64,000 nucleotides of DNA from Geothrix terrae (lineage in GTDB: Bacteria > Acidobacteriota > Holophagae > Holophagales > Holophagaceae), in assembly GCF_022808775.1 (NCBI RefSeq), contig NZ_JAKZLA010000003.1:124001-188000 (forward strand), written 5' to 3'. The notes beneath the pieces were generated by a model. It saw only the letters and a list, made by a program, of their open reading frames with translations. It did not search any database and was not told where the DNA came from. A program made the translations under genes and the position numbers. Positions 1 to 64,000 of the stretch are shown piece after piece. Positions within the stretch are counted from its first letter, which is position 1. Each line of letters starts with the position of its first letter.

Positions 1-973
1 GCTGCTCGTGGAGGCAGATGGGATAGTAGATCGCGCTGCCGATGCCGCGCTCCTTGAGGTGGGCCTGCAGCGCGTCACGCTTCCCGCCCTTCACCCGGAT
101 GGTGAACTGGTTGTAGATGTGGCGGCCATCGGGGACCACTTCGCGGGGCAGCACGGCCTCGTCGGCGGCCAGGCCCTTCATGCGCTCCAGGTACCATGCG
201 GCGTGCTTCCGGCGTCCCTCGTGCCAGCCGTCCAGCATGGGCAGCTTGGCGCGGAGCACCAGGGCCTGGAACTCGTCCATGCGCCCGTTCATGCCCACCT
301 CGTGGTGCATGTAGACCGGCTCCATGCCGTGGACGCGGATGCGCCGCACCCGCGCGCCCAGGGTCGCGTCGTCGCGGATGGCGGTCATGCCCGCGTCGCC
401 GAAGGCGCCGAGGTTCTTGGTGGGGTAGAAGCTGTAGGCGGTCATGTCGCCGAACTGGCCGGCGGACTTGCCCCAGCCCTTGGCGCCCAGGCTCTGGCAG
501 GCATCCTCCAGCACCGGGATGCCGTGCTTCTTCGCCACGGCCATGATGGCGGGCATCTCCGCCAGCTGGCCGAAGAGGTGCACGGGCATGATGGCCTTGG
601 TGCGGGGCGTGATGGCGGCTTCCACCAGGGCGCCGGTGGCGTTGAAGGTCGCCGGGTCGAGGTCGATGAAGACGGGCTTGGCGCCCAGGCGCGAGACCAC
701 CCCCGCCGACGCGAAGAAGGTGAAGCTGGGGACGATCACCTCGTCGCCGTGGCCGATGCCCAGGGCCATGAGGGCCGCCAGCAGGGCGTCCGTGCCGCTG
801 GACATGGCGACGGCATGGGCGGCGCCGGCGTAGGCGGAGATCTCGGCCTCCAGGCCCTTCACGTTCTCGCCCAGGATGAACGAGGAGCGGTCGATGAGGC
901 CCGAGAGCCCCTCCAGCACCTTCGCCTTCACGGCGGCATTCTGCGGGGCGAGCTCAAGCATCGGGACGGCCAT
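1..973 (-). CDS. DegT/DnrJ/EryC1/StrS-family PLP aminotransferase (3' end cut by window edge)
   Basis: The reverse strand reads from ATG at 973 to the window edge with no stop, giving about 324 residues of a family that is usually 360-400 long, so only the C-terminus is missing. Visible features are the SSGTDAL loop that grips PLP phosphate (about residues 58-64), the EDACQSLGA motif with the Asp that contacts the pyridine nitrogen, and SFYPTKN with the Schiff-base Lys near residue 185. These enzymes transaminate keto-sugars of nucleotide sugars for surface polysaccharide. The start has a GGAGG site. The sugar substrate cannot be read from sequence. The manC operon at 15-17 kb is another nucleotide-sugar locus but is not linked. 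Confidence 0.93.
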   Translation of the reverse strand, partial: MAVPMLELAPQNAAVKAKVLEGLSGLIDRSSFILGENVKGLEAEISAYAGAAHAVAMSSGTDALLAALMALGIGHGDEVIVPSFTFFASAGVVSRLGAKPVFIDLDPATFNATGALVEAAITPRTKAIMPVHLFGQLAEMPAIMAVAKKHGIPVLEDACQSLGAKGWGKSAGQFGDMTAYSFYPTKNLGAFGDAGMTAIRDDATLGARVRRIRVHGMEPVYMHHEVGMNGRMDEFQALVLRAKLPMLDGWHEGRRKHAAWYLERMKGLAADEAVLPREVVPDGRHIYNQFTIRVKGGKRDALQAHLKERGIGSAIYYPICLHEQ

Positions 974-1065
974 GGGAGCCTCCAATCAGGGTTTTCAAGT
1001 ATGCCAGCGGGTCAAGCGAGATTCCGTCACATCGGGACGGCGGACATCAAAGCAATAGCGGATTC

Positions 1066-1134
1066 ACCACGAAGACGGGAAGACCACGAAGAAAAGCCTC
1101 TATCTGGTTTTCGTGGTCTTCCCGTCTTCGTGGT
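1066..1134. repeat. Perfect 25-bp inverted repeat, purine-rich arms
   Basis: The arms 1066-1090 and 1110-1134 are exact reverse complements around a 19-nt loop. Each arm carries the unit CCACGAAGAC/AGACCACGAA. It lies between lysS and the upstream aminotransferase, both on the minus strand, so it could end lysS transcripts, but no run of T follows. Related purine-rich inverted repeats are seen near 42082-42173 and 60193-60297. Confidence 0.85.
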
Positions 1135-1140
1135 CCAAAG

Positions 1141-2652
1141 TCATTCCTTTTCTTCGGTCTCGCTGGGCTTCGTCGGCCGCATGAGCGGGAACAGGATGAC
1201 GTCGCGGATGCTGGCGCTGTTGGTGAGGAGCATGACCAGGCGGTCGATGCCGATGCCCTCGCCGCCGCAGGGGGGGAAGCCGTGCTCCAGGCTGGTGACG
1301 AAGTCCATGTCCAGCAGCATGGCTTCGTCGTTGCCGGCATCCCGCTCGGCCATCTGGGCCTGGAAGCGGCCCATCTGGTCGACGGGGTCGTTCAGCTCCG
1401 AGTAGGCGTTGGCCAGCTCCATGCCGCCGGTGAACAGCTCGAAGCGGTCCACGAAGCGGTCGTCGCCCTCCAGGGTCTTCGTGAGGGGCGACAGCTCGAT
1501 GGGGTAGTCCGTGATGAAGGTGGGCTGGATGAGCTGCTTCTCCGCGTGGTGCTCGAAGAGGTCGCCCAGCAAGGTGCCCACGGTCTTGGCGCCGGCGTCC
1601 TCGATGTGGACCGCCTTGGCCAGGGCGCGGACGCTGTCGCCATCCTCCAGCAGGTGCCGGTCGATGTGGCCGTACTCGGCGATGGCGTCCTTGAGGGTCA
1701 GGCGCCGGAAGGGCTTGGCATAGGAGATGGGCTGCTCACCCCAGGGAAGCGTCTCGGAACCCATGACGTCCCGCGCCAGGCCGGAGATCAGATCCTCCGT
1801 GAGGGCCATCATGTCGCGCAGATCCTGGCCCGCGGCGTAGAACTCCATCATGGTGAACTCGGGGTTGTGGCGGACGCTGAGGCCTTCATTGCGGAAGTTG
1901 CGGTTGATCTCGAAGACCTTCTCGAAGCCGCCCACGATGAGCCGCTTGAGGTAGAGCTCCGGCGCGATGCGGAGGTAGAGCGACATGTCCAGGGCGTTGT
2001 GGTGCGTAATGAAGGGCCGGGCCGTGGCGCCGCCGGGGATGGGCTGCATCATGGGCGTCTCGACCTCCAGGTAGCCCTGGCCCTCCATGAAGCGCCGGAT
2101 GCCGCTCACGATGCGCGAGCGCGTCTGGAAGGTCTTCAGCACGTCGCCGTTGGAGATGAGGTCGAGGTACCGCTGGCGGTAGCGCTGCTCCTTGTCCTGG
2201 AGGCCGTGCCACTTCTCGGGGAGGGGCAGCAGGGCCTTGCTGAGGAACTGGACCTCCTTCACCCGCACGCTCAGCTCGCCGGTCTTGGTGCGCATGAGGG
2301 GGCCTGTGACGCTGACGAAGTCACCCATGTCGAGGAGCTTGAGCACGTCCCAGCCGGGCTCGGCCACGTCATCCTTGCGGAAGAAGGCCTGGAGCTTCTC
2401 GCCGTTCTCCGTGAGGTGCGCGAAGACGCTCTTGCCCATCTCCCGGATGGTGAGCACCCGGCCCATGACCGACGCGGTCATCCCCAGCCCCTCGAGCTTC
2501 TCGTTGGGCCAGGCCTCGGCGTCCGCGTAGATCTCCGCGAGCTGGGCGATGCCGTGGGTGCGCTTGGCTTTCCGCGGCCAGACGTCCAGTCCCAGAGCCT
2601 TGAGCTTGTCGAGCTTCTCAAGGCGGATGTCGCGGTACTGGTTGGGCTGCAT
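1141..2652 (-). CDS. lysS: Lysine--tRNA ligase, class II
   Basis: Charges tRNA-Lys with lysine in the cytoplasm. The 503-residue product has an N-terminal OB-fold anticodon-binding domain (about residues 55-160) followed by a class II catalytic core: motif 2 FRNEG with HNPEFTMMEFY near residue 260 and motif 3 GGEGIGIDRL near 470. The length is normal for bacterial LysS. An ATG seven codons further upstream is possible, but the ATG at 2652 has a GGAG site at the right distance. It is followed by the aminotransferase gene on the same strand after the 25-bp inverted repeat. Confidence 0.97.
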   Translation of the reverse strand: MQPNQYRDIRLEKLDKLKALGLDVWPRKAKRTHGIAQLAEIYADAEAWPNEKLEGLGMTASVMGRVLTIREMGKSVFAHLTENGEKLQAFFRKDDVAEPGWDVLKLLDMGDFVSVTGPLMRTKTGELSVRVKEVQFLSKALLPLPEKWHGLQDKEQRYRQRYLDLISNGDVLKTFQTRSRIVSGIRRFMEGQGYLEVETPMMQPIPGGATARPFITHHNALDMSLYLRIAPELYLKRLIVGGFEKVFEINRNFRNEGLSVRHNPEFTMMEFYAAGQDLRDMMALTEDLISGLARDVMGSETLPWGEQPISYAKPFRRLTLKDAIAEYGHIDRHLLEDGDSVRALAKAVHIEDAGAKTVGTLLGDLFEHHAEKQLIQPTFITDYPIELSPLTKTLEGDDRFVDRFELFTGGMELANAYSELNDPVDQMGRFQAQMAERDAGNDEAMLLDMDFVTSLEHGFPPCGGEGIGIDRLVMLLTNSASIRDVILFPLMRPTKPSETEEKE

Positions 2653-2689
2653 GGGAGCTCCGGCACGAATCATCTAGTTTACAGGCAGG

Positions 2690-3655
2690 TCAGCTCCCGT
2701 CGAAGCGGTAGGCCACGTAGGCAGAGATGTCCGGAGCCGTGAAGGTGCCGGCCTCTTCGCTGAATCCGAAGCGCCAGCGGGGCAGCCGCGTGTGGCGGAG
2801 GGTCCAGTGCTGCTGCCACCCCGCCCGGTCCAGCCGCGCCAGGCCCGTGCGGTAGGGACTGCCGGCGTAGCCCACGCTGACCTCGAGGCCGAGGCCGTCG
2901 ATGAGACCCCGGCCCTGCCCCAGCCAGGCCACCGTGGCCCAGGCCCGGTTGAAGGAGGTGTGGTCCATGACCTCCCGCAGCGGGCTGTGCTGGGGAAGCC
3001 CCAGCATCACGCGCTCCGCCTGGCCGAAGAGCTTGATGCGGCCCAGGCGCTTCCAGGCCGCCGCCCCCACGAGACCATCGGTGCCGCCGCTGCCGGAGAA
3101 GTCGGACTGCCTGCCCGTGGGCAGCTGGAGCGACGCGCCGATGCGCCCACCCGCGTCCGCGGTGCCAAAGGGCCGCACCCACGCCACGTCCAGATCCATC
3201 AGGGCCACGCCCGGCCGGCTCAGGTCGCCGATCACGCGGCCATCGCGCTCCAGGTGGTAGACCAGGCGGTTCTTCGGCGCGTCCTCCCGCCCGCCCTGGG
3301 GCAGGTTGAGGAGGGTGTGCCAGTTCGCAATGGCCTGATCCGCGATGCCGCCGGAGCGCGAGGCGACCCGGGTCCGGACATTGATCCGCGAGGATCCCGC
3401 CTTTACGGCCCAGTCCCAGGTCAGCTGCCATTCCTCGCCATCCAGACGCGCCCAGGTCCGCCCATCGGCGCTATGCTCCAGGTCTGGCCGCAGCATCTGG
3501 CTGGTCGCCTCCAGCGCCAGCTCGGCCACCCCCTCCGGCAGGGGCTCGGGGAAACCCTCGAACCAGGCCACCCGATTGGGCCGAGGCGTCTCCTGGGCCG
3601 TGAGGATCCCCGCCACCATTGCGAACACCAATACTTTCAGATTGACGCAGGTCAC
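2690..3655 (-). CDS. DUF3187-like secreted/outer-membrane protein
   Basis: The 321-residue product begins with a hydrophobic signal segment (VLVFAMVAGILTAQ) and continues as a beta-rich sequence with alternating polar and hydrophobic residues, aromatic girdle-type residues and a C-terminus ending in YVAYRF, all typical of an outer-membrane barrel. The overall pattern resembles the DUF3187 family, which has no assigned function. I chose the GTG at 3655 because GAGGAG lies five bases before it; an ATG at 3676 is the alternative. It is divergent from gltA and ends just before lysS. Confidence 0.7.
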   Translation of the reverse strand: MTCVNLKVLVFAMVAGILTAQETPRPNRVAWFEGFPEPLPEGVAELALEATSQMLRPDLEHSADGRTWARLDGEEWQLTWDWAVKAGSSRINVRTRVASRSGGIADQAIANWHTLLNLPQGGREDAPKNRLVYHLERDGRVIGDLSRPGVALMDLDVAWVRPFGTADAGGRIGASLQLPTGRQSDFSGSGGTDGLVGAAAWKRLGRIKLFGQAERVMLGLPQHSPLREVMDHTSFNRAWATVAWLGQGRGLIDGLGLEVSVGYAGSPYRTGLARLDRAGWQQHWTLRHTRLPRWRFGFSEEAGTFTAPDISAYVAYRFDGS

Positions 3656-3837
3656 GGCATCTCCTCTGAACTCCATACATACTCTGGTTATGGGTCACGG
3701 TCACCTCGATTAATTCCCACTAGGTCATCAAAAGATCGAAAGGCCATGGCATCGATAGATGATGCCCGTATGATGATCGGACCCCTGCTCCTTCCAAAGC
3801 CACCCCATCCACCCTCCCTCATTTCATGGAGCCAGCC

Positions 3838-5148
3838 ATGTCACGCCTGAAAACCCGCCTGCTGGAAAAGATCCAGGAGCACCGCCCCCGCACGCAGAAG
3901 CTCACCAAAGAGTTCGCGGACGTCGTCATCGACCAGGTGAACATCGGCCAGGTCATCGGGGGCGCGCGCGACATCCATGCGCTGGTGACGGACATCTCCT
4001 ACCTGGATCCCCAGGAAGGCATCCGCTTCCGCGGGAAGAACATCCCCGAGACCTTCGCCGCGCTCCCCAAGGCCAAGGGCGGCGAGTACCCGACGGTGGA
4101 ATCTTTCTGGTACTTCCTGCTGACGGGCGAGATCCCCACCCAGGCCGAGGTGGACGAGGTGCTGGCAGACTTCCAGAGCCGCTCCAAGGTGCCCGCCTAC
4201 GTCTTCGACATGCTGAAGGCCATGCCCAAGGACAGCCACCCCATGGTGATGCTGTCCGCGGCCATCCTCTCCATGCAGAAGGAGAGCCAGTTCGCCGCGA
4301 AGTACCACGAGACCAAGAAGACCGACTACTGGGAGAACATGTATGAGGACGCCACCACCCTGGTGGCCCGCCTCCCCGAGATCGCCGCCTTCATCTACCG
4401 CTACAAGTACAAGAACGGCGACATCATCGCCCCCAAGGCCGGCCTGGACATGGGCGCCAACTTCGCGCACATGATGGGCATCGCCAAGCCCTATGACGAC
4501 GTGGCCCGGATGTACTTCATCCTCCACAGCGACCACGAGAGCGGCAACGTCAGCGCCCACACCACCCACCTGGTGGCCTCCGCCCTGTCCGACGCCTACT
4601 ACAGCCTCTCCGCCGGCATCAACGGCCTGGCGGGCCCGCTGCACGGCCTGGCCAACCAGGAAGTGCTGGACTGGATCATGCAGTTCCAGAAGCAGATGGG
4701 CGGCGCGGAGCCCACCGAGGAGAACGTCAAGAAGGCCCTGTGGGACACCCTCAACTCCGGCCACGTCATCCCCGGCTACGGCCACGCCGTGCTGCGCAAG
4801 ACCGATCCGCGCTACACCGCGCAGATGGAGTTCTGCCTCAAGCACCTGCCCACCGACCCGCTCTTCAAGCTGGTCAACATGATCTACAAGGTGGCCCCCG
4901 GCGTGCTCACCGAGCAGGGCAAGACCAAGAACCCCTGGCCCAACGTCGACGCGCAGAGCGGCGTGATCCAGTGGTACTACGGCCTGAAGGAGTACGACTT
5001 CTACACCGTGCTCTTCGGCGTGGGCCGCGCCCTGGGCGTGCTGGCCAACATCACCTGGGACCGCGCCCTGGGCTACCCCATCGAGCGCCCCAAGTCCGTC
5101 ACCACGGCCATGCTCGAGGACTGGGCGGCCAAGGGTGGACGGAAGTAG
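3838..5148 (+). CDS. gltA: Citrate synthase, eukaryote-like type
   Basis: Condenses oxaloacetate with acetyl-CoA at the entry to the TCA cycle. The 436-residue product has all three catalytic residues: His269 in PLHGLANQE, His316 in PGYGHAVLRKTDPR and Asp371 in NPWPNVDAQSG. The C-terminal half reads like mitochondrial enzymes (YYTVLFGVGRALGVL-type and ALGYPIERPKS) rather than the usual bacterial hexameric GltA. This resembles the citrate synthases described from Geobacteraceae. The ATG at 3838 is preceded by GGAG; an in-frame ATG four codons earlier is less well placed. A strong terminator follows. Confidence 0.97.
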   Translation: MSRLKTRLLEKIQEHRPRTQKLTKEFADVVIDQVNIGQVIGGARDIHALVTDISYLDPQEGIRFRGKNIPETFAALPKAKGGEYPTVESFWYFLLTGEIPTQAEVDEVLADFQSRSKVPAYVFDMLKAMPKDSHPMVMLSAAILSMQKESQFAAKYHETKKTDYWENMYEDATTLVARLPEIAAFIYRYKYKNGDIIAPKAGLDMGANFAHMMGIAKPYDDVARMYFILHSDHESGNVSAHTTHLVASALSDAYYSLSAGINGLAGPLHGLANQEVLDWIMQFQKQMGGAEPTEENVKKALWDTLNSGHVIPGYGHAVLRKTDPRYTAQMEFCLKHLPTDPLFKLVNMIYKVAPGVLTEQGKTKNPWPNVDAQSGVIQWYYGLKEYDFYTVLFGVGRALGVLANITWDRALGYPIERPKSVTTAMLEDWAAKGGRK

Positions 5149-5169
5149 CTGTCAGCCATCAGAAGCAGA

Positions 5170-5199
5170 AAAAGGGCGGGCCAGCTGGCCCGCCCTTTT
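5170..5199. terminator. Bidirectional intrinsic terminator between gltA and pyrG
   Basis: A perfect 30-base palindrome (15-bp arms, GC core, A tract on one side and T tract on the other) sits between the converging gltA and pyrG genes and can end transcripts from both sides. Confidence 0.9.
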
Positions 5200-5216
5200 C
5201 TTCTGCGCGGAGATAA

Positions 5217-6827
5217 TCAGCCGCGATTCGTGGCGCTCGCCTTCACGAAGGCAGTGAACAGCGGGTGGGGATTCAGGGGGCGGCTCTTGAACTCGGGGTG
5301 GAACTGGCAGGCCAGGAAATAGGGGTGATCCTTCACTTCCACGATCTCCACGAAGACGCCGTCCGGGCTCATGCCCGTGAAGCGGAGGCCCTTGTCCTCC
5401 AGGGCCTTCCGGTACTCGTGGTTGAACTCGTAGCGGTGCCGGTGCCGCTCGCTGATCTCCGTGCTGCCGTAGGCCTTCGCGGCCTGGCTGTCCGGCGCAA
5501 GGCGGCAGGGATACGCGCCGAGGCGCATGGTCCCGCCCAGCTCCTCCACGTCCACCAGCTCGCGCAGCTTGAAGATCACGCGGTGCTTGGGCGCGTCGTC
5601 GAACTCGGTGGAATCGGCGCCCTCGAGTCCCGCCACGTTCCGCGCGAACTCCACGGACGCCATCTGCATGCCCAGGCAGATGCCGAAGAAGGGGATCTTG
5701 TGCTCGCGGGCGTACTGGATGGACTTGATCATGCCCCGGGTGCCGCGCACGCCGAATCCGCCGGGCACGAGGATGCCGTGGCAGTCCTGGAGGAAGGCCG
5801 CCGGATCCTGATTTTCCAGTTCCTCGGCCTCGATCCACTTGAGGTCCACGTGGGTCTCCAGCCCATAGCCGGCGTGGTGGAGGGCCTCGATGAGGCTCTT
5901 GTAGCTCTCCTTGAACTCCACGTACTTGCCCACGATGCCGATGCGCACGCTGCCCTTGGGGTTGCGGATGCGCTGGAGGAGGTTCTGCCAGGCACTCAGG
6001 TCCGGCTCCTTCTCGCCGAGGCCCAGCAGCGCGGCGACCTTGGCGTCCAGGCCCTCCAGGTGCAGGTTCAGGGGCACCTCGTAGATGGAGTGGGCGTCCC
6101 GGCAGCTGAACACGGCATCCGGCGTCACGGAGCAGAACAGGGCGATCTTGTCCTTCAGGTCGCGGGGGATGTCCTGCTCCGCGCGGCAGAGCAGGACGTC
6201 CGGCTGGATGCCCAGCGCCCGCAGCTCCTTCACGCTGTGCTGGGTCGGCTTCGACTTCAGCTCACCCGCGGCCTTGATGTAGGGCACATAGGTGAGGTGC
6301 ATGTTGAGGGCGTTGGCCTTCATCTGGGTATCCAGGCCCACCTCCAGCTTGAACTGCCGGATGGCCTCCAGGAAGGGCTGGCTCTCGATGTCGCCCACCG
6401 TGCCGCCGATCTCGATGATCACCACGTCCATGTCCTTGGCGACCTTCTTCATCACGCCCTTGATCTCGTCGGTGATGTGGGGGATCACCTGCACGGTCTT
6501 GCCCAGGTAGTCGCCGCGCCGCTCCTTCTGGATCACGGTGTTGTAGATCCGGCCCGTCGTGATGGTGTGGTTCTGCGTGGTGGGCACCGAGGTGAAGCGC
6601 TCGTAGTGGCCCAGGTCCAGGTCCGTCTCCGCGCCGTCGTCCGTGACGAACACCTCGCCGTGCTGGAAGGGCGACATGGTTCCCGGATCCACGTTGAGGT
6701 AGGGATCCATCTTCATGAGCGTGACCTTCAGCCCCCGGGCCTCCAGCAGCGCGCCCAAGCTGGCCGCCGCGATCCCCTTGCCCAGCGAACTCAGCACACC
6801 ACCGGTCACGAACACATACTTAGTCAT
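5217..6827 (-). CDS. pyrG: CTP synthase (glutamine-hydrolysing)
   Basis: Aminates UTP to CTP using glutamine. The 536-residue product has the N-terminal synthetase domain starting [18 protein letters not shown] (phosphate-binding loop) with [13 protein letters not shown], then a class I glutamine amidotransferase domain with the nucleophile Cys in FFGICLGMQ and the His-Glu pair in QFHPEF near the C-terminus. I start at the ATG at 6827, which has AGGAGCTCCC before it, rather than seven codons earlier. It follows argS by 30 bases on the same strand, so the two are probably cotranscribed. Confidence 0.98.
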
Positions 6828-6857
6828 GGGAGCTCCTGGAATCGGCAATGGGGGGGA

Positions 6858-8654
6858 TCACATCTCCTCCGGGGCCTGGATGCCCATGAGGTAGAGGCCC
6901 TGGCGGAGGGCGCGGGCGGTGGCGACGCAGAGGGTGAGGCGCGCGTCGCGGACGTCTGGCGCGTTCTCCGGGGCGAGGATGGGGCAGTTGGTGTAGTAGC
7001 CGCTGAAGGACCGGGCCAGGGCCACCAGCTGGCGCGCGAGGGGCGTGGCCATGCAGCCGTCCGCCACGGCGGCGATGGCGCCGGGCAGGCCCGCCAGCTC
7101 GAAGAGCAGGGCCTGGGCCTCGGGCGCGGCCAGGCCGGCGAGCTCCGCGGGCACGGCCGATCCCGGGAAGACCAGGGAGGGGCCGTCCGCCTCGGCCTGG
7201 GCCTTCGCCGCCCAGTCGCCGCCGGCCTTCCGCAGTACGCTCATGATGCGGGCGTGGGCGTACTGCACGTAGGGGCCCGTGTCGCCGTCGAGGGCGATGA
7301 CGCGGTCCCAGGTGAAGGTGATGGGCTTCACGCGGTCGTTCATGGCGTCAAAGAACACGACGGCACCCATGCCCAGCATCTCGGCCACGGCCTCCTTGTC
7401 CTTCAGGTCGGGGTTCTTCTCCGCGATGATGGCCGCCACGCGCTCGTGCGCCTCGTCCAGCACGTCCTCCAGGAAGATGACATTGCCCTTGCGGGTGCTC
7501 ATCTTGCCTTCGGGCAGCTTGATCATGCCAAAGGGCGTGTGCAGCATGCGGCCCTTGAACCAGGGATCCAGCTTGTCGAGGACGGCGAAGATCTGCTGGA
7601 AGTGCAGCACCTGGTCCGTGCCCACTACGTAGAGGCAGCGGTCGAAGGCGTAGGCCTGCTTGCGGTACAGGGCCGCCGCCAGGTCGCGGGTGGCGTAGAT
7701 GCTCGTGCCATCCGCCTTCTGCACCAGGCAGGGCGTGCTGATGCCCACATCCTCCAGGTCCACGATGCGGGCGCCGTTGTTGCCCTCCACCAGCAGACCT
7801 GCCTCCTCGAGCCGCTTCATGGTGGGAACCAGCTGGTCCTCGTAGAAGGCCTCGCCCTGCTCCAGCGTGTCGAAGCTCACGCCCAGGCGGTCGTAGATGC
7901 GCTGGAACTCGCGCAGGGAGATCTCCCGGAACCAGCTCCAGAGGCGGCGCGCTTCAAGGTCGCCCTCCTCCAGGCGCCGGAACCAGCCGCGGGCCTCGTC
8001 GCGCATGGCCGGGTCGTTCTCCTCCTCGGCGTGGAAGCGCACGTAGAGCTGGAAGAGGCGGAACAACGGCGTGCGGCGCTTCTCCGGCGCGGGCTCGGCC
8101 CAGTCGAAATCCTGCTCCAGATCCGCGTTCCCGTCCTGGGCCCAGCGGGTGTAGGCGGCCAGCAGCGTGCCGAACTGTGTGCCCCAGTCGCCCAGGTGGT
8201 TGAGGCGGATCACCTCGTAGCCGAGGAACTGGTGGGCCTGGGCCAGGGTGTGGCCGATCATGGTGGAGCGCAGGTGGCCGATGGTGAAGAGCTTGGCGAT
8301 GTTGGGCGAGCTGTACTCGACGATCACCTTCTTGCCGTTGGCCGGCCGCGAACCGTAGGGCCGGCCCGCGGGCGCCTCCAGGATGGCCCCCAGCACGGCC
8401 TTGGCGCGGGTCTCCGGAGCCAGCTTGAGGTTCAGGTAGGGGCCGGCGGCGATCAGCGTGGCGCCTTCGATGGCGATGGAAGCCGCCAGCTCCTGCGACA
8501 GCTGCACGGGGTTCTTCCCCACCTGCTTGGCGGCGCGGAAACAGGGGAAGGCCAGGTCCCCCAGCTCGCCGGACTTCGGCCGCTCCAGCGCGATCTCCAC
8601 GCCGGGAAGGGCCGCCGCCAGCCGCTGTTCGAAGGTGTGTCGCAAAGCATCCAT
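6858..8654 (-). CDS. argS: Arginine--tRNA ligase, class I
   Basis: Charges tRNA-Arg. The 598-residue product has the N-terminal Add1 domain, the HIGH-type signature within FTIGHLRSTMIG near residue 130, the KMSK equivalent GKMSTRKGN near 390 and a C-terminal DALR anticodon-binding domain (about 470-598). Its length is slightly above the usual 550-590. It lies between the transketolase half and pyrG, all on the minus strand, with 19 and 30 bases between genes. Confidence 0.97.
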   Translation of the reverse strand: MDALRHTFEQRLAAALPGVEIALERPKSGELGDLAFPCFRAAKQVGKNPVQLSQELAASIAIEGATLIAAGPYLNLKLAPETRAKAVLGAILEAPAGRPYGSRPANGKKVIVEYSSPNIAKLFTIGHLRSTMIGHTLAQAHQFLGYEVIRLNHLGDWGTQFGTLLAAYTRWAQDGNADLEQDFDWAEPAPEKRRTPLFRLFQLYVRFHAEEENDPAMRDEARGWFRRLEEGDLEARRLWSWFREISLREFQRIYDRLGVSFDTLEQGEAFYEDQLVPTMKRLEEAGLLVEGNNGARIVDLEDVGISTPCLVQKADGTSIYATRDLAAALYRKQAYAFDRCLYVVGTDQVLHFQQIFAVLDKLDPWFKGRMLHTPFGMIKLPEGKMSTRKGNVIFLEDVLDEAHERVAAIIAEKNPDLKDKEAVAEMLGMGAVVFFDAMNDRVKPITFTWDRVIALDGDTGPYVQYAHARIMSVLRKAGGDWAAKAQAEADGPSLVFPGSAVPAELAGLAAPEAQALLFELAGLPGAIAAVADGCMATPLARQLVALARSFSGYYTNCPILAPENAPDVRDARLTLCVATARALRQGLYLMGIQAPEEM

Positions 8655-8673
8655 CAGGGTCAGTCCTCAGTCC

Positions 8674-9504
8674 TTAATCGGCCAGCTCGGCCAGGGCCTT
8701 CTCGTAGTCCTCGGTCTTGGGGGCCACGCCGTGCCAGCCGGCCTGGTTCTCCATGAAGCTCACGCCCTTCCCCTTCACGGTCCGGGCGCAGATCATGGCG
8801 GGCTGGCCCTTCACCGTCCGGGCCCAGGCCAGGGCCTCCAGGATCTGGGTGAAGTCGTGGCCGTCGATCTCCTTCACGGCCCACCCGAAGGCACGCCACT
8901 TGTCGGGCACGGGGTTGATGTTCATGACCTTCTTCACGTCGCCGTCGATCTGCAGGCCATTGAGGTCGTGGAAGACGCAGAGGTTGTCCAGCTTGTGGTG
9001 GGGCGCGGCCATGGCCGCTTCCCAGATGACGCCCTCCTGGCTTTCGCCGTCGCCGATCACGCAGTAGACGCGCTGGGCGGCCTTCTGCACCTTCAGGCCC
9101 AGGGCGATGCCCACGGCCTGGGGCAGCCCCTGGCCCAGGCTGCCGGTGGTGACCTCCACGCCGGGCGTGTAGTGGTTCTCCGCGTGGCCCTGGAGCTTCG
9201 TGGGGTACTGGCGGAAGGTCTCCAGCCAGGCCTTCGGGAAGAAGCCCTGGTCCGCGAGGAGGGCGTACTGGGCGGGGCAGGCGTGGCCCTTGGAGAGTAC
9301 GAAGCGGTCGCGGGCCGGGTTCGCGGGATCCTCGGGGAACACGGTCATCTCGTGGAAATAGAGCGCCACGCCGATGTCGATCCAGCTCAGGCTGCCGCCG
9401 GGATGGCCGCTCTGGGCCTTGTAGACCTGCAGCAGCACGTCCCGGCGCAAGGCTTTCGCCTTCGCCGCCAGATCCACGACGGACTCCAATTTCTTCTGAG
9501 GCAT
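8674..9504 (-). CDS. Transketolase, N-terminal (TPP-binding) subunit
   Basis: Pentose-phosphate pathway enzyme half. The 276 residues cover only the pyrophosphate-binding domain: GHPGGSLSWIDIGVAL, FVLSKGHACPAQYALL, the GDGESQEG TPP motif near 152 and LNGLQIDG. In split transketolases a separate C-terminal subunit of about 310 residues normally follows directly. Here the next gene is argS, and no C-terminal half is present anywhere in the window. The partner is therefore elsewhere, or this half is used differently. Confidence 0.93.
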   Translation of the reverse strand: MPQKKLESVVDLAAKAKALRRDVLLQVYKAQSGHPGGSLSWIDIGVALYFHEMTVFPEDPANPARDRFVLSKGHACPAQYALLADQGFFPKAWLETFRQYPTKLQGHAENHYTPGVEVTTGSLGQGLPQAVGIALGLKVQKAAQRVYCVIGDGESQEGVIWEAAMAAPHHKLDNLCVFHDLNGLQIDGDVKKVMNINPVPDKWRAFGWAVKEIDGHDFTQILEALAWARTVKGQPAMICARTVKGKGVSFMENQAGWHGVAPKTEDYEKALAELAD

Positions 9505-9605
9505 GACCCCATCCTTCCCGGGAGGCCATTCGCCTCCGACTAGGATGCCCTAGGGAGGGGTGCTCCGGAAGGGGGCGAATGGGCCTTCAGCCCCGCCTTT
9601 TGCCC

Positions 9606-9633
9606 TTGACCATCAGGCATTTTGCGATAGGAT
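9606..9633 (+). promoter_or_regulatory. Sigma-70-type promoter for rpsT
   Basis: TTGACC at 9606-9611 and TAGGAT at 9628-9633 are separated by 16 bases, about 50 bases before the rpsT start codon. Confidence 0.6.
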
Positions 9634-9681
9634 GGTCTTTCGCGCTTCCCGGGGTTTCCAGGGGAGCTGGAGATCCCGCCC

Positions 9682-9945
9682 ATGGCCAACCACAAGTCCG
9701 CTGCCAAGAAGGCCCGTCGCGATGCCGAGGCTCGCCTCCGCAACCGCAGCAACCGCTCGACCCTGAAGACGGCCGTCAAGAGCTTCCTGGCCCTCATCGC
9801 CGGCGGCAACAAGGCCGAGGCCGCCAAGCAGCTCCCCCTGACCCAGGGCCTGGTGGACAAGGCCTGCCGGAAGGGCGTCATGCACAAGAACGCCGCCGAC
9901 CGCACCAAGTCCCGCCTGGCCGACAAAGTGAACAAGCTGGCCTAA
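9682..9945 (+). CDS. rpsT: Small ribosomal subunit protein bS20
   Basis: The 87-residue, strongly basic product starts MANHKSAAKKARRDAEARLRN and has the all-helical, Lys/Arg/Ala-rich composition of S20, with the conserved DKACRKGVMHKNAADRTKSRL segment near the C-terminus. It binds 16S rRNA early in 30S assembly. It is a single-gene unit with its own promoter and terminator, divergent from the transketolase-argS-pyrG cluster. Confidence 0.97.
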   Translation: MANHKSAAKKARRDAEARLRNRSNRSTLKTAVKSFLALIAGGNKAEAAKQLPLTQGLVDKACRKGVMHKNAADRTKSRLADKVNKLA

Positions 9946-9966
9946 CGGCTGCTCTGATATATCGAC

Positions 9967-9994
9967 AAGGACCCGGCTTGGCCGGGTCCTTTTG
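9967..9994 (+). terminator. rpsT terminator
   Basis: An 11-bp GC-rich stem (9967-9977 with 9981-9991) with a 3-nt loop runs straight into TTTT. Confidence 0.9.
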
Positions 9995-10002
9995 CATGAA
10001 GG

Positions 10003-10029
10003 TGTAACCAAGCACCCCCCTGCTCCGTG
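10003..10029 (+). promoter_or_regulatory. Candidate ECF41-type promoter
   Basis: TGTAACC (10003-10009) and CGTG (10026-10029) are separated by exactly 16 bases. The published ECF41 target, as I recall it, is TGTCACA, 16 bases, CGTC. The site lies 20 bases before the oxidoreductase gene that precedes the ECF41-like sigma gene. This is pattern matching with three mismatches, not proof. Confidence 0.45.
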
Positions 10030-10048
10030 AGGTGGGCAGGAGGTTCAC

Positions 10049-11323
10049 ATGCAACGGAAGACCGACGTCGTCGTCATCGGAGGGGGATTGGCTGGACTCA
10101 TGGCCGCCCTCACGACCGCCCGGGCGGGCAGGAGCACCCTTGTGCTGGAGCGAGGCGAGGCCTTCGGGGGCCGCGCCCAGACCCAGGATTGGAATGGCTT
10201 CCACCTCAACCTGGGGGGTCACGCCCTCTACAAGGCGGGTCCGGGCTACGCCCTGCTTCGAGACCTGAACCTCCTGCCCGAGGGGGCGGAACCGAAGCCC
10301 AAGGGCCTCACCCTGCGGGAAGGCCGATTGAACCTCCTGCCCGTGGGTCCCCTCTCCATGCTTTCGACGGGTCTGCTGAGCTGGAAAGAGAAGAGGGCCT
10401 TCCTCTCCCTCATGGGCCGCCTGTCGAAGGCGGATCTGCGAGAGGCCGCCGATCTCACCTGCCGTCAGTGGTTGGAACGGCACGTCTCTGATCCTCGGCT
10501 GCGACAGGTCATGGACGCCACCCTGCGCACGAACGCCTACGCGGGGGACCTGAACCGCTTGCGGGCCTCTACGGCCCTGCGCCGCATGCAGCAGAGCCAG
10601 AAGGGCGTCTTTTATGTCCACGGCGGATGGGCCCGCCTCGTGGAGCGCCTCGCCCGGGCCGCCGAAGCCGCAGGGGCGGCCCTGAAAGGCGGCCAAGCCG
10701 TGGCGGGCGTGGAGGCCCACGGCGAGGCCCGCCTGGTTCGCACGAAATCAGGGGATACCTACGAAGCCAGCGAGGTCATCCTCGCCCTTCCTCCCGCCGA
10801 GACCCTCGACCTGCTGCCCTCGCCTGCGGCCTCGCGGCTGCGTGCCGTCCTCGGCGAGGCGCGGGCCGTCACGGTCTCCTGCCTGGATCTCTGCCTCTCG
10901 CGGTTGCCGAACCACGCCGTGAACCTGGGCCTCGGCATCGACGCCCCTCTTTTCATGGTGGCCCAATCCGAAGCGGCCCACATCGCGCCTGAAGGCGCCG
11001 CCCTCGTCCACCTGGTTCGCTACCATGAGGGCCGTCCCGGGGAGGAACCTGCCGCGATGCGCTCGCAATTGGAAGCCTTCATGGATCGGCTGCAGCCGGG
11101 GTGGCGGAAGGTACTGCTCCACGCCCGCTTCCTCCCCAGCGCCCCCGTCGCCTCCGTGCTGGACGAACCAGGCCGGCGGCGGCCCGTCTCGGAGGATCTC
11201 GGCCTTCCAGGTGTCCACCTCGCCGGGGACTGGGTGGGCGAAGTAGGCTGGCTGGCGGACGCGAGCCTGGCCAGTGGCCATCGTGCGGGCCTGGCCGCGG
11301 CGGCCATGGCGGCCTGCGCCTGA
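10049..11323 (+). CDS. FAD-dependent oxidoreductase (phytoene-desaturase/amine-oxidase fold)
   Basis: The 424-residue product opens with the dinucleotide-binding motif VVVIGGGLAGLMAAL, then ERGEAFGGRAQT, and ends with the FAD-binding VHLAGDWVGEVGWLADASLASG. This is the layout of the flavin amine oxidase / phytoene desaturase superfamily. There is no signal peptide. The substrate cannot be assigned. The sigma-factor gene follows with its start at or just after this stop codon, so the two form one transcript. ECF41 sigma factors often sit beside oxidoreductase genes they control, which suggests this is the target. Confidence 0.85.
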   Translation: MQRKTDVVVIGGGLAGLMAALTTARAGRSTLVLERGEAFGGRAQTQDWNGFHLNLGGHALYKAGPGYALLRDLNLLPEGAEPKPKGLTLREGRLNLLPVGPLSMLSTGLLSWKEKRAFLSLMGRLSKADLREAADLTCRQWLERHVSDPRLRQVMDATLRTNAYAGDLNRLRASTALRRMQQSQKGVFYVHGGWARLVERLARAAEAAGAALKGGQAVAGVEAHGEARLVRTKSGDTYEASEVILALPPAETLDLLPSPAASRLRAVLGEARAVTVSCLDLCLSRLPNHAVNLGLGIDAPLFMVAQSEAAHIAPEGAALVHLVRYHEGRPGEEPAAMRSQLEAFMDRLQPGWRKVLLHARFLPSAPVASVLDEPGRRRPVSEDLGLPGVHLAGDWVGEVGWLADASLASGHRAGLAAAAMAACA

Positions 11324-11334
11324 TGGAGGCCGCC

Positions 11335-12216
11335 ATGCTCACGGAGGCCTTCGAGGCGCACCGGCGCCTCCTGTGGAGCCTCTCCTACCGCATGACGGGC
11401 TGCGTCGCCGACGCGGAAGATGTCGTCCAGGAGACCTACCTCCGCGCCCTGGAGCGGCCGCCCAAGGATACGGCCGCACCGCTGAAGCCCTGGCTCGTGG
11501 CGGTAGCGGTGAACCTCGCCAAGGATCTGCTGCGCCGCCGGCGCTCCCAAACCTACCCCGGCATCTGGCTTCCGGGCCCTGCGCCGCTGGAAGTGGAAGC
11601 ACCTGCGGTGGCGCCGCCTCAGGAATGTTTCGACCTGCTGGAGAGCGGTTCCTACGCCTTCCTCGTCGCCCTGGAAAAGCTCACACCCCAGCAACGCGCG
11701 GTCTTCCTGCTGCGCGAGGTTTTCGACCACTCGGTGCAAGAGGCGGCGGCGGCCCTGGGGCTGAGCGAGGCCAACGTGAAGGTGGTCCTCCACCGCGCGA
11801 AGAAGGCCCTGCAGCGCCCCGCCTATCCTTCGAAGGCGCAGCGGGAGCTCACCCAGCGCGCCCTGATGGCCTTCCAGCAGGCCCTCGCCCAGCAGGACCT
11901 GGCGGCGTTGGAGGCCCTCTTCGCGCCCGAGGTGAAAGCCTGCGGAGACGGCGGTGGTGTCTACGCCGCGGGCAAGGCGCCGATCGTCGGCGCGGCTGCG
12001 GTGGCCCGCTTCTTCGCGGGCCTCCCGAAGCTGGGCGCGGACCTCCGGTTGGAGCTGCAGGAACTCAATGGCCTGCCCGCCCAGGTGGGCACCTGGACTC
12101 CGGCCAACGCCCAGGTGGCGCCGCGGTGGACCCTGCATTTGGATGTGGACGGAGAGGGCCGTATCCTTTGGCTGAGGGCCGTCGCGGCGCCCCGTAAGCT
12201 CACGGCCCTCGGCTAA
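11335..12216 (+). CDS. ECF41-like sigma factor with fused C-terminal SnoaL-type domain
   Basis: The 293-residue product has sigma region 2 (LLWSLSYRMTGCVADAEDVVQETYLRAL) and region 4 (LEKLTPQQRAVFLLREVFD and the helix-turn-helix SVQEAAAALGLSEANVKVVLHRAK), then a roughly 110-residue SnoaL-like domain. Three short motifs that mark ECF41 are recognisable in altered form: WLPGP for WLPEP in the linker, DGGG in CGDGGGVYAAGK, and PRKL for NPDKL near the end. In ECF41 the fused domain controls activity instead of an anti-sigma factor. The start at 11335 has GGAGG five bases before it; an ATG at 11323 overlapping the previous stop is the alternative. Confidence 0.88.
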   Translation: MLTEAFEAHRRLLWSLSYRMTGCVADAEDVVQETYLRALERPPKDTAAPLKPWLVAVAVNLAKDLLRRRRSQTYPGIWLPGPAPLEVEAPAVAPPQECFDLLESGSYAFLVALEKLTPQQRAVFLLREVFDHSVQEAAAALGLSEANVKVVLHRAKKALQRPAYPSKAQRELTQRALMAFQQALAQQDLAALEALFAPEVKACGDGGGVYAAGKAPIVGAAAVARFFAGLPKLGADLRLELQELNGLPAQVGTWTPANAQVAPRWTLHLDVDGEGRILWLRAVAAPRKLTALG

Positions 12217-12225
12217 GGTGCTTTC

Positions 12226-12555
12226 ATGCCCATCGTCCTCCTCGTCCAGGCCCCCGCGCCCGAGACCCAAAAGATCGAGGCGCTCATCAAGGCCATTGAG
12301 GCCCTGCAGGGCCAGGCCCTGTTCCTGCGCAACGGCTCAGAACACGACGCCAAGGCCGCGGGAGACCACCTGCGCCTGAAGTGGAAGAATGCCGGCAAGC
12401 GCGTCCAATCCGCGGCGGACTTCATCCGCTATTGCGGCACGGGCAGCTCCCTGAGCGGCCAGCCCTACAGGATCCGCTACAAGGACGGCCGCGAGGTGAC
12501 GAGCGCGGACTTCCTCTGGACCGAGCTGAAGAGGCTGGACCCCTCGATCAAGTAG
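12226..12555 (+). CDS. DUF5329-family protein
   Basis: The 109-residue product has IEALIKAIEALQGQALFLRNG followed by SEHDAKAAGDHLRLKWKNAG and a C-terminal SGQPYRIRYKDGREV segment, the pattern of DUF5329, a small family without known function. Family members usually carry a signal peptide; here only a short hydrophobic stretch (MPIVLLVQAPA) precedes the domain, and an in-frame stop lies 10 bases upstream, so no longer start exists. It begins 9 bases after the sigma gene and probably shares its transcript. Its last 8 bases overlap the converging gluQ. Confidence 0.75.
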   Translation: MPIVLLVQAPAPETQKIEALIKAIEALQGQALFLRNGSEHDAKAAGDHLRLKWKNAGKRVQSAADFIRYCGTGSSLSGQPYRIRYKDGREVTSADFLWTELKRLDPSIK

Positions 12556-13450
12556 CCCAAGGGTCGGGCACACGGACCTCACCCTTCGGGACGCGGGCCC
12601 AGCCGAAGTGGGGGATCAGGTCGGCGGCGGCGCAGGATTCGGGCCGGTCCAGGCAGCCCAGGCTCCAGCCCAGCCAGCCCAGGATCTCCGGCACGGCCAC
12701 CCCCCGCCCCGCCAGAGCCTCGACGCCCAGCGCTCCAGCCCGCTTGCCCAGGCGACCCCCGTCCGGCGCGGCCACCAGGCCCAGATGCGCGTAGGCGGGG
12801 CGCGGCAGGTCCAGGGCCTCCTGCAGGCGGATCTGGGTGGCGGTGACGGGCCGCAGGTCCGCGCCCCGCACCACCTCCGTCACGCCCTGGGCCCCGTCGT
12901 CCACCACCACCGCCAGGTGGTAGGCGAAGCAGCCGTCCCGGCGGAACAGGAGCGGATCACCCGTGAGGGCGGCGGGATCGTCCGCCTGGGGCCCGAGCAC
13001 GCGGTCCTCCCAGGTCACCGGACCTTCCGGCAGCCGAAGTCGCAACGCCCGGTCAAAGCCCTCCCAGGCCCGGTCCCGGCAGCGGCCGGGATAGGGCCGC
13101 AGGCCGTCCTCCGCATGAGGGGCGGAAGCCAGCAGCTGCAGGTCCCTGCGGGTGCAGGCGCAGGGGTACAGGCGCCCGGCCGCGTGCAGCGCCGCCAGGG
13201 CCGCGCGGTAGGCCGCGCCGCGTTCGGACTGCCAGATCACGGGCGCGTCCGACACCAGCCCCAGGGCCGCCAGGTCCCGCAGCTGCGCCTCGCCCAGGTC
13301 CCGGCGGCAGCGGGGACCGTCCACGTCCTCCAGGCGGATGAGCCAGGGGCCCCCCGTCGCGCGCGCCGACAGCCACGAGGCCAGCGCCGTGCGCAGGTTT
13401 CCCAGGTGCAGGATGCCCGTGGGCGAAGGCGCGAAGCGGCCGAGGGTCAT
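12548..13450 (-). CDS. gluQ: Glutamyl-Q tRNA(Asp) synthetase
   Basis: Attaches glutamate to the queuosine base of tRNA-Asp. The 300-residue product is a truncated GluRS catalytic domain: GRFAPSPTGILHLGNLRTAL at the N-terminus, WLIRLEDVDGPR, the zinc ligands in YPCACTRRDL and YPGRCR, and a KLSKR-like GRLGKRAGA near residue 235. The anticodon-binding domain of true GluRS is absent, which distinguishes GluQ. The gene converges on the DUF5329 gene with an 8-base overlap of the two stops. Confidence 0.95.
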   Translation of the reverse strand: MTLGRFAPSPTGILHLGNLRTALASWLSARATGGPWLIRLEDVDGPRCRRDLGEAQLRDLAALGLVSDAPVIWQSERGAAYRAALAALHAAGRLYPCACTRRDLQLLASAPHAEDGLRPYPGRCRDRAWEGFDRALRLRLPEGPVTWEDRVLGPQADDPAALTGDPLLFRRDGCFAYHLAVVVDDGAQGVTEVVRGADLRPVTATQIRLQEALDLPRPAYAHLGLVAAPDGGRLGKRAGALGVEALAGRGVAVPEILGWLGWSLGCLDRPESCAAADLIPHFGWARVPKGEVRVPDPWAT

Positions 13451-13484
13451 GGGTGATGGGAAGCGATCGGCTATCAGCTACCGG

Positions 13485-13521
13485 CTGTCAGCTCTCAGGT
13501 GAAAGCTGACAGCTGAGAGCT
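13485..13521. repeat. Nested, mutually exclusive inverted repeats
   Basis: Two stems share this segment: 13490-13498 with 13513-13521 (9 bp), and 13485-13491 with 13506-13512 (7 bp). They overlap and cannot form together. The right arm overlaps the stop codon of the minus-strand gene that ends at 13520. Confidence 0.6.
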
Positions 13522-14506
13522 ACCATCCCAGCAGATACGCGAAGATCAGCGGGGCCACGATGGTGGCGTCGCTTTCGATGATGAACTTGGGGGTGTCGAT
13601 GCCCAGCTTGCCCCAGGTGATCTTCTCGTTGGGCACGGCGCCGGAATACGAGCCGTAGCTGGTGGTCGAGTCGCTGATCTGGCAGAAGTAGCCCCAGAGC
13701 GGAACCTCGGTGAGCTCCAGGTCCTGGTGCAGCATGGGCACCACGCAGATGGGGAAGTCGCCGGAGATGCCGCCGGCGATCTGGAACATGCCCAGGGGCG
13801 AGGTCTTGGTGACCTCCTGGTAGTGCTTGGCCAGCCAGGTCATGTACTCGATGCCGGTGCGGACCGTGTGGACGTTCTTCACGTCGCCGCGGATGACGGC
13901 CGCCGCGAACATGTTGCCCAGGGTGCTGTCCTCCCAGCCGGGAACCACGATGGGCACGTTCTTCTCGAGGGCGGCCAGCATCCAGGAGTGCCTGGGGTCG
14001 ATCTGGTAGTACTGCTCGTACTTCCCCGATCGGAGCACCTTCTGGAAGAACTCGTGGGGGAAGTAGCGTTCGCCCTTGGCGTCGGCCTCCATCCACACCT
14101 CGAGCATGGCCTTCTCCATGCGGCGCATGGCCTCCATCTCGGGGATGCAGGTGTCCGTCACGCGGTTCATGTGGCGGTCCAGGAGGGCCTTCTCGTCCTG
14201 GGGCGTCAGGTCGCGATAGTGGGGCACGCGCTCGTAGAAGTCGTGGGCCACCAGGTTGAAGATGTCCTCCTCCAGGTTGGCGCCGGTGCAGACGATGAGG
14301 TGCACCTTGTCCTGGCGGATCATCTCGGCGAAGGAGAGGCCCAGCTCGGCGGTGCTCATGGCCCCGCCCAGGGTCACCATCATCTTGCCACCCTTCTCCA
14401 GGTAGACCCGGTAGCCCTCGGCGGCATCCACCAGGGCCGCGGCATTGAAGTGCCGGAAGTGGTGCTTCACATAGCTGCCGACGGGTCCGAGCTTGGGCGT
14501 GGACAT
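13520..14506 (-). CDS. Deoxyhypusine synthase-family protein (bacterial, polyamine-modifying)
   Basis: The 328-residue product is a full-length member of the deoxyhypusine synthase fold. It has NAD-contacting loops TLGGAMSTAELG and CTGANLEEDI and the catalytic-lysine segment PNEKITWGKLG, matching the VSWGK region of eukaryotic enzymes. Bacteria lack eIF5A; bacterial homologues studied so far make homospermidine or related polyamines by the same aminobutyl transfer from spermidine or putrescine. The start at 14506 has GGAGG with good spacing. It lies alone between gluQ and the manC operon, with no other polyamine gene beside it. Confidence 0.9.
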   Translation of the reverse strand: MSTPKLGPVGSYVKHHFRHFNAAALVDAAEGYRVYLEKGGKMMVTLGGAMSTAELGLSFAEMIRQDKVHLIVCTGANLEEDIFNLVAHDFYERVPHYRDLTPQDEKALLDRHMNRVTDTCIPEMEAMRRMEKAMLEVWMEADAKGERYFPHEFFQKVLRSGKYEQYYQIDPRHSWMLAALEKNVPIVVPGWEDSTLGNMFAAAVIRGDVKNVHTVRTGIEYMTWLAKHYQEVTKTSPLGMFQIAGGISGDFPICVVPMLHQDLELTEVPLWGYFCQISDSTTSYGSYSGAVPNEKITWGKLGIDTPKFIIESDATIVAPLIFAYLLGW

Positions 14507-14595
14507 AAATCCTCCGAATCCTTCCATTGTGCCAGCGGCCCCATCCGGGTCCGAGGGCAGATTGCGACCCTACACCCCCTCCCAAAAGCTCGTCC

Positions 14596-14627
14596 CAAAA
14601 GGAAGCGCCCGGAGGTACGGGCGCTTC
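14596..14627 (-). terminator. Terminator of the manC operon
   Basis: A 10-bp GC stem (14602-14611 with 14618-14627) and 6-nt loop, followed on the minus strand by TTTT, lies 130 bases past the last gene of the operon. Confidence 0.75.
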
Positions 14628-14756
14628 GTGAGGGTAGATTTGGCGGGGTTTCGAGTGGTGGGGCGTTTCAGCGGGAGCCCCGCGAACGGGACTGGGATCG
14701 ATTGGTGGGACGGTTGGTGGCGGGAAGCCCTTGCGGGCACCTCGCCGACCATTCTA

Positions 14757-15455
14757 TCACCGCCCGGCCCCCGGGACCTCAAAGGCTCCCGGCACCACGC
14801 CGCCCCGGGTCCAGTTCGCGAAGGTCAGCTCCGCTTTGCCACCGCCAGCCTCCTCGATCTCCAGGCGCGACAGCACGGGCTGGCCATGGGTCTGGACCGG
14901 CGGGCCAAAGCGCGCCGTGCGGGCCAGGCGCCCGGAGGCCAGCCGGAATTCCGCCTTCAGGGGCAGCGAGCCCTCCTTGGCCACCCACAGGACCACCTGA
15001 CGGGCGCTGAGGGCGGGCCGCCTGGCCGCCAGGTCCAGCCGCCAGCAGGCTCGGTCCTCCAGGGAGGTTTCCGTCACCTCCCGCACCGCATAGTCATCCC
15101 GGAACCGCGTGCGGGCCACGTCTCCGCCCGCGGCGGGGCCCATGAGGCGCTGCTGGGGCGAGACCTTCACCGGCCGCTTCGTGCCGGGGAGCAGCAGCCA
15201 CATCTCGTCGCCCAGGAGCAGCACGGCGCGGCCCTTCTCCTTCTCGGAGAGCCCGTCCAGCCGGGCGTCGCCGTTCTCGCGGGCCGACACCTTCCACCGC
15301 TGGACCACCCCCGGCGCCTTCATGGCGAGCTCCACCGTGAAGGCGGGCCAGGGGTGGCGCAGGCGGTCCACCCGGCCGAGGATCTCCCCGCCCTCCGGAG
15401 CGGGGCTCTGCGCCAGGACAGGCAGGGCGGCGGCGAAGAGCAGGGCTGTCCGCAT
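14757..15455 (-). CDS. Outer membrane lipoprotein-sorting (LolA-like) protein
   Basis: The 232-residue product has a short signal peptide (MRTALLFAAALPVLAQ) and the beta-rich pattern of the LolA-like family: GILGRVD-type start, EMWLLLPGTKRPVKVSPQQRL near residue 95 and RFRDDYAVREV. Such proteins occur in envelope export systems, and the molecular role of most is unproven. The ATG shares one base with the TGA of the preceding cupin gene (TGATG), so translation is coupled. Longer in-frame extensions upstream only shadow the cupin gene. Confidence 0.8.
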   Translation of the reverse strand: MRTALLFAAALPVLAQSPAPEGGEILGRVDRLRHPWPAFTVELAMKAPGVVQRWKVSARENGDARLDGLSEKEKGRAVLLLGDEMWLLLPGTKRPVKVSPQQRLMGPAAGGDVARTRFRDDYAVREVTETSLEDRACWRLDLAARRPALSARQVVLWVAKEGSLPLKAEFRLASGRLARTARFGPPVQTHGQPVLSRLEIEEAGGGKAELTFANWTRGGVVPGAFEVPGAGR

Positions 15456-15814
15456 CAGCGGCGCCCGTAGTCGTCCTGGAGCCGCTCGATGTCCGCCTCG
15501 TCGAAGGTGCCCAGGCTCACCTCCAGCACGCGCACCGGATGGAGGGCGCCGGCATCGCAGCGCAGGCGGTGGGTGCTGCCCTGGGGCAGCCAGACCTCCT
15601 CGCCCACGGTGGGACGCAGCTCCGCGCCATCGCGGTCCACCACCACGCCCGGATCCAGGGCCACCCACAGCTCGCCGCGGTGCGCGTGGCGCTGGAGGCT
15701 GAGCTTCTGGCCCGGGTTGCAGGTGAGGATCTTCACCGTGCAGGGCGTGTTGAGGGCGTACTGGTCAAACGAGCCCCAGGGCTTGTCTACGTGGAGGGTG
15801 TCGGGTCGCTGCAT
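15455..15814 (-). CDS. Mannose-6-phosphate isomerase type II-like cupin
   Basis: The 119-residue product is one cupin domain: KPWGSFDQYALN, the metal-binding QRHAHRGELWVAL motif and PQGSTHRL. It matches the C-terminal isomerase domain of bifunctional ManC/AlgA enzymes, here as a separate gene directly after manC, so it likely interconverts fructose-6-phosphate and mannose-6-phosphate. The start at 15814 is chosen because homologues begin near KPWG; its ribosome binding site is weak. A copy of its first 14 codons lies 180 bases upstream. Confidence 0.85.
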   Translation of the reverse strand: MQRPDTLHVDKPWGSFDQYALNTPCTVKILTCNPGQKLSLQRHAHRGELWVALDPGVVVDRDGAELRPTVGEEVWLPQGSTHRLRCDAGALHPVRVLEVSLGTFDEADIERLQDDYGRR

Positions 15815-15996
15815 GGTCTCTGCTCGCTGGAAAGGTCCGTTCATCATCACCGCTCGGCTCGCCTCGCGGGGGGCTCCGGGACTACCCCCGGATCGCACGC
15901 CACGCCTGTGGCGCGCTCCCGCTCATCCTCCGGATTCGCGGACGGGGCCCCGTCCCCAGGGCTTGTCTATGTGGAGGGTGTCGGGTCGCTGCATGG
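15774..15996 (-). repeat. 43-bp direct repeat flanking a 137-bp insert: duplicated cupin start
   Basis: Positions 15774-15816 and 15954-15996 match with a single mismatch (15790/15970). Read on the minus strand, both copies encode MQRPDTLH(V/I)DKPWG. The upstream copy, starting at 15994, directly follows manC but hits a stop after 24 codons. The downstream copy is the functional gene. The 137 bases between them are GC-rich and non-coding. Confidence 0.85.
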
Positions 15997-16030
15997 GTCG
16001 GTCCTCGGTCCTCAGGTTTCAGTCTCGGGT

Positions 16031-17098
16031 CTAGAGCAGATCCTCGCGCCCCTCGGCCTTGAGGCGCTCGACGATCTGCTTGACGGTCTGGGCGCGGTCG
16101 CGGTGGCAGATGAGGAGGGCATCGTCGTCGTCCACCACGATGAGGTCGTCCACGCCACTGGCGGCGATGAGGCGCTTGCCCCCGAAGAAGGCGCTGTTGC
16201 GGGTGTCCAGGAGCAGGGTCTCGCCCTGGCTCACGTTGCCTTCGGGATCGGTCTCCTGGAACTCGATGGCCGCGGGCCAGGAGCCCACGTCGGACCAGCG
16301 GAAGCGGGTGGGCACCACCGCCACCGTCTCGGCCTTCTCCATGAGCGCCACGTCGATGGCCACCTTGGGCAGCTGGCGATAGGCGGCACCGAGGGCCGCC
16401 GGATCGGCGCCCGCCTCCACCCAGGCGTCCAAAGGCTTCAGCACTTCCGGCGCATGCTTCGCCAGCCCCTCGCGGAAATCGGCCAGGGTCCACACGAACA
16501 TGCCGGCGTTCCAGTAGTGGCGGCCGGATTCGAGGTATTGGACCGCCACCTCCACCGGCGGCTTCTCGCGGAAGGCCACCACCTTCTGCACGGGGCCGTG
16601 GCCCTCGGATTCGATGTAGCCGTAGCCCGTCTCCGGATAGGTGGGCTTGATGCCGAAGGTGACCAGCTCATGCTCCCAGGCGGCGTGCTTCACCGCCGTG
16701 TCCAGGTCCTCCAGGAACAGGTCCCGATCGCCGATCCAGTGGTCCGCCGACAGCACGGCCATGACGCCATGGGGCACCTTCCGCTCGATCTGCACCAGGG
16801 CCAGGGCCAGGCAGGGGGCGGTATTGCGGCCCTCGGGCTCCACGATCACGTTCTCCGGTGGCAGCTCGGGCAGCATGCGGCGCGTCTCGGCGGCCAGGTC
16901 CTCCGTGGTCACCACGAAGATGCGCTCGGGGGCCACATGGCCGTCCAGGCGGCGCACGGTCTGATGCAGCAGGGTCTCCGTGCCGACGATGGCCAGGAAC
17001 TGCTTGGGGCGGGCGTTGCGGCTGCGGGGCCAGAACCGGGTCCCCCGCCCCCCGGCCATCACGACGGCGACCAGGGAATCCTTGTGGCTATCCGACAT
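16031..17098 (-). CDS. manC: Mannose-1-phosphate guanylyltransferase
   Basis: Makes GDP-mannose from mannose-1-phosphate and GTP. The 355-residue product has the nucleotidyltransferase signature VVMAGGRGTRFWPRSR at the N-terminus, PKQFLAI, the VLSADHWI metal site near residue 117, and FREKP and NAGMFVW further on. It is the short form without the isomerase cupin, which is encoded by the next gene. The ATG at 17098 follows AGGAGG with six bases between; a GTG one codon earlier is less likely. Confidence 0.95.
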   Translation of the reverse strand: MSDSHKDSLVAVVMAGGRGTRFWPRSRNARPKQFLAIVGTETLLHQTVRRLDGHVAPERIFVVTTEDLAAETRRMLPELPPENVIVEPEGRNTAPCLALALVQIERKVPHGVMAVLSADHWIGDRDLFLEDLDTAVKHAAWEHELVTFGIKPTYPETGYGYIESEGHGPVQKVVAFREKPPVEVAVQYLESGRHYWNAGMFVWTLADFREGLAKHAPEVLKPLDAWVEAGADPAALGAAYRQLPKVAIDVALMEKAETVAVVPTRFRWSDVGSWPAAIEFQETDPEGNVSQGETLLLDTRNSAFFGGKRLIAASGVDDLIVVDDDDALLICHRDRAQTVKQIVERLKAEGREDLL

Positions 17099-17163
17099 CA
17101 CCTGCCTCCTGCAATCCTGCCACCTTCCAGGGGAACATGGGCCCCGCGCCCCTCACAAGCCAT

Positions 17164-18132
17164 CTAGCGTGAAAGGATGTCCACCAGATCGCTCAGGTCC
17201 TCCGGAGGCGCAGGCGGAGAATCAAGGATGCGGGCCAGGGGCTGGACCGCGAGGGCCCCGGCCACCTCGCCGAGGTAGAAGCCCCCCTTCCCTGCATCGA
17301 GGAGCCGCACAGCCTCGGCGCCCCAGCGGCAGCCCCAGATGCGGTCCAGGGCCGAAGGGCTCCCGCCCCGCTGGATGTGGCCGAGCACCACCACACGCAG
17401 ATCCAGGCCGTAGTCCCGGCGGAGCCGGTCGCCCACGGCCACGGCGCTGCCCAGGCCGTCGCCTTCGGCCACCACCACGATGGAGCTGCGCTTGCCCCGC
17501 AACCAGTTGGCGTTGAGACGCGCCACCAGGGCCTGGTAGGAGCCGTCCGGCGACTCGGGATACAGCACGGCCTCGGCGCCGCAGGCCAGGGCCGTGTGGA
17601 CGGCCAGCATGCCGGAGCTGCGTCCCATGACCTCCACCAGGAAGAGCCGGCCGTGGCTGGAGGCCGTGTCCCGGATGCGGTCGATGGCCTCCACGGCGGT
17701 GTTCAGGGCGGTGTCGAAGCCCAGGGTGCGGTCCGTGCCGGGCAGGTCGTTGTCGATGGTGCCCGGGATGCCCGCGCAGGGGACACCTTGTTCCCGGTGG
17801 AGGGCCTCGGCGGCCCGGAAGCTGCCATCGCCGCCGATGACCACCAGGGCCTGGATGCCCGCTTCCCGCAGGTTCTCGGCGGCCTCGGCACGCCGGGCCG
17901 CCCCGTGGAACTCCGGGCAGCGGGCCGTGTGCAGCACCGTCCCGCCGCGCTGGAGGATGTTGGCGCAGGCGCGGCTGGGCATGGGAGCCCAGTCCTTTTC
18001 CAGCACCCCCTGGAAGCCGCGCCGGATGCCCCAGGCCTCATGCCCCAGGGCGTCCGCCTGGCGGACCGCCGCGCGGATGGCGGCATTCATGCCCGGAGCG
18101 TCCCCCCCGGAGGTGAGGACGCCGATCCTCAT
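17164..18132 (-). CDS. pfkA: ATP-dependent 6-phosphofructokinase
   Basis: Phosphorylates fructose-6-phosphate in glycolysis. The 322-residue product shows the full bacterial PfkA pattern: MRIGVLTSGGDAPGMNAAIR, GGDGSF near residue 103 (Gly rather than Asp, so ATP- rather than pyrophosphate-dependent), the catalytic PGTIDNDLPGTD loop, and EVMGRSSGMLA. The start codon overlaps the stop of the upstream small gene as ATGA, so it is translationally coupled to a secreted protein of unknown role. Confidence 0.95.
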   Translation of the reverse strand: MRIGVLTSGGDAPGMNAAIRAAVRQADALGHEAWGIRRGFQGVLEKDWAPMPSRACANILQRGGTVLHTARCPEFHGAARRAEAAENLREAGIQALVVIGGDGSFRAAEALHREQGVPCAGIPGTIDNDLPGTDRTLGFDTALNTAVEAIDRIRDTASSHGRLFLVEVMGRSSGMLAVHTALACGAEAVLYPESPDGSYQALVARLNANWLRGKRSSIVVVAEGDGLGSAVAVGDRLRRDYGLDLRVVVLGHIQRGGSPSALDRIWGCRWGAEAVRLLDAGKGGFYLGEVAGALAVQPLARILDSPPAPPEDLSDLVDILSR

Positions 18133-18443
18133 TTCGCCTTCCGGTGGGCGGGCAGCTTGGAGCGGGACACGGAGCCCCTGCCCTTGGCCGAAGCCGCCTT
18201 GCTCCGCTTGCGGACCTTGCCCTTGACCCGCCGGCCTTTCCGCGTGTCCTTCACGTGGGCTTCCGGCGGCGGCAGGGGTGGCGGCTCGACGATGCCCCTG
18301 GGCACCGGTGGGAGATCCCCCTCGGAGATCCCCTGGGCCGAGGCCCGCTGGGCCCGGATCTTCATCACGGGATCGTCCTGGGGCCGCGGGGCGGCCACCA
18401 GCCCCAGGGCCAGGCTGCTGATGAACAAGACGCGTCGCGGCAT
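18129..18443 (-). CDS. Small, very basic secreted protein
   Basis: The 104-residue product has a signal peptide (MPRRVLFISSLALGLVAA), a proline-rich middle (PPPLPPPEAH) and a Lys/Arg-rich tail (KGRRVKGKVRKRSK and HRKAK). I do not recognise a family. Basic tails of this type can bind nucleic acid or anionic polymers, but nothing here shows that. The ATG at 18443 has GGAGGG six bases before it. Its TGA overlaps the pfkA start. Confidence 0.65.
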   Translation of the reverse strand: MPRRVLFISSLALGLVAAPRPQDDPVMKIRAQRASAQGISEGDLPPVPRGIVEPPPLPPPEAHVKDTRKGRRVKGKVRKRSKAASAKGRGSVSRSKLPAHRKAK

Positions 18444-18555
18444 GATCCCTCCTGTAATCAATTATCGCGCATCCGGACGGATGCGGCGCTCCACCTCTCC
18501 TGTGCGCCGCGTTTTGGATTCGTCCCCCCGGCCCCCCTCGCGATAAACTTGCTGA

Positions 18556-20519
<1,964 letters not shown>

Positions 20520-20536
20520 TCCCGCCACCAGGCGTC

Positions 20537-20570
20537 ACGAAAAAGCTCCGCCGCTGGCGGGCTTTTTCGT
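20537..20570 (+). terminator. thiC terminator
   Basis: A stem with A-rich and T-rich flanks (ACGAAAAAGC and GCTTTTTCGT around a CCGCC/GGCGG core with one bulged T) lies after the repeated thiC tail. Confidence 0.85.
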
Positions 20571-20619
20571 AGGCGGACGCGTATGATCGGAGCGGTTCCA
20601 TCACCCCAAGGAGGCAGAC

Positions 20620-21201
20620 ATGGCCGCGAAGAAAATCCTCATGCTCGTGGGCGATTTCGGGGAGGACTACGAAATCATGGTGCCCTTCCAGGCCCTGCTG
20701 GCCGTGGGCCACACGGTCCACGCCGTATGCCCCGACAAGAAGGCCGGCGAGTCCGTGGCCACAGCCATCCACGACTTCGAGGGCCACCAGACCTACTCCG
20801 AGAAGCCCGGCCACCGCTTCGCCCTCAACGCCACCTTCGCCGACATCAAGCCAGACCAGTACGACGCCCTGGTGATCCCCGGCGGCCGTGCCCCCGAGTA
20901 CCTGCGCCTCAACCCCAAGGTGCTGGAGATCGTCCGCCACTTCTTCACCGCCAAGAAGCCCGTGGCGGCCATCTGCCACGGCGCCCAGATCCTCTCCGCC
21001 GCGGGCGTGCTGGAGGGGCGCACCTGCTCGGCCTATCCCGCCTGCCGCGCGGAGGTGGAAGTGGCCAAGGGCAAGTACGCCGACATCGCCATCGACGGCG
21101 CCATCACGGACGGGAACCTGGTCACCGCCCCCGCCTGGCCCGCCCATCCCGCCTGGATCGCCCAGTTCCTGCAGGTGCTCGGGACCCGCATCACGCTTTG
21201 A
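20620..21201 (+). CDS. DJ-1/PfpI-family protein
   Basis: The 193-residue product has the class I amidotransferase-like fold: [13 protein letters not shown] at the start (with the acidic residue that activates the Cys), [13 protein letters not shown], and the nucleophile elbow [10 protein letters not shown] with Cys near residue 120. Family members act as proteases, deglycases or chaperones, and sequence alone cannot choose. GGAGG lies 9 bases before the ATG. It is a single gene between the thiC terminator and the SAM riboswitch. Confidence 0.9.
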
Positions 21202-21284
21202 CCCGCAGTCGGGCGCCAATTACCTGTTGGCAGACCTTTCTCCCGCCCTCATACTGATGGGCCACAGGATCTTTGTCAGTTTCA

Positions 21285-21400
21285 TCACGCGATATCCAGA
21301 AAGGTGGAGGGACGGGCCCTGTGAAACCTTGGCAACCTGCGAGAGCAAGGTGCCAATTCCTGCCGCGGTCGATTGATCGGCCGCGGAGAGATGCTGACGT
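21285..21400 (+). promoter_or_regulatory. SAM-I (S-box) riboswitch
   Basis: The core is clear: AGAAAGGTGGAGGGAC, then GGCCCTGTGAAACC, GGCAACC and AAGGTGCCAATTCCTGC, followed by a P4 hairpin (CCGCGG arms) and GAGAGATG closing P1. It is followed by a second hairpin (GTGTCAG/CTGACA) and a terminator, the normal layout for premature termination when SAM is abundant. It controls the gene starting at 21500. Confidence 0.93.
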
Positions 21401-21418
21401 GTCAGAAGCTGACATGCG

Positions 21419-21455
21419 AAGGGGGCCCGAGCGATCGGGCCCCCTTCATTTTTTG
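21419..21455 (+). terminator. Riboswitch expression-platform terminator
   Basis: A perfect 12-bp stem (21419-21430 with 21435-21446) and GCGA loop are followed by a T-rich stretch including TTTTTT. Confidence 0.9.
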
Positions 21456-21499
21456 GATCGCAGTGGAACGACGGAGGTCCTCCCTTCCTGGAGGCTCTT

Positions 21500-22774
21500 G
21501 TGAGCGAGCAGTACCTCGACACCAACGTGCCGGGCAACCCGGCCTACCACTTCAGCATCCGGCCTCCGTCCCGAGAGGGCGAGGCCGGCTGGATCCACCG
21601 GGCCGGGCTGGTACCGGACGCGGGCCTGGCCACCCAGTGCGTGCATGCGGGCGTGCAGCCCGATCCGGCCTACGGCGCCGTCATGCCCCCGCTGTACCTC
21701 TCGTCCACCTTCGCCTTCAAGGACATCTGCACCAACGCCGGCTACGACTACACCCGCAGCGGCAACCCCACCCGCGCCGCCCTGGAGGAGGCCCTCGCCC
21801 TGCTGGAGGGCGGCCACGGCGCCACCTGCACCAGCACGGGCATGAGCGCCATCCTGGTGGCCCTGAACCTGCTGCCCCACGGCAGCCACCTGATCTGCAC
21901 CGTGGACTGCTACGGCGGCACCTTCCGCCTGCTGGAGCACGCCAGGCGGTTCTACGGGCTGGAGGTCACCTACCTCGACCTCGCAGACCTCGACACGGTG
22001 GCGGAGGCCATCCGGCCCAACACGCGCCTGATCTGGATCGAATCGCCCTCGAACCCCCTCCTGCGCCTCACGGATATCGCCGCCGTGGCGGAGCTGGGGC
22101 ACCGCCAGCCGGACTGCCTGGTGGCCGTGGACAACACCTTCCTCTCGCCCTACCTCCAGCGCCCCTTCGAGCTGGGCGCCGACCTCGTCATCCACTCCAC
22201 GACCAAGTACCTCAATGGCCACAGCGACGTGGTGGGCGGCGCCGTGGTGGCGGGGCCCGGCCGCCTGGCCCTCACCCAGCAGATCCAGAGCGTGAACAAC
22301 CTGCTGGGCACCTCACAGGTGCCCCACGACTGCTTCCTGGTGCTGCGCGGCCTGAAGACCCTGCCCCTTCGCATGCGCCAGCACGAGGCCACGGCCCAGG
22401 TGCTGGCGGAGTTCCTGGCGGCCCATCCCGCCGTGGGGAAGGTCCACTACCCCGGCCTGCCGGGCCACCCACAGCACGGGCTCGCGAAGCGGCAGCAGCG
22501 CGGCTTCGGCGCCATGCTCAGCTTCGAGCTGAAGGAGGGCGGCGCGGAACGCCTGAACCACGTGCTCCGGAAGCTGCGCTGGTTCACGCTGGCGGAGAGC
22601 CTGGGCGGCGTGGAGTCGCTGGTCGCACACCCCGCGTCCATGACCCACGCCTCCATGACACCCGAGGCCCGGCAGCGGGCCGGCATCGGCGACGACCTCG
22701 TCCGGCTCTCCGTGGGCCTGGAGGACGTGCAGGACCTGCGCGCGGACCTGGCCCGGGCCCTGGCCTTCGACTGA
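21500..22774 (+). CDS. Cystathionine gamma-synthase-type trans-sulfuration enzyme
   Basis: PLP enzyme of the Cys/Met metabolism family, 424 residues. Visible are YTRSGNPTR (substrate and PLP contacts), STGMSAI, the Asp-containing VAVDNTF and the Schiff-base Lys in HSTTKYLNGHSDVVGG near residue 235, ending with the LSVGLE motif. An N-terminal extension of about 45 residues precedes the fold. Control by a SAM riboswitch places it in methionine synthesis, favouring cystathionine gamma-synthase (metB) or O-acetylhomoserine sulfhydrylase over a degradative lyase, but the exact reaction is not certain. Confidence 0.88.
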   Translation: MSEQYLDTNVPGNPAYHFSIRPPSREGEAGWIHRAGLVPDAGLATQCVHAGVQPDPAYGAVMPPLYLSSTFAFKDICTNAGYDYTRSGNPTRAALEEALALLEGGHGATCTSTGMSAILVALNLLPHGSHLICTVDCYGGTFRLLEHARRFYGLEVTYLDLADLDTVAEAIRPNTRLIWIESPSNPLLRLTDIAAVAELGHRQPDCLVAVDNTFLSPYLQRPFELGADLVIHSTTKYLNGHSDVVGGAVVAGPGRLALTQQIQSVNNLLGTSQVPHDCFLVLRGLKTLPLRMRQHEATAQVLAEFLAAHPAVGKVHYPGLPGHPQHGLAKRQQRGFGAMLSFELKEGGAERLNHVLRKLRWFTLAESLGGVESLVAHPASMTHASMTPEARQRAGIGDDLVRLSVGLEDVQDLRADLARALAFD

Positions 22775-22777
22775 CCT

Positions 22778-23233
22778 CTACTGGACCCCCAGCAGCTCCA
22801 CGTCGAAGATCAGATCGGCGTTGGGTGGGATGTCCCCGCCCGCGCCGCGGGCGCCGTAGCCCAGCACCGCCGGGATGTACAAGGTGCGCTTGCCGCCCAC
22901 CTTCATGGTCATGAGCCCCTCGTCCCAGCCCTTGATGACGCGGCCCACGCCGATGGGGATGGCCAGGGGCTCCCCGCGATCCACGGAGCTGTCGAACTTC
23001 TTCCCCTTCTTCCCGTGGTCCGAGAGCCAGCCCGTGTAGTGGACCACGCAGCGCTGGCCTCGCTGAGGCGCGGCTCCCGCGCCCACCTTCGTGTCCACGT
23101 ACTTCAACCCGCTGGCCGTGGTGACCAGGGCGGGCGCCTTCGCCTTGGGGCGCCCAGCCGCCTGAGCGGGTGTCGCCGCCGTGAGCGTCAGCGCCAGCAG
23201 GGCGAGAGGCCAGACTGGCATCGCATGGGGCAT
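22778..23233 (-). CDS. FKBP-type peptidyl-prolyl isomerase, secreted
   Basis: The 151-residue product has a signal peptide (WPLALLALTLTAATPAQA) and one FKBP domain: VHYTGWLSDHGKKGKKFDSS, RVIKGWDEGL, YIPAVLGYG and NADLIFDVELL. It should act on prolines in the periplasm. GGAGGAGA precedes the ATG at 23233. It converges on the trans-sulfuration gene with only three bases between the stops and no visible terminator. Confidence 0.94.
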   Translation of the reverse strand: MPHAMPVWPLALLALTLTAATPAQAAGRPKAKAPALVTTASGLKYVDTKVGAGAAPQRGQRCVVHYTGWLSDHGKKGKKFDSSVDRGEPLAIPIGVGRVIKGWDEGLMTMKVGGKRTLYIPAVLGYGARGAGGDIPPNADLIFDVELLGVQ

Positions 23234-23404
23234 GGGGATCTCCTCCAGAACGGGTGTGATGACAGGTCCTGCCGCTTCAAGTCTGCCGGCGCCGGCTTAC
23301 TTCTCAAGCCCTCTCTCGACACCTCTGAGTGGCTGTGACGGGACGGATCGTGACTGCCATCACCCACCCTGGAACATGCAGAGCCAGCGATAAGGCCCGT
23401 TCTT

Positions 23405-24652
23405 TTATTGGTAGATCAACACCTCACACTCGCGCATCGATGTGTAACTAGCCGAAATATAGTTATAACCACCTGCAATCAGAAAACTTCCATCCTTCAG
23501 TGGGGTGACTGTGTGATTGGACCTTGGGTATTTCAAGGTGGCTTGGAGGAGGTGGCTTTGCATCTTCGCGACATCCACCACCTCGATATCAGAGAGAAAT
23601 TGGGTATTCACATAGCCTGTGAAGGTTTCCCCTGCAACCAGCCCCACGGTTCCATCTGGGAAAAGAATGGCTTGATGTCCCATCCTCGCCTCCATCAAAG
23701 GGATGAGAACCATGGTTGAAGGAACGTTCGTGTAGTCGATGATCACTCCCTCTGCCAACACGCCCCCTGCAGAATGGATTCCAATCGGGAGCGAATAGGA
23801 GTACCCGCCAGCGACAAACACTTTGCCCGTCGGAAGATTTACTCCTGCGCCATGGGTGAAGGAGTAGGGCATCGTCCCCCCCCTAGAGGGGTTGGGAGGG
23901 CTCCCATCGGTCACATATTCATAGGCGGAATTCAGCTGGTGCCAGCCTCCCTCGCCATTCTCCCCGCCCATCAGCATGAAGTGCGATGGATCCAGAGCCA
24001 CGAGGGTGGCGTTCTGCTCTACGTCCATGAGGGCGAAGTCAAACTGGGCGAGGTGAGTGGCCGGATCGAACACTTCGGTAGAAAAATCCGAAGCTGTTAT
24101 CCCGACATTGTCGTCATAGCCACCGACAATCTGCACTTTCCCGTCTTGCCGAAGAAACAGTTTGCATCCGGGTCTCGGGACCACTGTGGAACCCACGACG
24201 GAGAAGGTTTTCGTATCGGGGTTCCATTCTTCTATTTCGCTGACGGGGAACCCGTTCCCCGAACTCAGCCCCGCTCCCCCGACCACAAGGACATGTCCAC
24301 TCGGCAGGAGAACCGCGTCATGCAGGAACCGGGGAATGTTTAGATTGCCTGCGGGCGAGAACGTCTTTGCGGCGGGATCATAGAGCTCTGCAAGCGCCAC
24401 AGTTCCCGAAAGGAGGGTGTGGCCGAGGGTCTCTCCCCCGACGATCAGCACCTTCCCATCGGAGAGCAGGGTCGCCGTATGCAAACGTCGGTCCTGGCTG
24501 AGGGACCCGGTTTCCTGAAGGGCCCATTGATGACTCGGCGGAGGGGGCGGGGGTGGGGGTGGGCTCGAAGCCGAAGGGGTCCCGGATCCACCAGTACAAT
24601 CGAGGAACAAAAGCGACAAGAATAGAGACATCCCCAGCGCTTGGCGCTTCAT
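23405..24652 (-). CDS. Kelch-repeat surface lipoprotein, lower GC than neighbours
   Basis: The 415-residue product starts with a hydrophobic signal ending LSLLFLDC, a possible though non-ideal lipobox, then a tract of nine prolines and several Kelch-type blades of about 50 residues. Blades end in VLIVGG, VLVVGG, VQIVGG, MLMGG, VFVAGG and FLIAGG, so it should fold as a beta-propeller. Ligand and role are unknown. Base composition and codon choice are visibly less GC-rich than the flanking genes, which suggests transfer. The proline tract is encoded by a G-rich template run at 24543-24563. Confidence 0.85.
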   Translation of the reverse strand: MKRQALGMSLFLSLLFLDCTGGSGTPSASSPPPPPPPPPSHQWALQETGSLSQDRRLHTATLLSDGKVLIVGGETLGHTLLSGTVALAELYDPAAKTFSPAGNLNIPRFLHDAVLLPSGHVLVVGGAGLSSGNGFPVSEIEEWNPDTKTFSVVGSTVVPRPGCKLFLRQDGKVQIVGGYDDNVGITASDFSTEVFDPATHLAQFDFALMDVEQNATLVALDPSHFMLMGGENGEGGWHQLNSAYEYVTDGSPPNPSRGGTMPYSFTHGAGVNLPTGKVFVAGGYSYSLPIGIHSAGGVLAEGVIIDYTNVPSTMVLIPLMEARMGHQAILFPDGTVGLVAGETFTGYVNTQFLSDIEVVDVAKMQSHLLQATLKYPRSNHTVTPLKDGSFLIAGGYNYISASYTSMRECEVLIYQ

Positions 24653-25158
24653 TGTAAGTTCCCCCTTGAATCCTTGGGTTCATTGTCAGATCGAGGAAGG
24701 GGCATCTGCCACTGGTTTTTGGCACACGCAAAAGCCCCAGAATCGTTGGATCCCAGGGCTTCGTTTGGGCTTCGAAGTGAATCCGGCCGACCAACTTCCC
24801 GGTGAGACGCATCTACAGATCCCCTGGTAACAGGCCATAAACAGGGAATGGCGCGAATATCGAATCGCCCTGATGGATCAGGTGGGCGTCCAAAGACCAG
24901 CCAGCCGTCATTATGGCACTCGTTCTCGGACGGATTCCCTGGGGAAGGATCAGGGAACAGCTCGAGACGAAACAGGGAACACCGCTAGCTGGAGACGAAA
25001 AGCCTCAGTAATAGCCCATAGCCCCTTGCGTGGAAGAGGCGCACCCGATCCGGGCCCGGAGTGGCTTGGAGAGATCCACCCCATGGGATTGTTCCGGTGA
25101 TCAGTCCTCCCCGGAACGGACGAGGGTTTGGAAGATGGCAGGGGTTGGGATCCGCCGT
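24653..25158. other. 506-bp stretch without a recognisable gene
   Basis: Only short open frames occur, and none has a good start, a ribosome binding site or a recognisable product. Composition is less GC-rich near the Kelch gene. It may contain the promoter of the Kelch gene and decayed sequence. I see no RNA gene. Confidence 0.5.
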
Positions 25159-25866
25159 TCAGGCCGCATCCTGGAAGATCAGGCCCAGCACATGGCGCCG
25201 CCCGGCCCGCACCTCGCTCACGCCGTGCCGCACACGCACCTGGTGGAAGCCGCGTTCCCCGCGGCCAGGCCGGACGTGGCTCGGGAAGATCAGGGCCTCG
25301 CCCTGGGCCGGGAGGAAGGCCAGGCCTCGGGACTGGGCCCGGGGGTGCTGCTCCACCAGCAGGAATTCGCCGCCCTCGTAGTCCAGCCCGGGATCATCGA
25401 GGAAGACCGCCATCTGCAGCGGAAAGGCGAGGTCTCCGTAGAGGTCCTGGTGCAGACAGTTGTGGTCCCCGGGGCCGTAGCGCAAGAGCAGGGGCGTGGG
25501 ACGCGTCTGCCCCGCGGCGGCGCAGGCCTCCAGGAAGGCCGCATGGGTGGGCGGAAACCGCACCGACTGACGCAGGGCCTCCATCCAGGCATTCGCCAGG
25601 GGGACCAGCCCGGCGTAGACCTCCGAACGCAGGGCCTGCACCAGAGACGGCAGAGGTGCGGCGAAGTACTTGTATTCCCCCTTTCCGAAGCGGTGACGGG
25701 CCATGTCGATGCGGCTGCGGAAGACCCCCGTGTCGTAGGTGGCGGCAAGCTTCTGACAGGCTGCAGGCGCCAGCAGGCCGGGGATTCGGGCCACGCCGCG
25801 AGACCAGAGCTCCTCCTGGACCCGATCCCAGGGAAGGGCGTGGACATCGGGGCTCATGGGGTGCAT
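25159..25866 (-). CDS. 2-oxoglutarate/Fe(II)-dependent oxygenase
   Basis: The 235-residue product ends with a prolyl-hydroxylase-like jelly roll. The iron ligands are the HxD in NCLHQDLYG (about residues 150-154) and the distal His in GFHQVRVRHGVSEVRAGRR, whose later Arg would bind 2-oxoglutarate. It belongs to the group of uncharacterised bacterial 2OG oxygenases. The ATG at 25866 has AGGAG eight bases before it; longer reading frames upstream lack family sequence. It lies next to a broken short-chain dehydrogenase on the same strand. Confidence 0.85.
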   Translation of the reverse strand: MHPMSPDVHALPWDRVQEELWSRGVARIPGLLAPAACQKLAATYDTGVFRSRIDMARHRFGKGEYKYFAAPLPSLVQALRSEVYAGLVPLANAWMEALRQSVRFPPTHAAFLEACAAAGQTRPTPLLLRYGPGDHNCLHQDLYGDLAFPLQMAVFLDDPGLDYEGGEFLLVEQHPRAQSRGLAFLPAQGEALIFPSHVRPGRGERGFHQVRVRHGVSEVRAGRRHVLGLIFQDAA

Positions 25867-26037
25867 CTCGGAAGCTCCTGGGTCGTCCTGCGTCGAAGGT
25901 GGGGCGCCGGAGATCCGCGACCCACCCGTCTGTTGCGCCGAGTGCGGTTGAGACGGATCGCCCGGGCCTTCATGGAGCCTCCGCCACAGGGGGATGGACC
26001 AGTCCATGGACGTCGCCTGGCACCGGCCAAGTCACCC

Positions 26038-26835
26038 TCATCCAAGGAAGGACCCGCCCGAGACGTCGAGGTACTGGCCCGTGATCCAGCGGCTTTCGGG
26101 ACCAGCGAGGAAAGCCGCCGCATCGGCCACCTCCTCGACCGTTCCCACTCGGCCGAGGGCGGACAGGGATTCCACGTAACGCCGGTTCCCGGAGTCGCTC
26201 AGCATTCGGGCGTTCATGTCCGTGTCGATGACGCCTGGGGCGAGCGCGTTCACCGTGATCCCGCGTGGGCCGAGTTCCTTCGCCAGCAGCAGACTCAGCG
26301 TGTCGATGGCGCCCTTGGTCATGGCCTAGGCGGCCTCCGGAGGGTAGGCCATGCGCGTCACCAGTGAGGACAGGTTGATGATCCTGCCGCCGTCGCGGAG
26401 CCTGGGGACCAGGGCCTGCAGCAGGAAGAAGGGAGCCTTCACGTTCACCGCGAACACTTCGTCGAAGGCGGCCTCCGTCGTCGCGCCCAGGGTTCCCTGG
26501 GAGGCGATCCCCGCGTTGTTGATGAGGATGTCCAGCCCGATGGAACCCAGCCGCCCGAGGAGTCCTTCCTCCAGCTCTCGGACGAGGCGCTCGATCCCAG
26601 CCATCGTGCCCAGATCGGCCTGGATGGCCCAGGCCGCTCCCGAGGCTCCCTCGATCTCTTCCACCAGAGCCTGGGCGGCAGCCTCCTCGCGCCGGTAGTG
26701 GATCACCGTGAAGGCACCTTCCCGGGCCAGGCGCAGGGCGATGGCCCTCCCGATCCCCCGACTCGCGCCCGTCACCAGCGCGACCTTTCCCCCCAGGCGC
26801 CTGCCCGGGATCCCGTATTCCAGTCCTGCGTTCAT
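26038..26835 (-). pseudogene. Short-chain dehydrogenase/reductase with an amber codon at the catalytic Tyr
   Basis: One reading frame of 265 codons gives an intact SDR: the TGASRGIG cofactor loop, the NNAG motif, the catalytic Ser in NLSSLV, and a normal C-terminus (TGQYLDVSGGSFLG). The codon at 26326-26328 is TAG. Counting from the catalytic Ser, it sits at +13, where the YxxxK tyrosine belongs, and the partner Lys follows at +17 (AMTK). A single base change from TAC or TAT explains it. An ATG two codons later could restart translation of the second half. GGAG precedes the start at 26835. It is a recent pseudogene unless the amber codon is suppressed. Confidence 0.85.
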
Positions 26836-27144
26836 AATCGCTCCTTGCTGAGGGCGCCCAAGAGGGCCCGCCCCCACCGTCCCGGAAAGAACGTCGCCCT
26901 GCATTCCGATCCTTGCGGTCGTGTGCGGCTTGAGATCGGTGCGTTCTCGGACTGGAGGCATCAGCCGAAGCGCAGATCGGCTAGGTTCAACCGTCAGCGC
27001 TTCGAGGAACCGTCCGATGGAGGCGCACCGGTCGGCTACTGGATCGAGGAATCACGGACGCCCGGACGCTGCGGGGATTCCAGCCTCCACCTCGGCGCTG
27101 CCCCGTTAATCAAACGCTCCACCGAGTTGGTGGGGCGTCTTGCC
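26836..27144. other. Non-coding stretch between the SDR pseudogene and the tRNA-Asn scar
   Basis: About 310 bases without a convincing gene. The short frames here have no recognisable product or ribosome binding site. Beyond the SDR promoter that must lie here, I see nothing. Confidence 0.5.
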
Positions 27145-27170
27145 TGGCTCCGGAGGAGGGATTTGAACCC
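27145..27170 (-). repeat. 26-bp copy of the tRNA-Asn 3' end (att-like)
   Basis: Identical to 27530-27555, which is the CCA, acceptor strand and part of the T-arm of the complete tRNA-Asn, and in the same orientation. A duplicated tRNA 3' end downstream of an intact tRNA is the footprint of tRNA-directed integration. Confidence 0.85.
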
Positions 27171-27455
27171 GTTGCCGGCATCCACTCGCGCTTCATCCGT
27201 TCCGGCAGCGCCCTGCGCTGCCGGAACAGCGCGCTCACGGGCCGGCCACCCTCCGCCTGACGCGCCCTGCCCCGCAGGGCGCTCCCGCTCCTCGCTACGC
27301 TCGCTCGCAGAATCGGAGCATCCGGGGGTTGCTCCCCAAGGGGTCCAGGTGAACCCAAAGGCGTGGGGATTTGAACCCGTTGCCGGCATCCACTCGCGCT
27401 TCATCCGTTCCGGCAGCGCCCCGCGCTGCCGGAACGGCGCGCTCGCGGGCCGGCT
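27158..27455. repeat. Two ~90-bp direct repeats with a hairpin
   Basis: Copies at 27158-27247 and 27366-27455 differ at only a few positions. Both start with the tRNA T-arm sequence (GGGATTTGAACCCG) and contain a 13-bp stem built from GTTCCGGCAGCGC and its complement. A further hairpin (GCGCCCTGC/GCAGGGCGC) lies between them near 27261-27281. Confidence 0.8.
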
Positions 27456-27460
27456 GCCAC

Positions 27461-27479
27461 TCGGGGGTTCAAATCCCTC
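27461..27479 (+). repeat. Inverted copy of the tRNA-Asn T-arm
   Basis: These 19 bases match the T-arm of the tRNA-Asn (27541-27559) in the opposite orientation. The sequence that follows does not complete an acceptor stem, so this is a fragment, not a gene. Confidence 0.75.
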
Positions 27480-27491
27480 GAATTCTCATCC

Positions 27492-27530
27492 AAAACAAGA
27501 AGAGGTCCCGGTGGGACCTCTTCTTGTTTT
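27492..27530 (-). terminator. Terminator directly after tRNA-Asn
   Basis: A perfect 18-bp stem (27492-27509 with 27513-27530) with a 3-nt loop and AAAA/TTTT ends. It begins at the tRNA CCA end, so it would terminate and help process the tRNA transcript; it could also stop transcription from the other side. Confidence 0.85.
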
Positions 27531-27605
27531 GGCTCCGGAGGAGGGATTTGAACCCCCGACCTAGTGATTAACAGTCACCCGCTCTGACCCCTGAGCTACT
27601 CCGGA
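27530..27605 (-). tRNA. tRNA-Asn (anticodon GTT), CCA encoded
   Basis: The minus strand folds into a standard 76-nt cloverleaf. The acceptor stem is TCCGGAG paired with CTCCGGA, the anticodon stem is GGTGA/TCACT around the loop CTGTTAA, and the T-arm loop is TTCAAAT. The anticodon GTT reads Asn codons. The 3' CCA is encoded. Confidence 0.97.
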
Positions 27606-27619
27606 AAGCGTGAACGTCC

Positions 27620-27647
27620 ATTCTACCGGAGGTGGGCCTGGATTCAA
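27620..27647 (-). promoter_or_regulatory. Sigma-70-type promoter of tRNA-Asn
   Basis: On the minus strand TTGAAT (27642-27647) and TAGAAT (27620-27625) are 16 bases apart, and the tRNA begins 14 bases after the -10 element. Confidence 0.65.
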
Positions 27648-27709
27648 GCGGGGAGGGTTGGGACCTGTGATCCGGGTCGCGCGGCCGCACCCTGCCCTGG
27701 AAACAGATC

Positions 27710-28294
27710 CTAGTTCTTCTGGAGCTCCATCAGGATCTGCCTGGCGGCGGCCTTGAGGGTCTCGATGACGCCGGTGCCCTGGCTGGCCACGGCTTCGATC
27801 ATGGGCTCGCTCCGGAACCGGAGCAGGCGCTCCATCTCGGCCACGGGCACGGCGGAGGGCATGTCCCGCTTGTTCAGCTGGAGGACGTAGGGGATGTTGC
27901 GGACGTCGAAGCCGTTTTCCTTGAGGTTGGTCGCCAGGTTCGCGATGGACTCGATGTTGGCTTCCATACGCGCCTTCTGGCTGTCGGCCACGAAGATGAT
28001 GCCGTCGCAGCCGCGCAGGATGAGCTTGCGGCTGGCGTCATAGAACACCTGGCCAGGCACGGTGTAAAGATGGAACCGCACCTTGAAACCCTTGACCGTG
28101 CCCATGTCCAGGGGCAGGAAGTCGAAGAAGAGGGTGCGATCCGTCTCGGTGGCGAGACTGACCAGCTTGCCCTTCTTGTCGGGATTCGCCTGCTCGTAGA
28201 TCCACTGGATGTTCGTCGTCTTGCCGCAGAGCCCGGGGCCGTAGTAGACGATCTTGCAGTTGATCTCGCGGGACGCGTAGTTGATGAAGGTCAT
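27710..28294 (-). CDS. mglA: MglA-type small GTPase
   Basis: The 194-residue product is a Ras-like GTPase of the MglA group: P-loop GPGLCGKTTN near residue 20, the MglA-specific TVPGQVFYDASRKLILRG switch region, and the base-recognition motif NKRD. MglA sets the leading pole in gliding and twitching bacteria and is turned over by the MglB activator, encoded 16 bases upstream. The pair here probably controls cell polarity or pilus and motility placement, but no motility gene is nearby to confirm this. Confidence 0.95.
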   Translation of the reverse strand: MTFINYASREINCKIVYYGPGLCGKTTNIQWIYEQANPDKKGKLVSLATETDRTLFFDFLPLDMGTVKGFKVRFHLYTVPGQVFYDASRKLILRGCDGIIFVADSQKARMEANIESIANLATNLKENGFDVRNIPYVLQLNKRDMPSAVPVAEMERLLRFRSEPMIEAVASQGTGVIETLKAAARQILMELQKN

Positions 28295-28310
28295 GTCGCG
28301 GCCCCGGAGC

Positions 28311-28808
28311 TCAGTCGCCGAAGAGGCGGTCGATGTCTTCGTCGGTGATCTCCGAGAAGGGGCTCTCGAAGCGGTTGCCGCTGTCGGATTCCTTCTGCGC
28401 GCGCTGCTCCACCTGGTCGAAGATCTCCTGGAGCTCCTTGCTGGCCTTCTTCACCCGCAGGCGCACCAGCGCCAGGCTGGAATTCTGATCGAAGATGACC
28501 ACCAGGATCCCGCGCTTGCCCACGATCGAGATGTGCAGGTTGTCCCGCTCGCCCTCGTGGAAGAGGAGGCTGAATTCCTTTTCGCCGATGAGCTTCGCCA
28601 GGCCGTCCGTGGCCGCCACATTGCCGGCGGTGAGGGAGGCGAGGCTGGTGGCGTCGATGCTCTTCACGTCGCCCGCGGCGGCGATCTGCTGGCCGTTCTT
28701 GTCCACCAGGAACACCACCTTGGCGGAGGCATCCTTCTGGAGGCGGCCGATGATCTCGTGGAGGAGCTTGTACTCCTCCTCGAACATGATGAGATCAAGC
28801 TTTGCCAC
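28311..28808 (-). CDS. mglB: MglB-type Roadblock/LC7 GTPase-activating protein
   Basis: The 165-residue product has a Roadblock/LC7 domain (LLHEIIGRLQKDASAKVVFLVDKNGQ to about residue 115) and a charged C-terminal tail ending SEITDEDIDRLFGD, as in MglB. It should dimerise and stimulate GTP hydrolysis by MglA. The GTG at 28808 has GGAGG five bases before it and gives MAKLDLIMFEEEY, close to homologues; the longer ATG frame at 28847 has no such site. First gene of the mglBA pair. Confidence 0.92.
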   Translation of the reverse strand: MAKLDLIMFEEEYKLLHEIIGRLQKDASAKVVFLVDKNGQQIAAAGDVKSIDATSLASLTAGNVAATDGLAKLIGEKEFSLLFHEGERDNLHISIVGKRGILVVIFDQNSSLALVRLRVKKASKELQEIFDQVEQRAQKESDSGNRFESPFSEITDEDIDRLFGD

Positions 28809-28850
28809 AAGAACCTCCGCCGGGACTGCTATCTGTGAGGATAGCACTTT

Positions 28851-29687
28851 TCAGTAAGCCTCTGAGCCGGCCCCCCCCTGAATCACCGCCACGGAGGCGG
28901 AAAGCCCCAGGCGGGTGGCGCCGGCCAGGACCATGGCCAACGCCTTCTCGTAGGTGCGGATGCCACCGGAGGCTTTCACGCCCATGCCCGTGCCCACGGT
29001 CCGGCGCATGAGCGCGACATCGGCCTCGGTGGCGCCGCCCGTCGAGAAGCCCGTGGAGGTCTTGACGAAATCGAGGCCCGCCTCCAGCGCGAGCGCCGAG
29101 GCCCGCTCCTTCTCGCCATCCGCGAGCAGGCAGGTCTCCAGGATGACCTTGAGCACCGTGGGCGCGGGAACGGCAGCTCTCAGCCCTTCCAGGTCCCGGC
29201 GGACCGTGTCCCAGTCGCCGCCCTTCGCGGCGCCGATGGCCAGCACCATGTCCACCTCCTGCGCCCCCTCCTTCACGGCCACTTCTGCCTCGTGGGCCTT
29301 GGCGAGCAGGGAGGAAGCTCCCAGGGGGAAGCCGACCACGGTGCAGGTCCGGACGGCGCTGCCCTTCAGAAGGGACGAGGCCAGCGGCACCCACAGCGGG
29401 TTGACGCAGACCGAGGCGAAGCCGTGCTCCAGGGCCTCGGCACAGAGGGCCTCCACCTGGGCACCCGTGGCCTCGGCCTTCAGCAGGGTGTGGTCGATGA
29501 GGGGGGCGAGGTCCCAGGGCCCGGCAGGGAGGGCCGTCTGCGCCGAGGTCCGATGGTGCAGCCCCGCATGGTCGTGGAGCAGGCAGGCGCCCTCCACGCA
29601 CCCCAGGAGCTGGGGCCTCCGGCCCTCGGGAAGCGGCTGAAGCCGGGCACGGATCTCTGCGGTGAGGTCGAGCAGCGGGTCGATCAT
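28851..29687 (-). CDS. deoC: Deoxyribose-phosphate aldolase with N-terminal extension
   Basis: Cleaves 2-deoxyribose-5-phosphate to acetaldehyde and glyceraldehyde-3-phosphate in nucleoside salvage. The aldolase barrel begins at PLIDHTLLKAEAT (about residue 61), with VVGFPLG, the Schiff-base Lys in DFVKTSTGFSTGGAT and the second Lys in VKASGGIR. DeoC proteins are usually about 220-260 residues; this one has 278, with roughly 60 residues containing GCVEGACLLHDHAGLHH ahead of the barrel. Starts at 29687 or 29699 are both possible; neither has a strong site. Confidence 0.93.
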   Translation of the reverse strand: MIDPLLDLTAEIRARLQPLPEGRRPQLLGCVEGACLLHDHAGLHHRTSAQTALPAGPWDLAPLIDHTLLKAEATGAQVEALCAEALEHGFASVCVNPLWVPLASSLLKGSAVRTCTVVGFPLGASSLLAKAHEAEVAVKEGAQEVDMVLAIGAAKGGDWDTVRRDLEGLRAAVPAPTVLKVILETCLLADGEKERASALALEAGLDFVKTSTGFSTGGATEADVALMRRTVGTGMGVKASGGIRTYEKALAMVLAGATRLGLSASVAVIQGGAGSEAY

Positions 29688-29732
29688 GGTTCCCATCATG
29701 GCCCCGGGGGCGCCCCGCCGGAAAGCCGTACG

Positions 29733-29762
29733 CGAAAAAGCGGGCCGAAGCCCGCCTTTTCG
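29733..29762. terminator. Bidirectional terminator upstream of deoC
   Basis: CGAAAA and TTTTCG flank a GCGGGC/GCCCGC stem with one mismatch and a 4-nt loop. It lies 18 bases past the end of the KKAE-repeat gene and terminates it on the minus strand. Confidence 0.8.
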
Positions 29763-29779
29763 TGAACTGGTGAAGCCTG

Positions 29780-30511
29780 TTACTTCTTGGCCTCTTCCTT
29801 CTTCTCGGCCTTCTTGGCAGCCTTCTTGGCCTTCTTCTCGGCCTTGGGGGCGGCTTCAGCCTTCTTCTCTTCGGCGGTCATGGCCTTCTTGGCCTCGGCC
29901 TTCTTCTCAGCCTTCTTCTCGGCCTTCTTCTCAGCCTTGGGCTCGGCCTTCTTCTCGGCCTTCTTCTCCTCGGAGGTCAGGGCCTTCTTCTCGGCGGCAG
30001 GAGCGGCGGGCTCGGCCTTCTTGGCAGCCTTCTTCGCCTTCTTGGCCTTCTTCTCGGCCTTGGGAGCGGCCTCGGCCTTCTTCTCTTCGGCGGTCATGGC
30101 CTTCTTGGCCTCGGCCTTCTTCTCAGCCTTCTTCTCGGCCTTCTTCTCTTCCTTCTTGGGCTCGGCCTTCTTCTCGGCCTTCTTCTCCTCGGAGGTCAGG
30201 GCCTTCTTCTCGGCGGCAGGGGCGGCGGGCTCGGCCTTCTTCTCGGCCTTCTTGTGGTGCTTCTTGGCCTTCTTCTCGGCCTTGGGGGCGGCTTCAGCCT
30301 TCTTCTCGGCCTTGGGAGCGGCCTCGGCCTTCTTCTCCTCGGCGACGGTCAGGGCCTTCTTGGCCTCTTCCTTCTTGGGCTCGGCCTTCTTCTCAGCCTT
30401 CTTCTCGGCCTTCTTGGTCTCGACCTTCTTCGCTTCAGGCTTCTTCGCCTCTTCCGCGAACACGGGGCTGATCAGAGCGGCGGCGACGAGCAGCGCAGCA
30501 AGCTTCTTCAT
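29780..30511 (-). CDS. Secreted Lys/Ala/Glu repeat protein
   Basis: The 243-residue product has a clear signal peptide (MKKLAALLVAAALISPVFA) and then only low-complexity sequence made of KKAE, KKAEP and EEKKA units. Two tandem units of about 70 residues repeat nearly exactly, each running from AEPAAPAAEKKALTSEEKK to AEKKAKKA. The sequence predicts long charged helix or disorder and a very high pI. No family can be assigned; composition recalls histone H1-like and spacer proteins. GGGAG precedes the ATG at 30511. Upstream lies an AT-rich patch (about 30578-30612) likely to hold the promoter. Confidence 0.85.
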   Translation of the reverse strand: MKKLAALLVAAALISPVFAEEAKKPEAKKVETKKAEKKAEKKAEPKKEEAKKALTVAEEKKAEAAPKAEKKAEAAPKAEKKAKKHHKKAEKKAEPAAPAAEKKALTSEEKKAEKKAEPKKEEKKAEKKAEKKAEAKKAMTAEEKKAEAAPKAEKKAKKAKKAAKKAEPAAPAAEKKALTSEEKKAEKKAEPKAEKKAEKKAEKKAEAKKAMTAEEKKAEAAPKAEKKAKKAAKKAEKKEEAKK

Positions 30512-30658
30512 GGGGGTTCTCCCTGGGTTGATCCGGCACGGCCGGAAGTGCCTCCAGGGTTGCATCATCCGGGCCAAATGTTAACATGATTGTAATCAAT
30601 ATTTATATAACGTGCGATCCTGGAAAGCCCGTTGCATTCTGCCACTCGTGGCAGCCTG

Positions 30659-32029
30659 CTACTCGCCTTCGTGGAATCCGTAGCGCTTGAGCTTCCGGTA
30701 GAGGGTGGTCCTGTCCACCCCCAGGATGTCGGCGATGCGCTGCTTCTCTTTGTGGCGGCCCAGCAGGATCTGGATGTAGCGGCGCTCCAGCTCGTCCAGG
30801 GAAGGCCAATCCCCGATCAGGGAGGGGGCCTCCTCGGAAGGTTCGGGCTTGAGCAGGGCCCGCTTGAGCACGTCGGCCTGGATCTTGGCCGGCAGGTCGT
30901 CCACCGTGATCTCCCGGCCGCGGCTCAGCTGGGTGAGGTTCTCCACGGCATTGCCCAGTTCCCGCACATTGCCCGGCCAGGAATAGGCCTCCAGCACCCG
31001 CCGGGCCTCCGGATGCAGGCGGTAGGTCTGCTGGTCCTTCTGCCCGAACTCCGCCAGGAAGTGGTCCAGGAGCGCGCCCACGTCGTCCCCGCGCTCGCGG
31101 AGGGGCGGCACGGCCAGCTCCACCACGCTGAGGCGGTAGTAGAGGTCCTCGCGGAAGGTGCCCGCCTTCACCATCTGCTGGAGATCCCGGTTGGTGGCGG
31201 CGATGACCCGCGTGTCCACCTTGATGGTCTTGTTGCCCCCCACCCGGCGGATCTCCTGCTCCTGCAGCACCCGCAGCAGCCGCACCTGGAAGCTGGGGCT
31301 CGTCTCCCCGATCTCGTCCAGGAAGATGGTGCCGCCGGAGGCCTCCTCGAACAGGCCCGGCTTCTCGCCCACGGCGCCCGTGAAGGAGCCCTTCACGTGG
31401 CCGAAGAGCTCGGATTCCAGCAGGGTCTCCGTGAGGGCGCCGCAGTTCACGGCCACGAAGGCGCGGTCCCGCCGGTCGCTGGAGAGGTGGATGCTGCGGG
31501 CCACCAGCTCCTTGCCCGTGCCGCTCTCACCCGTGATGAGCACCGTGGCCCGGCTGTTCTGCAGGCTCGCGATGGTCTTGTAGACCACCATCATCTTCGG
31601 GCTGGAGCCGATCATGAGGCTGCGCTTGGCCTTGGGCGAGGTGTCCTGGGTTTCGCCCTGGCCCGCCGACTGCCGCCGCGCGAGGGCCCGGGTCACCAGG
31701 GCCTTCAGCTCCTCGTTGTTCCAGGGCTTGCTGAGGAAGTCGAAGGCGCCCTCCCGCACGGCCTCGATGGCGGTCTCCAGGGTGCCGAAGCCCGACAGCA
31801 GGATGGTGTCCACCCCCAGGGGCTTGGCCTCCCGCAGGAGGTCCAGGCCGTCCTTCTTGGCCTCGAGGTTGATGTCCGACAGCAGCAGGTCGAAGCCTCC
31901 CTTCCGCAGCAGCTCGATGGCCTTGTCGGGATGCGTCGCCTTGGCGACATCGAGGCCCATGGTCCCCAGCAGCTCCTCCAGGAACTCGCAGGTCTCCTTG
32001 CTGTCGTCCACCACGAGGACACGGGCCAT
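30659..32029 (-). CDS. NtrC-family sigma-54-dependent response regulator
   Basis: The 456-residue product has a receiver domain (VLVVDDSKETC, phosphoacceptor Asp in LLLSDINLEAKKDG near residue 50, Lys in FLSKPW), an AAA+ domain (Walker A ITGESGTGKE near 167, ESELFGHVKGSFTGA, Walker B GGTIFLDEIGE) and a Fis-type helix-turn-helix (RIADILGVDRTTLYRKLKRYG) at the end. It activates sigma-54 promoters after phosphorylation. The loop reads GSFTGA instead of GAFTGA. No histidine kinase gene is adjacent, so its signal and targets are unknown. Confidence 0.95.
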   Translation of the reverse strand: MARVLVVDDSKETCEFLEELLGTMGLDVAKATHPDKAIELLRKGGFDLLLSDINLEAKKDGLDLLREAKPLGVDTILLSGFGTLETAIEAVREGAFDFLSKPWNNEELKALVTRALARRQSAGQGETQDTSPKAKRSLMIGSSPKMMVVYKTIASLQNSRATVLITGESGTGKELVARSIHLSSDRRDRAFVAVNCGALTETLLESELFGHVKGSFTGAVGEKPGLFEEASGGTIFLDEIGETSPSFQVRLLRVLQEQEIRRVGGNKTIKVDTRVIAATNRDLQQMVKAGTFREDLYYRLSVVELAVPPLRERGDDVGALLDHFLAEFGQKDQQTYRLHPEARRVLEAYSWPGNVRELGNAVENLTQLSRGREITVDDLPAKIQADVLKRALLKPEPSEEAPSLIGDWPSLDELERRYIQILLGRHKEKQRIADILGVDRTTLYRKLKRYGFHEGE

Positions 32030-32116
32030 GGCCACCCCCACCCTTGAAGGTATCCCACCTGGCCCCCGGCGAGTCCCCAGGGTATGCTCACGATACCCTT
32101 CCAACGGAGAATTCCC

Positions 32117-32851
32117 ATGCGACCCCTTCTGGCTCTTGCCTTCGGAATGGCCGTTTCCATGGCCAGCCTCACCGCGGGCGACCTCACCATCACCTCCCAG
32201 GTCACGGGCAAGGGTGCCCTGGCCAAGGATGGCTCCCAAGTCCAGTACATCAGCGCCACGAAGATGCGGATCAACCATGCCGGATCGAAGGTCGACAGCC
32301 TGGTGGATTACGGCCACGAGGTGCTCTACAGCATCGATCACGGAAAGAAAGTCATCACCAAGATGACGTTCAAGGACATGCAGGAAGCCATGCAGGCCCT
32401 GGAGGACCAGATGGCCGGCATGCCCGAGATGGTGACGAAGATGATGTTCGGCGACGTGTCCGACGTGAAGGTCGAGCAGCTAGGCCCGGACACCGTCCTG
32501 GGCCGGCCTTGCAAGAAAGTGCGCGTCATCCTCGGCAAGATGGTGGAGGAACTGAGCATCGATCCCTCCCTCCAATTCCCCGTCAAGGACTACGCCAAGT
32601 CCATGGCCATGCTGAACCGCGTTCCGGGGCCCATGGGCGCCCTCTTCAAGCGGGTCTACCAGGAGACGGCCAAGCTCAAGGGCGTGCCCTTGAAGACCCA
32701 CATCACCGGGCTCATGGGCACGGACGTGACCACCGTGGCCACGGAAGTCTCCACCGCCGCCATCCCTGAAAGCACCTGGGCCCTGCCCGCGGGCTACGCC
32801 ATGAAGGACGGCGGCAAGGAGATGAAGGACGCCGCGAAGGGGAAGCGGTAG
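32117..32851 (+). CDS. Secreted protein, DUF4412-like
   Basis: The 244-residue product has a signal peptide (MRPLLALAFGMAVSMASLTAG) and a beta-rich body with a Met-rich helix (QEAMQALEDQMAGMPEMVTKMM), followed by GRPCKKVRVILGKMVEELSID. The pattern resembles DUF4412/LolA-like periplasmic proteins that may bind lipids, but I am not sure of the family. GGAG precedes the ATG at 32117. It is divergent from the sigma-54 regulator, with 87 bases between the start codons. Confidence 0.65.
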   Translation: MRPLLALAFGMAVSMASLTAGDLTITSQVTGKGALAKDGSQVQYISATKMRINHAGSKVDSLVDYGHEVLYSIDHGKKVITKMTFKDMQEAMQALEDQMAGMPEMVTKMMFGDVSDVKVEQLGPDTVLGRPCKKVRVILGKMVEELSIDPSLQFPVKDYAKSMAMLNRVPGPMGALFKRVYQETAKLKGVPLKTHITGLMGTDVTTVATEVSTAAIPESTWALPAGYAMKDGGKEMKDAAKGKR

Positions 32852-32905
32852 ACTGGGCGGGGCCCCCAGCGATCAGCTAGCGGGCCCCTTCCTTGCGGAA
32901 TCCCC

Positions 32906-33145
32906 ATGAGCGCCCAACCCTCCTTCGACGATGGCCTCGACCGGCTGGAGGCCCTGGTGCAGCAGCTGGAGTCCGGCAGCCTCAGCCTGGAAGAGGCCCT
33001 GGCCCGCTTCGAGGAGGGCGTCCAGCTGAGCCAGGCGCTGCAGAAGCAGCTGGCGGAGGCCCAACGCAGGGTAGAAGTCCTCAAGGCGGGCCTGGGCGGT
33101 GAATACCGGGCCGAACCCCTGGACGAAGGCAGGGAAGGTCGATGA
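32906..33145 (+). CDS. xseB: Exodeoxyribonuclease VII small subunit
   Basis: The 79-residue product has the helical XseB signature: FDDGLDRLEALVQQLESGSLSLEEALARFEEG in two stretches, followed by the LQKQLAEAQRRVEVL helix. It works with the large subunit XseA, which is not in the window. Its TGA overlaps the ispA ATG as ATGA, giving the xseB-ispA-dxs order common in bacteria. Confidence 0.96.
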   Translation: MSAQPSFDDGLDRLEALVQQLESGSLSLEEALARFEEGVQLSQALQKQLAEAQRRVEVLKAGLGGEYRAEPLDEGREGR

Positions 33146-34029
33146 GCGAGCCCGCCTCGCAGGTGCAGGCCGACCTGGACCGTCTGCTCCCCCTGCTGGA
33201 CGTCCGTCTCACGGCCCCCTTCCAGGAGGGCGAAGCGGTCCGCCTGAGTGAAGCCATGCGCTACAGCCTGGAGGCCGGCGGCAAGCGCGTGCGGCCTGTC
33301 CTGTGCCTGCTGGCCGCCGAGGCCGTGGGGGGGACGGCGGCACAGGCACTCCCCGGCGCCCTGGCCCTGGAATACGTCCACACCTATTCGCTCATCCACG
33401 ACGACCTGCCAGCCATGGACGACGACGACCTGCGGCGGGGCCGGCCCACCAACCACAAGGTTTTCGGCGAAGGCCACGCCATCCTGGCCGGCGACGCCCT
33501 GCTCACCGAGGCCTTCGGCGTGCTGGCCTCCGCGGACCTGGATCCCGGCCGGCGGGCCGAGGCCCTGGCGCTGCTGGCCGAAGGCGCCGGCTGGCGCGGC
33601 ATGGCCGGAGGCCAGGCGCTGGACCTCGAAGGTGAAAAGCTGGACAGCTACGACCTGGACCACCTGCGCCTCATCCACCGCCTCAAGACCGGAGCCCTCC
33701 TGCGCGCCTCGCTGGAGATCGGCGCGGTGCTGGGCGGCGCGGCTCCGGCGGACCGCTCCGCCCTGCGGGCCTACGGCGAAGCCATCGGGCTCGCCTTCCA
33801 GATCCAGGACGACATCCTGGACGCCACCGCCACCGACGCGGACCTGGGCAAGCGCGCCGGAAAAGATGCGGGCAAGGGTAAGATCACCTACCCTTCCCTC
33901 CTGGGCCTGGACGGTGCCCGCAAAGCCCTGAGTGAAGCGACCGAGAACGCCTTATGTCATCTAGCAGCCCTTCCCAATCGCACGTCCTTGGCAGCCTGGG
34001 CCCGGTATCTGGCCCAGCGGGCGAATTAG
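33142..34029 (+). CDS. ispA: Polyprenyl diphosphate synthase (farnesyl/geranylgeranyl type)
   Basis: Adds isopentenyl diphosphate to allylic diphosphates. The 295-residue product has AGGKRVRP, the first Asp-rich motif in SLIHDDLPAMDDDDLRRG near residue 85, GQALDLEGE, HRLKTGAL and the second Asp-rich motif in FQIQDDILDATA. Chain length cannot be fixed from sequence; context with dxs favours FPP. Translationally coupled to xseB by a 4-base overlap. Confidence 0.95.
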   Translation: MSEPASQVQADLDRLLPLLDVRLTAPFQEGEAVRLSEAMRYSLEAGGKRVRPVLCLLAAEAVGGTAAQALPGALALEYVHTYSLIHDDLPAMDDDDLRRGRPTNHKVFGEGHAILAGDALLTEAFGVLASADLDPGRRAEALALLAEGAGWRGMAGGQALDLEGEKLDSYDLDHLRLIHRLKTGALLRASLEIGAVLGGAAPADRSALRAYGEAIGLAFQIQDDILDATATDADLGKRAGKDAGKGKITYPSLLGLDGARKALSEATENALCHLAALPNRTSLAAWARYLAQRAN

Positions 34030-34034
34030 GCGTC

Positions 34035-35963
34035 CAGGTGGACCAGCCCTCCGGCCCGTACCCCCTGCTCGACTCCCTGGTCGCCCCCCAGCAGGTCCGC
34101 CACTTCACCCCGGAGCAGCTGGAGCAGCTGGCGGCGGAGGTGCGGGCCTTCATCATCGCCTCCGTATCTGAGACCGGCGGCCACTTCAGCTCCAACCTCG
34201 GCACGGTGGAGCTGACGGTGGCCCTCTTCCACCACTTCGACTTCCTCCAGGACCGCATCGTGTGGGATGTGGGCCACCAGGCCTATCCCCACAAGATCCT
34301 CACGGGCCGCAAGGACCGCTTCCCCACCCTGCGCCAGCACCACGGCCTGTCGGGCTTCCTCAAGCGGGACGAGAGCCCCTACGACCACTTCGGCGCCGGC
34401 CACGCCAGCACGAGCATCTCCGCCGCCCTCGGCATGGCCAAGGCGCGGGATCTCCAGAAGCAGGATCACGCCTGCATCGCCGTCATCGGCGATGGTTCCA
34501 TGACCGCCGGCATGGCCTTCGAGGGCCTCAACCAGGCGGGCTACCTGGAGACGAAGAACTTCCTGGTGATCCTCAACGACAACGACATGAGCATCAACCC
34601 GAATGTCGGCTCGCTGCAGGGCTACCTGAACCAGATCATGTCGGGCCAGTACTACCAGCGCTGGCGGGACCGCATCGAGCACGCCATCAAGGCCATCCCG
34701 CTGGAAGGCCTCAGCAAGGGCGTGGCCAAGGCCGCCAAGTGGAGCGAGGAGAGCATCAAGCGCCTGATGGTGCCGGGCCTGCTCTTCGAGGACCTGGGAT
34801 TCCGCTACATCGGGCCCGTGAACGGCCATGACCTGAATGCCACGTCCAAGGCCCTCGCCGAAGCCAAGGAGAAGATGAAGGACGGCCCCGTGCTGCTCCA
34901 CGTGCAGACCAAGAAGGGCTACGGCTACGAGCCCGCCGTGCAGGATCCCCTGAAGTGGCACGGCGTGACGGCCTTCGACGCCGAATCCGGCGAGATCATC
35001 AAGGTCCAGGGGGACCCGGCGAAGCCGGCCCCGCCCAGCTACACCAGCATCTTCGGCAAGGCCCTGGTGGACCTGGCCCGGCGGGACGAGAAGATCGTGG
35101 GCATCACCGCCGCCATGCTCGACGGCACCGGGCTGAACCTGCTGCAGAAGGCCTTCCCGGACCGCTGCTTCGACGTGGGCATCGCCGAGCAGCACGCCGT
35201 CACCTTCGCCGCGGGACTCGCGGCCCAGGGGATGCGGCCCGTGTGCGCCATCTACAGCACCTTCCTGCAGCGGGGCTTCGACCAGGTGGCCCACGATGTC
35301 TGCATCCAGGACCTGCCCGTGACCTTCGCCCTCGACCGGGCCGGCATCGTGGGCGCCGATGGCCCCACCCACCACGGCCTCTACGACCTGGCCTACCTGC
35401 GCTGCCTGCCCAACCTCATCCTCATGGCCCCCAAGGACGAGAACGAGCTGCGGCGCATGCTGCTGACGGCCCTCTACTGCGGCCATCCCGCCGCGCTGCG
35501 CTACCCCCGGGGCAACGGCCTGGGCGTGGCCCTGGAGGAACCCATCACGGCCCTGCCCGTGGGCAAGGGCGAGTTGCTGCGCGAAGGAACCGACCTGCTG
35601 CTCTGCGCCCTGGGCGCCATGGTGGAGCCGGCCCGGAAGATCGCGGAGGCCCTGGCCGGAGAGGGAATCTCTTGCGCCGTCATCAACGCGCGGTTCGTGA
35701 AGCCCCTTGACGGCGCCCTCATCCATGCCTGGGCGGGCCGCTGCAAGGCCGTGGTGACCCTCGAAGAAGGCTGCGCCCCGGGCGGCTTCAGCGGAGCCGT
35801 GGCCGAGTCGCTGGCCGATGCGGGCCTGATCCGGCCCCTCCTCCGCTGCGCCGTTGCCGACCATCTCATCCACCATGGCGATCCCAGGCGCCTGCTGGAA
35901 GAAGAAGGCCTCAGCCCCGAGGCGCTCGAAGGCAGGATCCGGACTTTCTTCCGTGACATCTAA
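34035..35963 (+). CDS. dxs: 1-deoxy-D-xylulose-5-phosphate synthase
   Basis: First step of the MEP isoprenoid pathway, joining pyruvate and glyceraldehyde-3-phosphate on TPP. The 642-residue product has SSNLGTVELTVALH-type substrate residues, WDVGHQAYPHKILTGR, the TPP motif GDGSMTAGMAFEGLNQAG near residue 155, NDNDMSINPNVG, and the catalytic Glu of GIAEQHAVTFAAG. I start at GTG 34035, five bases after ispA, because the ATG at 33954 would overlap ispA by 76 bases; neither has a strong ribosome binding site. Confidence 0.95.
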   Translation, partial: QVDQPSGPYPLLDSLVAPQQVRHFTPEQLEQLAAEVRAFIIASVSETGGHFSSNLGTVELTVALFHHFDFLQDRIVWDVGHQAYPHKILTGRKDRFPTLRQHHGLSGFLKRDESPYDHFGAGHASTSISAALGMAKARDLQKQDHACIAVIGDGSMTAGMAFEGLNQAGYLETKNFLVILNDNDMSINPNVGSLQGYLNQIMSGQYYQRWRDRIEHAIKAIPLEGLSKGVAKAAKWSEESIKRLMVPGLLFEDLGFRYIGPVNGHDLNATSKALAEAKEKMKDGPVLLHVQTKKGYGYEPAVQDPLKWHGVTAFDAESGEIIKVQGDPAKPAPPSYTSIFGKALVDLARRDEKIVGITAAMLDGTGLNLLQKAFPDRCFDVGIAEQHAVTFAAGLAAQGMRPVCAIYSTFLQRGFDQVAHDVCIQDLPVTFALDRAGIVGADGPTHHGLYDLAYLRCLPNLILMAPKDENELRRMLLTALYCGHPAALRYPRGNGLGVALEEPITALPVGKGELLREGTDLLLCALGAMVEPARKIAEALAGEGISCAVINARFVKPLDGALIHAWAGRCKAVVTLEEGCAPGGFSGAVAESLADAGLIRPLLRCAVADHLIHHGDPRRLLEEEGLSPEALEGRIRTFFRDI

Positions 35964-36047
35964 GTAAAACCTTGCGAAAGATCGCTGGAATTCCTATGGT
36001 TGGTCCCAACCCGCCGTGGCAGCGCGTTCTTTCCCGAGGCTCTCGTG

Positions 36048-36944
36048 AGGTCATTCCCTATCTACGCGTCCATCCTGGGCGCCCTCCTCTGTCTAACCTC
36101 CGTGACGGCTTCCGCCCAGGCCTGGGATGCGGCCGGCAAGGCGACCAGTTGGGCCAAGCAGGACCGGGATGATTCCTTCACCTTCTACGACGCCTCCACG
36201 CGCAACCTCTACACCTGGGTCCGGGACGGCGGTCTCCTGGGGACCCTGCCCCTCGGGAAGCTCGATGAGGAGCCGGAACGCTGGGTCATCGACCCCCGCA
36301 ACACCGCCTGGATCGCCCACGGCACCTCCCTGACCCACATCGACCGGACCGGCCGGGTGCTGGGCAGCGTGAAGCTCCACGCCGAGGTGAGCGATGTCTG
36401 CTGGGACGCGGTGGGCATCATCCTCTCCTTCCGCACGCCCGAACCCTATGTCGAGAAGCGCGACTTCCGCAACGCGGAGGTGATCTGGTCCTTCGGCGCG
36501 AAGCCCTCGAAGAAGGAGGGTCCGGCCCCCCAGAACCGGCGTCCCCTCGCGCTTGACGACAGCGGCAACATCCTGATGGCCGATGGCAGCTCCCTGAACC
36601 TCAGCATCCTGGACGCCAACACCGGCCGGAAGATCGGCGAAACCGCCCTGAAGTTCCACGGCGCCCCCACTCCGGCCCTCGAGGGCGACACCACCAGCCG
36701 CGGCCCCCTGGCGGTCTGGGTGGGCAAGGGCGTGATCTTCGCCGCCGTGAAGGCCTCCCAGGTGCCGGCGGCCCAGCGGGGCACCCTCCAGGGCTTGGCC
36801 CTGGCCCGGCTGGACCTCCCGCACGCCAGCCTCGACTTCCTGCCCACCGGCCTGGACGAGAGCCACATCCTGGTGGGTGTCCTGGATTCCGATGCGGTGT
36901 TCGTCAATCCCAAGGGCGGCCTGATGCTGGTGGGCGTCAAGTAG
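36048..36944 (+). CDS. Secreted protein of unknown function, propeller-like
   Basis: The 298-residue product has a signal peptide (YASILGALLCLTSVTASAQA), then repeating segments such as WVIDPRNTAWIAHGTSLTHIDRTGRVLG and LALDDSGNILMADGSSLNLSILD that resemble blades of a beta-propeller. I do not recognise a family. The GTG at 36048 has GAGG before it and gives a compact signal peptide; an upstream ATG at 36000 would add 16 residues without a good site. It follows dxs on the same strand and converges on the 5'-nucleotidase gene. Confidence 0.7.
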   Translation, partial: RSFPIYASILGALLCLTSVTASAQAWDAAGKATSWAKQDRDDSFTFYDASTRNLYTWVRDGGLLGTLPLGKLDEEPERWVIDPRNTAWIAHGTSLTHIDRTGRVLGSVKLHAEVSDVCWDAVGIILSFRTPEPYVEKRDFRNAEVIWSFGAKPSKKEGPAPQNRRPLALDDSGNILMADGSSLNLSILDANTGRKIGETALKFHGAPTPALEGDTTSRGPLAVWVGKGVIFAAVKASQVPAAQRGTLQGLALARLDLPHASLDFLPTGLDESHILVGVLDSDAVFVNPKGGLMLVGVK

Positions 36945-36966
36945 CTCCAGCCACCCGAGCCGGGGA

Positions 36967-38574
36967 TCACCGGGCCTGGTTCAGGACCCTTTCCCGATCC
37001 AGGTAGGGGATGGTCCGCCAGGTGTTGGGGACGGCCGGATTCAGCGTGGGATGGGCCAGGACATAGGCCAGCAGCAGGTTCCGCTGGGAGGCTTCGGTCA
37101 CCAGGTCCGGAGCGCCCTTGAAGCCGATGGCCTCCATGTAGCCTCCGCCGCCCCACAGGCGATAGGTGGAGAGGGCGAGGGTGAAGGTCTGGGCGGGCTT
37201 CACGGGCTGGCCCTGGAAGCTGAGGCCGACCACCCGGCTGCCGACGGGCCGGCCCAGGTCCAGCGCGTAGGCCACGCCATCCACCAGATCGAAGTCGTGG
37301 ATGGGCACGTCGCGGTTGTAGAGTTCTGGCTCCCAGCTGTAGGTGTAGTGCCGGGCCGCATGCTCCAGGTAGGCCTTGAGCTGGGCCCCGGTGATGCGGA
37401 TGCGCGCCACCTGGTTCTCGTAGGGCGACAGGGCGTAGAACTGCCGCACGCTGGTGGGGCCCTTGGGGATGAAGAGCTTGGCGCCGGGGCTGGCCGCGGC
37501 GGAAAGCTGGGCCCCCGTGGCCTGCCGCTGCACCTGGTGGATCAACTGCATCAGCGGGGTGTCCTCCATGCGGGACCAGCGGCTGTCCAGGTCCACCGTC
37601 AGGCTGGTGGCGGCGGTGTCGAGGTAGCGATCCGTGGCTGCGCGCAGGTCCGCAGTCAGGCTCAGCACCTCCGGGTCCACCGGCGTGTCGGACTCCGGCC
37701 GGATGAGCCTGCCTTGGCTCGCGATGACCTGCCAGCGGCCCCGCTCCTTCCGCAGGCTCAGGTCCACCACGGCGAGGGCCCGGCCATGGGCCTGGGCCTG
37801 CAGGATGGGAATTCCCTTGTGCTCGGTCTGGATGGCCTGGTGGGTATGGCCCGTGAGGATGGCATCGAGGCCGGGCACCTGATCCGCCAGGCGGAGCGCC
37901 TCATTCTCGTCGCCCTCCCTGCCGTCGGCCTGCCCCAGGCCCGAATGGACCAGGGCCACCACCACGTCGGCCTTCTCCTTGTCGCGGAGGCGGGGCACCA
38001 GCTCGCGGGCGGTGGCCACGATATCCCGGAACGCCAGGCCGGCCCCGTTCTGCGGTCCGGCCAGGACGGCGGTCCGGGGGGTGGTGAAGCCCACGAGGGC
38101 CACCCGGATGCCGCCGACGGTCACCAGGACGTGGGCCGGAAAGGCCTGGCCGCCCTTGGCCGTGAGGGTGTTGGCCGACAGGAAGGGGAACCGGGCCTGC
38201 TTCTCCACCTCGCGCAGCAGATCCTGGCCGAAGTCGTACTCGTGGTTGCCCACGGCCATGGCGGCATAGCCCAGCGTGTTCATGATGGCCACGCTGGGTT
38301 CCGGCAGGTCGCGGCGGAGGGTGTTCCGCACATAGTTGAGCGGTTCGCCCTGGATCGTGTCCCCGCAGTCCACCAGGATCGTGTCCGGGTTCAGGGCCTT
38401 CTGCCGGCGGATCAGCGTGGCGACCTTCGCCCAGCCCAGGTTCGCGGGCTGGAGGCTGAAGGTGTCCTCGGCCATCACGTGCCCATGCATATCCGTGGTG
38501 CCAAGAATCTGAATCCGGGCCTCTTGGGCCTGGAGGCCCAGCGCGATCAACAGGATCCAGAACCAATGGCGCAT
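36967..38574 (-). CDS. Secreted 5'-nucleotidase / bifunctional metallophosphoesterase
   Basis: The 535-residue product has a signal peptide (HWFWILLIALGLQA), a calcineurin-like phosphoesterase domain with LGTTDMHGH, VDCGDTIQG, AVGNHEYDFG and GHTHQAI metal motifs, and a C-terminal 5'-nucleotidase domain from about residue 320 with the substrate-stacking aromatic segment. It removes phosphate from nucleotides (or 2',3'-cyclic nucleotides) in the periplasm to allow nucleoside uptake. GGAGG precedes the ATG at 38574. Divergent from the next gene. Confidence 0.93.
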   Translation of the reverse strand: MRHWFWILLIALGLQAQEARIQILGTTDMHGHVMAEDTFSLQPANLGWAKVATLIRRQKALNPDTILVDCGDTIQGEPLNYVRNTLRRDLPEPSVAIMNTLGYAAMAVGNHEYDFGQDLLREVEKQARFPFLSANTLTAKGGQAFPAHVLVTVGGIRVALVGFTTPRTAVLAGPQNGAGLAFRDIVATARELVPRLRDKEKADVVVALVHSGLGQADGREGDENEALRLADQVPGLDAILTGHTHQAIQTEHKGIPILQAQAHGRALAVVDLSLRKERGRWQVIASQGRLIRPESDTPVDPEVLSLTADLRAATDRYLDTAATSLTVDLDSRWSRMEDTPLMQLIHQVQRQATGAQLSAAASPGAKLFIPKGPTSVRQFYALSPYENQVARIRITGAQLKAYLEHAARHYTYSWEPELYNRDVPIHDFDLVDGVAYALDLGRPVGSRVVGLSFQGQPVKPAQTFTLALSTYRLWGGGGYMEAIGFKGAPDLVTEASQRNLLLAYVLAHPTLNPAVPNTWRTIPYLDRERVLNQAR

Positions 38575-38674
38575 GCAGCCTCCGGGACCGGCCGCCAACC
38601 CGTGGTTGGATGGGACCGTCTTCAAGGGTAAACTTTCCCTTCACCCAAGGATGCCCCCTCTTTCCGGAGCCCCC

Positions 38675-39139
38675 ATGCAAGAAGTCCAGATCAAGGCCCC
38701 CAAGCACGAATTCACACTGCTTTGCGATGATATCCGCCAGGAAATGGGCGGCAAGACCTCGCTGATGGGCCTGTACGACCACCACATCGTGGTGCCCCAG
38801 GTGCCCTTCACCCTGCCCAAGGTGTGCTTCTACACCCGCTTCTCGCGCATGGACGGCCAGTTCAAGTTCGGCTTCTCCATCGTGAGCCCCACCGGTGACC
38901 GCAAGGACGTGATCCGCGACAGCGACGTGCAGATCCCCGACGGCGCCAAGGAAGGCACCTTCAACGTCATCGCGGCTCCCTTCGAAGTGACCGCCGAAGG
39001 CGTCTACGAGGTGATCATCGCCCTCACCAAGGGCGCCGACCGCTTCGAATACGTCTACAAGTTCGCCATCTCCGACGCCAGCCGCCTCCAGGCCGAGTAC
39101 GAGAAGGCCATGGCCGAGGCCGGACAGGGCGGTAACTGA
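38675..39139 (+). CDS. DUF6941-like cytoplasmic protein
   Basis: The 154-residue product has no signal peptide and starts with a beta-rich domain: FTLLCDDIRQEMGGKTSLMGLYDHHIVV, a pattern I associate with the DUF6941 family of unknown function. GGAG lies seven bases before the ATG at 38675. A strong terminator follows, so it is a single-gene unit. Confidence 0.7.
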   Translation: MQEVQIKAPKHEFTLLCDDIRQEMGGKTSLMGLYDHHIVVPQVPFTLPKVCFYTRFSRMDGQFKFGFSIVSPTGDRKDVIRDSDVQIPDGAKEGTFNVIAAPFEVTAEGVYEVIIALTKGADRFEYVYKFAISDASRLQAEYEKAMAEAGQGGN

Positions 39140-39166
39140 GCTTCAGCCCACAGGCTGTCGGCTTCC

Positions 39167-39197
39167 AGCGCGGCGCCCTCGGGCGCCGCGCTTTTTT
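39167..39197 (+). terminator. Terminator after the DUF6941-like gene
   Basis: A perfect 12-bp GC stem (39167-39178 with 39181-39192) with a 2-nt loop is followed by TTTTT. Confidence 0.92.
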
Positions 39198-39240
39198 CAG
39201 CCGGCCCTGACGGCCGGCCCATTCCAGGGAGGGCAGGCAC

Positions 39241-40140
39241 GTGCAGTTCCGGCATCTGGAGACTTTCGCGATGGTGGCGGCCACGCTGAATGTCACGCGC
39301 GCCGCCGAACGGCTGCACCTGGCCCAGTCGAGCGTGACCGAACAGATCCAGGCCCTGGAGCAGGACCTCGGGACCGCCCTGTTCGACCGCTCCGGCCGGA
39401 AGTTGGCCCTGACCCCCGCCGGGGTCCGGCTGCTGGCCTACGCCCAGGAGCTCCTGGACCTGGCCGCGGAGGCCCGGAACGCCGTGGCCAAGTCGACGAG
39501 GGCCATGGGGGGCACCTTGAGATTGGGCACCCTCGAGACCCTGGCCTCGGGCCGGGTGCCGGCGCTGCTGGCGGCCTACAGCCGGGCGCACCCCGGCGTG
39601 AAGCTCGTGCTGGGGACCGGCAACAGCCGCGAGCTGCGGGAGCGCGTGAAGGGCCGGGCCGTGGATGCCGCCTTCGTGCTCGGCCCCCCAGGCGAGGATT
39701 CCGACCTCCAGGAAGAACCGGTCGGCGAGGAGCGGCTGGTGCTGGCCGTCCCCCCGGGACACCGGTTGGAAGGCCTCGGCCCGGTCCGGCCCGCCGACCT
39801 GGCCGCCGAGGCCTTCCTCGCGACGGAACCCGGTTGCGTCTACCGCCAGCTGCTCGACCGTGCTTTCGAGGCGGCCGCCCTCCCCCCACCCAGGATCGTG
39901 GGGGAGTTCAGCAGCCTGGGAACCGTCCGGTCCCTCGTGGAGGCTGGCTCGGGCTGCGCCCTGGTTCCGTTCGCCGCGGTGGCCGAGGCCATCCTGCGCG
40001 GGAGCCTCGTGGCCCTCCCCTGGGACGGCCCCCTCCGTTCCGCCCAGGTCACCCTGCTGTGGCGGAGACACCGGGAGCCGCCGCCCGCGCTCGGGTCGTT
40101 CCTGGCCATGGCCCGCCAGGGGCCCTGGTTCGTCAAATGA
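39241..40140 (+). CDS. LysR-family transcriptional regulator
   Basis: The 299-residue product has the N-terminal winged helix (FRHLETFAMVAATLNVTRAAERLHLAQSSVTEQIQALE) and a periplasmic-binding-protein-like effector domain (about residues 90-299). It starts with GTG at 39241 preceded by GGGAGG. Usually a LysR gene is divergent from its target; here the neighbour downstream converges, with an 8-base overlap of the stops, so the target is unclear. Confidence 0.95.
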   Translation: MQFRHLETFAMVAATLNVTRAAERLHLAQSSVTEQIQALEQDLGTALFDRSGRKLALTPAGVRLLAYAQELLDLAAEARNAVAKSTRAMGGTLRLGTLETLASGRVPALLAAYSRAHPGVKLVLGTGNSRELRERVKGRAVDAAFVLGPPGEDSDLQEEPVGEERLVLAVPPGHRLEGLGPVRPADLAAEAFLATEPGCVYRQLLDRAFEAAALPPPRIVGEFSSLGTVRSLVEAGSGCALVPFAAVAEAILRGSLVALPWDGPLRSAQVTLLWRRHREPPPALGSFLAMARQGPWFVK

Positions 40141-40867
40141 GGCGATGGCCGCCGTCCGCGTGAAGCACCGTTCCCGTGATGAATCCATTCCGCATGACGG
40201 CCTCGATGGCTTCGGCGATGTCGGCGGGTCTTCCGATCCTCCCGACGGGTAGACGTCGCGCCATGCCCTCCAGGATCTCGGCCTTGCCGGCCCCCGCGAC
40301 GGCCTCCCAGATCGGCGTGTCCACCCACCCTGGAGAGACCGCATTCACGCGAATGGGCGCCAGTTCGACGGCCAGAGCCCGCACCAGCGACTCCAGCGCG
40401 CCGTTGGCCGCCGCGACCAGGGAACCCTTGGACAGCGGGCGATGGGCGGCGATGCCGGAGGTGAACGTGATCGTTCCTCCGGGAGCCAGCCTCGGCGCGC
40501 CATGCTTGGCAAGCAGCCAGGGGCCGATCACCTTCGAGTCCATCACCCGCCGCGCGGCCGCCACCTCCAGGTCCGGGAGCGGGGCGTAGGCGCCGCTCAT
40601 GTCGGCCGCTGTGGTCACGAGGTGATCCAGCGGCCCGATTTCCTCGAACAGCCGGACCACATCCGCCTCGTCCGTGGCGTCCGCCACGAGGGCCCTGGGC
40701 CGACCCAGAGCAGCCAGTTCGGTGCAGGCCTTCGCCAGCCGCTCCGGCGATCGGCCCACGATCGTCACAGTGTCACCCTGGGCCAGCAGACTCCCCGCCA
40801 GGGCGAGCCCCATGCCCGAACTCCCCCCGACGACGAGGATGTGGCGGGCCAGGCGTGCGTTCATCAT
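40133..40867 (-). CDS. SDR-fold protein lacking the YxxxK catalytic pair
   Basis: The 244-residue product has the Rossmann cofactor loop GGSSGMGLAL and the SDR C-terminal pattern RVNAVSPGWVDTP, so it binds a nicotinamide cofactor. Counting 13 residues from the Ser in FTSGIAAH, where SDRs have Tyr, this protein has Leu-Val (GSLVAAANGALESL), and no Lys follows four residues later. It therefore cannot use normal SDR chemistry. The start at 40867 has GGAGG nine bases before it; ATGs at 40873 and 40864 are alternatives. Its stop overlaps that of the LysR gene. Confidence 0.88.
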   Translation of the reverse strand: MMNARLARHILVVGGSSGMGLALAGSLLAQGDTVTIVGRSPERLAKACTELAALGRPRALVADATDEADVVRLFEEIGPLDHLVTTAADMSGAYAPLPDLEVAAARRVMDSKVIGPWLLAKHGAPRLAPGGTITFTSGIAAHRPLSKGSLVAAANGALESLVRALAVELAPIRVNAVSPGWVDTPIWEAVAGAGKAEILEGMARRLPVGRIGRPADIAEAIEAVMRNGFITGTVLHADGGHRLI

Positions 40868-41059
40868 GTCCATGTTCCTCCTTCCCGCTGGAGTCACCCG
40901 GCGGATGGGGGAGTATCCCGGGGGGAGGGCCCCGGCTGGAAACGGGAAGATTCGATGAAAGCCATCGGAGATCCCGATGACTTCCCGGGCTCCTCGGATG
41001 GGCCGCATCCACCGAGCGCCATTGCCCCTAGACTGGAAGGCGGAGGCCAAAAGGGCGCC

Positions 41060-42061
41060 ATGTCCGACCGCTACGCCAAGCAACGCATCTTTCTAGGCCG
41101 CGAGGCGGATGAGGCTCTGCGGTCCAAGCGCGTGGCGGTCCTGGGCCTGGGGGCCCTGGGCTCGGTCATCGCCCCCTGGCTGGCCCGGGCGGGCGTGGGC
41201 CACCTCACCCTCATCGACCGCGACCTGGTGGAGGCCAGCAACCTCCAGCGCCAGCTCCTCTACGGCGAGTCGGACCTGGGCCGTCCGAAGGCGGAAGTGG
41301 CCGCGGAGCGGCTGAATGAAGCCAATTCGAGCATCGAGTTGGCGCCCGTGGTGGCGGACCTCACCAGCGGCAACGCCCGGGAGCTGCTGTCGGGCTTCGA
41401 CCTCATCTGCGACGGCACCGACAACTTCGAGGCCCGCTTCCTCATCAACGATGTGGCCATCCTCACGGGCACGCCCTGGATCTACGCCGGCGCCATCGGC
41501 GGCGAAGGCGTCGTCTGGCCCCTGAACCCGCCGCACACGCCTTGCCTGCGCTGCCTCCTCGAGGAGCCCCCGGCGGGTGGCGACGTGGACACCTGCGACA
41601 GCGCCGGCGTGCTGGGCCCCGCCGTGGGGGTCATCGCCAGTTGGGCGGCCCTGGAGGCCATCAAGGTCCTTACGGGGAAGACGCCTCATGCCGACCTGGC
41701 CCGCTTCGACTTCTGGCACGACGAGCGCCAGTTCCTGAAGCCTCCCAAGACCCGCTGCCGCTTCTGCACGGAGAAGGTCACCGAATTCCTGGACGACCGC
41801 TGGACCCTCAAGGCCAGTGCCCTCTGCGGCCTGGAGGGGGTGCAGATCCGTGTCAATCCGCCCGGGAAACTGGACCTGGCGGCGCTGAAGGCCCGCCTGG
41901 AGACCCGCACCCGCAGCCCCTGGAAGCAGGCCGGCCTCATGCTCAAGGGCCAGGACGGCCCCGACGAGATCACCCTCTTCGCCGACGGCCGCGCCCTCGT
42001 CCACGGCCCCATGACCCCCGAGCGCGCCCGCAGCTGGTACACCGAGGTCGTGGGGTGCTGA
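41060..42061 (+). CDS. ThiF/MoeB/HesA-family E1-like adenylyltransferase
   Basis: Adenylates the C-terminal glycine of a ubiquitin-like sulphur carrier (ThiS or MoaD). The 333-residue product has the ATP loop VLGLGALGSVIAPWLARAG, DRDLVEASNLQRQ, DGTDNFEARFLIND, two zinc pairs (CLRC near residue 170 and CRFC near 235) and an extra C-terminal domain of about 80 residues. Rhodanese is absent. Both thiC and moaA occur in this window but neither is adjacent, so the partner carrier cannot be chosen. Confidence 0.93.
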   Translation: MSDRYAKQRIFLGREADEALRSKRVAVLGLGALGSVIAPWLARAGVGHLTLIDRDLVEASNLQRQLLYGESDLGRPKAEVAAERLNEANSSIELAPVVADLTSGNARELLSGFDLICDGTDNFEARFLINDVAILTGTPWIYAGAIGGEGVVWPLNPPHTPCLRCLLEEPPAGGDVDTCDSAGVLGPAVGVIASWAALEAIKVLTGKTPHADLARFDFWHDERQFLKPPKTRCRFCTEKVTEFLDDRWTLKASALCGLEGVQIRVNPPGKLDLAALKARLETRTRSPWKQAGLMLKGQDGPDEITLFADGRALVHGPMTPERARSWYTEVVGC

Positions 42062-42081
42062 GGCTGAAGAGAAATGGGGAT

Positions 42082-42173
42082 AAGCGGAGGACTACGAAGG
42101 GGGCGAAGGAAAGCGGAGAATCATCGCCCTCCACAGCCTCCGTTTCCCTCGGCTCCTCTGCTTTCCTCCGCTT
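42082..42173. repeat. Long imperfect inverted repeat, purine-rich left arm
   Basis: Positions 42082-42091 pair perfectly with 42164-42173 (10 bp), and an inner stem pairs around 42108-42118 with 42138-42147, leaving a 19-nt loop. The left arm repeats GCGAAGG and GCGGAG units. It lies between the E1-like gene and rdgB. Further on, GTATCGCC/GGCGATAC forms a second hairpin near 42233-42251. Confidence 0.75.
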
Positions 42174-42300
42174 TCAACATTCCTTGTCTCTGATGCACAG
42201 GTGATATCCCCATGCTGAAGATCCTCCTCTTGGTATCGCCTGCGGCGATACGCAAGACCTCGCCACCCAGCCATGATTCCTCTCTCAATCAGGTGAATGC

Positions 42301-42909
42301 TTGATCGTCCATTCCCCCCTCAAGATCGTTCTCGCCTCCCGGAACGCCGGAAAGCTGCGCGAATTCACGGAGCTGTTGCCTGAGGTCACCTTCGTGCCCT
42401 GGCCGGCGGACGCGCCGGAGCTGCCGGAGACCGGTGCGTTCTTCCAGGACAATGCCCTGCAGAAGGCGGAGGGCGCGCGGGCTTGGTGGCGCGAGCACGG
42501 TGCGGAGCCCGTGGATGGCGTGCTGGCGGATGATTCGGGCCTCTGCGTGGACGCGCTGTGGGGCGGCCCGGGCGTATTGTCCGCCCGATTCGCACCTGAC
42601 CTGCCCACCTACCGCGACAAGAACCGCCGCCTGCTGGCCATGGTCCCGGATGGGGCGGACCGCTCGGCCCGGTTCGTGTGCGTGCTGGCCTACGCGCCCC
42701 TGCGCGGCGAATCCCTCACGGCCAGCGGGGCGGTGGAGGGCTCTCTGGCCTTCGATCACCGCGGCGACGGCGGCTTCGGCTACGACCCCATCTTCATCCC
42801 CGACGGCTTCGACCGGACCTTTGGCGAGCTGCCCCCGGAGACCAAGCACACCCTCAGCCACCGCGCCCGGGCGTGTGTCGCGCTACGAGCGCGGCTCGGT
42901 TTGGACTGA
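42301..42909 (+). CDS. rdgB: RdgB/HAM1-family non-canonical purine NTP pyrophosphatase
   Basis: Hydrolyses dITP and XTP to keep deaminated purines out of nucleic acids. The 202-residue product has IVLASRNAGKLREF at the N-terminus, the catalytic LADDSGLCVDAL motif near residue 78, DGGFGYDPIFIP and the SHRARA C-terminal motif. It starts with TTG at 42301; AGGTG lies about 8 bases before it and no ATG or GTG upstream keeps frame with a good site. Confidence 0.95.
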   Translation: MIVHSPLKIVLASRNAGKLREFTELLPEVTFVPWPADAPELPETGAFFQDNALQKAEGARAWWREHGAEPVDGVLADDSGLCVDALWGGPGVLSARFAPDLPTYRDKNRRLLAMVPDGADRSARFVCVLAYAPLRGESLTASGAVEGSLAFDHRGDGGFGYDPIFIPDGFDRTFGELPPETKHTLSHRARACVALRARLGLD

Positions 42910-42916
42910 CAACCAT

Positions 42917-45457
42917 CTAGGTCGGGGCCAGGTGGCGGAAGAACCACTGCTTGACGCCCTCGACAGCCAGCAGGTAGGCCACCAGGATGCCGGCCAGCAC
43001 CAGGAAGAAGAAGGCCGGAGGCGCCACGAACCCGAGGTGGACGCCTGCAGGTGTGAAGGGCAGGCCGATGGCCACCGCCACCACGGCGAGCGAGCAGGCG
43101 ACGATCCATGCGTTCGGGCGGCTTTTGAACGGATTCATGCGGGTGCGGATGATGAAGATGACGAGGACCTGCGAGGCCATGGATTCGATGAACCAGCCGG
43201 TGTGGAACAACTCCGCGCCGGCATGGAAGGTCTTCAGCAGGATGAAGAAGACCAGGAAATCGAAGAGTGAGCTCACGGGGCCGATCACCAGCATGAAATT
43301 GCGGATGAAGGTCATGTCCCACTGGCGGGGCTTGGCCAGGTACTCCTCGTCGACGTTGTCCAGGGGGATGGGAATCTCGGAGACATCGTAGAGGAGGTTG
43401 TTGAGCAGGATCTGCACCGGCAGCATGGGGAGGAACGGCAGGAACAATGCGGCTCCGGCCATGCTGAACATGTTCCCGAAGTTGGAGCTGGTGCCCATCA
43501 TGATGTACTTCATGATGTTCCCGAAGGTGCGGCGGCCTTCCAGGACACCGGCCTGGAGCACGCCCAGATCCTGTTCCAGGAGGATCATGGCCGCGGACGC
43601 CTTGGCCACGTCCACGGCGCTCTCCACGGAGATGCCGATATCCGCGGAGTGGAGGGCGGGGGCATCGTTGATGCCGTCGCCGAGGTAGCCCACCACGTGG
43701 CCCCGCTGCTTGAGGGCGAGGATGACGCGGTTCTTCTGCGCGGGCGCCACCCGGCAGAAGAGGTTCGCCTGCTCCACCTTGGCCTGCAGGGCATGATCAT
43801 CCAGCTCCTGGATCTCCGTGCCGGTGAGCACGCCGGTCACGGGCATGCCGAGCTCGGCGCAGATGTGCTGCGTCACCAGCTCGTTGTCGCCGGTGACGAT
43901 CTTGACGGTGACGCCACCGGCGGCAAGCTCAGCCAACGCGTGCTTGGCGCTCTCCTTCGGGGGATCCAGGAAGGCCGCGAAGCCCGCGAAGATCAGGGCC
44001 GATTCGTCACCCACCACGGCATGTGGATGGTCCATCCCCACGGACCGCGAGGCGATCCCCAGGACCCGGAAACCGTCCTTGCTGAGGCCTTCGAACACCG
44101 CCGTGATGCCAGCCCGGGCGGCGGGATCCAGGGTGCGGGCACCCCCCTCCACCTCGTAGGTTTCAGACAGCCGCAGGACGTCTTCGGGCGCCCCCTTCAC
44201 CACGAGCAGCCTACCGGTGGCATTCTCCAGGAGCACGGACACCCGCCGGCGCTCGAAATCGAAGGGCACTTCGTCGATCTTGTGCCAACCTTTGGCGTCG
44301 ATCTCCCGGTGCTCCAGGATGGCGTCGTCCAGCGGGCTCTTCAGCCCCGTCTCGAAGAAGCTGTTGAAGTAGGTCAGCCCCAGCACCCGCTGGCTCTCCT
44401 TGCCGCTCGCATCCACATGGCGTTCCAAATGGATCCTGGCCTCGGTGAGAGTGCCGGTCTTGTCCGTGCAGAGCACGTCCATGCTGCCGAGGTTCTGGAT
44501 GGAATCCAGGCGCTTGACGATCACCTTCTTGGCGGACATGCGCAGGGCGCCGCGGGCGAGGGTCACCGAGACCACCATGGGCAGGAGCTCAGGCGTCAGC
44601 CCCACCGCCAGGGCCACCGCGAACAGGAACGACTCCAGCCACGGGCGGTGGAAGAGGGCGTTGGCCAGCAGCACGAACAGGACGAGGAGGATCGTCATGC
44701 GCATGATGAGAAGGCCGAATTTCTGCGTGCCCAGCTGGAACGAGTTGGCCGGGGCCTTGGCGGCCAGGGTGTCGGCGATCTCCCCGAGGGACGTGCCCTG
44801 ACCGGTGCGGCACACCAGCACCTTGGCCGAGCCGCTGATCACGGACGTGCCCATGAGCACGGTGTTCCCGGCCCGGAGCACCTCCGCCTGATCCGGCAGC
44901 TCCGCCGGCGCCTTCTCCACGGGATACGGCTCGCCCGTCAGGAGGGACTCATTGATGAACAGGTCCCTGGCCTCCAGCACGCGGCCATCGCCCGGGATCA
45001 GGTCCCCGGCGGCGAGGAGGACCACATCTCCCGGAACGATCTCGGCCAGAGGAATGTCGAGGGTCTGGCCGTCCCGCAGGACCCGGCCCCGGACCGCCAC
45101 CGAATTCCGCAGCCGCTCCGCCGCCTGGCCGGCCCGGTGCTCCTGGACGAAATCCAGGGTCACGCTCATCAGCACGATGGCGCTGATGATGATGAAGCTG
45201 ACCCGGTCGCCGGTGGCGCCCGAGATGGCGCTGGCCACGAGCAGGATGATCACCAGGGGGTTGAGGAACTTCGCCAGGAACTGGAGGACCACGGCCCTTT
45301 TCCGCTCGCCACTGGTCACATTGGGGCCGAACTTCGCCAGGCGCGCCGTGGCCTCGGCGCGGCTCAACCCATCGGGCGTCGCGCCCAACTGCTCCAGCAG
45401 GCCGGTGATGGGGAGGCGCCAGAAAGCGATCTCTGGTGGGGCTGCGGGTGTCGGCAT
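42917..45457 (-). CDS. mgtA: Magnesium-translocating P-type ATPase
   Basis: Inner-membrane Mg2+ importer of the P3B ATPase group. The 846-residue product has an N-terminal helix pair, the actuator motif LTGEPYPVEK (TGEP for the usual TGES), PELLPM in the transmembrane ion site, the phosphorylation motif DKTGTLT near residue 330, the hinge GDGINDAPAL near 605 and six C-terminal helices (about 650-840). These match MgtA rather than MgtE or CorA. No MgtL-like leader is evident in the 187 bases upstream. It converges on rdgB with 7 bases between the stops. Confidence 0.95.
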   Translation of the reverse strand: MPTPAAPPEIAFWRLPITGLLEQLGATPDGLSRAEATARLAKFGPNVTSGERKRAVVLQFLAKFLNPLVIILLVASAISGATGDRVSFIIISAIVLMSVTLDFVQEHRAGQAAERLRNSVAVRGRVLRDGQTLDIPLAEIVPGDVVLLAAGDLIPGDGRVLEARDLFINESLLTGEPYPVEKAPAELPDQAEVLRAGNTVLMGTSVISGSAKVLVCRTGQGTSLGEIADTLAAKAPANSFQLGTQKFGLLIMRMTILLVLFVLLANALFHRPWLESFLFAVALAVGLTPELLPMVVSVTLARGALRMSAKKVIVKRLDSIQNLGSMDVLCTDKTGTLTEARIHLERHVDASGKESQRVLGLTYFNSFFETGLKSPLDDAILEHREIDAKGWHKIDEVPFDFERRRVSVLLENATGRLLVVKGAPEDVLRLSETYEVEGGARTLDPAARAGITAVFEGLSKDGFRVLGIASRSVGMDHPHAVVGDESALIFAGFAAFLDPPKESAKHALAELAAGGVTVKIVTGDNELVTQHICAELGMPVTGVLTGTEIQELDDHALQAKVEQANLFCRVAPAQKNRVILALKQRGHVVGYLGDGINDAPALHSADIGISVESAVDVAKASAAMILLEQDLGVLQAGVLEGRRTFGNIMKYIMMGTSSNFGNMFSMAGAALFLPFLPMLPVQILLNNLLYDVSEIPIPLDNVDEEYLAKPRQWDMTFIRNFMLVIGPVSSLFDFLVFFILLKTFHAGAELFHTGWFIESMASQVLVIFIIRTRMNPFKSRPNAWIVACSLAVVAVAIGLPFTPAGVHLGFVAPPAFFFLVLAGILVAYLLAVEGVKQWFFRHLAPT

Positions 45458-45644
45458 GGCGGACCCCCCTTCTGCGGCCTTGGATCGCCTGGTATTCCCT
45501 GGACCGCGAATCGAGTGTATTCACCTGGCGGAGCCATGGCCACGAATCCCCCAGGCGGGGCGCCATCGGCCTACACCCGGTGGGAGTGCCCGGCCACCGA
45601 GCGGCGGGGGTGCATTCTTCCCGCGCTCCGATAGGGTGGAAGAC

Positions 45645-46559
45645 ATGACCTGGAAGCGTGATCCCCGAACCTGGCTGGCCATCGCCGGCGTGCTGCTGCT
45701 GTGGTCCTCGGCCTTCGCGGGCATCCGGGCCGGCCTGCGGATCACGTCGGCGGGGCTGCCGGCCGCGGATGGGTACGGCCCCGGCGAGCTGGCTCTGCTG
45801 CGCTTCGGCACCGCATCCATCGTCCTGGCCGGCTACGCGCTGGCCACGCGCATGCGGCGGCCGGAGCGGCGCGATCTGCCCATGATCGCCCTGGCGGGCT
45901 TCCTGGGCATCAGCGTCTACCATGTGGCCCTCAACTTCGGCGAGCTGACCGTCCAGGCCGGCGCCGCCTCCCTGCTCATCGCGGCGGGCCCCGTGTTCAC
46001 CGCCCTGCTCTCGGCCCTCTTCCTGGGCGAGCGCCTCACCCGCCTCGGCTGGGGCGGCATCCTGGTGGCCTTCACCGGCGTGGCCCTCATCGCGCTCAGC
46101 AGCGGCAGGGGCCTGCGCTTCACGCCCGGCGCCCTGCTCATCCTGCTGTCCGCCGCGGTGGCCGCGGTCTATTCCATCCTGTCGAAGCGGAGCTTCCGGC
46201 GCCATTCCGCGCTCGCCTTCACCTGCTACTCCATCTGGGCGGGCACCCTACCCATGCTCGTGTTCCTGCCGGGCCTCATCCACCGCATGCCCCAGGCCGC
46301 GCCTTCGGCGACGGCCGCCGTGGTCTACCTGGGCGTCTTCCCGGGCGCCATCGCCTACGTGCTGTGGAACCTCGCCCTCTCCCGCATGCCCGCCTCCCTG
46401 CTCTCCAGCTTCCTCTACCTCTCGCCGGTGCTGGCCAGCCTCATCGCCTGGGTGTGGCTCGGCGAGGTGCCCTCCCTGCTCACCATCCTGGGCGGCGCCA
46501 TCGCCATCCTGGGCGTCATCCTCGTGCAGACGAAGGGGTACCGCCCCGCCGCGGGGTGA
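45645..46559 (+). CDS. EamA/DMT-family transporter
   Basis: The 304-residue product has ten predicted transmembrane helices in two EamA repeats of five (about residues 8-140 and 150-300), with the loop GERLTRLGWGGILVAFTGV ending the first repeat and GEVPSLLTILGGAIAILGV the second. DMT proteins export amino acids, nucleosides or other metabolites; the substrate is not evident. GGTGGAAG precedes the ATG at 45645. It converges on the metallopeptidase gene. Confidence 0.92.
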   Translation: MTWKRDPRTWLAIAGVLLLWSSAFAGIRAGLRITSAGLPAADGYGPGELALLRFGTASIVLAGYALATRMRRPERRDLPMIALAGFLGISVYHVALNFGELTVQAGAASLLIAAGPVFTALLSALFLGERLTRLGWGGILVAFTGVALIALSSGRGLRFTPGALLILLSAAVAAVYSILSKRSFRRHSALAFTCYSIWAGTLPMLVFLPGLIHRMPQAAPSATAAVVYLGVFPGAIAYVLWNLALSRMPASLLSSFLYLSPVLASLIAWVWLGEVPSLLTILGGAIAILGVILVQTKGYRPAAG

Positions 46560-46580
46560 TCCGGCCCGGTCAGGCGAGGT

Positions 46581-47561
46581 TCAGGGCGCGGTCTGCGGGA
46601 GCCCCGCCAGGGTCCTCAGCGCCGCCCGCGCCTCCGCCTCGGCCCGCGCGGGCGGCCAGGCGGCCATCTCCTGCAGGGAGCGGGTCCGCGAAAGGTGGCG
46701 GACCACCTGGAGTCCCAGCCAATACCCCATCCGGTCCGGCAGGTCGCCGTGGACCCCGGCCGGCGAGGCATTGAACCACCGGCGGAAGGCCTCCGGATGT
46801 CCCGGGTCGGCCGCCAGCCGGTCGGCATCCGCGAGAAAGCGTCGGCTGAGCTCGGGCAGGCGGTCCAGGGGCAGGGCTCCCAGGTTTTCCTGGAGCAGCC
46901 ATTGGCCTTCCGTGCGGCCGGGGGCCAGGGTCGCGCTGACGAAGGTGGCCATCCCCTCGGCGAAGAGGGGCAGCAGCAGCGTGGCCCCGGGCATCACCCC
47001 GTCGTTGAGCACCCCGGCGCGGCGGGCATGGTAGAGGTGGAACAGCTCGTGGGGCAGGAGGATGCCAAGGTCGGCGTCTTCGAGGGCCAGCGAATCCACC
47101 GCCAGCAGCAGCACCGGGGCGCCGTCCGGTCCCACGGCGCTCTTGGCGTCGAAGCCGGGAGCCAGCACCAGGTGGACTGTCGGGCGAGCGGACGCGTCGG
47201 GGAAGAGGGCCTTGAACCGGGCCAGCGTGCCGGGGATCGCCTGCTCGACCGCCCGCTCCTCCACCGGAATCCGGGCCGCGAGGCGCCGGTAGGCGTCGAA
47301 CCGTTGCCGGAGCAGCCGGGCCTTCCGGGGCCCTCCATCGGGGTGGTCCCGCATCTCCCAGACGGCCGCCTCGTAGAGGGTTCGGCGCGGCGCCTCGACG
47401 ATCCGGTCCCAGAGGGCCGCCTGGACGTCGAAGGGCTGGCCCTCGGCCCTGGCCCAGAACGCCTGGAAGGCCGCCGCCGGGGAAGCTGGCGATTCGCCCG
47501 CCAGCGCCGGACCCGCGAAGGCCGAAGCGAGAAGGTCCGCCGTCCCCACCCGATGGATCAT
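46581..47561 (-). CDS. Putative zinc metallopeptidase (HELFH), DUF2268-like
   Basis: The 326-residue product starts with a weak secretion signal and carries the gluzincin motif LPHELFHLYHARR near residue 177, with a possible third ligand Glu in LFAEGMATFVSA about 30 residues later, as in DUF2268-type predicted proteases. Substrate unknown. Its ATG shares one base with the TGA of the M23 peptidase gene, so the two are translationally coupled and may act on the same envelope material. Confidence 0.75.
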   Translation of the reverse strand: MIHRVGTADLLASAFAGPALAGESPASPAAAFQAFWARAEGQPFDVQAALWDRIVEAPRRTLYEAAVWEMRDHPDGGPRKARLLRQRFDAYRRLAARIPVEERAVEQAIPGTLARFKALFPDASARPTVHLVLAPGFDAKSAVGPDGAPVLLLAVDSLALEDADLGILLPHELFHLYHARRAGVLNDGVMPGATLLLPLFAEGMATFVSATLAPGRTEGQWLLQENLGALPLDRLPELSRRFLADADRLAADPGHPEAFRRWFNASPAGVHGDLPDRMGYWLGLQVVRHLSRTRSLQEMAAWPPARAEAEARAALRTLAGLPQTAP

Positions 47562-48388
47562 CAGCGCTCCAGGAAGAGCCGCGGATCCACGCGGGCGTTG
47601 TTGAGGCTGAGGGACCAGTGCAGGTGCGGACCCGTGGCCCGGCCGGTCATGCCGACCTCGCCCAGGAGGTCGCCGGGCTTCACCACCTGGCCCTGGGTCA
47701 CCGTGATCTTCGACAGGTGGGCGAAGAGGCTCACCACGCCCTCGCCATGGGCAAGGAACACGGCGTTGCCGCTGAAGAAGAAGTCGCCCGTGAGCACCAC
47801 CATGCCCGCGGCGGGGGCGCGCACGGCCTGGCCCGCCGGAGCCTGGATGTCGAGCCCCGCGTGGGGCGCCCGGGGCTGGCCGTTGAAGATCCGCCGCAGG
47901 CCGAAGGAGCTGGTGAGGCCGCCGGGCGTGGGCTGCTGGAATCGCAGGGTCGGGACGAGCCCTTCGGGCCAGGCCTTCCAGGCGGGTCCCATCAGCGCCT
48001 GCTCCCGGGCGATGCGCGCCTCGTCCTCCGCGTTCGGCGTCACCTGGCGCTCGTCCTTCAGGCGGATGCGCTGCTCCGGGTAGCGCTTGGGACGAATGGT
48101 GAAGGGGATGGACCGCCCCTCCACCTCGATCTCCTGCCGGCCCGGCTTCGCGCTGAGCGGGATGCCCACCACCGCCACCCAGCCCCGGCCGCTCCACCGC
48201 ACCAGCACGGGCTCCCCGCGGAAGGTCGCCTTCGGCGCGGTCTTCCCGCCCGCGAGAGCCACCACTGCCACGCCACCGGGGACGGGGGAGGGTTTGAAGG
48301 GAAGCGGCGCGCGTTCCATGCCGAGCAGCAGAGGCCCCGCCGAAACCAGCAGGATCGCGGCGCCTGGCGCACTAAAGCATCGGGGCAT
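47561..48388 (-). CDS. M23-family (LytM-type) endopeptidase, secreted
   Basis: The 275-residue product has a signal sequence (GAAILLVSAGPLLLG) and a C-terminal lysostaphin-fold domain: SSFGLRRIFNG, the zinc ligands in PHAGLDIQAP, and the HLHWSL catalytic strand. It should cut peptidoglycan cross-links or act as a regulator of amidases. GGAGGG precedes the ATG at 48388. The upstream gene of the operon ends 54 bases before; the downstream metallopeptidase overlaps. Confidence 0.92.
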   Translation of the reverse strand: MPRCFSAPGAAILLVSAGPLLLGMERAPLPFKPSPVPGGVAVVALAGGKTAPKATFRGEPVLVRWSGRGWVAVVGIPLSAKPGRQEIEVEGRSIPFTIRPKRYPEQRIRLKDERQVTPNAEDEARIAREQALMGPAWKAWPEGLVPTLRFQQPTPGGLTSSFGLRRIFNGQPRAPHAGLDIQAPAGQAVRAPAAGMVVLTGDFFFSGNAVFLAHGEGVVSLFAHLSKITVTQGQVVKPGDLLGEVGMTGRATGPHLHWSLSLNNARVDPRLFLER

Positions 48389-48441
48389 GGGCCCTCCGGG
48401 GCTCCCGCCTGGGAGATCCCCAGGATAGCTGGCCATGGCAC

Positions 48442-48873
48442 TCAGCCGGCGAGGTCCGCCCCCAGCCCCGCCTCCCGCATCTTCACCGCCTCCTGGTAGG
48501 CGGCCAGGACGGCCGTGCGGACGCGGAGGTACGAGGTGTCGGTGACCTTGGTGTTGAAGGTCAGGGTGGCCACAAGGTAGTCGCGGCCATCCGGCAGGGT
48601 CTGGGGAGCGCTCACCTGCACCTGGGGGGGCATGATGGCCGAGGAGCTGGCCTCCCGGAGGTTGACGGCCAGGCTCTCGCACCAGGCCTGGAGCCGCGGC
48701 GTAAGCGCCAGGCCCTCGTCGGGGGAGGTCACCATCACCCGGCCGTAGAGCGTGAAGAACAGCCGCAGCTGCGGCGGGTCGAAGGCATGGTTCAGGTAGC
48801 CCGACATGCTCGCGATCTGCTGGAAGTCCTTCAGCAGGGCCTGGAGCTTGGGGCTGGCCTGGGCCGGGCTCAC
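48442..48873 (-). CDS. Hypothetical cytoplasmic protein coupled to mtnP
   Basis: The 143-residue product has no signal peptide or membrane segment. It reads as alpha/beta with KLQALLKDFQQIASMSGYLN at the start and YLRVRTAVLAAYQEAVKM at the end. I do not recognise a family. It starts with a GTG that overlaps the mtnP stop (GTGA), so translation is coupled to mtnP. Longer frames upstream are mtnP shadows. Confidence 0.7.
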   Translation of the reverse strand: MSPAQASPKLQALLKDFQQIASMSGYLNHAFDPPQLRLFFTLYGRVMVTSPDEGLALTPRLQAWCESLAVNLREASSSAIMPPQVQVSAPQTLPDGRDYLVATLTFNTKVTDTSYLRVRTAVLAAYQEAVKMREAGLGADLAG

Positions 48874-49745
48874 CCGCGGGTCCCGTATCCGTACCGCCCC
48901 ACCAGCAGGTCCAGCCGCTTGCGGGCGTCCTCGGTGACCGCTTCGGGGGCGGTGAAGAGGGCCGCCTTCAGGGCGTCGCCGCAGGCGCAGGCCCGCGGGG
49001 CCGGGGACAGCGCGGGCAACACTGCGCGGAGCAGGCGCTGGGCCTTGTCCACGTTGGCGTGCATGACCTCCAGCACGGAGGCCGCGTCCACGCCCTCCTC
49101 CTCCTCGCGCCAGGCGTCGTAGTCCGTCACCAGGGCGATGCATGCGTAGCAGAGCTCGGCCTCGCGGGCCAGCCGGGCCTCGGTCACCTGGGTCATGCCG
49201 ATGAGGTCCGCGCCCCAGCTCTGGTGCAGACGGCTCTCGGCGCGGGTGGAGAAGGCCGGCCCCTCCATGCAGACGTAGGTGGCGCCTCCCTTGATGGGAA
49301 TGGACAGGGCCTGTCCAGCCTTGAGCAGGGCCTCGGTGGTGTGGGCGCAGACGGGTTCCGCGAAGCTCACGTGGGCCACCAGCCCCTCGCCGAAGAAGGT
49401 GTCCTTCCGGTGGCGGGTCTTGTCGATGAACTGGCTCACGAGGCGCAGCTCGCCAGGCTTGTGGCGGGCCTGGAGGCTGCCCACGGCGGACACGGAGATG
49501 AGGCGCTCGACGCCCAGGGACTTCAGGGCCCAGAGGTTCGCGCGGTAGTTCACCTCGCTCGGCGTGAACCGGTGGCCTTCGCCGTGGCGGGCCAGGAAGG
49601 CCACGGGGGTGCCGTCCAGGGCGCCGAGGTGCACGGGGCCCGAGGGGGCGCCGAAGGGGGTCTGCACCAGCTCCGTCCGGTCGAGGGAGAGCCCCTCCAT
49701 CCGGTAGAGTCCACTGCCGCCGATGATGCCGATGGGTGCTCGCAT
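48870..49745 (-). CDS. mtnP: S-methyl-5'-thioadenosine phosphorylase
   Basis: Phosphorolysis of methylthioadenosine to adenine and methylthioribose-1-phosphate in methionine salvage. The 291-residue product has IGIIGGSGLYRM at the N-terminus, LARHGEGH for phosphate binding, SVSAVGSL, and the purine-site segment VCMEGPAFSTRAE with GMTQVTEA. First gene of a four-gene minus-strand operon that ends with two peptidases, an unexpected partnership. The start at 49745 lacks a strong site. Confidence 0.94.
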   Translation of the reverse strand: MRAPIGIIGGSGLYRMEGLSLDRTELVQTPFGAPSGPVHLGALDGTPVAFLARHGEGHRFTPSEVNYRANLWALKSLGVERLISVSAVGSLQARHKPGELRLVSQFIDKTRHRKDTFFGEGLVAHVSFAEPVCAHTTEALLKAGQALSIPIKGGATYVCMEGPAFSTRAESRLHQSWGADLIGMTQVTEARLAREAELCYACIALVTDYDAWREEEEGVDAASVLEVMHANVDKAQRLLRAVLPALSPAPRACACGDALKAALFTAPEAVTEDARKRLDLLVGRYGYGTRG

Positions 49746-49803
49746 GAGGCCATTGTACTTGCGGAATCCACCAGCGCCGTGGTTCTCTGAAGTTTGACAA
49801 TTT

Positions 49804-49980
49804 CGTGCTGGATGCACGGGAAGCAGGTGAGACTCCTGCGCTGCCCCGCAACGGTATGCACCACGCCCACGCGTCACCGGGTGTGAGACCTCAAGTCCGA
49901 GTCACTGGGATCGTCCCGGGAAGGCTCGGAGGGAGCTGAAAGGCCCCTGTCGCGTGCGAGCCCGGAGACCGGTCCTGCAC
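49804..49980 (+). promoter_or_regulatory. Cobalamin (AdoCbl) riboswitch
   Basis: The conserved parts are all present in order: GGGAAGCAGGTGAGACTCCT with CTGCCCCGCAACGGT, GTCACTGGGA, GGGAAGGC, and the B12 box AGCCCGGAGACCGG at the 3' end. It lies in the 5' leader of the cobalamin receptor gene. The downstream expression platform contains a hairpin (CATGC at 50045-50049 with GCATG at 50056-50060) whose loop carries most of the ribosome binding site, so it may act on translation. Confidence 0.95.
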
Positions 49981-50060
49981 CTCACCCCCCGTCGCGGGAA
50001 CGGGCCGGGCCATTCCCTTGCGGGACGCCCAGCCGCCGCGACCTCATGCGTGGAGGCATG

Positions 50061-52085
50061 ATGGGTTCTGCCCGCATTCTCTTCTCCCTGGCGGCCGTGT
50101 CCGCCCTCTCCGTGGCCGGCGAAGCCGACCGCAAGCCCGCCGAGGCCACGGTCACCGTCAACGCCGAGGCCCAGCCCGTGGAGGTCACCCGGACTCCGGG
50201 CCCCGTGCGCATCGTGGAAGCCGACGAGCTGGCCCGCCTGGGCAGCCGCACCTTGGCGGATCTGCTCGAGGCCCTCCAGCCCGGCGCCGTCATGGCCACC
50301 GGCGGCACCGGCAAGCAGGCCTCCGCCTTCCTCAACGGGACCCTGAGCCGCAACCTGGTGGTCCTGCTGGACGGTCTGCGCCTGAACGACCCCACGGCCC
50401 TCTCGCCCGACCTGGGCGCCCTCAGCCTCGTGGGCATCGAGCGCGTGGAGCTGATCCTCGGACCCGCCTCCGTGCTCTACGGCAGCGACGCCATCGGCGG
50501 TGTCATCGCCCTCACCAGTACCGGCCGCGGCGCGGAAGGTTGCCATGGCCAGACCGGCCTGAAGGTGGGCACGGACGGGCTGCTGGGTGGCACAGCCCAA
50601 GTGCAGGTCACAGGAAACCGCGGCTGGATCGCCGCCGGCGCCGAGGCCCAGAAGCAGGAGAGCGGCTTCCCCGACGACGCCTTCCGACAGGCGGGTGGCT
50701 TCCTGCGCATGGGCACGAAGCTGGGCGGGGCCGACCTGACCGCCTTCTACCGCAACAGCGGCCAGACCGCGACCATCCCCTTCACCACCTCCGGCTGGCC
50801 CGCGACCCGCAGCTACGAACCCCAGCGCGAGATGCACACCCGCCAGGAGAGCTGGGGCGCCAGCCTGCGCTGGGCCCTGGCACCCACGCTGGCGCTGGAG
50901 AACACGCTCCAGGCCCTGGAGGGCCGCACGGGCGATCCCAGTGGGCCCCATCGCGAGCAGACGGACCGCGACTTTCGCCGCGTGGAGGACCAGCTCACGC
51001 TCCACTGGACGCCGGCCCTTGGCTTCCGCCTCTCCGGCCGCCTGGAGGGCCGCCAGGACACCAGCCATGCCCGGAACTACTACGACCCCGACACCTTCGC
51101 CGCCGTGCAGTACCGGGGGGAGGGCACGGACGTGGCCGGAGCGCTGGAGCTGCGCTGGACGCTGGCCGAAGGTCTGGACTGGACCGCGGGCCTGCGCCGC
51201 GACGGCGGCCACCGGGACCTCACCCGCTCGGACACCGGCCTGCGCAGCCGCGCGGGCAGCGCCGAGGCGGGCACCTGGCGCACAGGCCTCAACTGGGTGG
51301 TGGCACCGGCGCTGCGCCTCTACGCCAGCGCGGGCCAGGGCTTCCGCATGCCCAATACCACCGAGTTCGCCCTGAACGCCCAGGCGGAAAACCAGGATGG
51401 CGTGGCCTACCCCATCCTGCCTGAGCGCAGCCGCACCGTGCAGATCGGCGCCACAGGCCAGTTCGCGGGGCACTGGGAGTACCGGCTGGAGGCCCAGCGA
51501 ACCCGAGTCTCGGAGCTGCTGGCCTACGTCTACGACACCAGCTTCGCCTGGCCGCCCCTCTTCACGTCCCACTACGCGAACCAGGGCTCCATCCGGGCCC
51601 AGAGCCTGGAAGGCGCCCTGGGCTGGCGCGGCGGCGAGGCCGTGGCCTATGGCTGGGACGTGATCCTCCGCAGCCAGGAGACCCGCGACTTGGACCACAA
51701 CACGGAGGCGGACCGCTTCGGCGCCCAGAACACCGCCATCCTGCGGCACCCCTTCTTCACCGCCGCCGTGGCGGGCTTCGCCCAGTCGGGGGCCTGGCGC
51801 GCCGACGTGCGCCTCGCCCGGGTGGGGCCCCGCTACGACCTGAACGACACCACCTACGAGGTGACCTCCACGCGCAAGCCCTACCGGGACCTCAGCCTGG
51901 GCCTCTCTCACGAGCCCACCAAGCACCTGACCGTGTCGCTGCGCGGCGAGCACTTGCTGCAGCGGAAACAGAGTGTCGAGGATTGGCTCAGCGGCCGCTA
52001 CGATCAGGACGGTGATGCCAGCCTGGTCTACGGATTTCCCGCCCCCGGGCCCCGCTGGACCCTCGCCGCGACCTGGAGGTGGTGA
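50061..52085 (+). CDS. btuB: TonB-dependent vitamin B12 receptor
   Basis: Outer-membrane importer, about 674 residues. A signal peptide (ILFSLAAVSALSVAG) is followed by a short TonB-box region (ATVTVNAEAQPVEV), the plug domain with TLADLLEALQPG and VELILGPASVLYGSDAIGGVI, and a 22-strand-type barrel ending in an aromatic residue (WTLAATWRW). Cobalamin is assigned from the riboswitch and the following btuFCD genes. The start is uncertain: ATGs at 50046, 50058 and 50061 are in frame, and GGAGG lies four bases before the last. Confidence 0.93.
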   Translation: MGSARILFSLAAVSALSVAGEADRKPAEATVTVNAEAQPVEVTRTPGPVRIVEADELARLGSRTLADLLEALQPGAVMATGGTGKQASAFLNGTLSRNLVVLLDGLRLNDPTALSPDLGALSLVGIERVELILGPASVLYGSDAIGGVIALTSTGRGAEGCHGQTGLKVGTDGLLGGTAQVQVTGNRGWIAAGAEAQKQESGFPDDAFRQAGGFLRMGTKLGGADLTAFYRNSGQTATIPFTTSGWPATRSYEPQREMHTRQESWGASLRWALAPTLALENTLQALEGRTGDPSGPHREQTDRDFRRVEDQLTLHWTPALGFRLSGRLEGRQDTSHARNYYDPDTFAAVQYRGEGTDVAGALELRWTLAEGLDWTAGLRRDGGHRDLTRSDTGLRSRAGSAEAGTWRTGLNWVVAPALRLYASAGQGFRMPNTTEFALNAQAENQDGVAYPILPERSRTVQIGATGQFAGHWEYRLEAQRTRVSELLAYVYDTSFAWPPLFTSHYANQGSIRAQSLEGALGWRGGEAVAYGWDVILRSQETRDLDHNTEADRFGAQNTAILRHPFFTAAVAGFAQSGAWRADVRLARVGPRYDLNDTTYEVTSTRKPYRDLSLGLSHEPTKHLTVSLRGEHLLQRKQSVEDWLSGRYDQDGDASLVYGFPAPGPRWTLAATWRW

Positions 52086-52939
52086 TGCGACGTTGGCTTG
52101 CCTTCCTGCTGCTGGCCATCCTTTCGGCAGCGGCAGGCCTGCCCTTGTCCGCAGGGCGGCCGCAGCGGGTGGTAAGCCAGACCGTGGGCACGGACGAGCT
52201 GCTGCTGGCCCTGGCGGATCCCGGCCAGATCGCCGCCCTGAGCCACATCGGCCGGGACGCGCGGTTCAGCGCCGCGGCCGGCGAGGCCCAGCGGTTCCCG
52301 GCCCTCAAGGACAGCGACGCGGAGAGCGTGCTGCGGTTCCGCCCCGACCTGGTGCTGGCCGCCAGCTTCACCCGTCCTGAGACCCTGGCCCTGCTCCGGC
52401 GGGCCGGGGTCCGGCTCGTGGTGCTGGACCGCTTCGACACGCTGGAGGATGTCTACGCCAGCCTCAGGATCCTGGGCCACGAGTTGGGCCAGGAGGCCCG
52501 CGCCGAAACCCTCATCGCCCAGTGCCGAACCCGGGTGCAGGCCCTCGCGGATCGCCTCAAGGGCGTCCATCCCGTCCGCGTGCTCACGGCCGGGGCCTAC
52601 CCCTTCACCGCCGGTTCCGGCACGACCTTCCAGGACCTCTGCGACCACGCGGGCGCCGTGAACGTGGCGGCCGAGGCCGGGCTCAAGGGCCACGCGCCCA
52701 CGCCCTCGGAAAAGCTGCTCACCTGGAACGCCGAGGTGCTGGTGATCTCCGGAGACCGCGCCGATGGCTCGGATACCCGCGCCCGCCTGGCGGAGATCCC
52801 CCACTACCGCGTCCTGCCAGCCTTCAAGGCCAGCCGCTTCGTGGTCATCCCCGGCGCCCTCATGTCCAGCGTCTCCCACCATCGCATCGATGCCTACGAG
52901 CTGTTGGCCCGGGCGCTGCATCCCGAGCGCTTCCGGTGA
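52085..52939 (+). CDS. btuF: Periplasmic cobalamin-binding protein
   Basis: The 284-residue product has a signal peptide (WLAFLLLAILSAAAGLPLSA) and a class III substrate-binding fold: RVVSQTVGTDELLLALADPGQIAALS, FRPDLVLAAS, VLDRFDTLEDVYASLRILG and a second lobe from about residue 160. It shares one base with the btuB stop (TGATG) and has GGAGG just upstream, so it is translationally coupled to the receptor. Confidence 0.93.
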   Translation: MRRWLAFLLLAILSAAAGLPLSAGRPQRVVSQTVGTDELLLALADPGQIAALSHIGRDARFSAAAGEAQRFPALKDSDAESVLRFRPDLVLAASFTRPETLALLRRAGVRLVVLDRFDTLEDVYASLRILGHELGQEARAETLIAQCRTRVQALADRLKGVHPVRVLTAGAYPFTAGSGTTFQDLCDHAGAVNVAAEAGLKGHAPTPSEKLLTWNAEVLVISGDRADGSDTRARLAEIPHYRVLPAFKASRFVVIPGALMSSVSHHRIDAYELLARALHPERFR

Positions 52940-53922
52940 GAGCCCGTCTGGCCATTCCCATCCTCGCGGCGCTGCTGGCCCTGGCCTTCCTGGCCTCCCT
53001 GGCCTTCGGCGAACTGAGGCTGAGCTTCGGCCAGGTGGTCTCGGCGCTGGTGGGCGGGGGCGATGACATCGCCCGCACCGTGGTGCGAGACTTCCGCCTG
53101 CCCCGCGCCCTGGTGGGCATGGCGGCAGGCGCGGCCCTGGGCGCCAGCGGCGTGGTCATGCAGGCCTTCTTCCGCAACCCCCTCGCCAGCCCCGGCCTGC
53201 TCGGGGTGAGCAGCGGGGGCGCCCTGGGCGCTGTGGCCGTGCTGGCCATGGGCCCTATGCTGGGCTTCGCCTCCGCCACGCTGTGGGCCCTGCCCGTGGC
53301 CTCGGTGCTGGGCGCCTTCGGCGCGACGGGAGCGGTGCTGATGCTCGCCCAGCGCGGCGCGGGCACCGAGCGGCTGCTGCTCTCCGGGGTGGCCCTGAAC
53401 GCGCTGCTGGGCGCGGGCACCAGCTTCCTGCTCACCACCACGGCGGGCCACTTCGAGGTGAACGCCCAGATCCTCTTCTGGCTCATGGGGGGGCTGGAGA
53501 GCCGCAGCTGGGAGCACGTGTGGATGGGCGTCCCGGCCATCCTCCTGGGCTGCTTCCTGCTGCTGCCCCTGGGCCGGGCCATGGATCTGCTGAGCCTGGG
53601 TGAGCAGAGCGCCCAGAGCCTTGGGGTGGACGTGCGCCGCCTCCGCCGCCAGCTCATCGTCCTCTCCACAGTGCTCACGGCCCTGGCCACCGCCGTGGGC
53701 GGCATCATCGGCTTCGTGGGCCTGGTGGTGCCGCACATCCTTCGCCTGGCCTTCGGCCCCGCCCACCGGCGCCTGCTGCCCCATTCCATGCTGGGCGGCG
53801 CGGCCTTCCTCCTGGCCTGCGACCTCGTCACCCGCACCTTCCCCATCGGCCTGCGGCTGGGTGTCGTCACCGCCCTCGTGGGCGGGCCCTTCTTCCTCTG
53901 GCTTCTGCGGAGGCCGCGATGA
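52936..53922 (+). CDS. btuC: Cobalamin ABC transporter permease
   Basis: The 328-residue product is a FecCD/BtuC-type permease with about ten transmembrane helices. Signatures are RLPRALVGMAAGAALGASGVVMQ, FRNPLASPGLLGVSSGGALG, GVDVRRLRRQ, and GFVGLVVPHILRLAFG, the loop that couples to the ATPase. The GTG start overlaps the btuF stop (GTGA). Confidence 0.95.
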   Translation: MRARLAIPILAALLALAFLASLAFGELRLSFGQVVSALVGGGDDIARTVVRDFRLPRALVGMAAGAALGASGVVMQAFFRNPLASPGLLGVSSGGALGAVAVLAMGPMLGFASATLWALPVASVLGAFGATGAVLMLAQRGAGTERLLLSGVALNALLGAGTSFLLTTTAGHFEVNAQILFWLMGGLESRSWEHVWMGVPAILLGCFLLLPLGRAMDLLSLGEQSAQSLGVDVRRLRRQLIVLSTVLTALATAVGGIIGFVGLVVPHILRLAFGPAHRRLLPHSMLGGAAFLLACDLVTRTFPIGLRLGVVTALVGGPFFLWLLRRPR

Positions 53923-53977
53923 GGGCAGTCCTCGGTCTCCAGCCTCCGGTCCCCAGGGTGTGCCTCGGGGGCCGGCC

Positions 53978-54703
53978 ATGACCCTTCCGGCCCTTCATGC
54001 CGCCGGGCTGTCCGTATCGGGCCGGCTGGAGGCGGTGTCGCTGGATCTCGGCCCCGGCGAGCTGGTGGCGATGGTGGGACCCAACGGGGCGGGCAAGTCC
54101 ACGCTGATCCAAGCCATGGCGGGGTTGTTGCCGGCCCATGGGGCCATCCAGTGGAATGGACAATCGCTGTCGCACATCCCGGCCGCGGAGCGGGGCCGGC
54201 GCCTGGCCTGGGTGGGGCAGGAGGCCCACTTCGAGTTCGCCTTCCCCGTGCGCGAGGTGGTCGCCCAGGGCCGCTACGCCTGGGGCGACGATCCCACAGG
54301 CGTGGCTGAAGCCCTGGCGGAGCTGGACCTCACCTTCCTGGCGGACCGGCCCGCCACCCGGCTCTCCGGCGGCGAACGCCACCGCGTGGCTCTCGCCCGG
54401 GCCCTCGCCACCCAGGCGCCCATCCAGCTCTGGGACGAGCCTGTGGCCCAGCTGGACGTGCGGCACGCGCTGGAGGTGATGCGGCTGGCCCGGCGGCTGG
54501 CGGATGGCGGCGGCACCGTGGTGGTGAGCCTCCACGACCTGCGCGCCGCCTACCGCTTCGACCGCGTGCTGGTCCTGGACCGGGGCCGCCTCGTGGGCAA
54601 CGGCGGACCCCATGAAGTCCTCACCGCCGACCTCATCCGCCAGGTCTTCCGCGTGGAGGCCACGTTCGTGGAATCCCTCGTGCCGGAGCTGCCGCCGGTT
54701 TGA
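53978..54703 (+). CDS. btuD: Cobalamin ABC transporter ATPase
   Basis: The 241-residue product has Walker A GPNGAGKST near residue 33, the Q-loop in WVGQEAHFEF, the signature LSGGERHRVALARALA, Walker B IQLWDEPVAQLD and the switch His in VSLHDLRAAYR. It would power import through BtuC. It starts 55 bases after btuC; the ribosome binding site is weak. Last gene of the btuBFCD unit. Confidence 0.94.
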   Translation: MTLPALHAAGLSVSGRLEAVSLDLGPGELVAMVGPNGAGKSTLIQAMAGLLPAHGAIQWNGQSLSHIPAAERGRRLAWVGQEAHFEFAFPVREVVAQGRYAWGDDPTGVAEALAELDLTFLADRPATRLSGGERHRVALARALATQAPIQLWDEPVAQLDVRHALEVMRLARRLADGGGTVVVSLHDLRAAYRFDRVLVLDRGRLVGNGGPHEVLTADLIRQVFRVEATFVESLVPELPPV

Positions 54704-54769
54704 GCCGGACTCCAACCTGAGAAAGCCCGAGCCGTGGATTCACCGAAGCGCGCGCGGAAAGCGGACTTT

Positions 54770-56032
54770 TCATGCCTTCGGCGCCTTCCGGGAGAGCACC
54801 CATCCCAGCCCCACGGGCCCGGCCACGGTGGTGAGCAGGAGGGCACCGATGATGCCGGCCTGGATGTCGGGGCTCAGCAGGGGGGCGCCGTGCCACTGGA
54901 GCTGGGCGCCGGTGGCCACGAAGATGAGGCCCACCTCGCCGCGGGGCACCATGCCCCAGCCCACCACGGCCGCGCGGGCGCCCCGGCCTCCGCTGTAGCC
55001 CGCCACGTACTTCCCCGCCACGCCCAGCAGGGCCAACACGGCCGCGAAGCCCAAAGTCCTGGGCCGGAAGAGGGCGGTGGGATCCACCTTGGCCCCCATG
55101 AGCACGAAGAAGAGAGGGGAGAGCACCGTGACGAGGGGGTGGACCAGTTCCTCAAGGGAATGCTTCTCCCGGTGCTCCAGGTCCACGATGTGGGCGGGCT
55201 CCAGGATGAGGCCCGCGGCGTAGGCGCCCACGATGGAGGCCAGGCCCGCCAGGCTGCCCAGCCAGGCCAGCAGGAAGGCGAAGCCGAGGCCCAGGGGCAG
55301 CAGCACCTGCTCGCCCCGGAACCGGCTGGCCAGGCGGAAGAGGCGCGGCGTCGCGAGGCGGCCCAGCGTGAGTGCCGCCGTGAGGAAGCCCAGGGCGAGG
55401 AGGAGGGTCCTGGTCAGCTCCGAGCCCAGTGATCCGCCCGACCCGTCCGGCGCGCCCGTGGCGGAAGCCCCCACGAGGCCCGACACGGCCACCAGCACCA
55501 GCAGGCCCAGCACGTCATCCACCACGGCGGCGCCCACGATGATGCGGCCCTCCGCCGAATCCGCCGCGCCCTTCTCCCGCAGCACCTGAGCGGAGATGCC
55601 GATGCTGGTGGCGCAGAGGCAGGCGCCGATGAAGAGGTCCAGCACGAAAGGCGCGCCCTCGGGCAGCAGGAGCCAGGCCCCCGCCAGGCCCACGGCCATG
55701 GGCGCCACCACGCCCACGGAGGCCACCCGCAGCGAGGCCATGCCCACCTTCATCATCTGCGCCACCGTGGATTCCAGCCCCACGGCGAACATGAGCACCA
55801 CCACCCCGAGGCCCCCCAGCAGCTCGGCGGCGGGAGAGGCAGCCACCTCCGGCACCAGGGGCCAGGCCCGGTGCAGGGCCGTGAGCGCCAGGCCCACGGC
55901 CAGCTCGCCGGTGACCGCGGGCAGCTTCAGGCGCACGGCCAGCTCGCCACCCACCTTGGCGGAGAGCCACAGCAGCGCCAGCAGCATGAGCGTGCCGGCC
56001 AGGGGATCGTGGACCAGGAAGGCCAGGGTCAT
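54770..56032 (-). CDS. Cation:proton antiporter (CPA2/Kef-NapA type)
   Basis: The 420-residue product has 12-13 transmembrane helices with a tandem inverted fold. The key signatures are the helix-5/6 equivalent SAEGRIIVGAAVVDDVLGLLVLV carrying the Asp-Asp pair near residue 180, and the MVPRGEVGLIF segment near the C-terminus. It has no RCK/TrkA-N domain, so it is a Na+/H+ or K+/H+ exchanger without the usual nucleotide-sensing tail. GAGG precedes the ATG at 56032. It converges on btuD. Confidence 0.9.
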   Translation of the reverse strand: MTLAFLVHDPLAGTLMLLALLWLSAKVGGELAVRLKLPAVTGELAVGLALTALHRAWPLVPEVAASPAAELLGGLGVVVLMFAVGLESTVAQMMKVGMASLRVASVGVVAPMAVGLAGAWLLLPEGAPFVLDLFIGACLCATSIGISAQVLREKGAADSAEGRIIVGAAVVDDVLGLLVLVAVSGLVGASATGAPDGSGGSLGSELTRTLLLALGFLTAALTLGRLATPRLFRLASRFRGEQVLLPLGLGFAFLLAWLGSLAGLASIVGAYAAGLILEPAHIVDLEHREKHSLEELVHPLVTVLSPLFFVLMGAKVDPTALFRPRTLGFAAVLALLGVAGKYVAGYSGGRGARAAVVGWGMVPRGEVGLIFVATGAQLQWHGAPLLSPDIQAGIIGALLLTTVAGPVGLGWVLSRKAPKA

Positions 56033-56134
56033 CCAATGCCTCGGGGAAACGTCTGGCCCGAGGATACTCCACGGTTCATGGCCGTCCGCGCACAGCCAGA
56101 GCCGCAACAGGCCGCCACCTCCGAGTGGGGCCCT

Positions 56135-57100
56135 TCAGCTCTCCGCCGTTCCGGTTCCCTCGGTCTGCTTCAGCCAGGGCAGATGGTGCACGTGGATCCG
56201 CCCGTCAAACGTCACGTGGAGCCCGTCCCGCGCGGCGTCCTGGTGGTTCAGCACCGAGCCCCGCGCGCGGGTCTGGTCCAGGATGGCCAGGTCGATGTCG
56301 CCCACCAGCACCATCTCGGAGTTCGGGGCGGCCTCCGTGGCGATGCCATCCATGGGGAAGGGGAAGTCGGAGGGCGTGTAGACACCGCTCTGGGCGTACT
56401 GGGCCGTGAGGTCCGTGATGAGGGGCAGGCTCCCCACCATGCCCGCGGTCACCACGTAGATCTGGTTCTCCACGGCCCGGGCCCGGGCGCAGGTGGTGAC
56501 GCGGCTGTAGCCCCGCCGGTCGTCCGTGAGGTAGGGCACCACCAGCAGCTGGACCTCCTGCTCCGCCTGGATCCGGGCCACCTCGGGGAACTGCACGTCG
56601 TAGCAGATGGACACGCCCATCCGGCCGAAGTCCGTGTCGATGATGTGGATCTCCTGGCCCGGCTCGAAGTGCCAGACGTTCCGCTCCGTGGGCGTGAGGT
56701 GGAGCTTGGGCTGGTGGACGGGCCCGTGGCCCGGCACGAAGGTGGAGGCCACGTTCTGCAGCTTCCCGTCCACGAAGCGCGGATGGGTGCCCGCCACGAT
56801 GATGCGGTCGTACTTCCGCGACAGGTGGAGGAACAAGCCCTCGTAGTCGACGGTGAAACGCTCCGCCAGCTCCCGCATGGCCTCCGGGGGCGGGAAGCCG
56901 GGCCGCAGGCAGCTCAGGAGCTGGACCGCCAGCAGCTCGGGGAACACGATGACGTCGGCGTCGTAGTCGTCGCCCACATCCACGTAGTTCTCCACCTGGG
57001 TGGCGAAGGCGGCGAAGTCGGCCACCGGGCGCAGGGCGTACTGGATGCCGCAGACCCGCACCGGACGGGACAGAAACGGGGTGGGGGCCTTGAAGCGCAT
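56135..57100 (-). CDS. Carbon-nitrogen hydrolase (nitrilase superfamily)
   Basis: The 321-residue product has the Glu-Lys-Cys triad: FPELLAVQLL (Glu near residue 54), PKLHLTPTE (Lys near 131) and SICYDVQFPEVAR (Cys near 165). The substrate is unknown. GAGGAGG precedes the ATG and the upstream acetyltransferase ends 12 bases before. In many bacteria the same two domains occur as one fused protein (acetyltransferase followed by hydrolase), so the two products probably act together. Confidence 0.93.
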   Translation of the reverse strand: MRFKAPTPFLSRPVRVCGIQYALRPVADFAAFATQVENYVDVGDDYDADVIVFPELLAVQLLSCLRPGFPPPEAMRELAERFTVDYEGLFLHLSRKYDRIIVAGTHPRFVDGKLQNVASTFVPGHGPVHQPKLHLTPTERNVWHFEPGQEIHIIDTDFGRMGVSICYDVQFPEVARIQAEQEVQLLVVPYLTDDRRGYSRVTTCARARAVENQIYVVTAGMVGSLPLITDLTAQYAQSGVYTPSDFPFPMDGIATEAAPNSEMVLVGDIDLAILDQTRARGSVLNHQDAARDGLHVTFDGRIHVHHLPWLKQTEGTGTAES

Positions 57101-57112
57101 GCCGTCGCCTCC

Positions 57113-57745
57113 TCAGAGTTCCATGACGATGAGGGCCGCGTGGCCCAGGGTCTCCGGATCCGGAGCATAGTCCCGCAGCACGCCGCGGACCTGGAACCCC
57201 ACGCGGAGCTGCTTCGAGAGGGTGGGATCGAAGATCCGGCCGGCCACCACGGCCTCCACGTAGGCCTCGGGGCTCATCTCGTGGGCCACGAGGTGGTAGC
57301 CGGGGATGCGGGCCCCGGCCACGAAGGCGCGACAGCCCAGGTGCCGGCCCAGCTCGATGCGGCCCTGGTAGAGGAGCCGCCCGATGCCCTGGTCCTGCCA
57401 GGCGGGATCCACGGCGATGTTCACGCCATAGAGGGCGTCCCCCTCCAGGTCGTGGGTGTACAGGCTGCCCCGCCCCGTGATCACGGACCAGGTGTGGGGG
57501 GCCAGCGCCGCGGCCAGGGACACCCGCTGGGCCGTGGAGGTCCCCACGAGGCGCTCGCCCACCGCCACCACCATCTGGCCCTCGGGGAACCGCTCGATGT
57601 GGCGCAGGAGGTTCTCGGCGGACCACACGGCCTCGGGGCCATGGGGCGGCGGGTAGACGCGGGCCATCAGGTCCCGGATCCCCGGCACGTCCTCCGGGCG
57701 CCGGAGGCGGCGCAGCACGGGGGTGGATGGGCCGAGGTCGTCCAT
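57113..57745 (-). CDS. GNAT-family N-acetyltransferase
   Basis: The 210-residue product has the GNAT core: LRRPEDVPGIRDLM at the start and VDPAWQDQGIGRLLYQGRIELGR for acetyl-CoA binding near residue 115. It is the N-terminal partner of a two-gene pair with the carbon-nitrogen hydrolase. Fused forms of this pair are known, so this looks like a natural split rather than a frameshift: it has its own stop and the next gene has its own ribosome binding site. Confidence 0.88.
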   Translation of the reverse strand: MDDLGPSTPVLRRLRRPEDVPGIRDLMARVYPPPHGPEAVWSAENLLRHIERFPEGQMVVAVGERLVGTSTAQRVSLAAALAPHTWSVITGRGSLYTHDLEGDALYGVNIAVDPAWQDQGIGRLLYQGRIELGRHLGCRAFVAGARIPGYHLVAHEMSPEAYVEAVVAGRIFDPTLSKQLRVGFQVRGVLRDYAPDPETLGHAALIVMEL

Positions 57746-57813
57746 GACGCTCCCGGAGAGGCTCCCCAGGTTAACCCACCCCGCCAGCCTGTCCGTTCGG
57801 GCTAGCCTGGGGC

Positions 57814-58941
57814 ATGCTTTGGACCGACCTCGCCGCGTGGACTGCCGCCGCCCTGCTCCTGGCGGGACTGATCCTCCTGCGCCGGCACTGGGCCCGCCTG
57901 CCTGCGCTGGAGCCGGACCCCGCCCTGCCCGCCGACCCGCCGCCCGTGTGCCTCTGCATCCCCGTCCGGAACGAGGTCCTCGAGCTGCCCGCCGCCATCG
58001 ACTCCTGGCTGGCCCAGGACTACCCGGCCCTGCGCATCGTCGTGGTGGACGACGGCTCCACGGACGGCAGCACGGAAGTCCTCCAGGCCCGCGCGCAGGC
58101 CCGGCCGGACCGCCTCCGGATCGTCCGCAACGACCTCCTGCCCCCCGGCTGGCTGGGGAAGAACCACGCCCTGGATCTGGCCGCCCGCCAACCCGAAGCC
58201 CAGGGCGCCGAGTGGCTGCTCTTCGCGGATGGCGATGTCCAGGCCGCCCCGACCCTGCTGCGCCGGGCGGTGGCCTTCGCCCTGGCCCAGCCCACGGACA
58301 TCCTCGCGCTGATCCCCGGCGTGGATGCGGTCAGCCCGGCGGAGCGGGTGGTGCTGCCCCTGGCGGCCTCGGCCTTCCAGGTGCTGGTGCCACCTCACCA
58401 GGTGCCGAACCCCCGCCACCCGGCCTTCTGCGGCGTGGGCGGCTTCACCCTGGTGCGGCGGGAGGCCTACGCGGCCGCCGGTGGCCACGCCGCCGCCCCC
58501 CTGGAGGCCATCGATGACATGATGCTGGCCTGGCGGATGAAACGGGCCGGCTTCGTGAACCGCGTGGCCCGGGGCGGCCCGGACCTGCACCTGCGGATGT
58601 ACCACGGCCTGGGAGAGCTGGTGCGGGCCATGCGGAAGAACGCCGCCGCCGTGCCCGCCTGGGGCCTCCTGCCCCTGCTGCTCCCGCTCCTGGCATGGGT
58701 CGGGCTCGCCCCCCTCTGGCTGCCCTTCGCGGGCCACCCGGGCCTGGCCCTCCTCCTGTGGCTGCTGGTCCCGGCCCTGGCGGGGGACGTCCAGCAGCGC
58801 ATGACCGGCCGGCCCATGGACCTGCTCTGGGCCCTCTGGCCCCTGGACACGCTGGTCTTCGCGGCGGGCACGGCCTGGGCCTTCGCGGACCGCCTGCGGG
58901 GGGTGAACCACTGGCGTGGGCGGGACGTCAAGCTGCGCTAG
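57814..58941 (+). CDS. Family 2 glycosyltransferase, membrane-bound (HpnB-like)
   Basis: The 375-residue product has an N-terminal membrane helix, a GT-A domain (CIPVRNEVLELPAAIDSW, VVVDDGSTDGS, GWLGKNHALD, FADGDVQ and DDMMLAWRMKRAG) and three to four C-terminal helices from about residue 285. The GKNHAL and DxD arrangement resembles hopanoid-associated HpnB and carotenoid glycosyltransferases, but no hopanoid gene is nearby and the acceptor is unknown. It lies upstream of recA on the same strand. Confidence 0.88.
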   Translation: MLWTDLAAWTAAALLLAGLILLRRHWARLPALEPDPALPADPPPVCLCIPVRNEVLELPAAIDSWLAQDYPALRIVVVDDGSTDGSTEVLQARAQARPDRLRIVRNDLLPPGWLGKNHALDLAARQPEAQGAEWLLFADGDVQAAPTLLRRAVAFALAQPTDILALIPGVDAVSPAERVVLPLAASAFQVLVPPHQVPNPRHPAFCGVGGFTLVRREAYAAAGGHAAAPLEAIDDMMLAWRMKRAGFVNRVARGGPDLHLRMYHGLGELVRAMRKNAAAVPAWGLLPLLLPLLAWVGLAPLWLPFAGHPGLALLLWLLVPALAGDVQQRMTGRPMDLLWALWPLDTLVFAAGTAWAFADRLRGVNHWRGRDVKLR

Positions 58942-59037
58942 GCTGGTGGACCCGCCCCTCGCGGACGGCCCAAAAGATTTTCTTGTTTTTTTCGCTTTTT
59001 GAATCCATCCTGGAAAGCACCCCTTCCGGAGGACCCC

Positions 59038-60099
59038 ATGGCCGCAGCCGAACAAGATGACCGCCTGAAAGCCCTGTCCCGCACCGTGGCCGACATCGAG
59101 CGGGCCTTCGGCAAGGGTTCCATCATGAAGCTGGGCGACCGCATGAGCCCCTCCGAGGGCATCGAGGTCATCAGCACCGGCTCCATCGCCCTGGATGCCG
59201 CCCTGGGCGTCGGCGGCGTGCCCAAGGGCCGCGTCGTGGAGGTCTACGGCCCGGAGGCCAGCGGCAAGACCACCCTGGCCCTGCACATGGTGGCCCAGGC
59301 CCAGAAGAAGGGCGGCCTCGCCGCCTACATCGACGCCGAGCACGCCCTGGATCCCGAATACGCCAAGAAGCTGGGCGTGGATGTGGACAACCTCTTCATC
59401 AGCCAGCCGGACAGCGGCGAGCAGGCCCTGGAGATCTGCGACCAGCTCGTGCGCAGCGGCGCCCTGGACATCATCGTGGTGGACTCCGTGGCCGCCCTGG
59501 TGCCCAAGGCCGAGATCGACGGCGAGATGGGCGACAGCCACGTGGGCCTCCAGGCCCGCCTCATGAGCCAGGCCCTCCGCAAGATGACCGGCACCATCAG
59601 CAAGACCCACAGCTGCGTCGTCTTCATCAACCAGATCCGCATGAAGATCGGCGTGATGTTCGGCAATCCCGAGACCACCACCGGCGGCAACGCGCTGAAG
59701 TTCTACGCCTCCGTGCGCCTCGACGTCCGCAGCATCCAGAGCATCAAGGGCAACACGGGCGATCCCCTGGTGGCCGCCAAGGACGAGGACTCCTCCGTGG
59801 TGGGCAAGAAGACCAAGGTGAAGGTCGTCAAGAACAAGGTCGCCCCACCCCTCAAGGTCGCCACCTTCGACATCATGTATGGCGAGGGCATCAGCCGCAC
59901 CAGCGAGCTGGTGGAGCTGGGTACCCAGCTGGAGATCATCCAGAAGAGCGGCTCCTGGTACAGCTACAAGGACAGCCGCCTGGGCCAGGGCGCCGAGAAC
60001 GTGAAGAAGCTCTTCACGGACAACCCCGAGCTGGCGGACGAGGTGGAAGGCCTCATCCGCGAGCGCCTCGGCATGAAGAGCGCCGCCGTGGAAGTGTAA
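59038..60099 (+). CDS. recA: Recombinase RecA
   Basis: Strand exchange and SOS coprotease. The 353-residue product has Walker [14 protein letters not shown] near residue 70, [14 protein letters not shown], the L1/L2 loop regions including [18 protein letters not shown] and [22 protein letters not shown], and [10 protein letters not shown]. The ATG at 59038 has GGAGGA seven bases before it. No clear LexA-type operator is visible upstream, although an AT-rich patch (about 58974-59002) likely holds the promoter. Confidence 0.98.
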
Positions 60100-60138
60100 G
60101 CACCATCGATCTGCGCGCCCTTGGAAGGGGTCGGCAGA

Positions 60139-60172
60139 CGGCGGCGGTCCCCAAAGGCCGCCGCCGTTTTTT
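60139..60172 (+). terminator. recA terminator
   Basis: A perfect 9-bp stem of CGGCGGCGG with its complement (60139-60147 with 60158-60166), a 10-nt loop and six T. Confidence 0.93.
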
Positions 60173-60192
60173 GATGTGGCCCAGTCAAAGAC

Positions 60193-60297
60193 GAAAGACC
60201 GGAACGCGAAGGGCGCGAAGGGGAAAGGCAAGGACGTGAAGGCGGCTCCATGGCCCCGACGCAGGACATCTTGGCACCCCTCGCGTTCCCGATCTTT
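60193..60297. repeat. Imperfect inverted repeat with GCGAAG units
   Basis: The left arm (about 60193-60213, GAAAGACCGGAACGCGAAGG) pairs with the right arm (about 60278-60297, containing TCGCGTTCCCGATCTTTC) with a few mismatches and a long loop of further purine-rich repeats. It lies between the recA terminator and the next converging gene. Confidence 0.65.
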
Positions 60298-60316
60298 CCG
60301 ATGACCGGGCGCCGTG

Positions 60317-61573
60317 CTAGTCCTTGTCCTGCACGCCCAATCCGGCTCCCTGCAGATGTTTCGGCAGGGGCGCCGCGCCCTGGGCGCTGAAGGGGGCTCC
60401 GGCGGGGGCCGCGGCCTTCGGCGCGGAGGGCCGGGGCCCTGGCTGCGCCCCGGGCTGGGCCTGGAGGGACTTCATCTGCTCCGCCGTGGCGAAGGGCTCC
60501 AGGCGGGCGATCTGCTCGGTGGTGGGGAAGCTCTCGTAGCGGACGCGCCGAGGCCCCCAGATGTCCACGGCGGTGCCGCGGACCTCGTGCATGCGAGGCA
60601 GGGACTGGCGCCAGTAGATCCCCAGCGGCTCGCCATCCGGATCGGCAAAGCCGATGAGATCGGCCTCGGGGAGCAGGGTCGGGACCCCGCCGGTCCAGGT
60701 GGCCATGGTGAGCGGCTTGCCCTGGGCGGTCTTCAGCAGGAGGACCGGAGCCGGGCGTCCCAGACTGGGATCCAGGTCCTTCTCCTGGTTCCGGAGCGCC
60801 TCCAGGAAGTCCATGTTCTTCAGCTCCCGCTGGGGGGCCGACATGGGGTGGGGCTCCTGGAGCCGGGCGGTCATGAGCTTGTCGCCGATGCGCTCCAGCA
60901 CCGCGAGCTGGAGGACCGGGGCACCGGCCTGGCCCCCGGCCTGAAGGACCCGGCCCACTTCCTCCATGAGCTTGGGCAGCAGGATCTGGGGCGCCGCCAG
61001 CAGGGTATCCGCCGTGGGGATGGCCAGGAAGGGATGCTGGTCCTTGAAGAGGCCGTGCCAGACCTCGGGGAGCAGCAGGCGGGCGGCGTCGGCCCCGTCG
61101 TGCCAGGGTGCCTTGTAGATGCCCGAGGGCAGCCGCACGAAGGCGCCCTCGCTGCGGTGGCGCAGGTGGTCCAGGGCCATATCCAGCACGTCCTCGGCGG
61201 GCTGGTCCCAGATCCGCAGCCAGGCGGTGGGCATCACCACCCCACCCACGCGGATCCGGGCCGTCAGGCCGTCGATGAAGGCGTGGCTCCAGCGACCCTC
61301 GCGCTCGGCCCGCCAGGTGGGCACCAGCTCCGGCAGGAGATGGTCCTGGGCGTCGATCCAGGGCTCCGGGAGGGGCAGGCCCAGCCGGTGGGTCTCCGCC
61401 ACCGCATCTGCCCAGGCTTCACGCTCTTCCGCCCGCCGGTGGGCCTCGAAGGTCGGGATGAGCGCCTCCAGCCCCGGCAGGGACGCGGGCAGGCCCCGGG
61501 TCTCCAGCAGGGTGGCCAGCGACGGCAGGGGCGCCTCGTCGGCGCGGGAACGGAAGCGATCGAAAAAGCCCAT
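60317..61573 (-). CDS. Hypothetical cytoplasmic protein, possible DUF1444-like
   Basis: The 418-residue product begins MGFFDRFRSRADE, has no signal peptide, and has an alpha/beta core with PTAWLRIWDQPAEDVLDMALDHL and HPFLAIPTADTLLAAP, a layout loosely like DUF1444. A C-terminal stretch of about 50 residues is rich in Ala, Pro and Gln and probably disordered. Function unknown. It is divergent from moaA with about 59 bases between the starts. Confidence 0.65.
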   Translation of the reverse strand: MGFFDRFRSRADEAPLPSLATLLETRGLPASLPGLEALIPTFEAHRRAEEREAWADAVAETHRLGLPLPEPWIDAQDHLLPELVPTWRAEREGRWSHAFIDGLTARIRVGGVVMPTAWLRIWDQPAEDVLDMALDHLRHRSEGAFVRLPSGIYKAPWHDGADAARLLLPEVWHGLFKDQHPFLAIPTADTLLAAPQILLPKLMEEVGRVLQAGGQAGAPVLQLAVLERIGDKLMTARLQEPHPMSAPQRELKNMDFLEALRNQEKDLDPSLGRPAPVLLLKTAQGKPLTMATWTGGVPTLLPEADLIGFADPDGEPLGIYWRQSLPRMHEVRGTAVDIWGPRRVRYESFPTTEQIARLEPFATAEQMKSLQAQPGAQPGPRPSAPKAAAPAGAPFSAQGAAPLPKHLQGAGLGVQDKD

Positions 61574-61632
61574 TTTCAGCGGTCCAATCAAACAGTCCAT
61601 TCTGACGCATTAAATGAAATTATGCTTGGGGA

Positions 61633-62637
61633 ATGGAGCCCCGCGACACCCTGGGCCGCCCCCTCAAGGCGCTGCGCATCTCGGTCACCGACCGCTGCAA
61701 CTTCCGGTGCACCTACTGCATGCCCAAGGATGTCTTCGGGCCGGACTACCCCTTCCTGGCCCGGGAGGCCCTGCTCAGCTTCGAGGAGATCACCCGGCTG
61801 GCGCGGATCTTCATCGGCCTCGGCGTCACCAAGATCCGCCTCACGGGTGGAGAGCCCCTCATGCGCCGGGAGCTGCCGGTCCTGGTGCGCATGCTCTCGG
61901 CGCTGCCCGGGCTGGAGGATCTCGCCCTCACCACCAATGGCGTCCTCCTTCCCGATCTGGCCCGTCCCCTGAAGGAAGCCGGCCTGAACCGGATCACCGT
62001 CAGCCTCGACACCCTGCGCCCCGACCGCTTCCGGGCTATCAGCGACACGGACCTGCCCCTCGACCGCGTGCTGGCGGGGGTGGCCGCCGCCCGGACCGCC
62101 GGCTTCGGCCCCGTCAAGCTGAACTGCGTGCTCAAGCGCGGTGTGAACGACGACGAGATCCTCGACCTGGCCGCCTTCGCCCGCGAGGAAGGCCACACCC
62201 TGCGCTTCATCGAGTTCATGGACGTGGGCACCACCAACGGCTGGCGGATGGAGGAAGTGGTGCCCGCCTCCCGGGTCCGGGCCCTTCTCCATGCCCACTG
62301 GCCTCTGGAGCCCGTGGAGGCCGAGGGTGGCGCCGTGGCCCGCACCTGGCGCTATGGCGACGGGAAAGGCGAGGTGGGGCTCATCGCCTCCGTCACCGCC
62401 CCCTTCTGCCGCGGCTGCGACCGCGCCCGCCTCTCGGCGGAAGGCCGTCTTTATACCTGCCTCTTCGCGGGGGACGGCCTCGACCTGAAGGGGTTCCTCC
62501 GGAGCGGGCACGACGATCCGGGCCTGACGGCCCTGCTGGGCTTCCACTGGAAGCGGCGGAGCGATCACTATTCAGAGATCCGTCACGCCGCCACGCCCGG
62601 CCTCCCCAAGGTGGAAATGTCCCGCATGGGGGGATGA
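61633..62637 (+). CDS. moaA: GTP 3',8-cyclase
   Basis: Radical-SAM enzyme of molybdenum cofactor synthesis. The 334-residue product has the CNFRCTYC cluster motif near residue 22, TGGEPLMRREL, TTNGVLL, the second cluster cysteines in FCRGCDRARLSAEG and LYTC, and the C-terminal Gly-Gly (MSRMGG) needed for activity. The partner MoaC is not in the window. The ATG at 61633 has GGGGA directly against it, an unusually short spacing, so initiation may be weak or leaderless. Confidence 0.96.
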   Translation: MEPRDTLGRPLKALRISVTDRCNFRCTYCMPKDVFGPDYPFLAREALLSFEEITRLARIFIGLGVTKIRLTGGEPLMRRELPVLVRMLSALPGLEDLALTTNGVLLPDLARPLKEAGLNRITVSLDTLRPDRFRAISDTDLPLDRVLAGVAAARTAGFGPVKLNCVLKRGVNDDEILDLAAFAREEGHTLRFIEFMDVGTTNGWRMEEVVPASRVRALLHAHWPLEPVEAEGGAVARTWRYGDGKGEVGLIASVTAPFCRGCDRARLSAEGRLYTCLFAGDGLDLKGFLRSGHDDPGLTALLGFHWKRRSDHYSEIRHAATPGLPKVEMSRMGG

Positions 62638-62671
62638 CGCCCGGCCTTCGAACCGATTCCCGAGGTTCCCC

Positions 62672-63658
62672 ATGCGCATCCGTCCCCCCTTCGCGATCCT
62701 CCTCCTGGCCGCGGGCCTGCTGGCGGCGCCGCCTGCGGCCGTCGTCCACGGCGGCGCCGGCAGCCCCCGAGCTCGCATGGACGGCACGGATCCGGCCGCG
62801 GCGAAGGCCCTGGCGGCCCTGAAGGCCGGCGGCAGCGCCCTGGACGGTGCCCTGGCCGGCGTGGTGGCGCTGGAGGACGATCCCCGCTTCAACGCCGGCA
62901 CCGGCGCCAACATCCGCCTCGATGGCAAGACCATCCAGATGGACGCCGCGTGCATGGACGGCGCCACCGGCGGCTACGGCGCCGTGGCCGCCATCGAGCG
63001 CGTGAAGAACCCCGTGCTGGTGGCCCGCAAGGTCATGGACACGCCCCACCTCCTCATCGTGGGCGAGGGCGCCACCCGCTTCGCCCGGGCCATGGGCTTC
63101 CCCGACTACGACCCCACCTGCGCCGAGAACAAGGCCCGCTTCCAGCGCGTGCAGGCCATCCTCAAGGGCTCCGACCCCCGCCAGATCGAGGCCTGGAAGC
63201 GCTACGACTGGAAGAAGGCCTGGAACTTCCCCACGCCCCTCAAGGAGGCGCTGGGCTCGCCCGACACCGTGGGCTGCGTCACCCGCGACGCGAAGGGGAA
63301 CTTCGCCGCCGCCATCAGCACCGGCGGCACCACCATCACCTTCTACGGCCGCGTGGGCGACGTGCCCATGTTCGGCGCCGGCATCTACGCCGGACCCAAG
63401 GGCGCCGTGGCCTGCACCGGCAACGGCGAGGACATCATCAAGCATCTGGTGGCCAAGACCACGTACGACCTGCTGGCCCAGGGCCTCCCCGCCCAGGAGG
63501 CCGTGGACCGCGCCCTCAAGGCCTTCCCGCCCACCATCGACCTCGGCCTCGTCGCCGTCGGCCCCGCCACCACCGGCGGCGGCTGCAACTACAGCGCTGA
63601 GAAGAAGGCCTTCGTCACCGACTACCGGAACCAGATGGCGTGGAGCGTCCGGGAATAG
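62672..63658 (+). CDS. Periplasmic isoaspartyl peptidase / L-asparaginase (Ntn hydrolase)
   Basis: The 328-residue product has a signal peptide (AILLLAAGLLAAPPA), the VVHGGAGSPR start of the alpha subunit, FNAGTGANIRLDG, and the autocleavage site DTVGCVTRDA near residue 211, where Thr becomes the N-terminal nucleophile, followed by ISTGGTT. These enzymes cleave isoaspartyl dipeptides, asparagine or glycosylasparagine. GAGG precedes the ATG at 62672. It begins 34 bases after moaA and may share its transcript. Confidence 0.93.
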   Translation: MRIRPPFAILLLAAGLLAAPPAAVVHGGAGSPRARMDGTDPAAAKALAALKAGGSALDGALAGVVALEDDPRFNAGTGANIRLDGKTIQMDAACMDGATGGYGAVAAIERVKNPVLVARKVMDTPHLLIVGEGATRFARAMGFPDYDPTCAENKARFQRVQAILKGSDPRQIEAWKRYDWKKAWNFPTPLKEALGSPDTVGCVTRDAKGNFAAAISTGGTTITFYGRVGDVPMFGAGIYAGPKGAVACTGNGEDIIKHLVAKTTYDLLAQGLPAQEAVDRALKAFPPTIDLGLVAVGPATTGGGCNYSAEKKAFVTDYRNQMAWSVRE

Positions 63659-63660
63659 CC

Positions 63661-64000
63661 TCAGGCCCTCCGCATCATCTGCGCGATGAGAAACGCCATC
63701 TCCAGGCTCTGGCTGCGGTTGAGGCGGGGGTCGCAGCCGCTCTTGTAGGCGCGCTCCAGGTCGGCCTCGTCGAGGCCCTCCACGCCGCCGGTGCATTCGG
63801 TGACGGGCTCGCCGGTGAGCTCGAAGTGGACGGCGCGGAGCCGCGAGCCGTGGGCGCGGTGCACGTCGGCCACCTCCTGCAGCTCCTGGAGGATGTCGCC
63901 GAAGGCCCGGGTCTTGAGCCCCCCCTTGGTCGTCCGCCCGTTGCCGTGCATGGGGTCGCAGCTCCACAGCACGGGATGGCCTTCGGCCCTCGCAGCCTCG
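63661..64000 (-). CDS. Class II DAHP synthase (5' end cut by window edge)
   Basis: About 113 C-terminal residues remain: VLWSCDPMHGNGRTTKGGLK carries substrate-contacting residues, and GSRLRAVHFELTGEPVTECTGG has the metal-ligand Glu and a Cys of the active site, as in plant-type and AroG_Mtu-type 3-deoxy-7-phosphoheptulonate synthase. First step of aromatic amino acid synthesis. It converges on the asparaginase gene with two bases between the stops. Confidence 0.9.
   Translation of the reverse strand, partial: EAARAEGHPVLWSCDPMHGNGRTTKGGLKTRAFGDILQELQEVADVHRAHGSRLRAVHFELTGEPVTECTGGVEGLDEADLERAYKSGCDPRLNRSQSLEMAFLIAQMMRRA

Follow-up and report, generated by a model that had tools for sequence, protein, structure and literature searches.

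The window, which is the whole 64,000-nucleotide stretch of DNA that was analysed, covers positions 124001-188000 of contig C8 in a Geothrix terrae genome of 14 contigs and 3.43 Mb in all. At 26038-26835 lies a gene of the classical short-chain dehydrogenase/reductase (SDR) family, whose frame is read on the minus strand from 26835 to 26038 and comprises 266 codons including the terminal stop, while the plus-strand frame at the same place is noise. Under translation table 11 this frame ends at codon 170, a TAG at 26328-26326. The features of the locus are given below.

26038..26835, minus strand: classical SDR gene (FabG/AntM-like), 265 codons plus stop, with TAG at codon 170; identified from the translation with TAG read as Tyr, from Pfam and from 3ICC
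26326..26328, minus strand: in-frame amber codon at the site of the catalytic Tyr (Y170); placed by codon comparison and by column statistics over 82 homologues
26329..26835, minus strand: N-terminal half of the SDR, 169 codons, the nucleotide-binding part with TGASRGIG, NNAG and S157, without the Tyr and Lys
26038..26322, minus strand: C-terminal ORF of 94 aa from the ATG at codon 172, with K174 and without the Tyr
25159..26007, minus strand: Oxygenase-NA / 2OG-Fe(II) family gene without internal stop, common to G. paludis, in the accessory block 24760-27246
27530..27605, minus strand: tRNA-Asn(GTT), at the edge of the variable region

In the mechanical list of open reading frames, the N-terminal half belongs to a longer ORF that starts at 26961. 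When the TAG was read as tyrosine, the frame gave a complete SDR of 265 amino acids, which the Pfam model adh_short_C2 matched over its full length (1.9e-57). The protein carries the cofactor motifs of classical SDRs, TGxxxGxG (here TGASRGIG) and NNAG, and also Ser157, Lys174 and a C-terminal segment like that of the family (PF13561/PF00106). Its best solved relatives were 3ICC (1.7e-82) and AntM, a ketoreductase of the antimycin pathway (7NM7, 1.2e-72), and it is about half identical to Streptomyces SDRs across its whole length. The closest NCBIfam model was PRK12747; against the specific NCBIfam equivalogs the protein scored 296 bits, below the curated cut-off of 376.

Codon 170 lies 13 residues after Ser157 and four before Lys174, which is itself at Ser157 +17. 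When the protein is aligned to 3ICC and 7NM7, position 170 stands opposite the Tyr of the YxxxK motif in both structures. Among 82 homologous loci, column 170 is Tyr in 81 and column 174 is Lys in 80. Thus, of the catalytic Ser, Tyr and Lys that mark an active classical SDR, S157 and K174 are kept, whereas a stop stands in place of the catalytic Tyr codon, unlike in the rest of the family. An earlier note had described an SDR complete apart from one TAG and had placed this TAG at the catalytic Tyr by its distance from Ser and Lys; both points were borne out, and the strand, which had been missing from that description, is now added.

The same note had proposed a comparison with orthologues in sister genomes. 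The orthologue in Geothrix paludis SG195 is colinear, shows 97% amino acid identity, is open throughout and has a TAC at codon 170. The copies of the two species differ in 36 codons (37 bases) over 798 bases, and identity to G. paludis over the block around the gene, 24760-27246, is 92.5%. Close orthologues of the SDR were found in only two of 47 Geothrix genomes, those of Geothrix terrae and G. paludis SG195, and a relative of 41-42% identity in two further ones. Accordingly, the only close orthologue among the 46 other Geothrix genomes encodes Tyr where G. terrae has UAG; no second strain with TAG was found in the 47-genome set or in viral contigs. As expected of a nonsense pseudogene, the gene is intact in a close relative and the disabling change is seen here alone. 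At A53 and R210, Geothrix terrae retains the residue that most Streptomyces relatives have and G. paludis does not, while at position 247 G. paludis keeps the majority Streptomyces residue and Geothrix terrae does not; the remaining differing residues favour neither species.

The gene is accessory, being present in 2 of 47 Geothrix genomes and lying beside a tRNA-Asn insertion hotspot. A 26-bp copy of the 3' end of the tRNA-Asn gene is found at 27145-27170, and an 89-bp direct repeat at 27158 and 27366. In G. paludis, about 28 kb are inserted between the block 24760-27246 and the tRNA-Asn gene, other Geothrix carry other contents at the hotspot (27145-27605), and one genome (G006) is without most of the stretch at about 23.1-27.5 kb. 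Fresh nonsense alleles are to be expected in dispensable genes of such variable regions. Two further observations were made in the window. A Kelch-repeat protein gene at 23405-24652 is absent from the syntenic place in both G. paludis and G006, and at 29780-30577 a lysine/alanine-rich repetitive protein is encoded, with EEKKAEKKAEPKK-like repeats that match each other at several offsets between species.

Selective constraint was evaluated against G. paludis using Nei-Gojobori counts. The part upstream of the stop gave a dN/dS of 0.133 and the part downstream one of 0.092; both fall in the range of intact neighbours, as thirteen neighbouring gene pairs gave values from 0 to 0.33. The lower value after the stop would be consistent either with a stop too young for relaxed constraint to show or with a gene that is not a pseudogene. 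Under neutrality, about 36 non-synonymous changes would be expected in the gene along one whole lineage since the split of the species, whereas nine separate the two copies in total, shared between both lineages. The stop would thus be younger than the species split, or absent from the organism. If all nine changes sit on its branch, it may have existed for at most roughly a quarter of that branch, which is a point estimate with no confidence bound. No second degenerative change was found in the SDR frame. The otherwise intact frame and the low dN/dS therefore indicate either a recent change or a consensus error. Because no second lesion is present, there is no independent sign that the gene is dead, and a mistake in the assembly would produce the same picture.

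The earlier note had also held that a random nonsense mutation would rarely hit this codon, which is only mildly true. Fifty-nine one-base changes can create a stop in this gene, two of them at Tyr170, but five at the Ser/Tyr/Lys triad as a whole; every one of these five is a transversion, so that the odds are somewhat lower. The match between stop and catalytic Tyr amounts to a mild coincidence, at the level of a few per cent and picked post hoc by a reader seeking striking cases, and it needs no special cause.

As the second of its two options, the earlier note had considered read-through of the stop, which would make the enzyme conditional. As in known cases of stop-codon recoding (amber suppression, pyrrolysine), an in-frame UAG stands here inside a conserved frame; both halves are conserved, and the stop replaces precisely the residue that would need to be inserted. 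Unlike in those systems, however, the UAG is not conserved in relatives, the sister species having a plain TAC, and neither a suppressor tRNA nor PylS was detected. A search for an amber-suppressor tRNA, as the note had advised, covered 71 matches to the tRNA model RF00005, with anticodons read by ARAGORN and, for a tRNA array on contig C14, also by Rfam; no tRNA with a CTA anticodon was found among them, among the ARAGORN calls or among the minor tRNAs of the array, in a genome that is 97.68% complete, so that a missing piece is possible. A DNA pattern for a CTA anticodon matched the genome at no more than four places, all of them background and none called as a tRNA. The best genome match to PylS scored 22.8 bits against a cut-off of 178, and RF1 is present (502.9 bits). 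TAG serves as a normal terminator, as in mglA, a neighbour in the window that ends in TAG in both species, and no other TAG-interrupted member was seen among the 20 SDR and 51 ABC-ATPase matches of the genome. The RNA past the stop folds less stably than its shuffles (z +1.77), which leaves no stable structure as a candidate recoding element. The claim of a conditional enzyme is thus unsupported, and decoding of the codon by read-through or as Tyr under some conditions appears scarcely credible. A special form of it, in which near-cognate tRNA-Tyr would occasionally decode the UAG as Tyr, so that dehydrogenase output would be tied to termination efficiency by a switch at the enzyme's own active site, is the most far-fetched of the readings considered. 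It is also conceivable that the gene now works in two pieces, the N-terminal half and a C-terminal half re-initiated at codon 172 both being made and acting jointly or apart. The downstream ATG that the earlier note had pointed out is real: TAGGCCATG places it 3 nt past the stop, a GGAGG stands 11 nt ahead of it, and Pfam SDR models still match each half, so that some re-initiation at codon 172 is conceivable. Yet neither half contains the catalytic Tyr, so that dehydrogenase activity cannot return, and the SD-like GGAGG (within PEA codons) and the ATG are ordinary codons of the intact sister gene, showing no adaptation and therefore giving no evidence for a split design. We regard this explanation as highly improbable.

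The main rival is that the stop arose from a sequencing or consensus error, or from a mutation that became fixed only in the culture used for sequencing, with an ordinary Tyr codon in the organism itself. This would account for a gene that looks fully constrained save for one base. The changed base, 26326, lies directly 3' of GGC on the plus strand, and this motif has been associated with a raised error rate in Illumina reads (PMC4872057), although the weight of this argument depends on platform and coverage. Moreover, neither the ORF comparison with G. paludis nor the survey of the genome's SDR and ABC families turned up another clear case of a stop-interrupted gene. However, at normal coverage, error-prone motifs seldom corrupt the majority consensus, while young pseudogenes that are real and carry a single stop are common in bacteria. 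Other flagged ORFs were considered as a sign of poor assembly and rejected, since they appear to be antisense frames or ORFs called from too early a start; 20560-21198 was checked directly, and L141_2774, L141_3646, L141_5880, L141_8841 and L139_9449 were judged only by their overlap with better-supported genes. Taken together, an error or culture mutation seems rather unlikely, and we infer that the organism truly carries this base. The sister Tyr codon, the intact remainder of the frame and the low dN/dS on both sides of the stop lend good support to the other proposal of the earlier note, a recent death by a single Tyr-to-stop change. The explanation that we consider probable is therefore an ordinary young pseudogene, an accessory SDR whose function was lost very recently in this strain through one Tyr-to-amber substitution.

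The tRNA array on contig C14 (157278-163603, that is, L119:9278-15603) contains well over 30 tRNA genes on one strand, covering nearly all amino acids, several of them degenerate, and is interrupted by genes for an RtcB RNA ligase (PF01139, 1.5e-123) and a Band_7/SPFH protein (PF01145). As a source of a suppressor it was rejected, because every readable anticodon is a sense anticodon. This includes the tRNAs missed by ARAGORN and read by eye at L119 9547, 12733, 14397, 14713 and 15345, and an uncertain Arg-TCT-like tRNA near L119 13670-13740, also read by eye. An analogue is the long tRNA operon of Anabaena, the repressor of which, TrcR, acts on rtcB and a slipin gene as well (PMC10272220). 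The array is possibly a stand-by set for tRNA supply and RNA repair.

In the young-pseudogene scenario, a single substitution would have turned the catalytic Tyr codon 170 into amber, translation would halt after residue 169, and the product would be without both the Tyr and the Lys of the catalytic triad and without the fold's C-terminal part. Because a truncated product misses these elements, no enzyme would be made, and what is made is predicted to be inactive. Nineteen other SDR-family matches in the genome are all free of internal stops, so redundancy is possible. The case resembles the young nonsense pseudogenes of bacterial genomes in having one premature stop, an intact sister orthologue and an accessory gene in a variable region, and differs solely in that the stop falls on a catalytic residue (two of the 59 possible changes). 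An annotation pipeline may report a pair of partial SDRs at this locus; neither of them should count as an enzyme. Stops that fall exactly on catalytic residues are to be expected now and then and need not imply recoding. Of little importance in itself, the locus would show, in a clear snapshot, how the loss of an accessory gene next to an integration hotspot begins.
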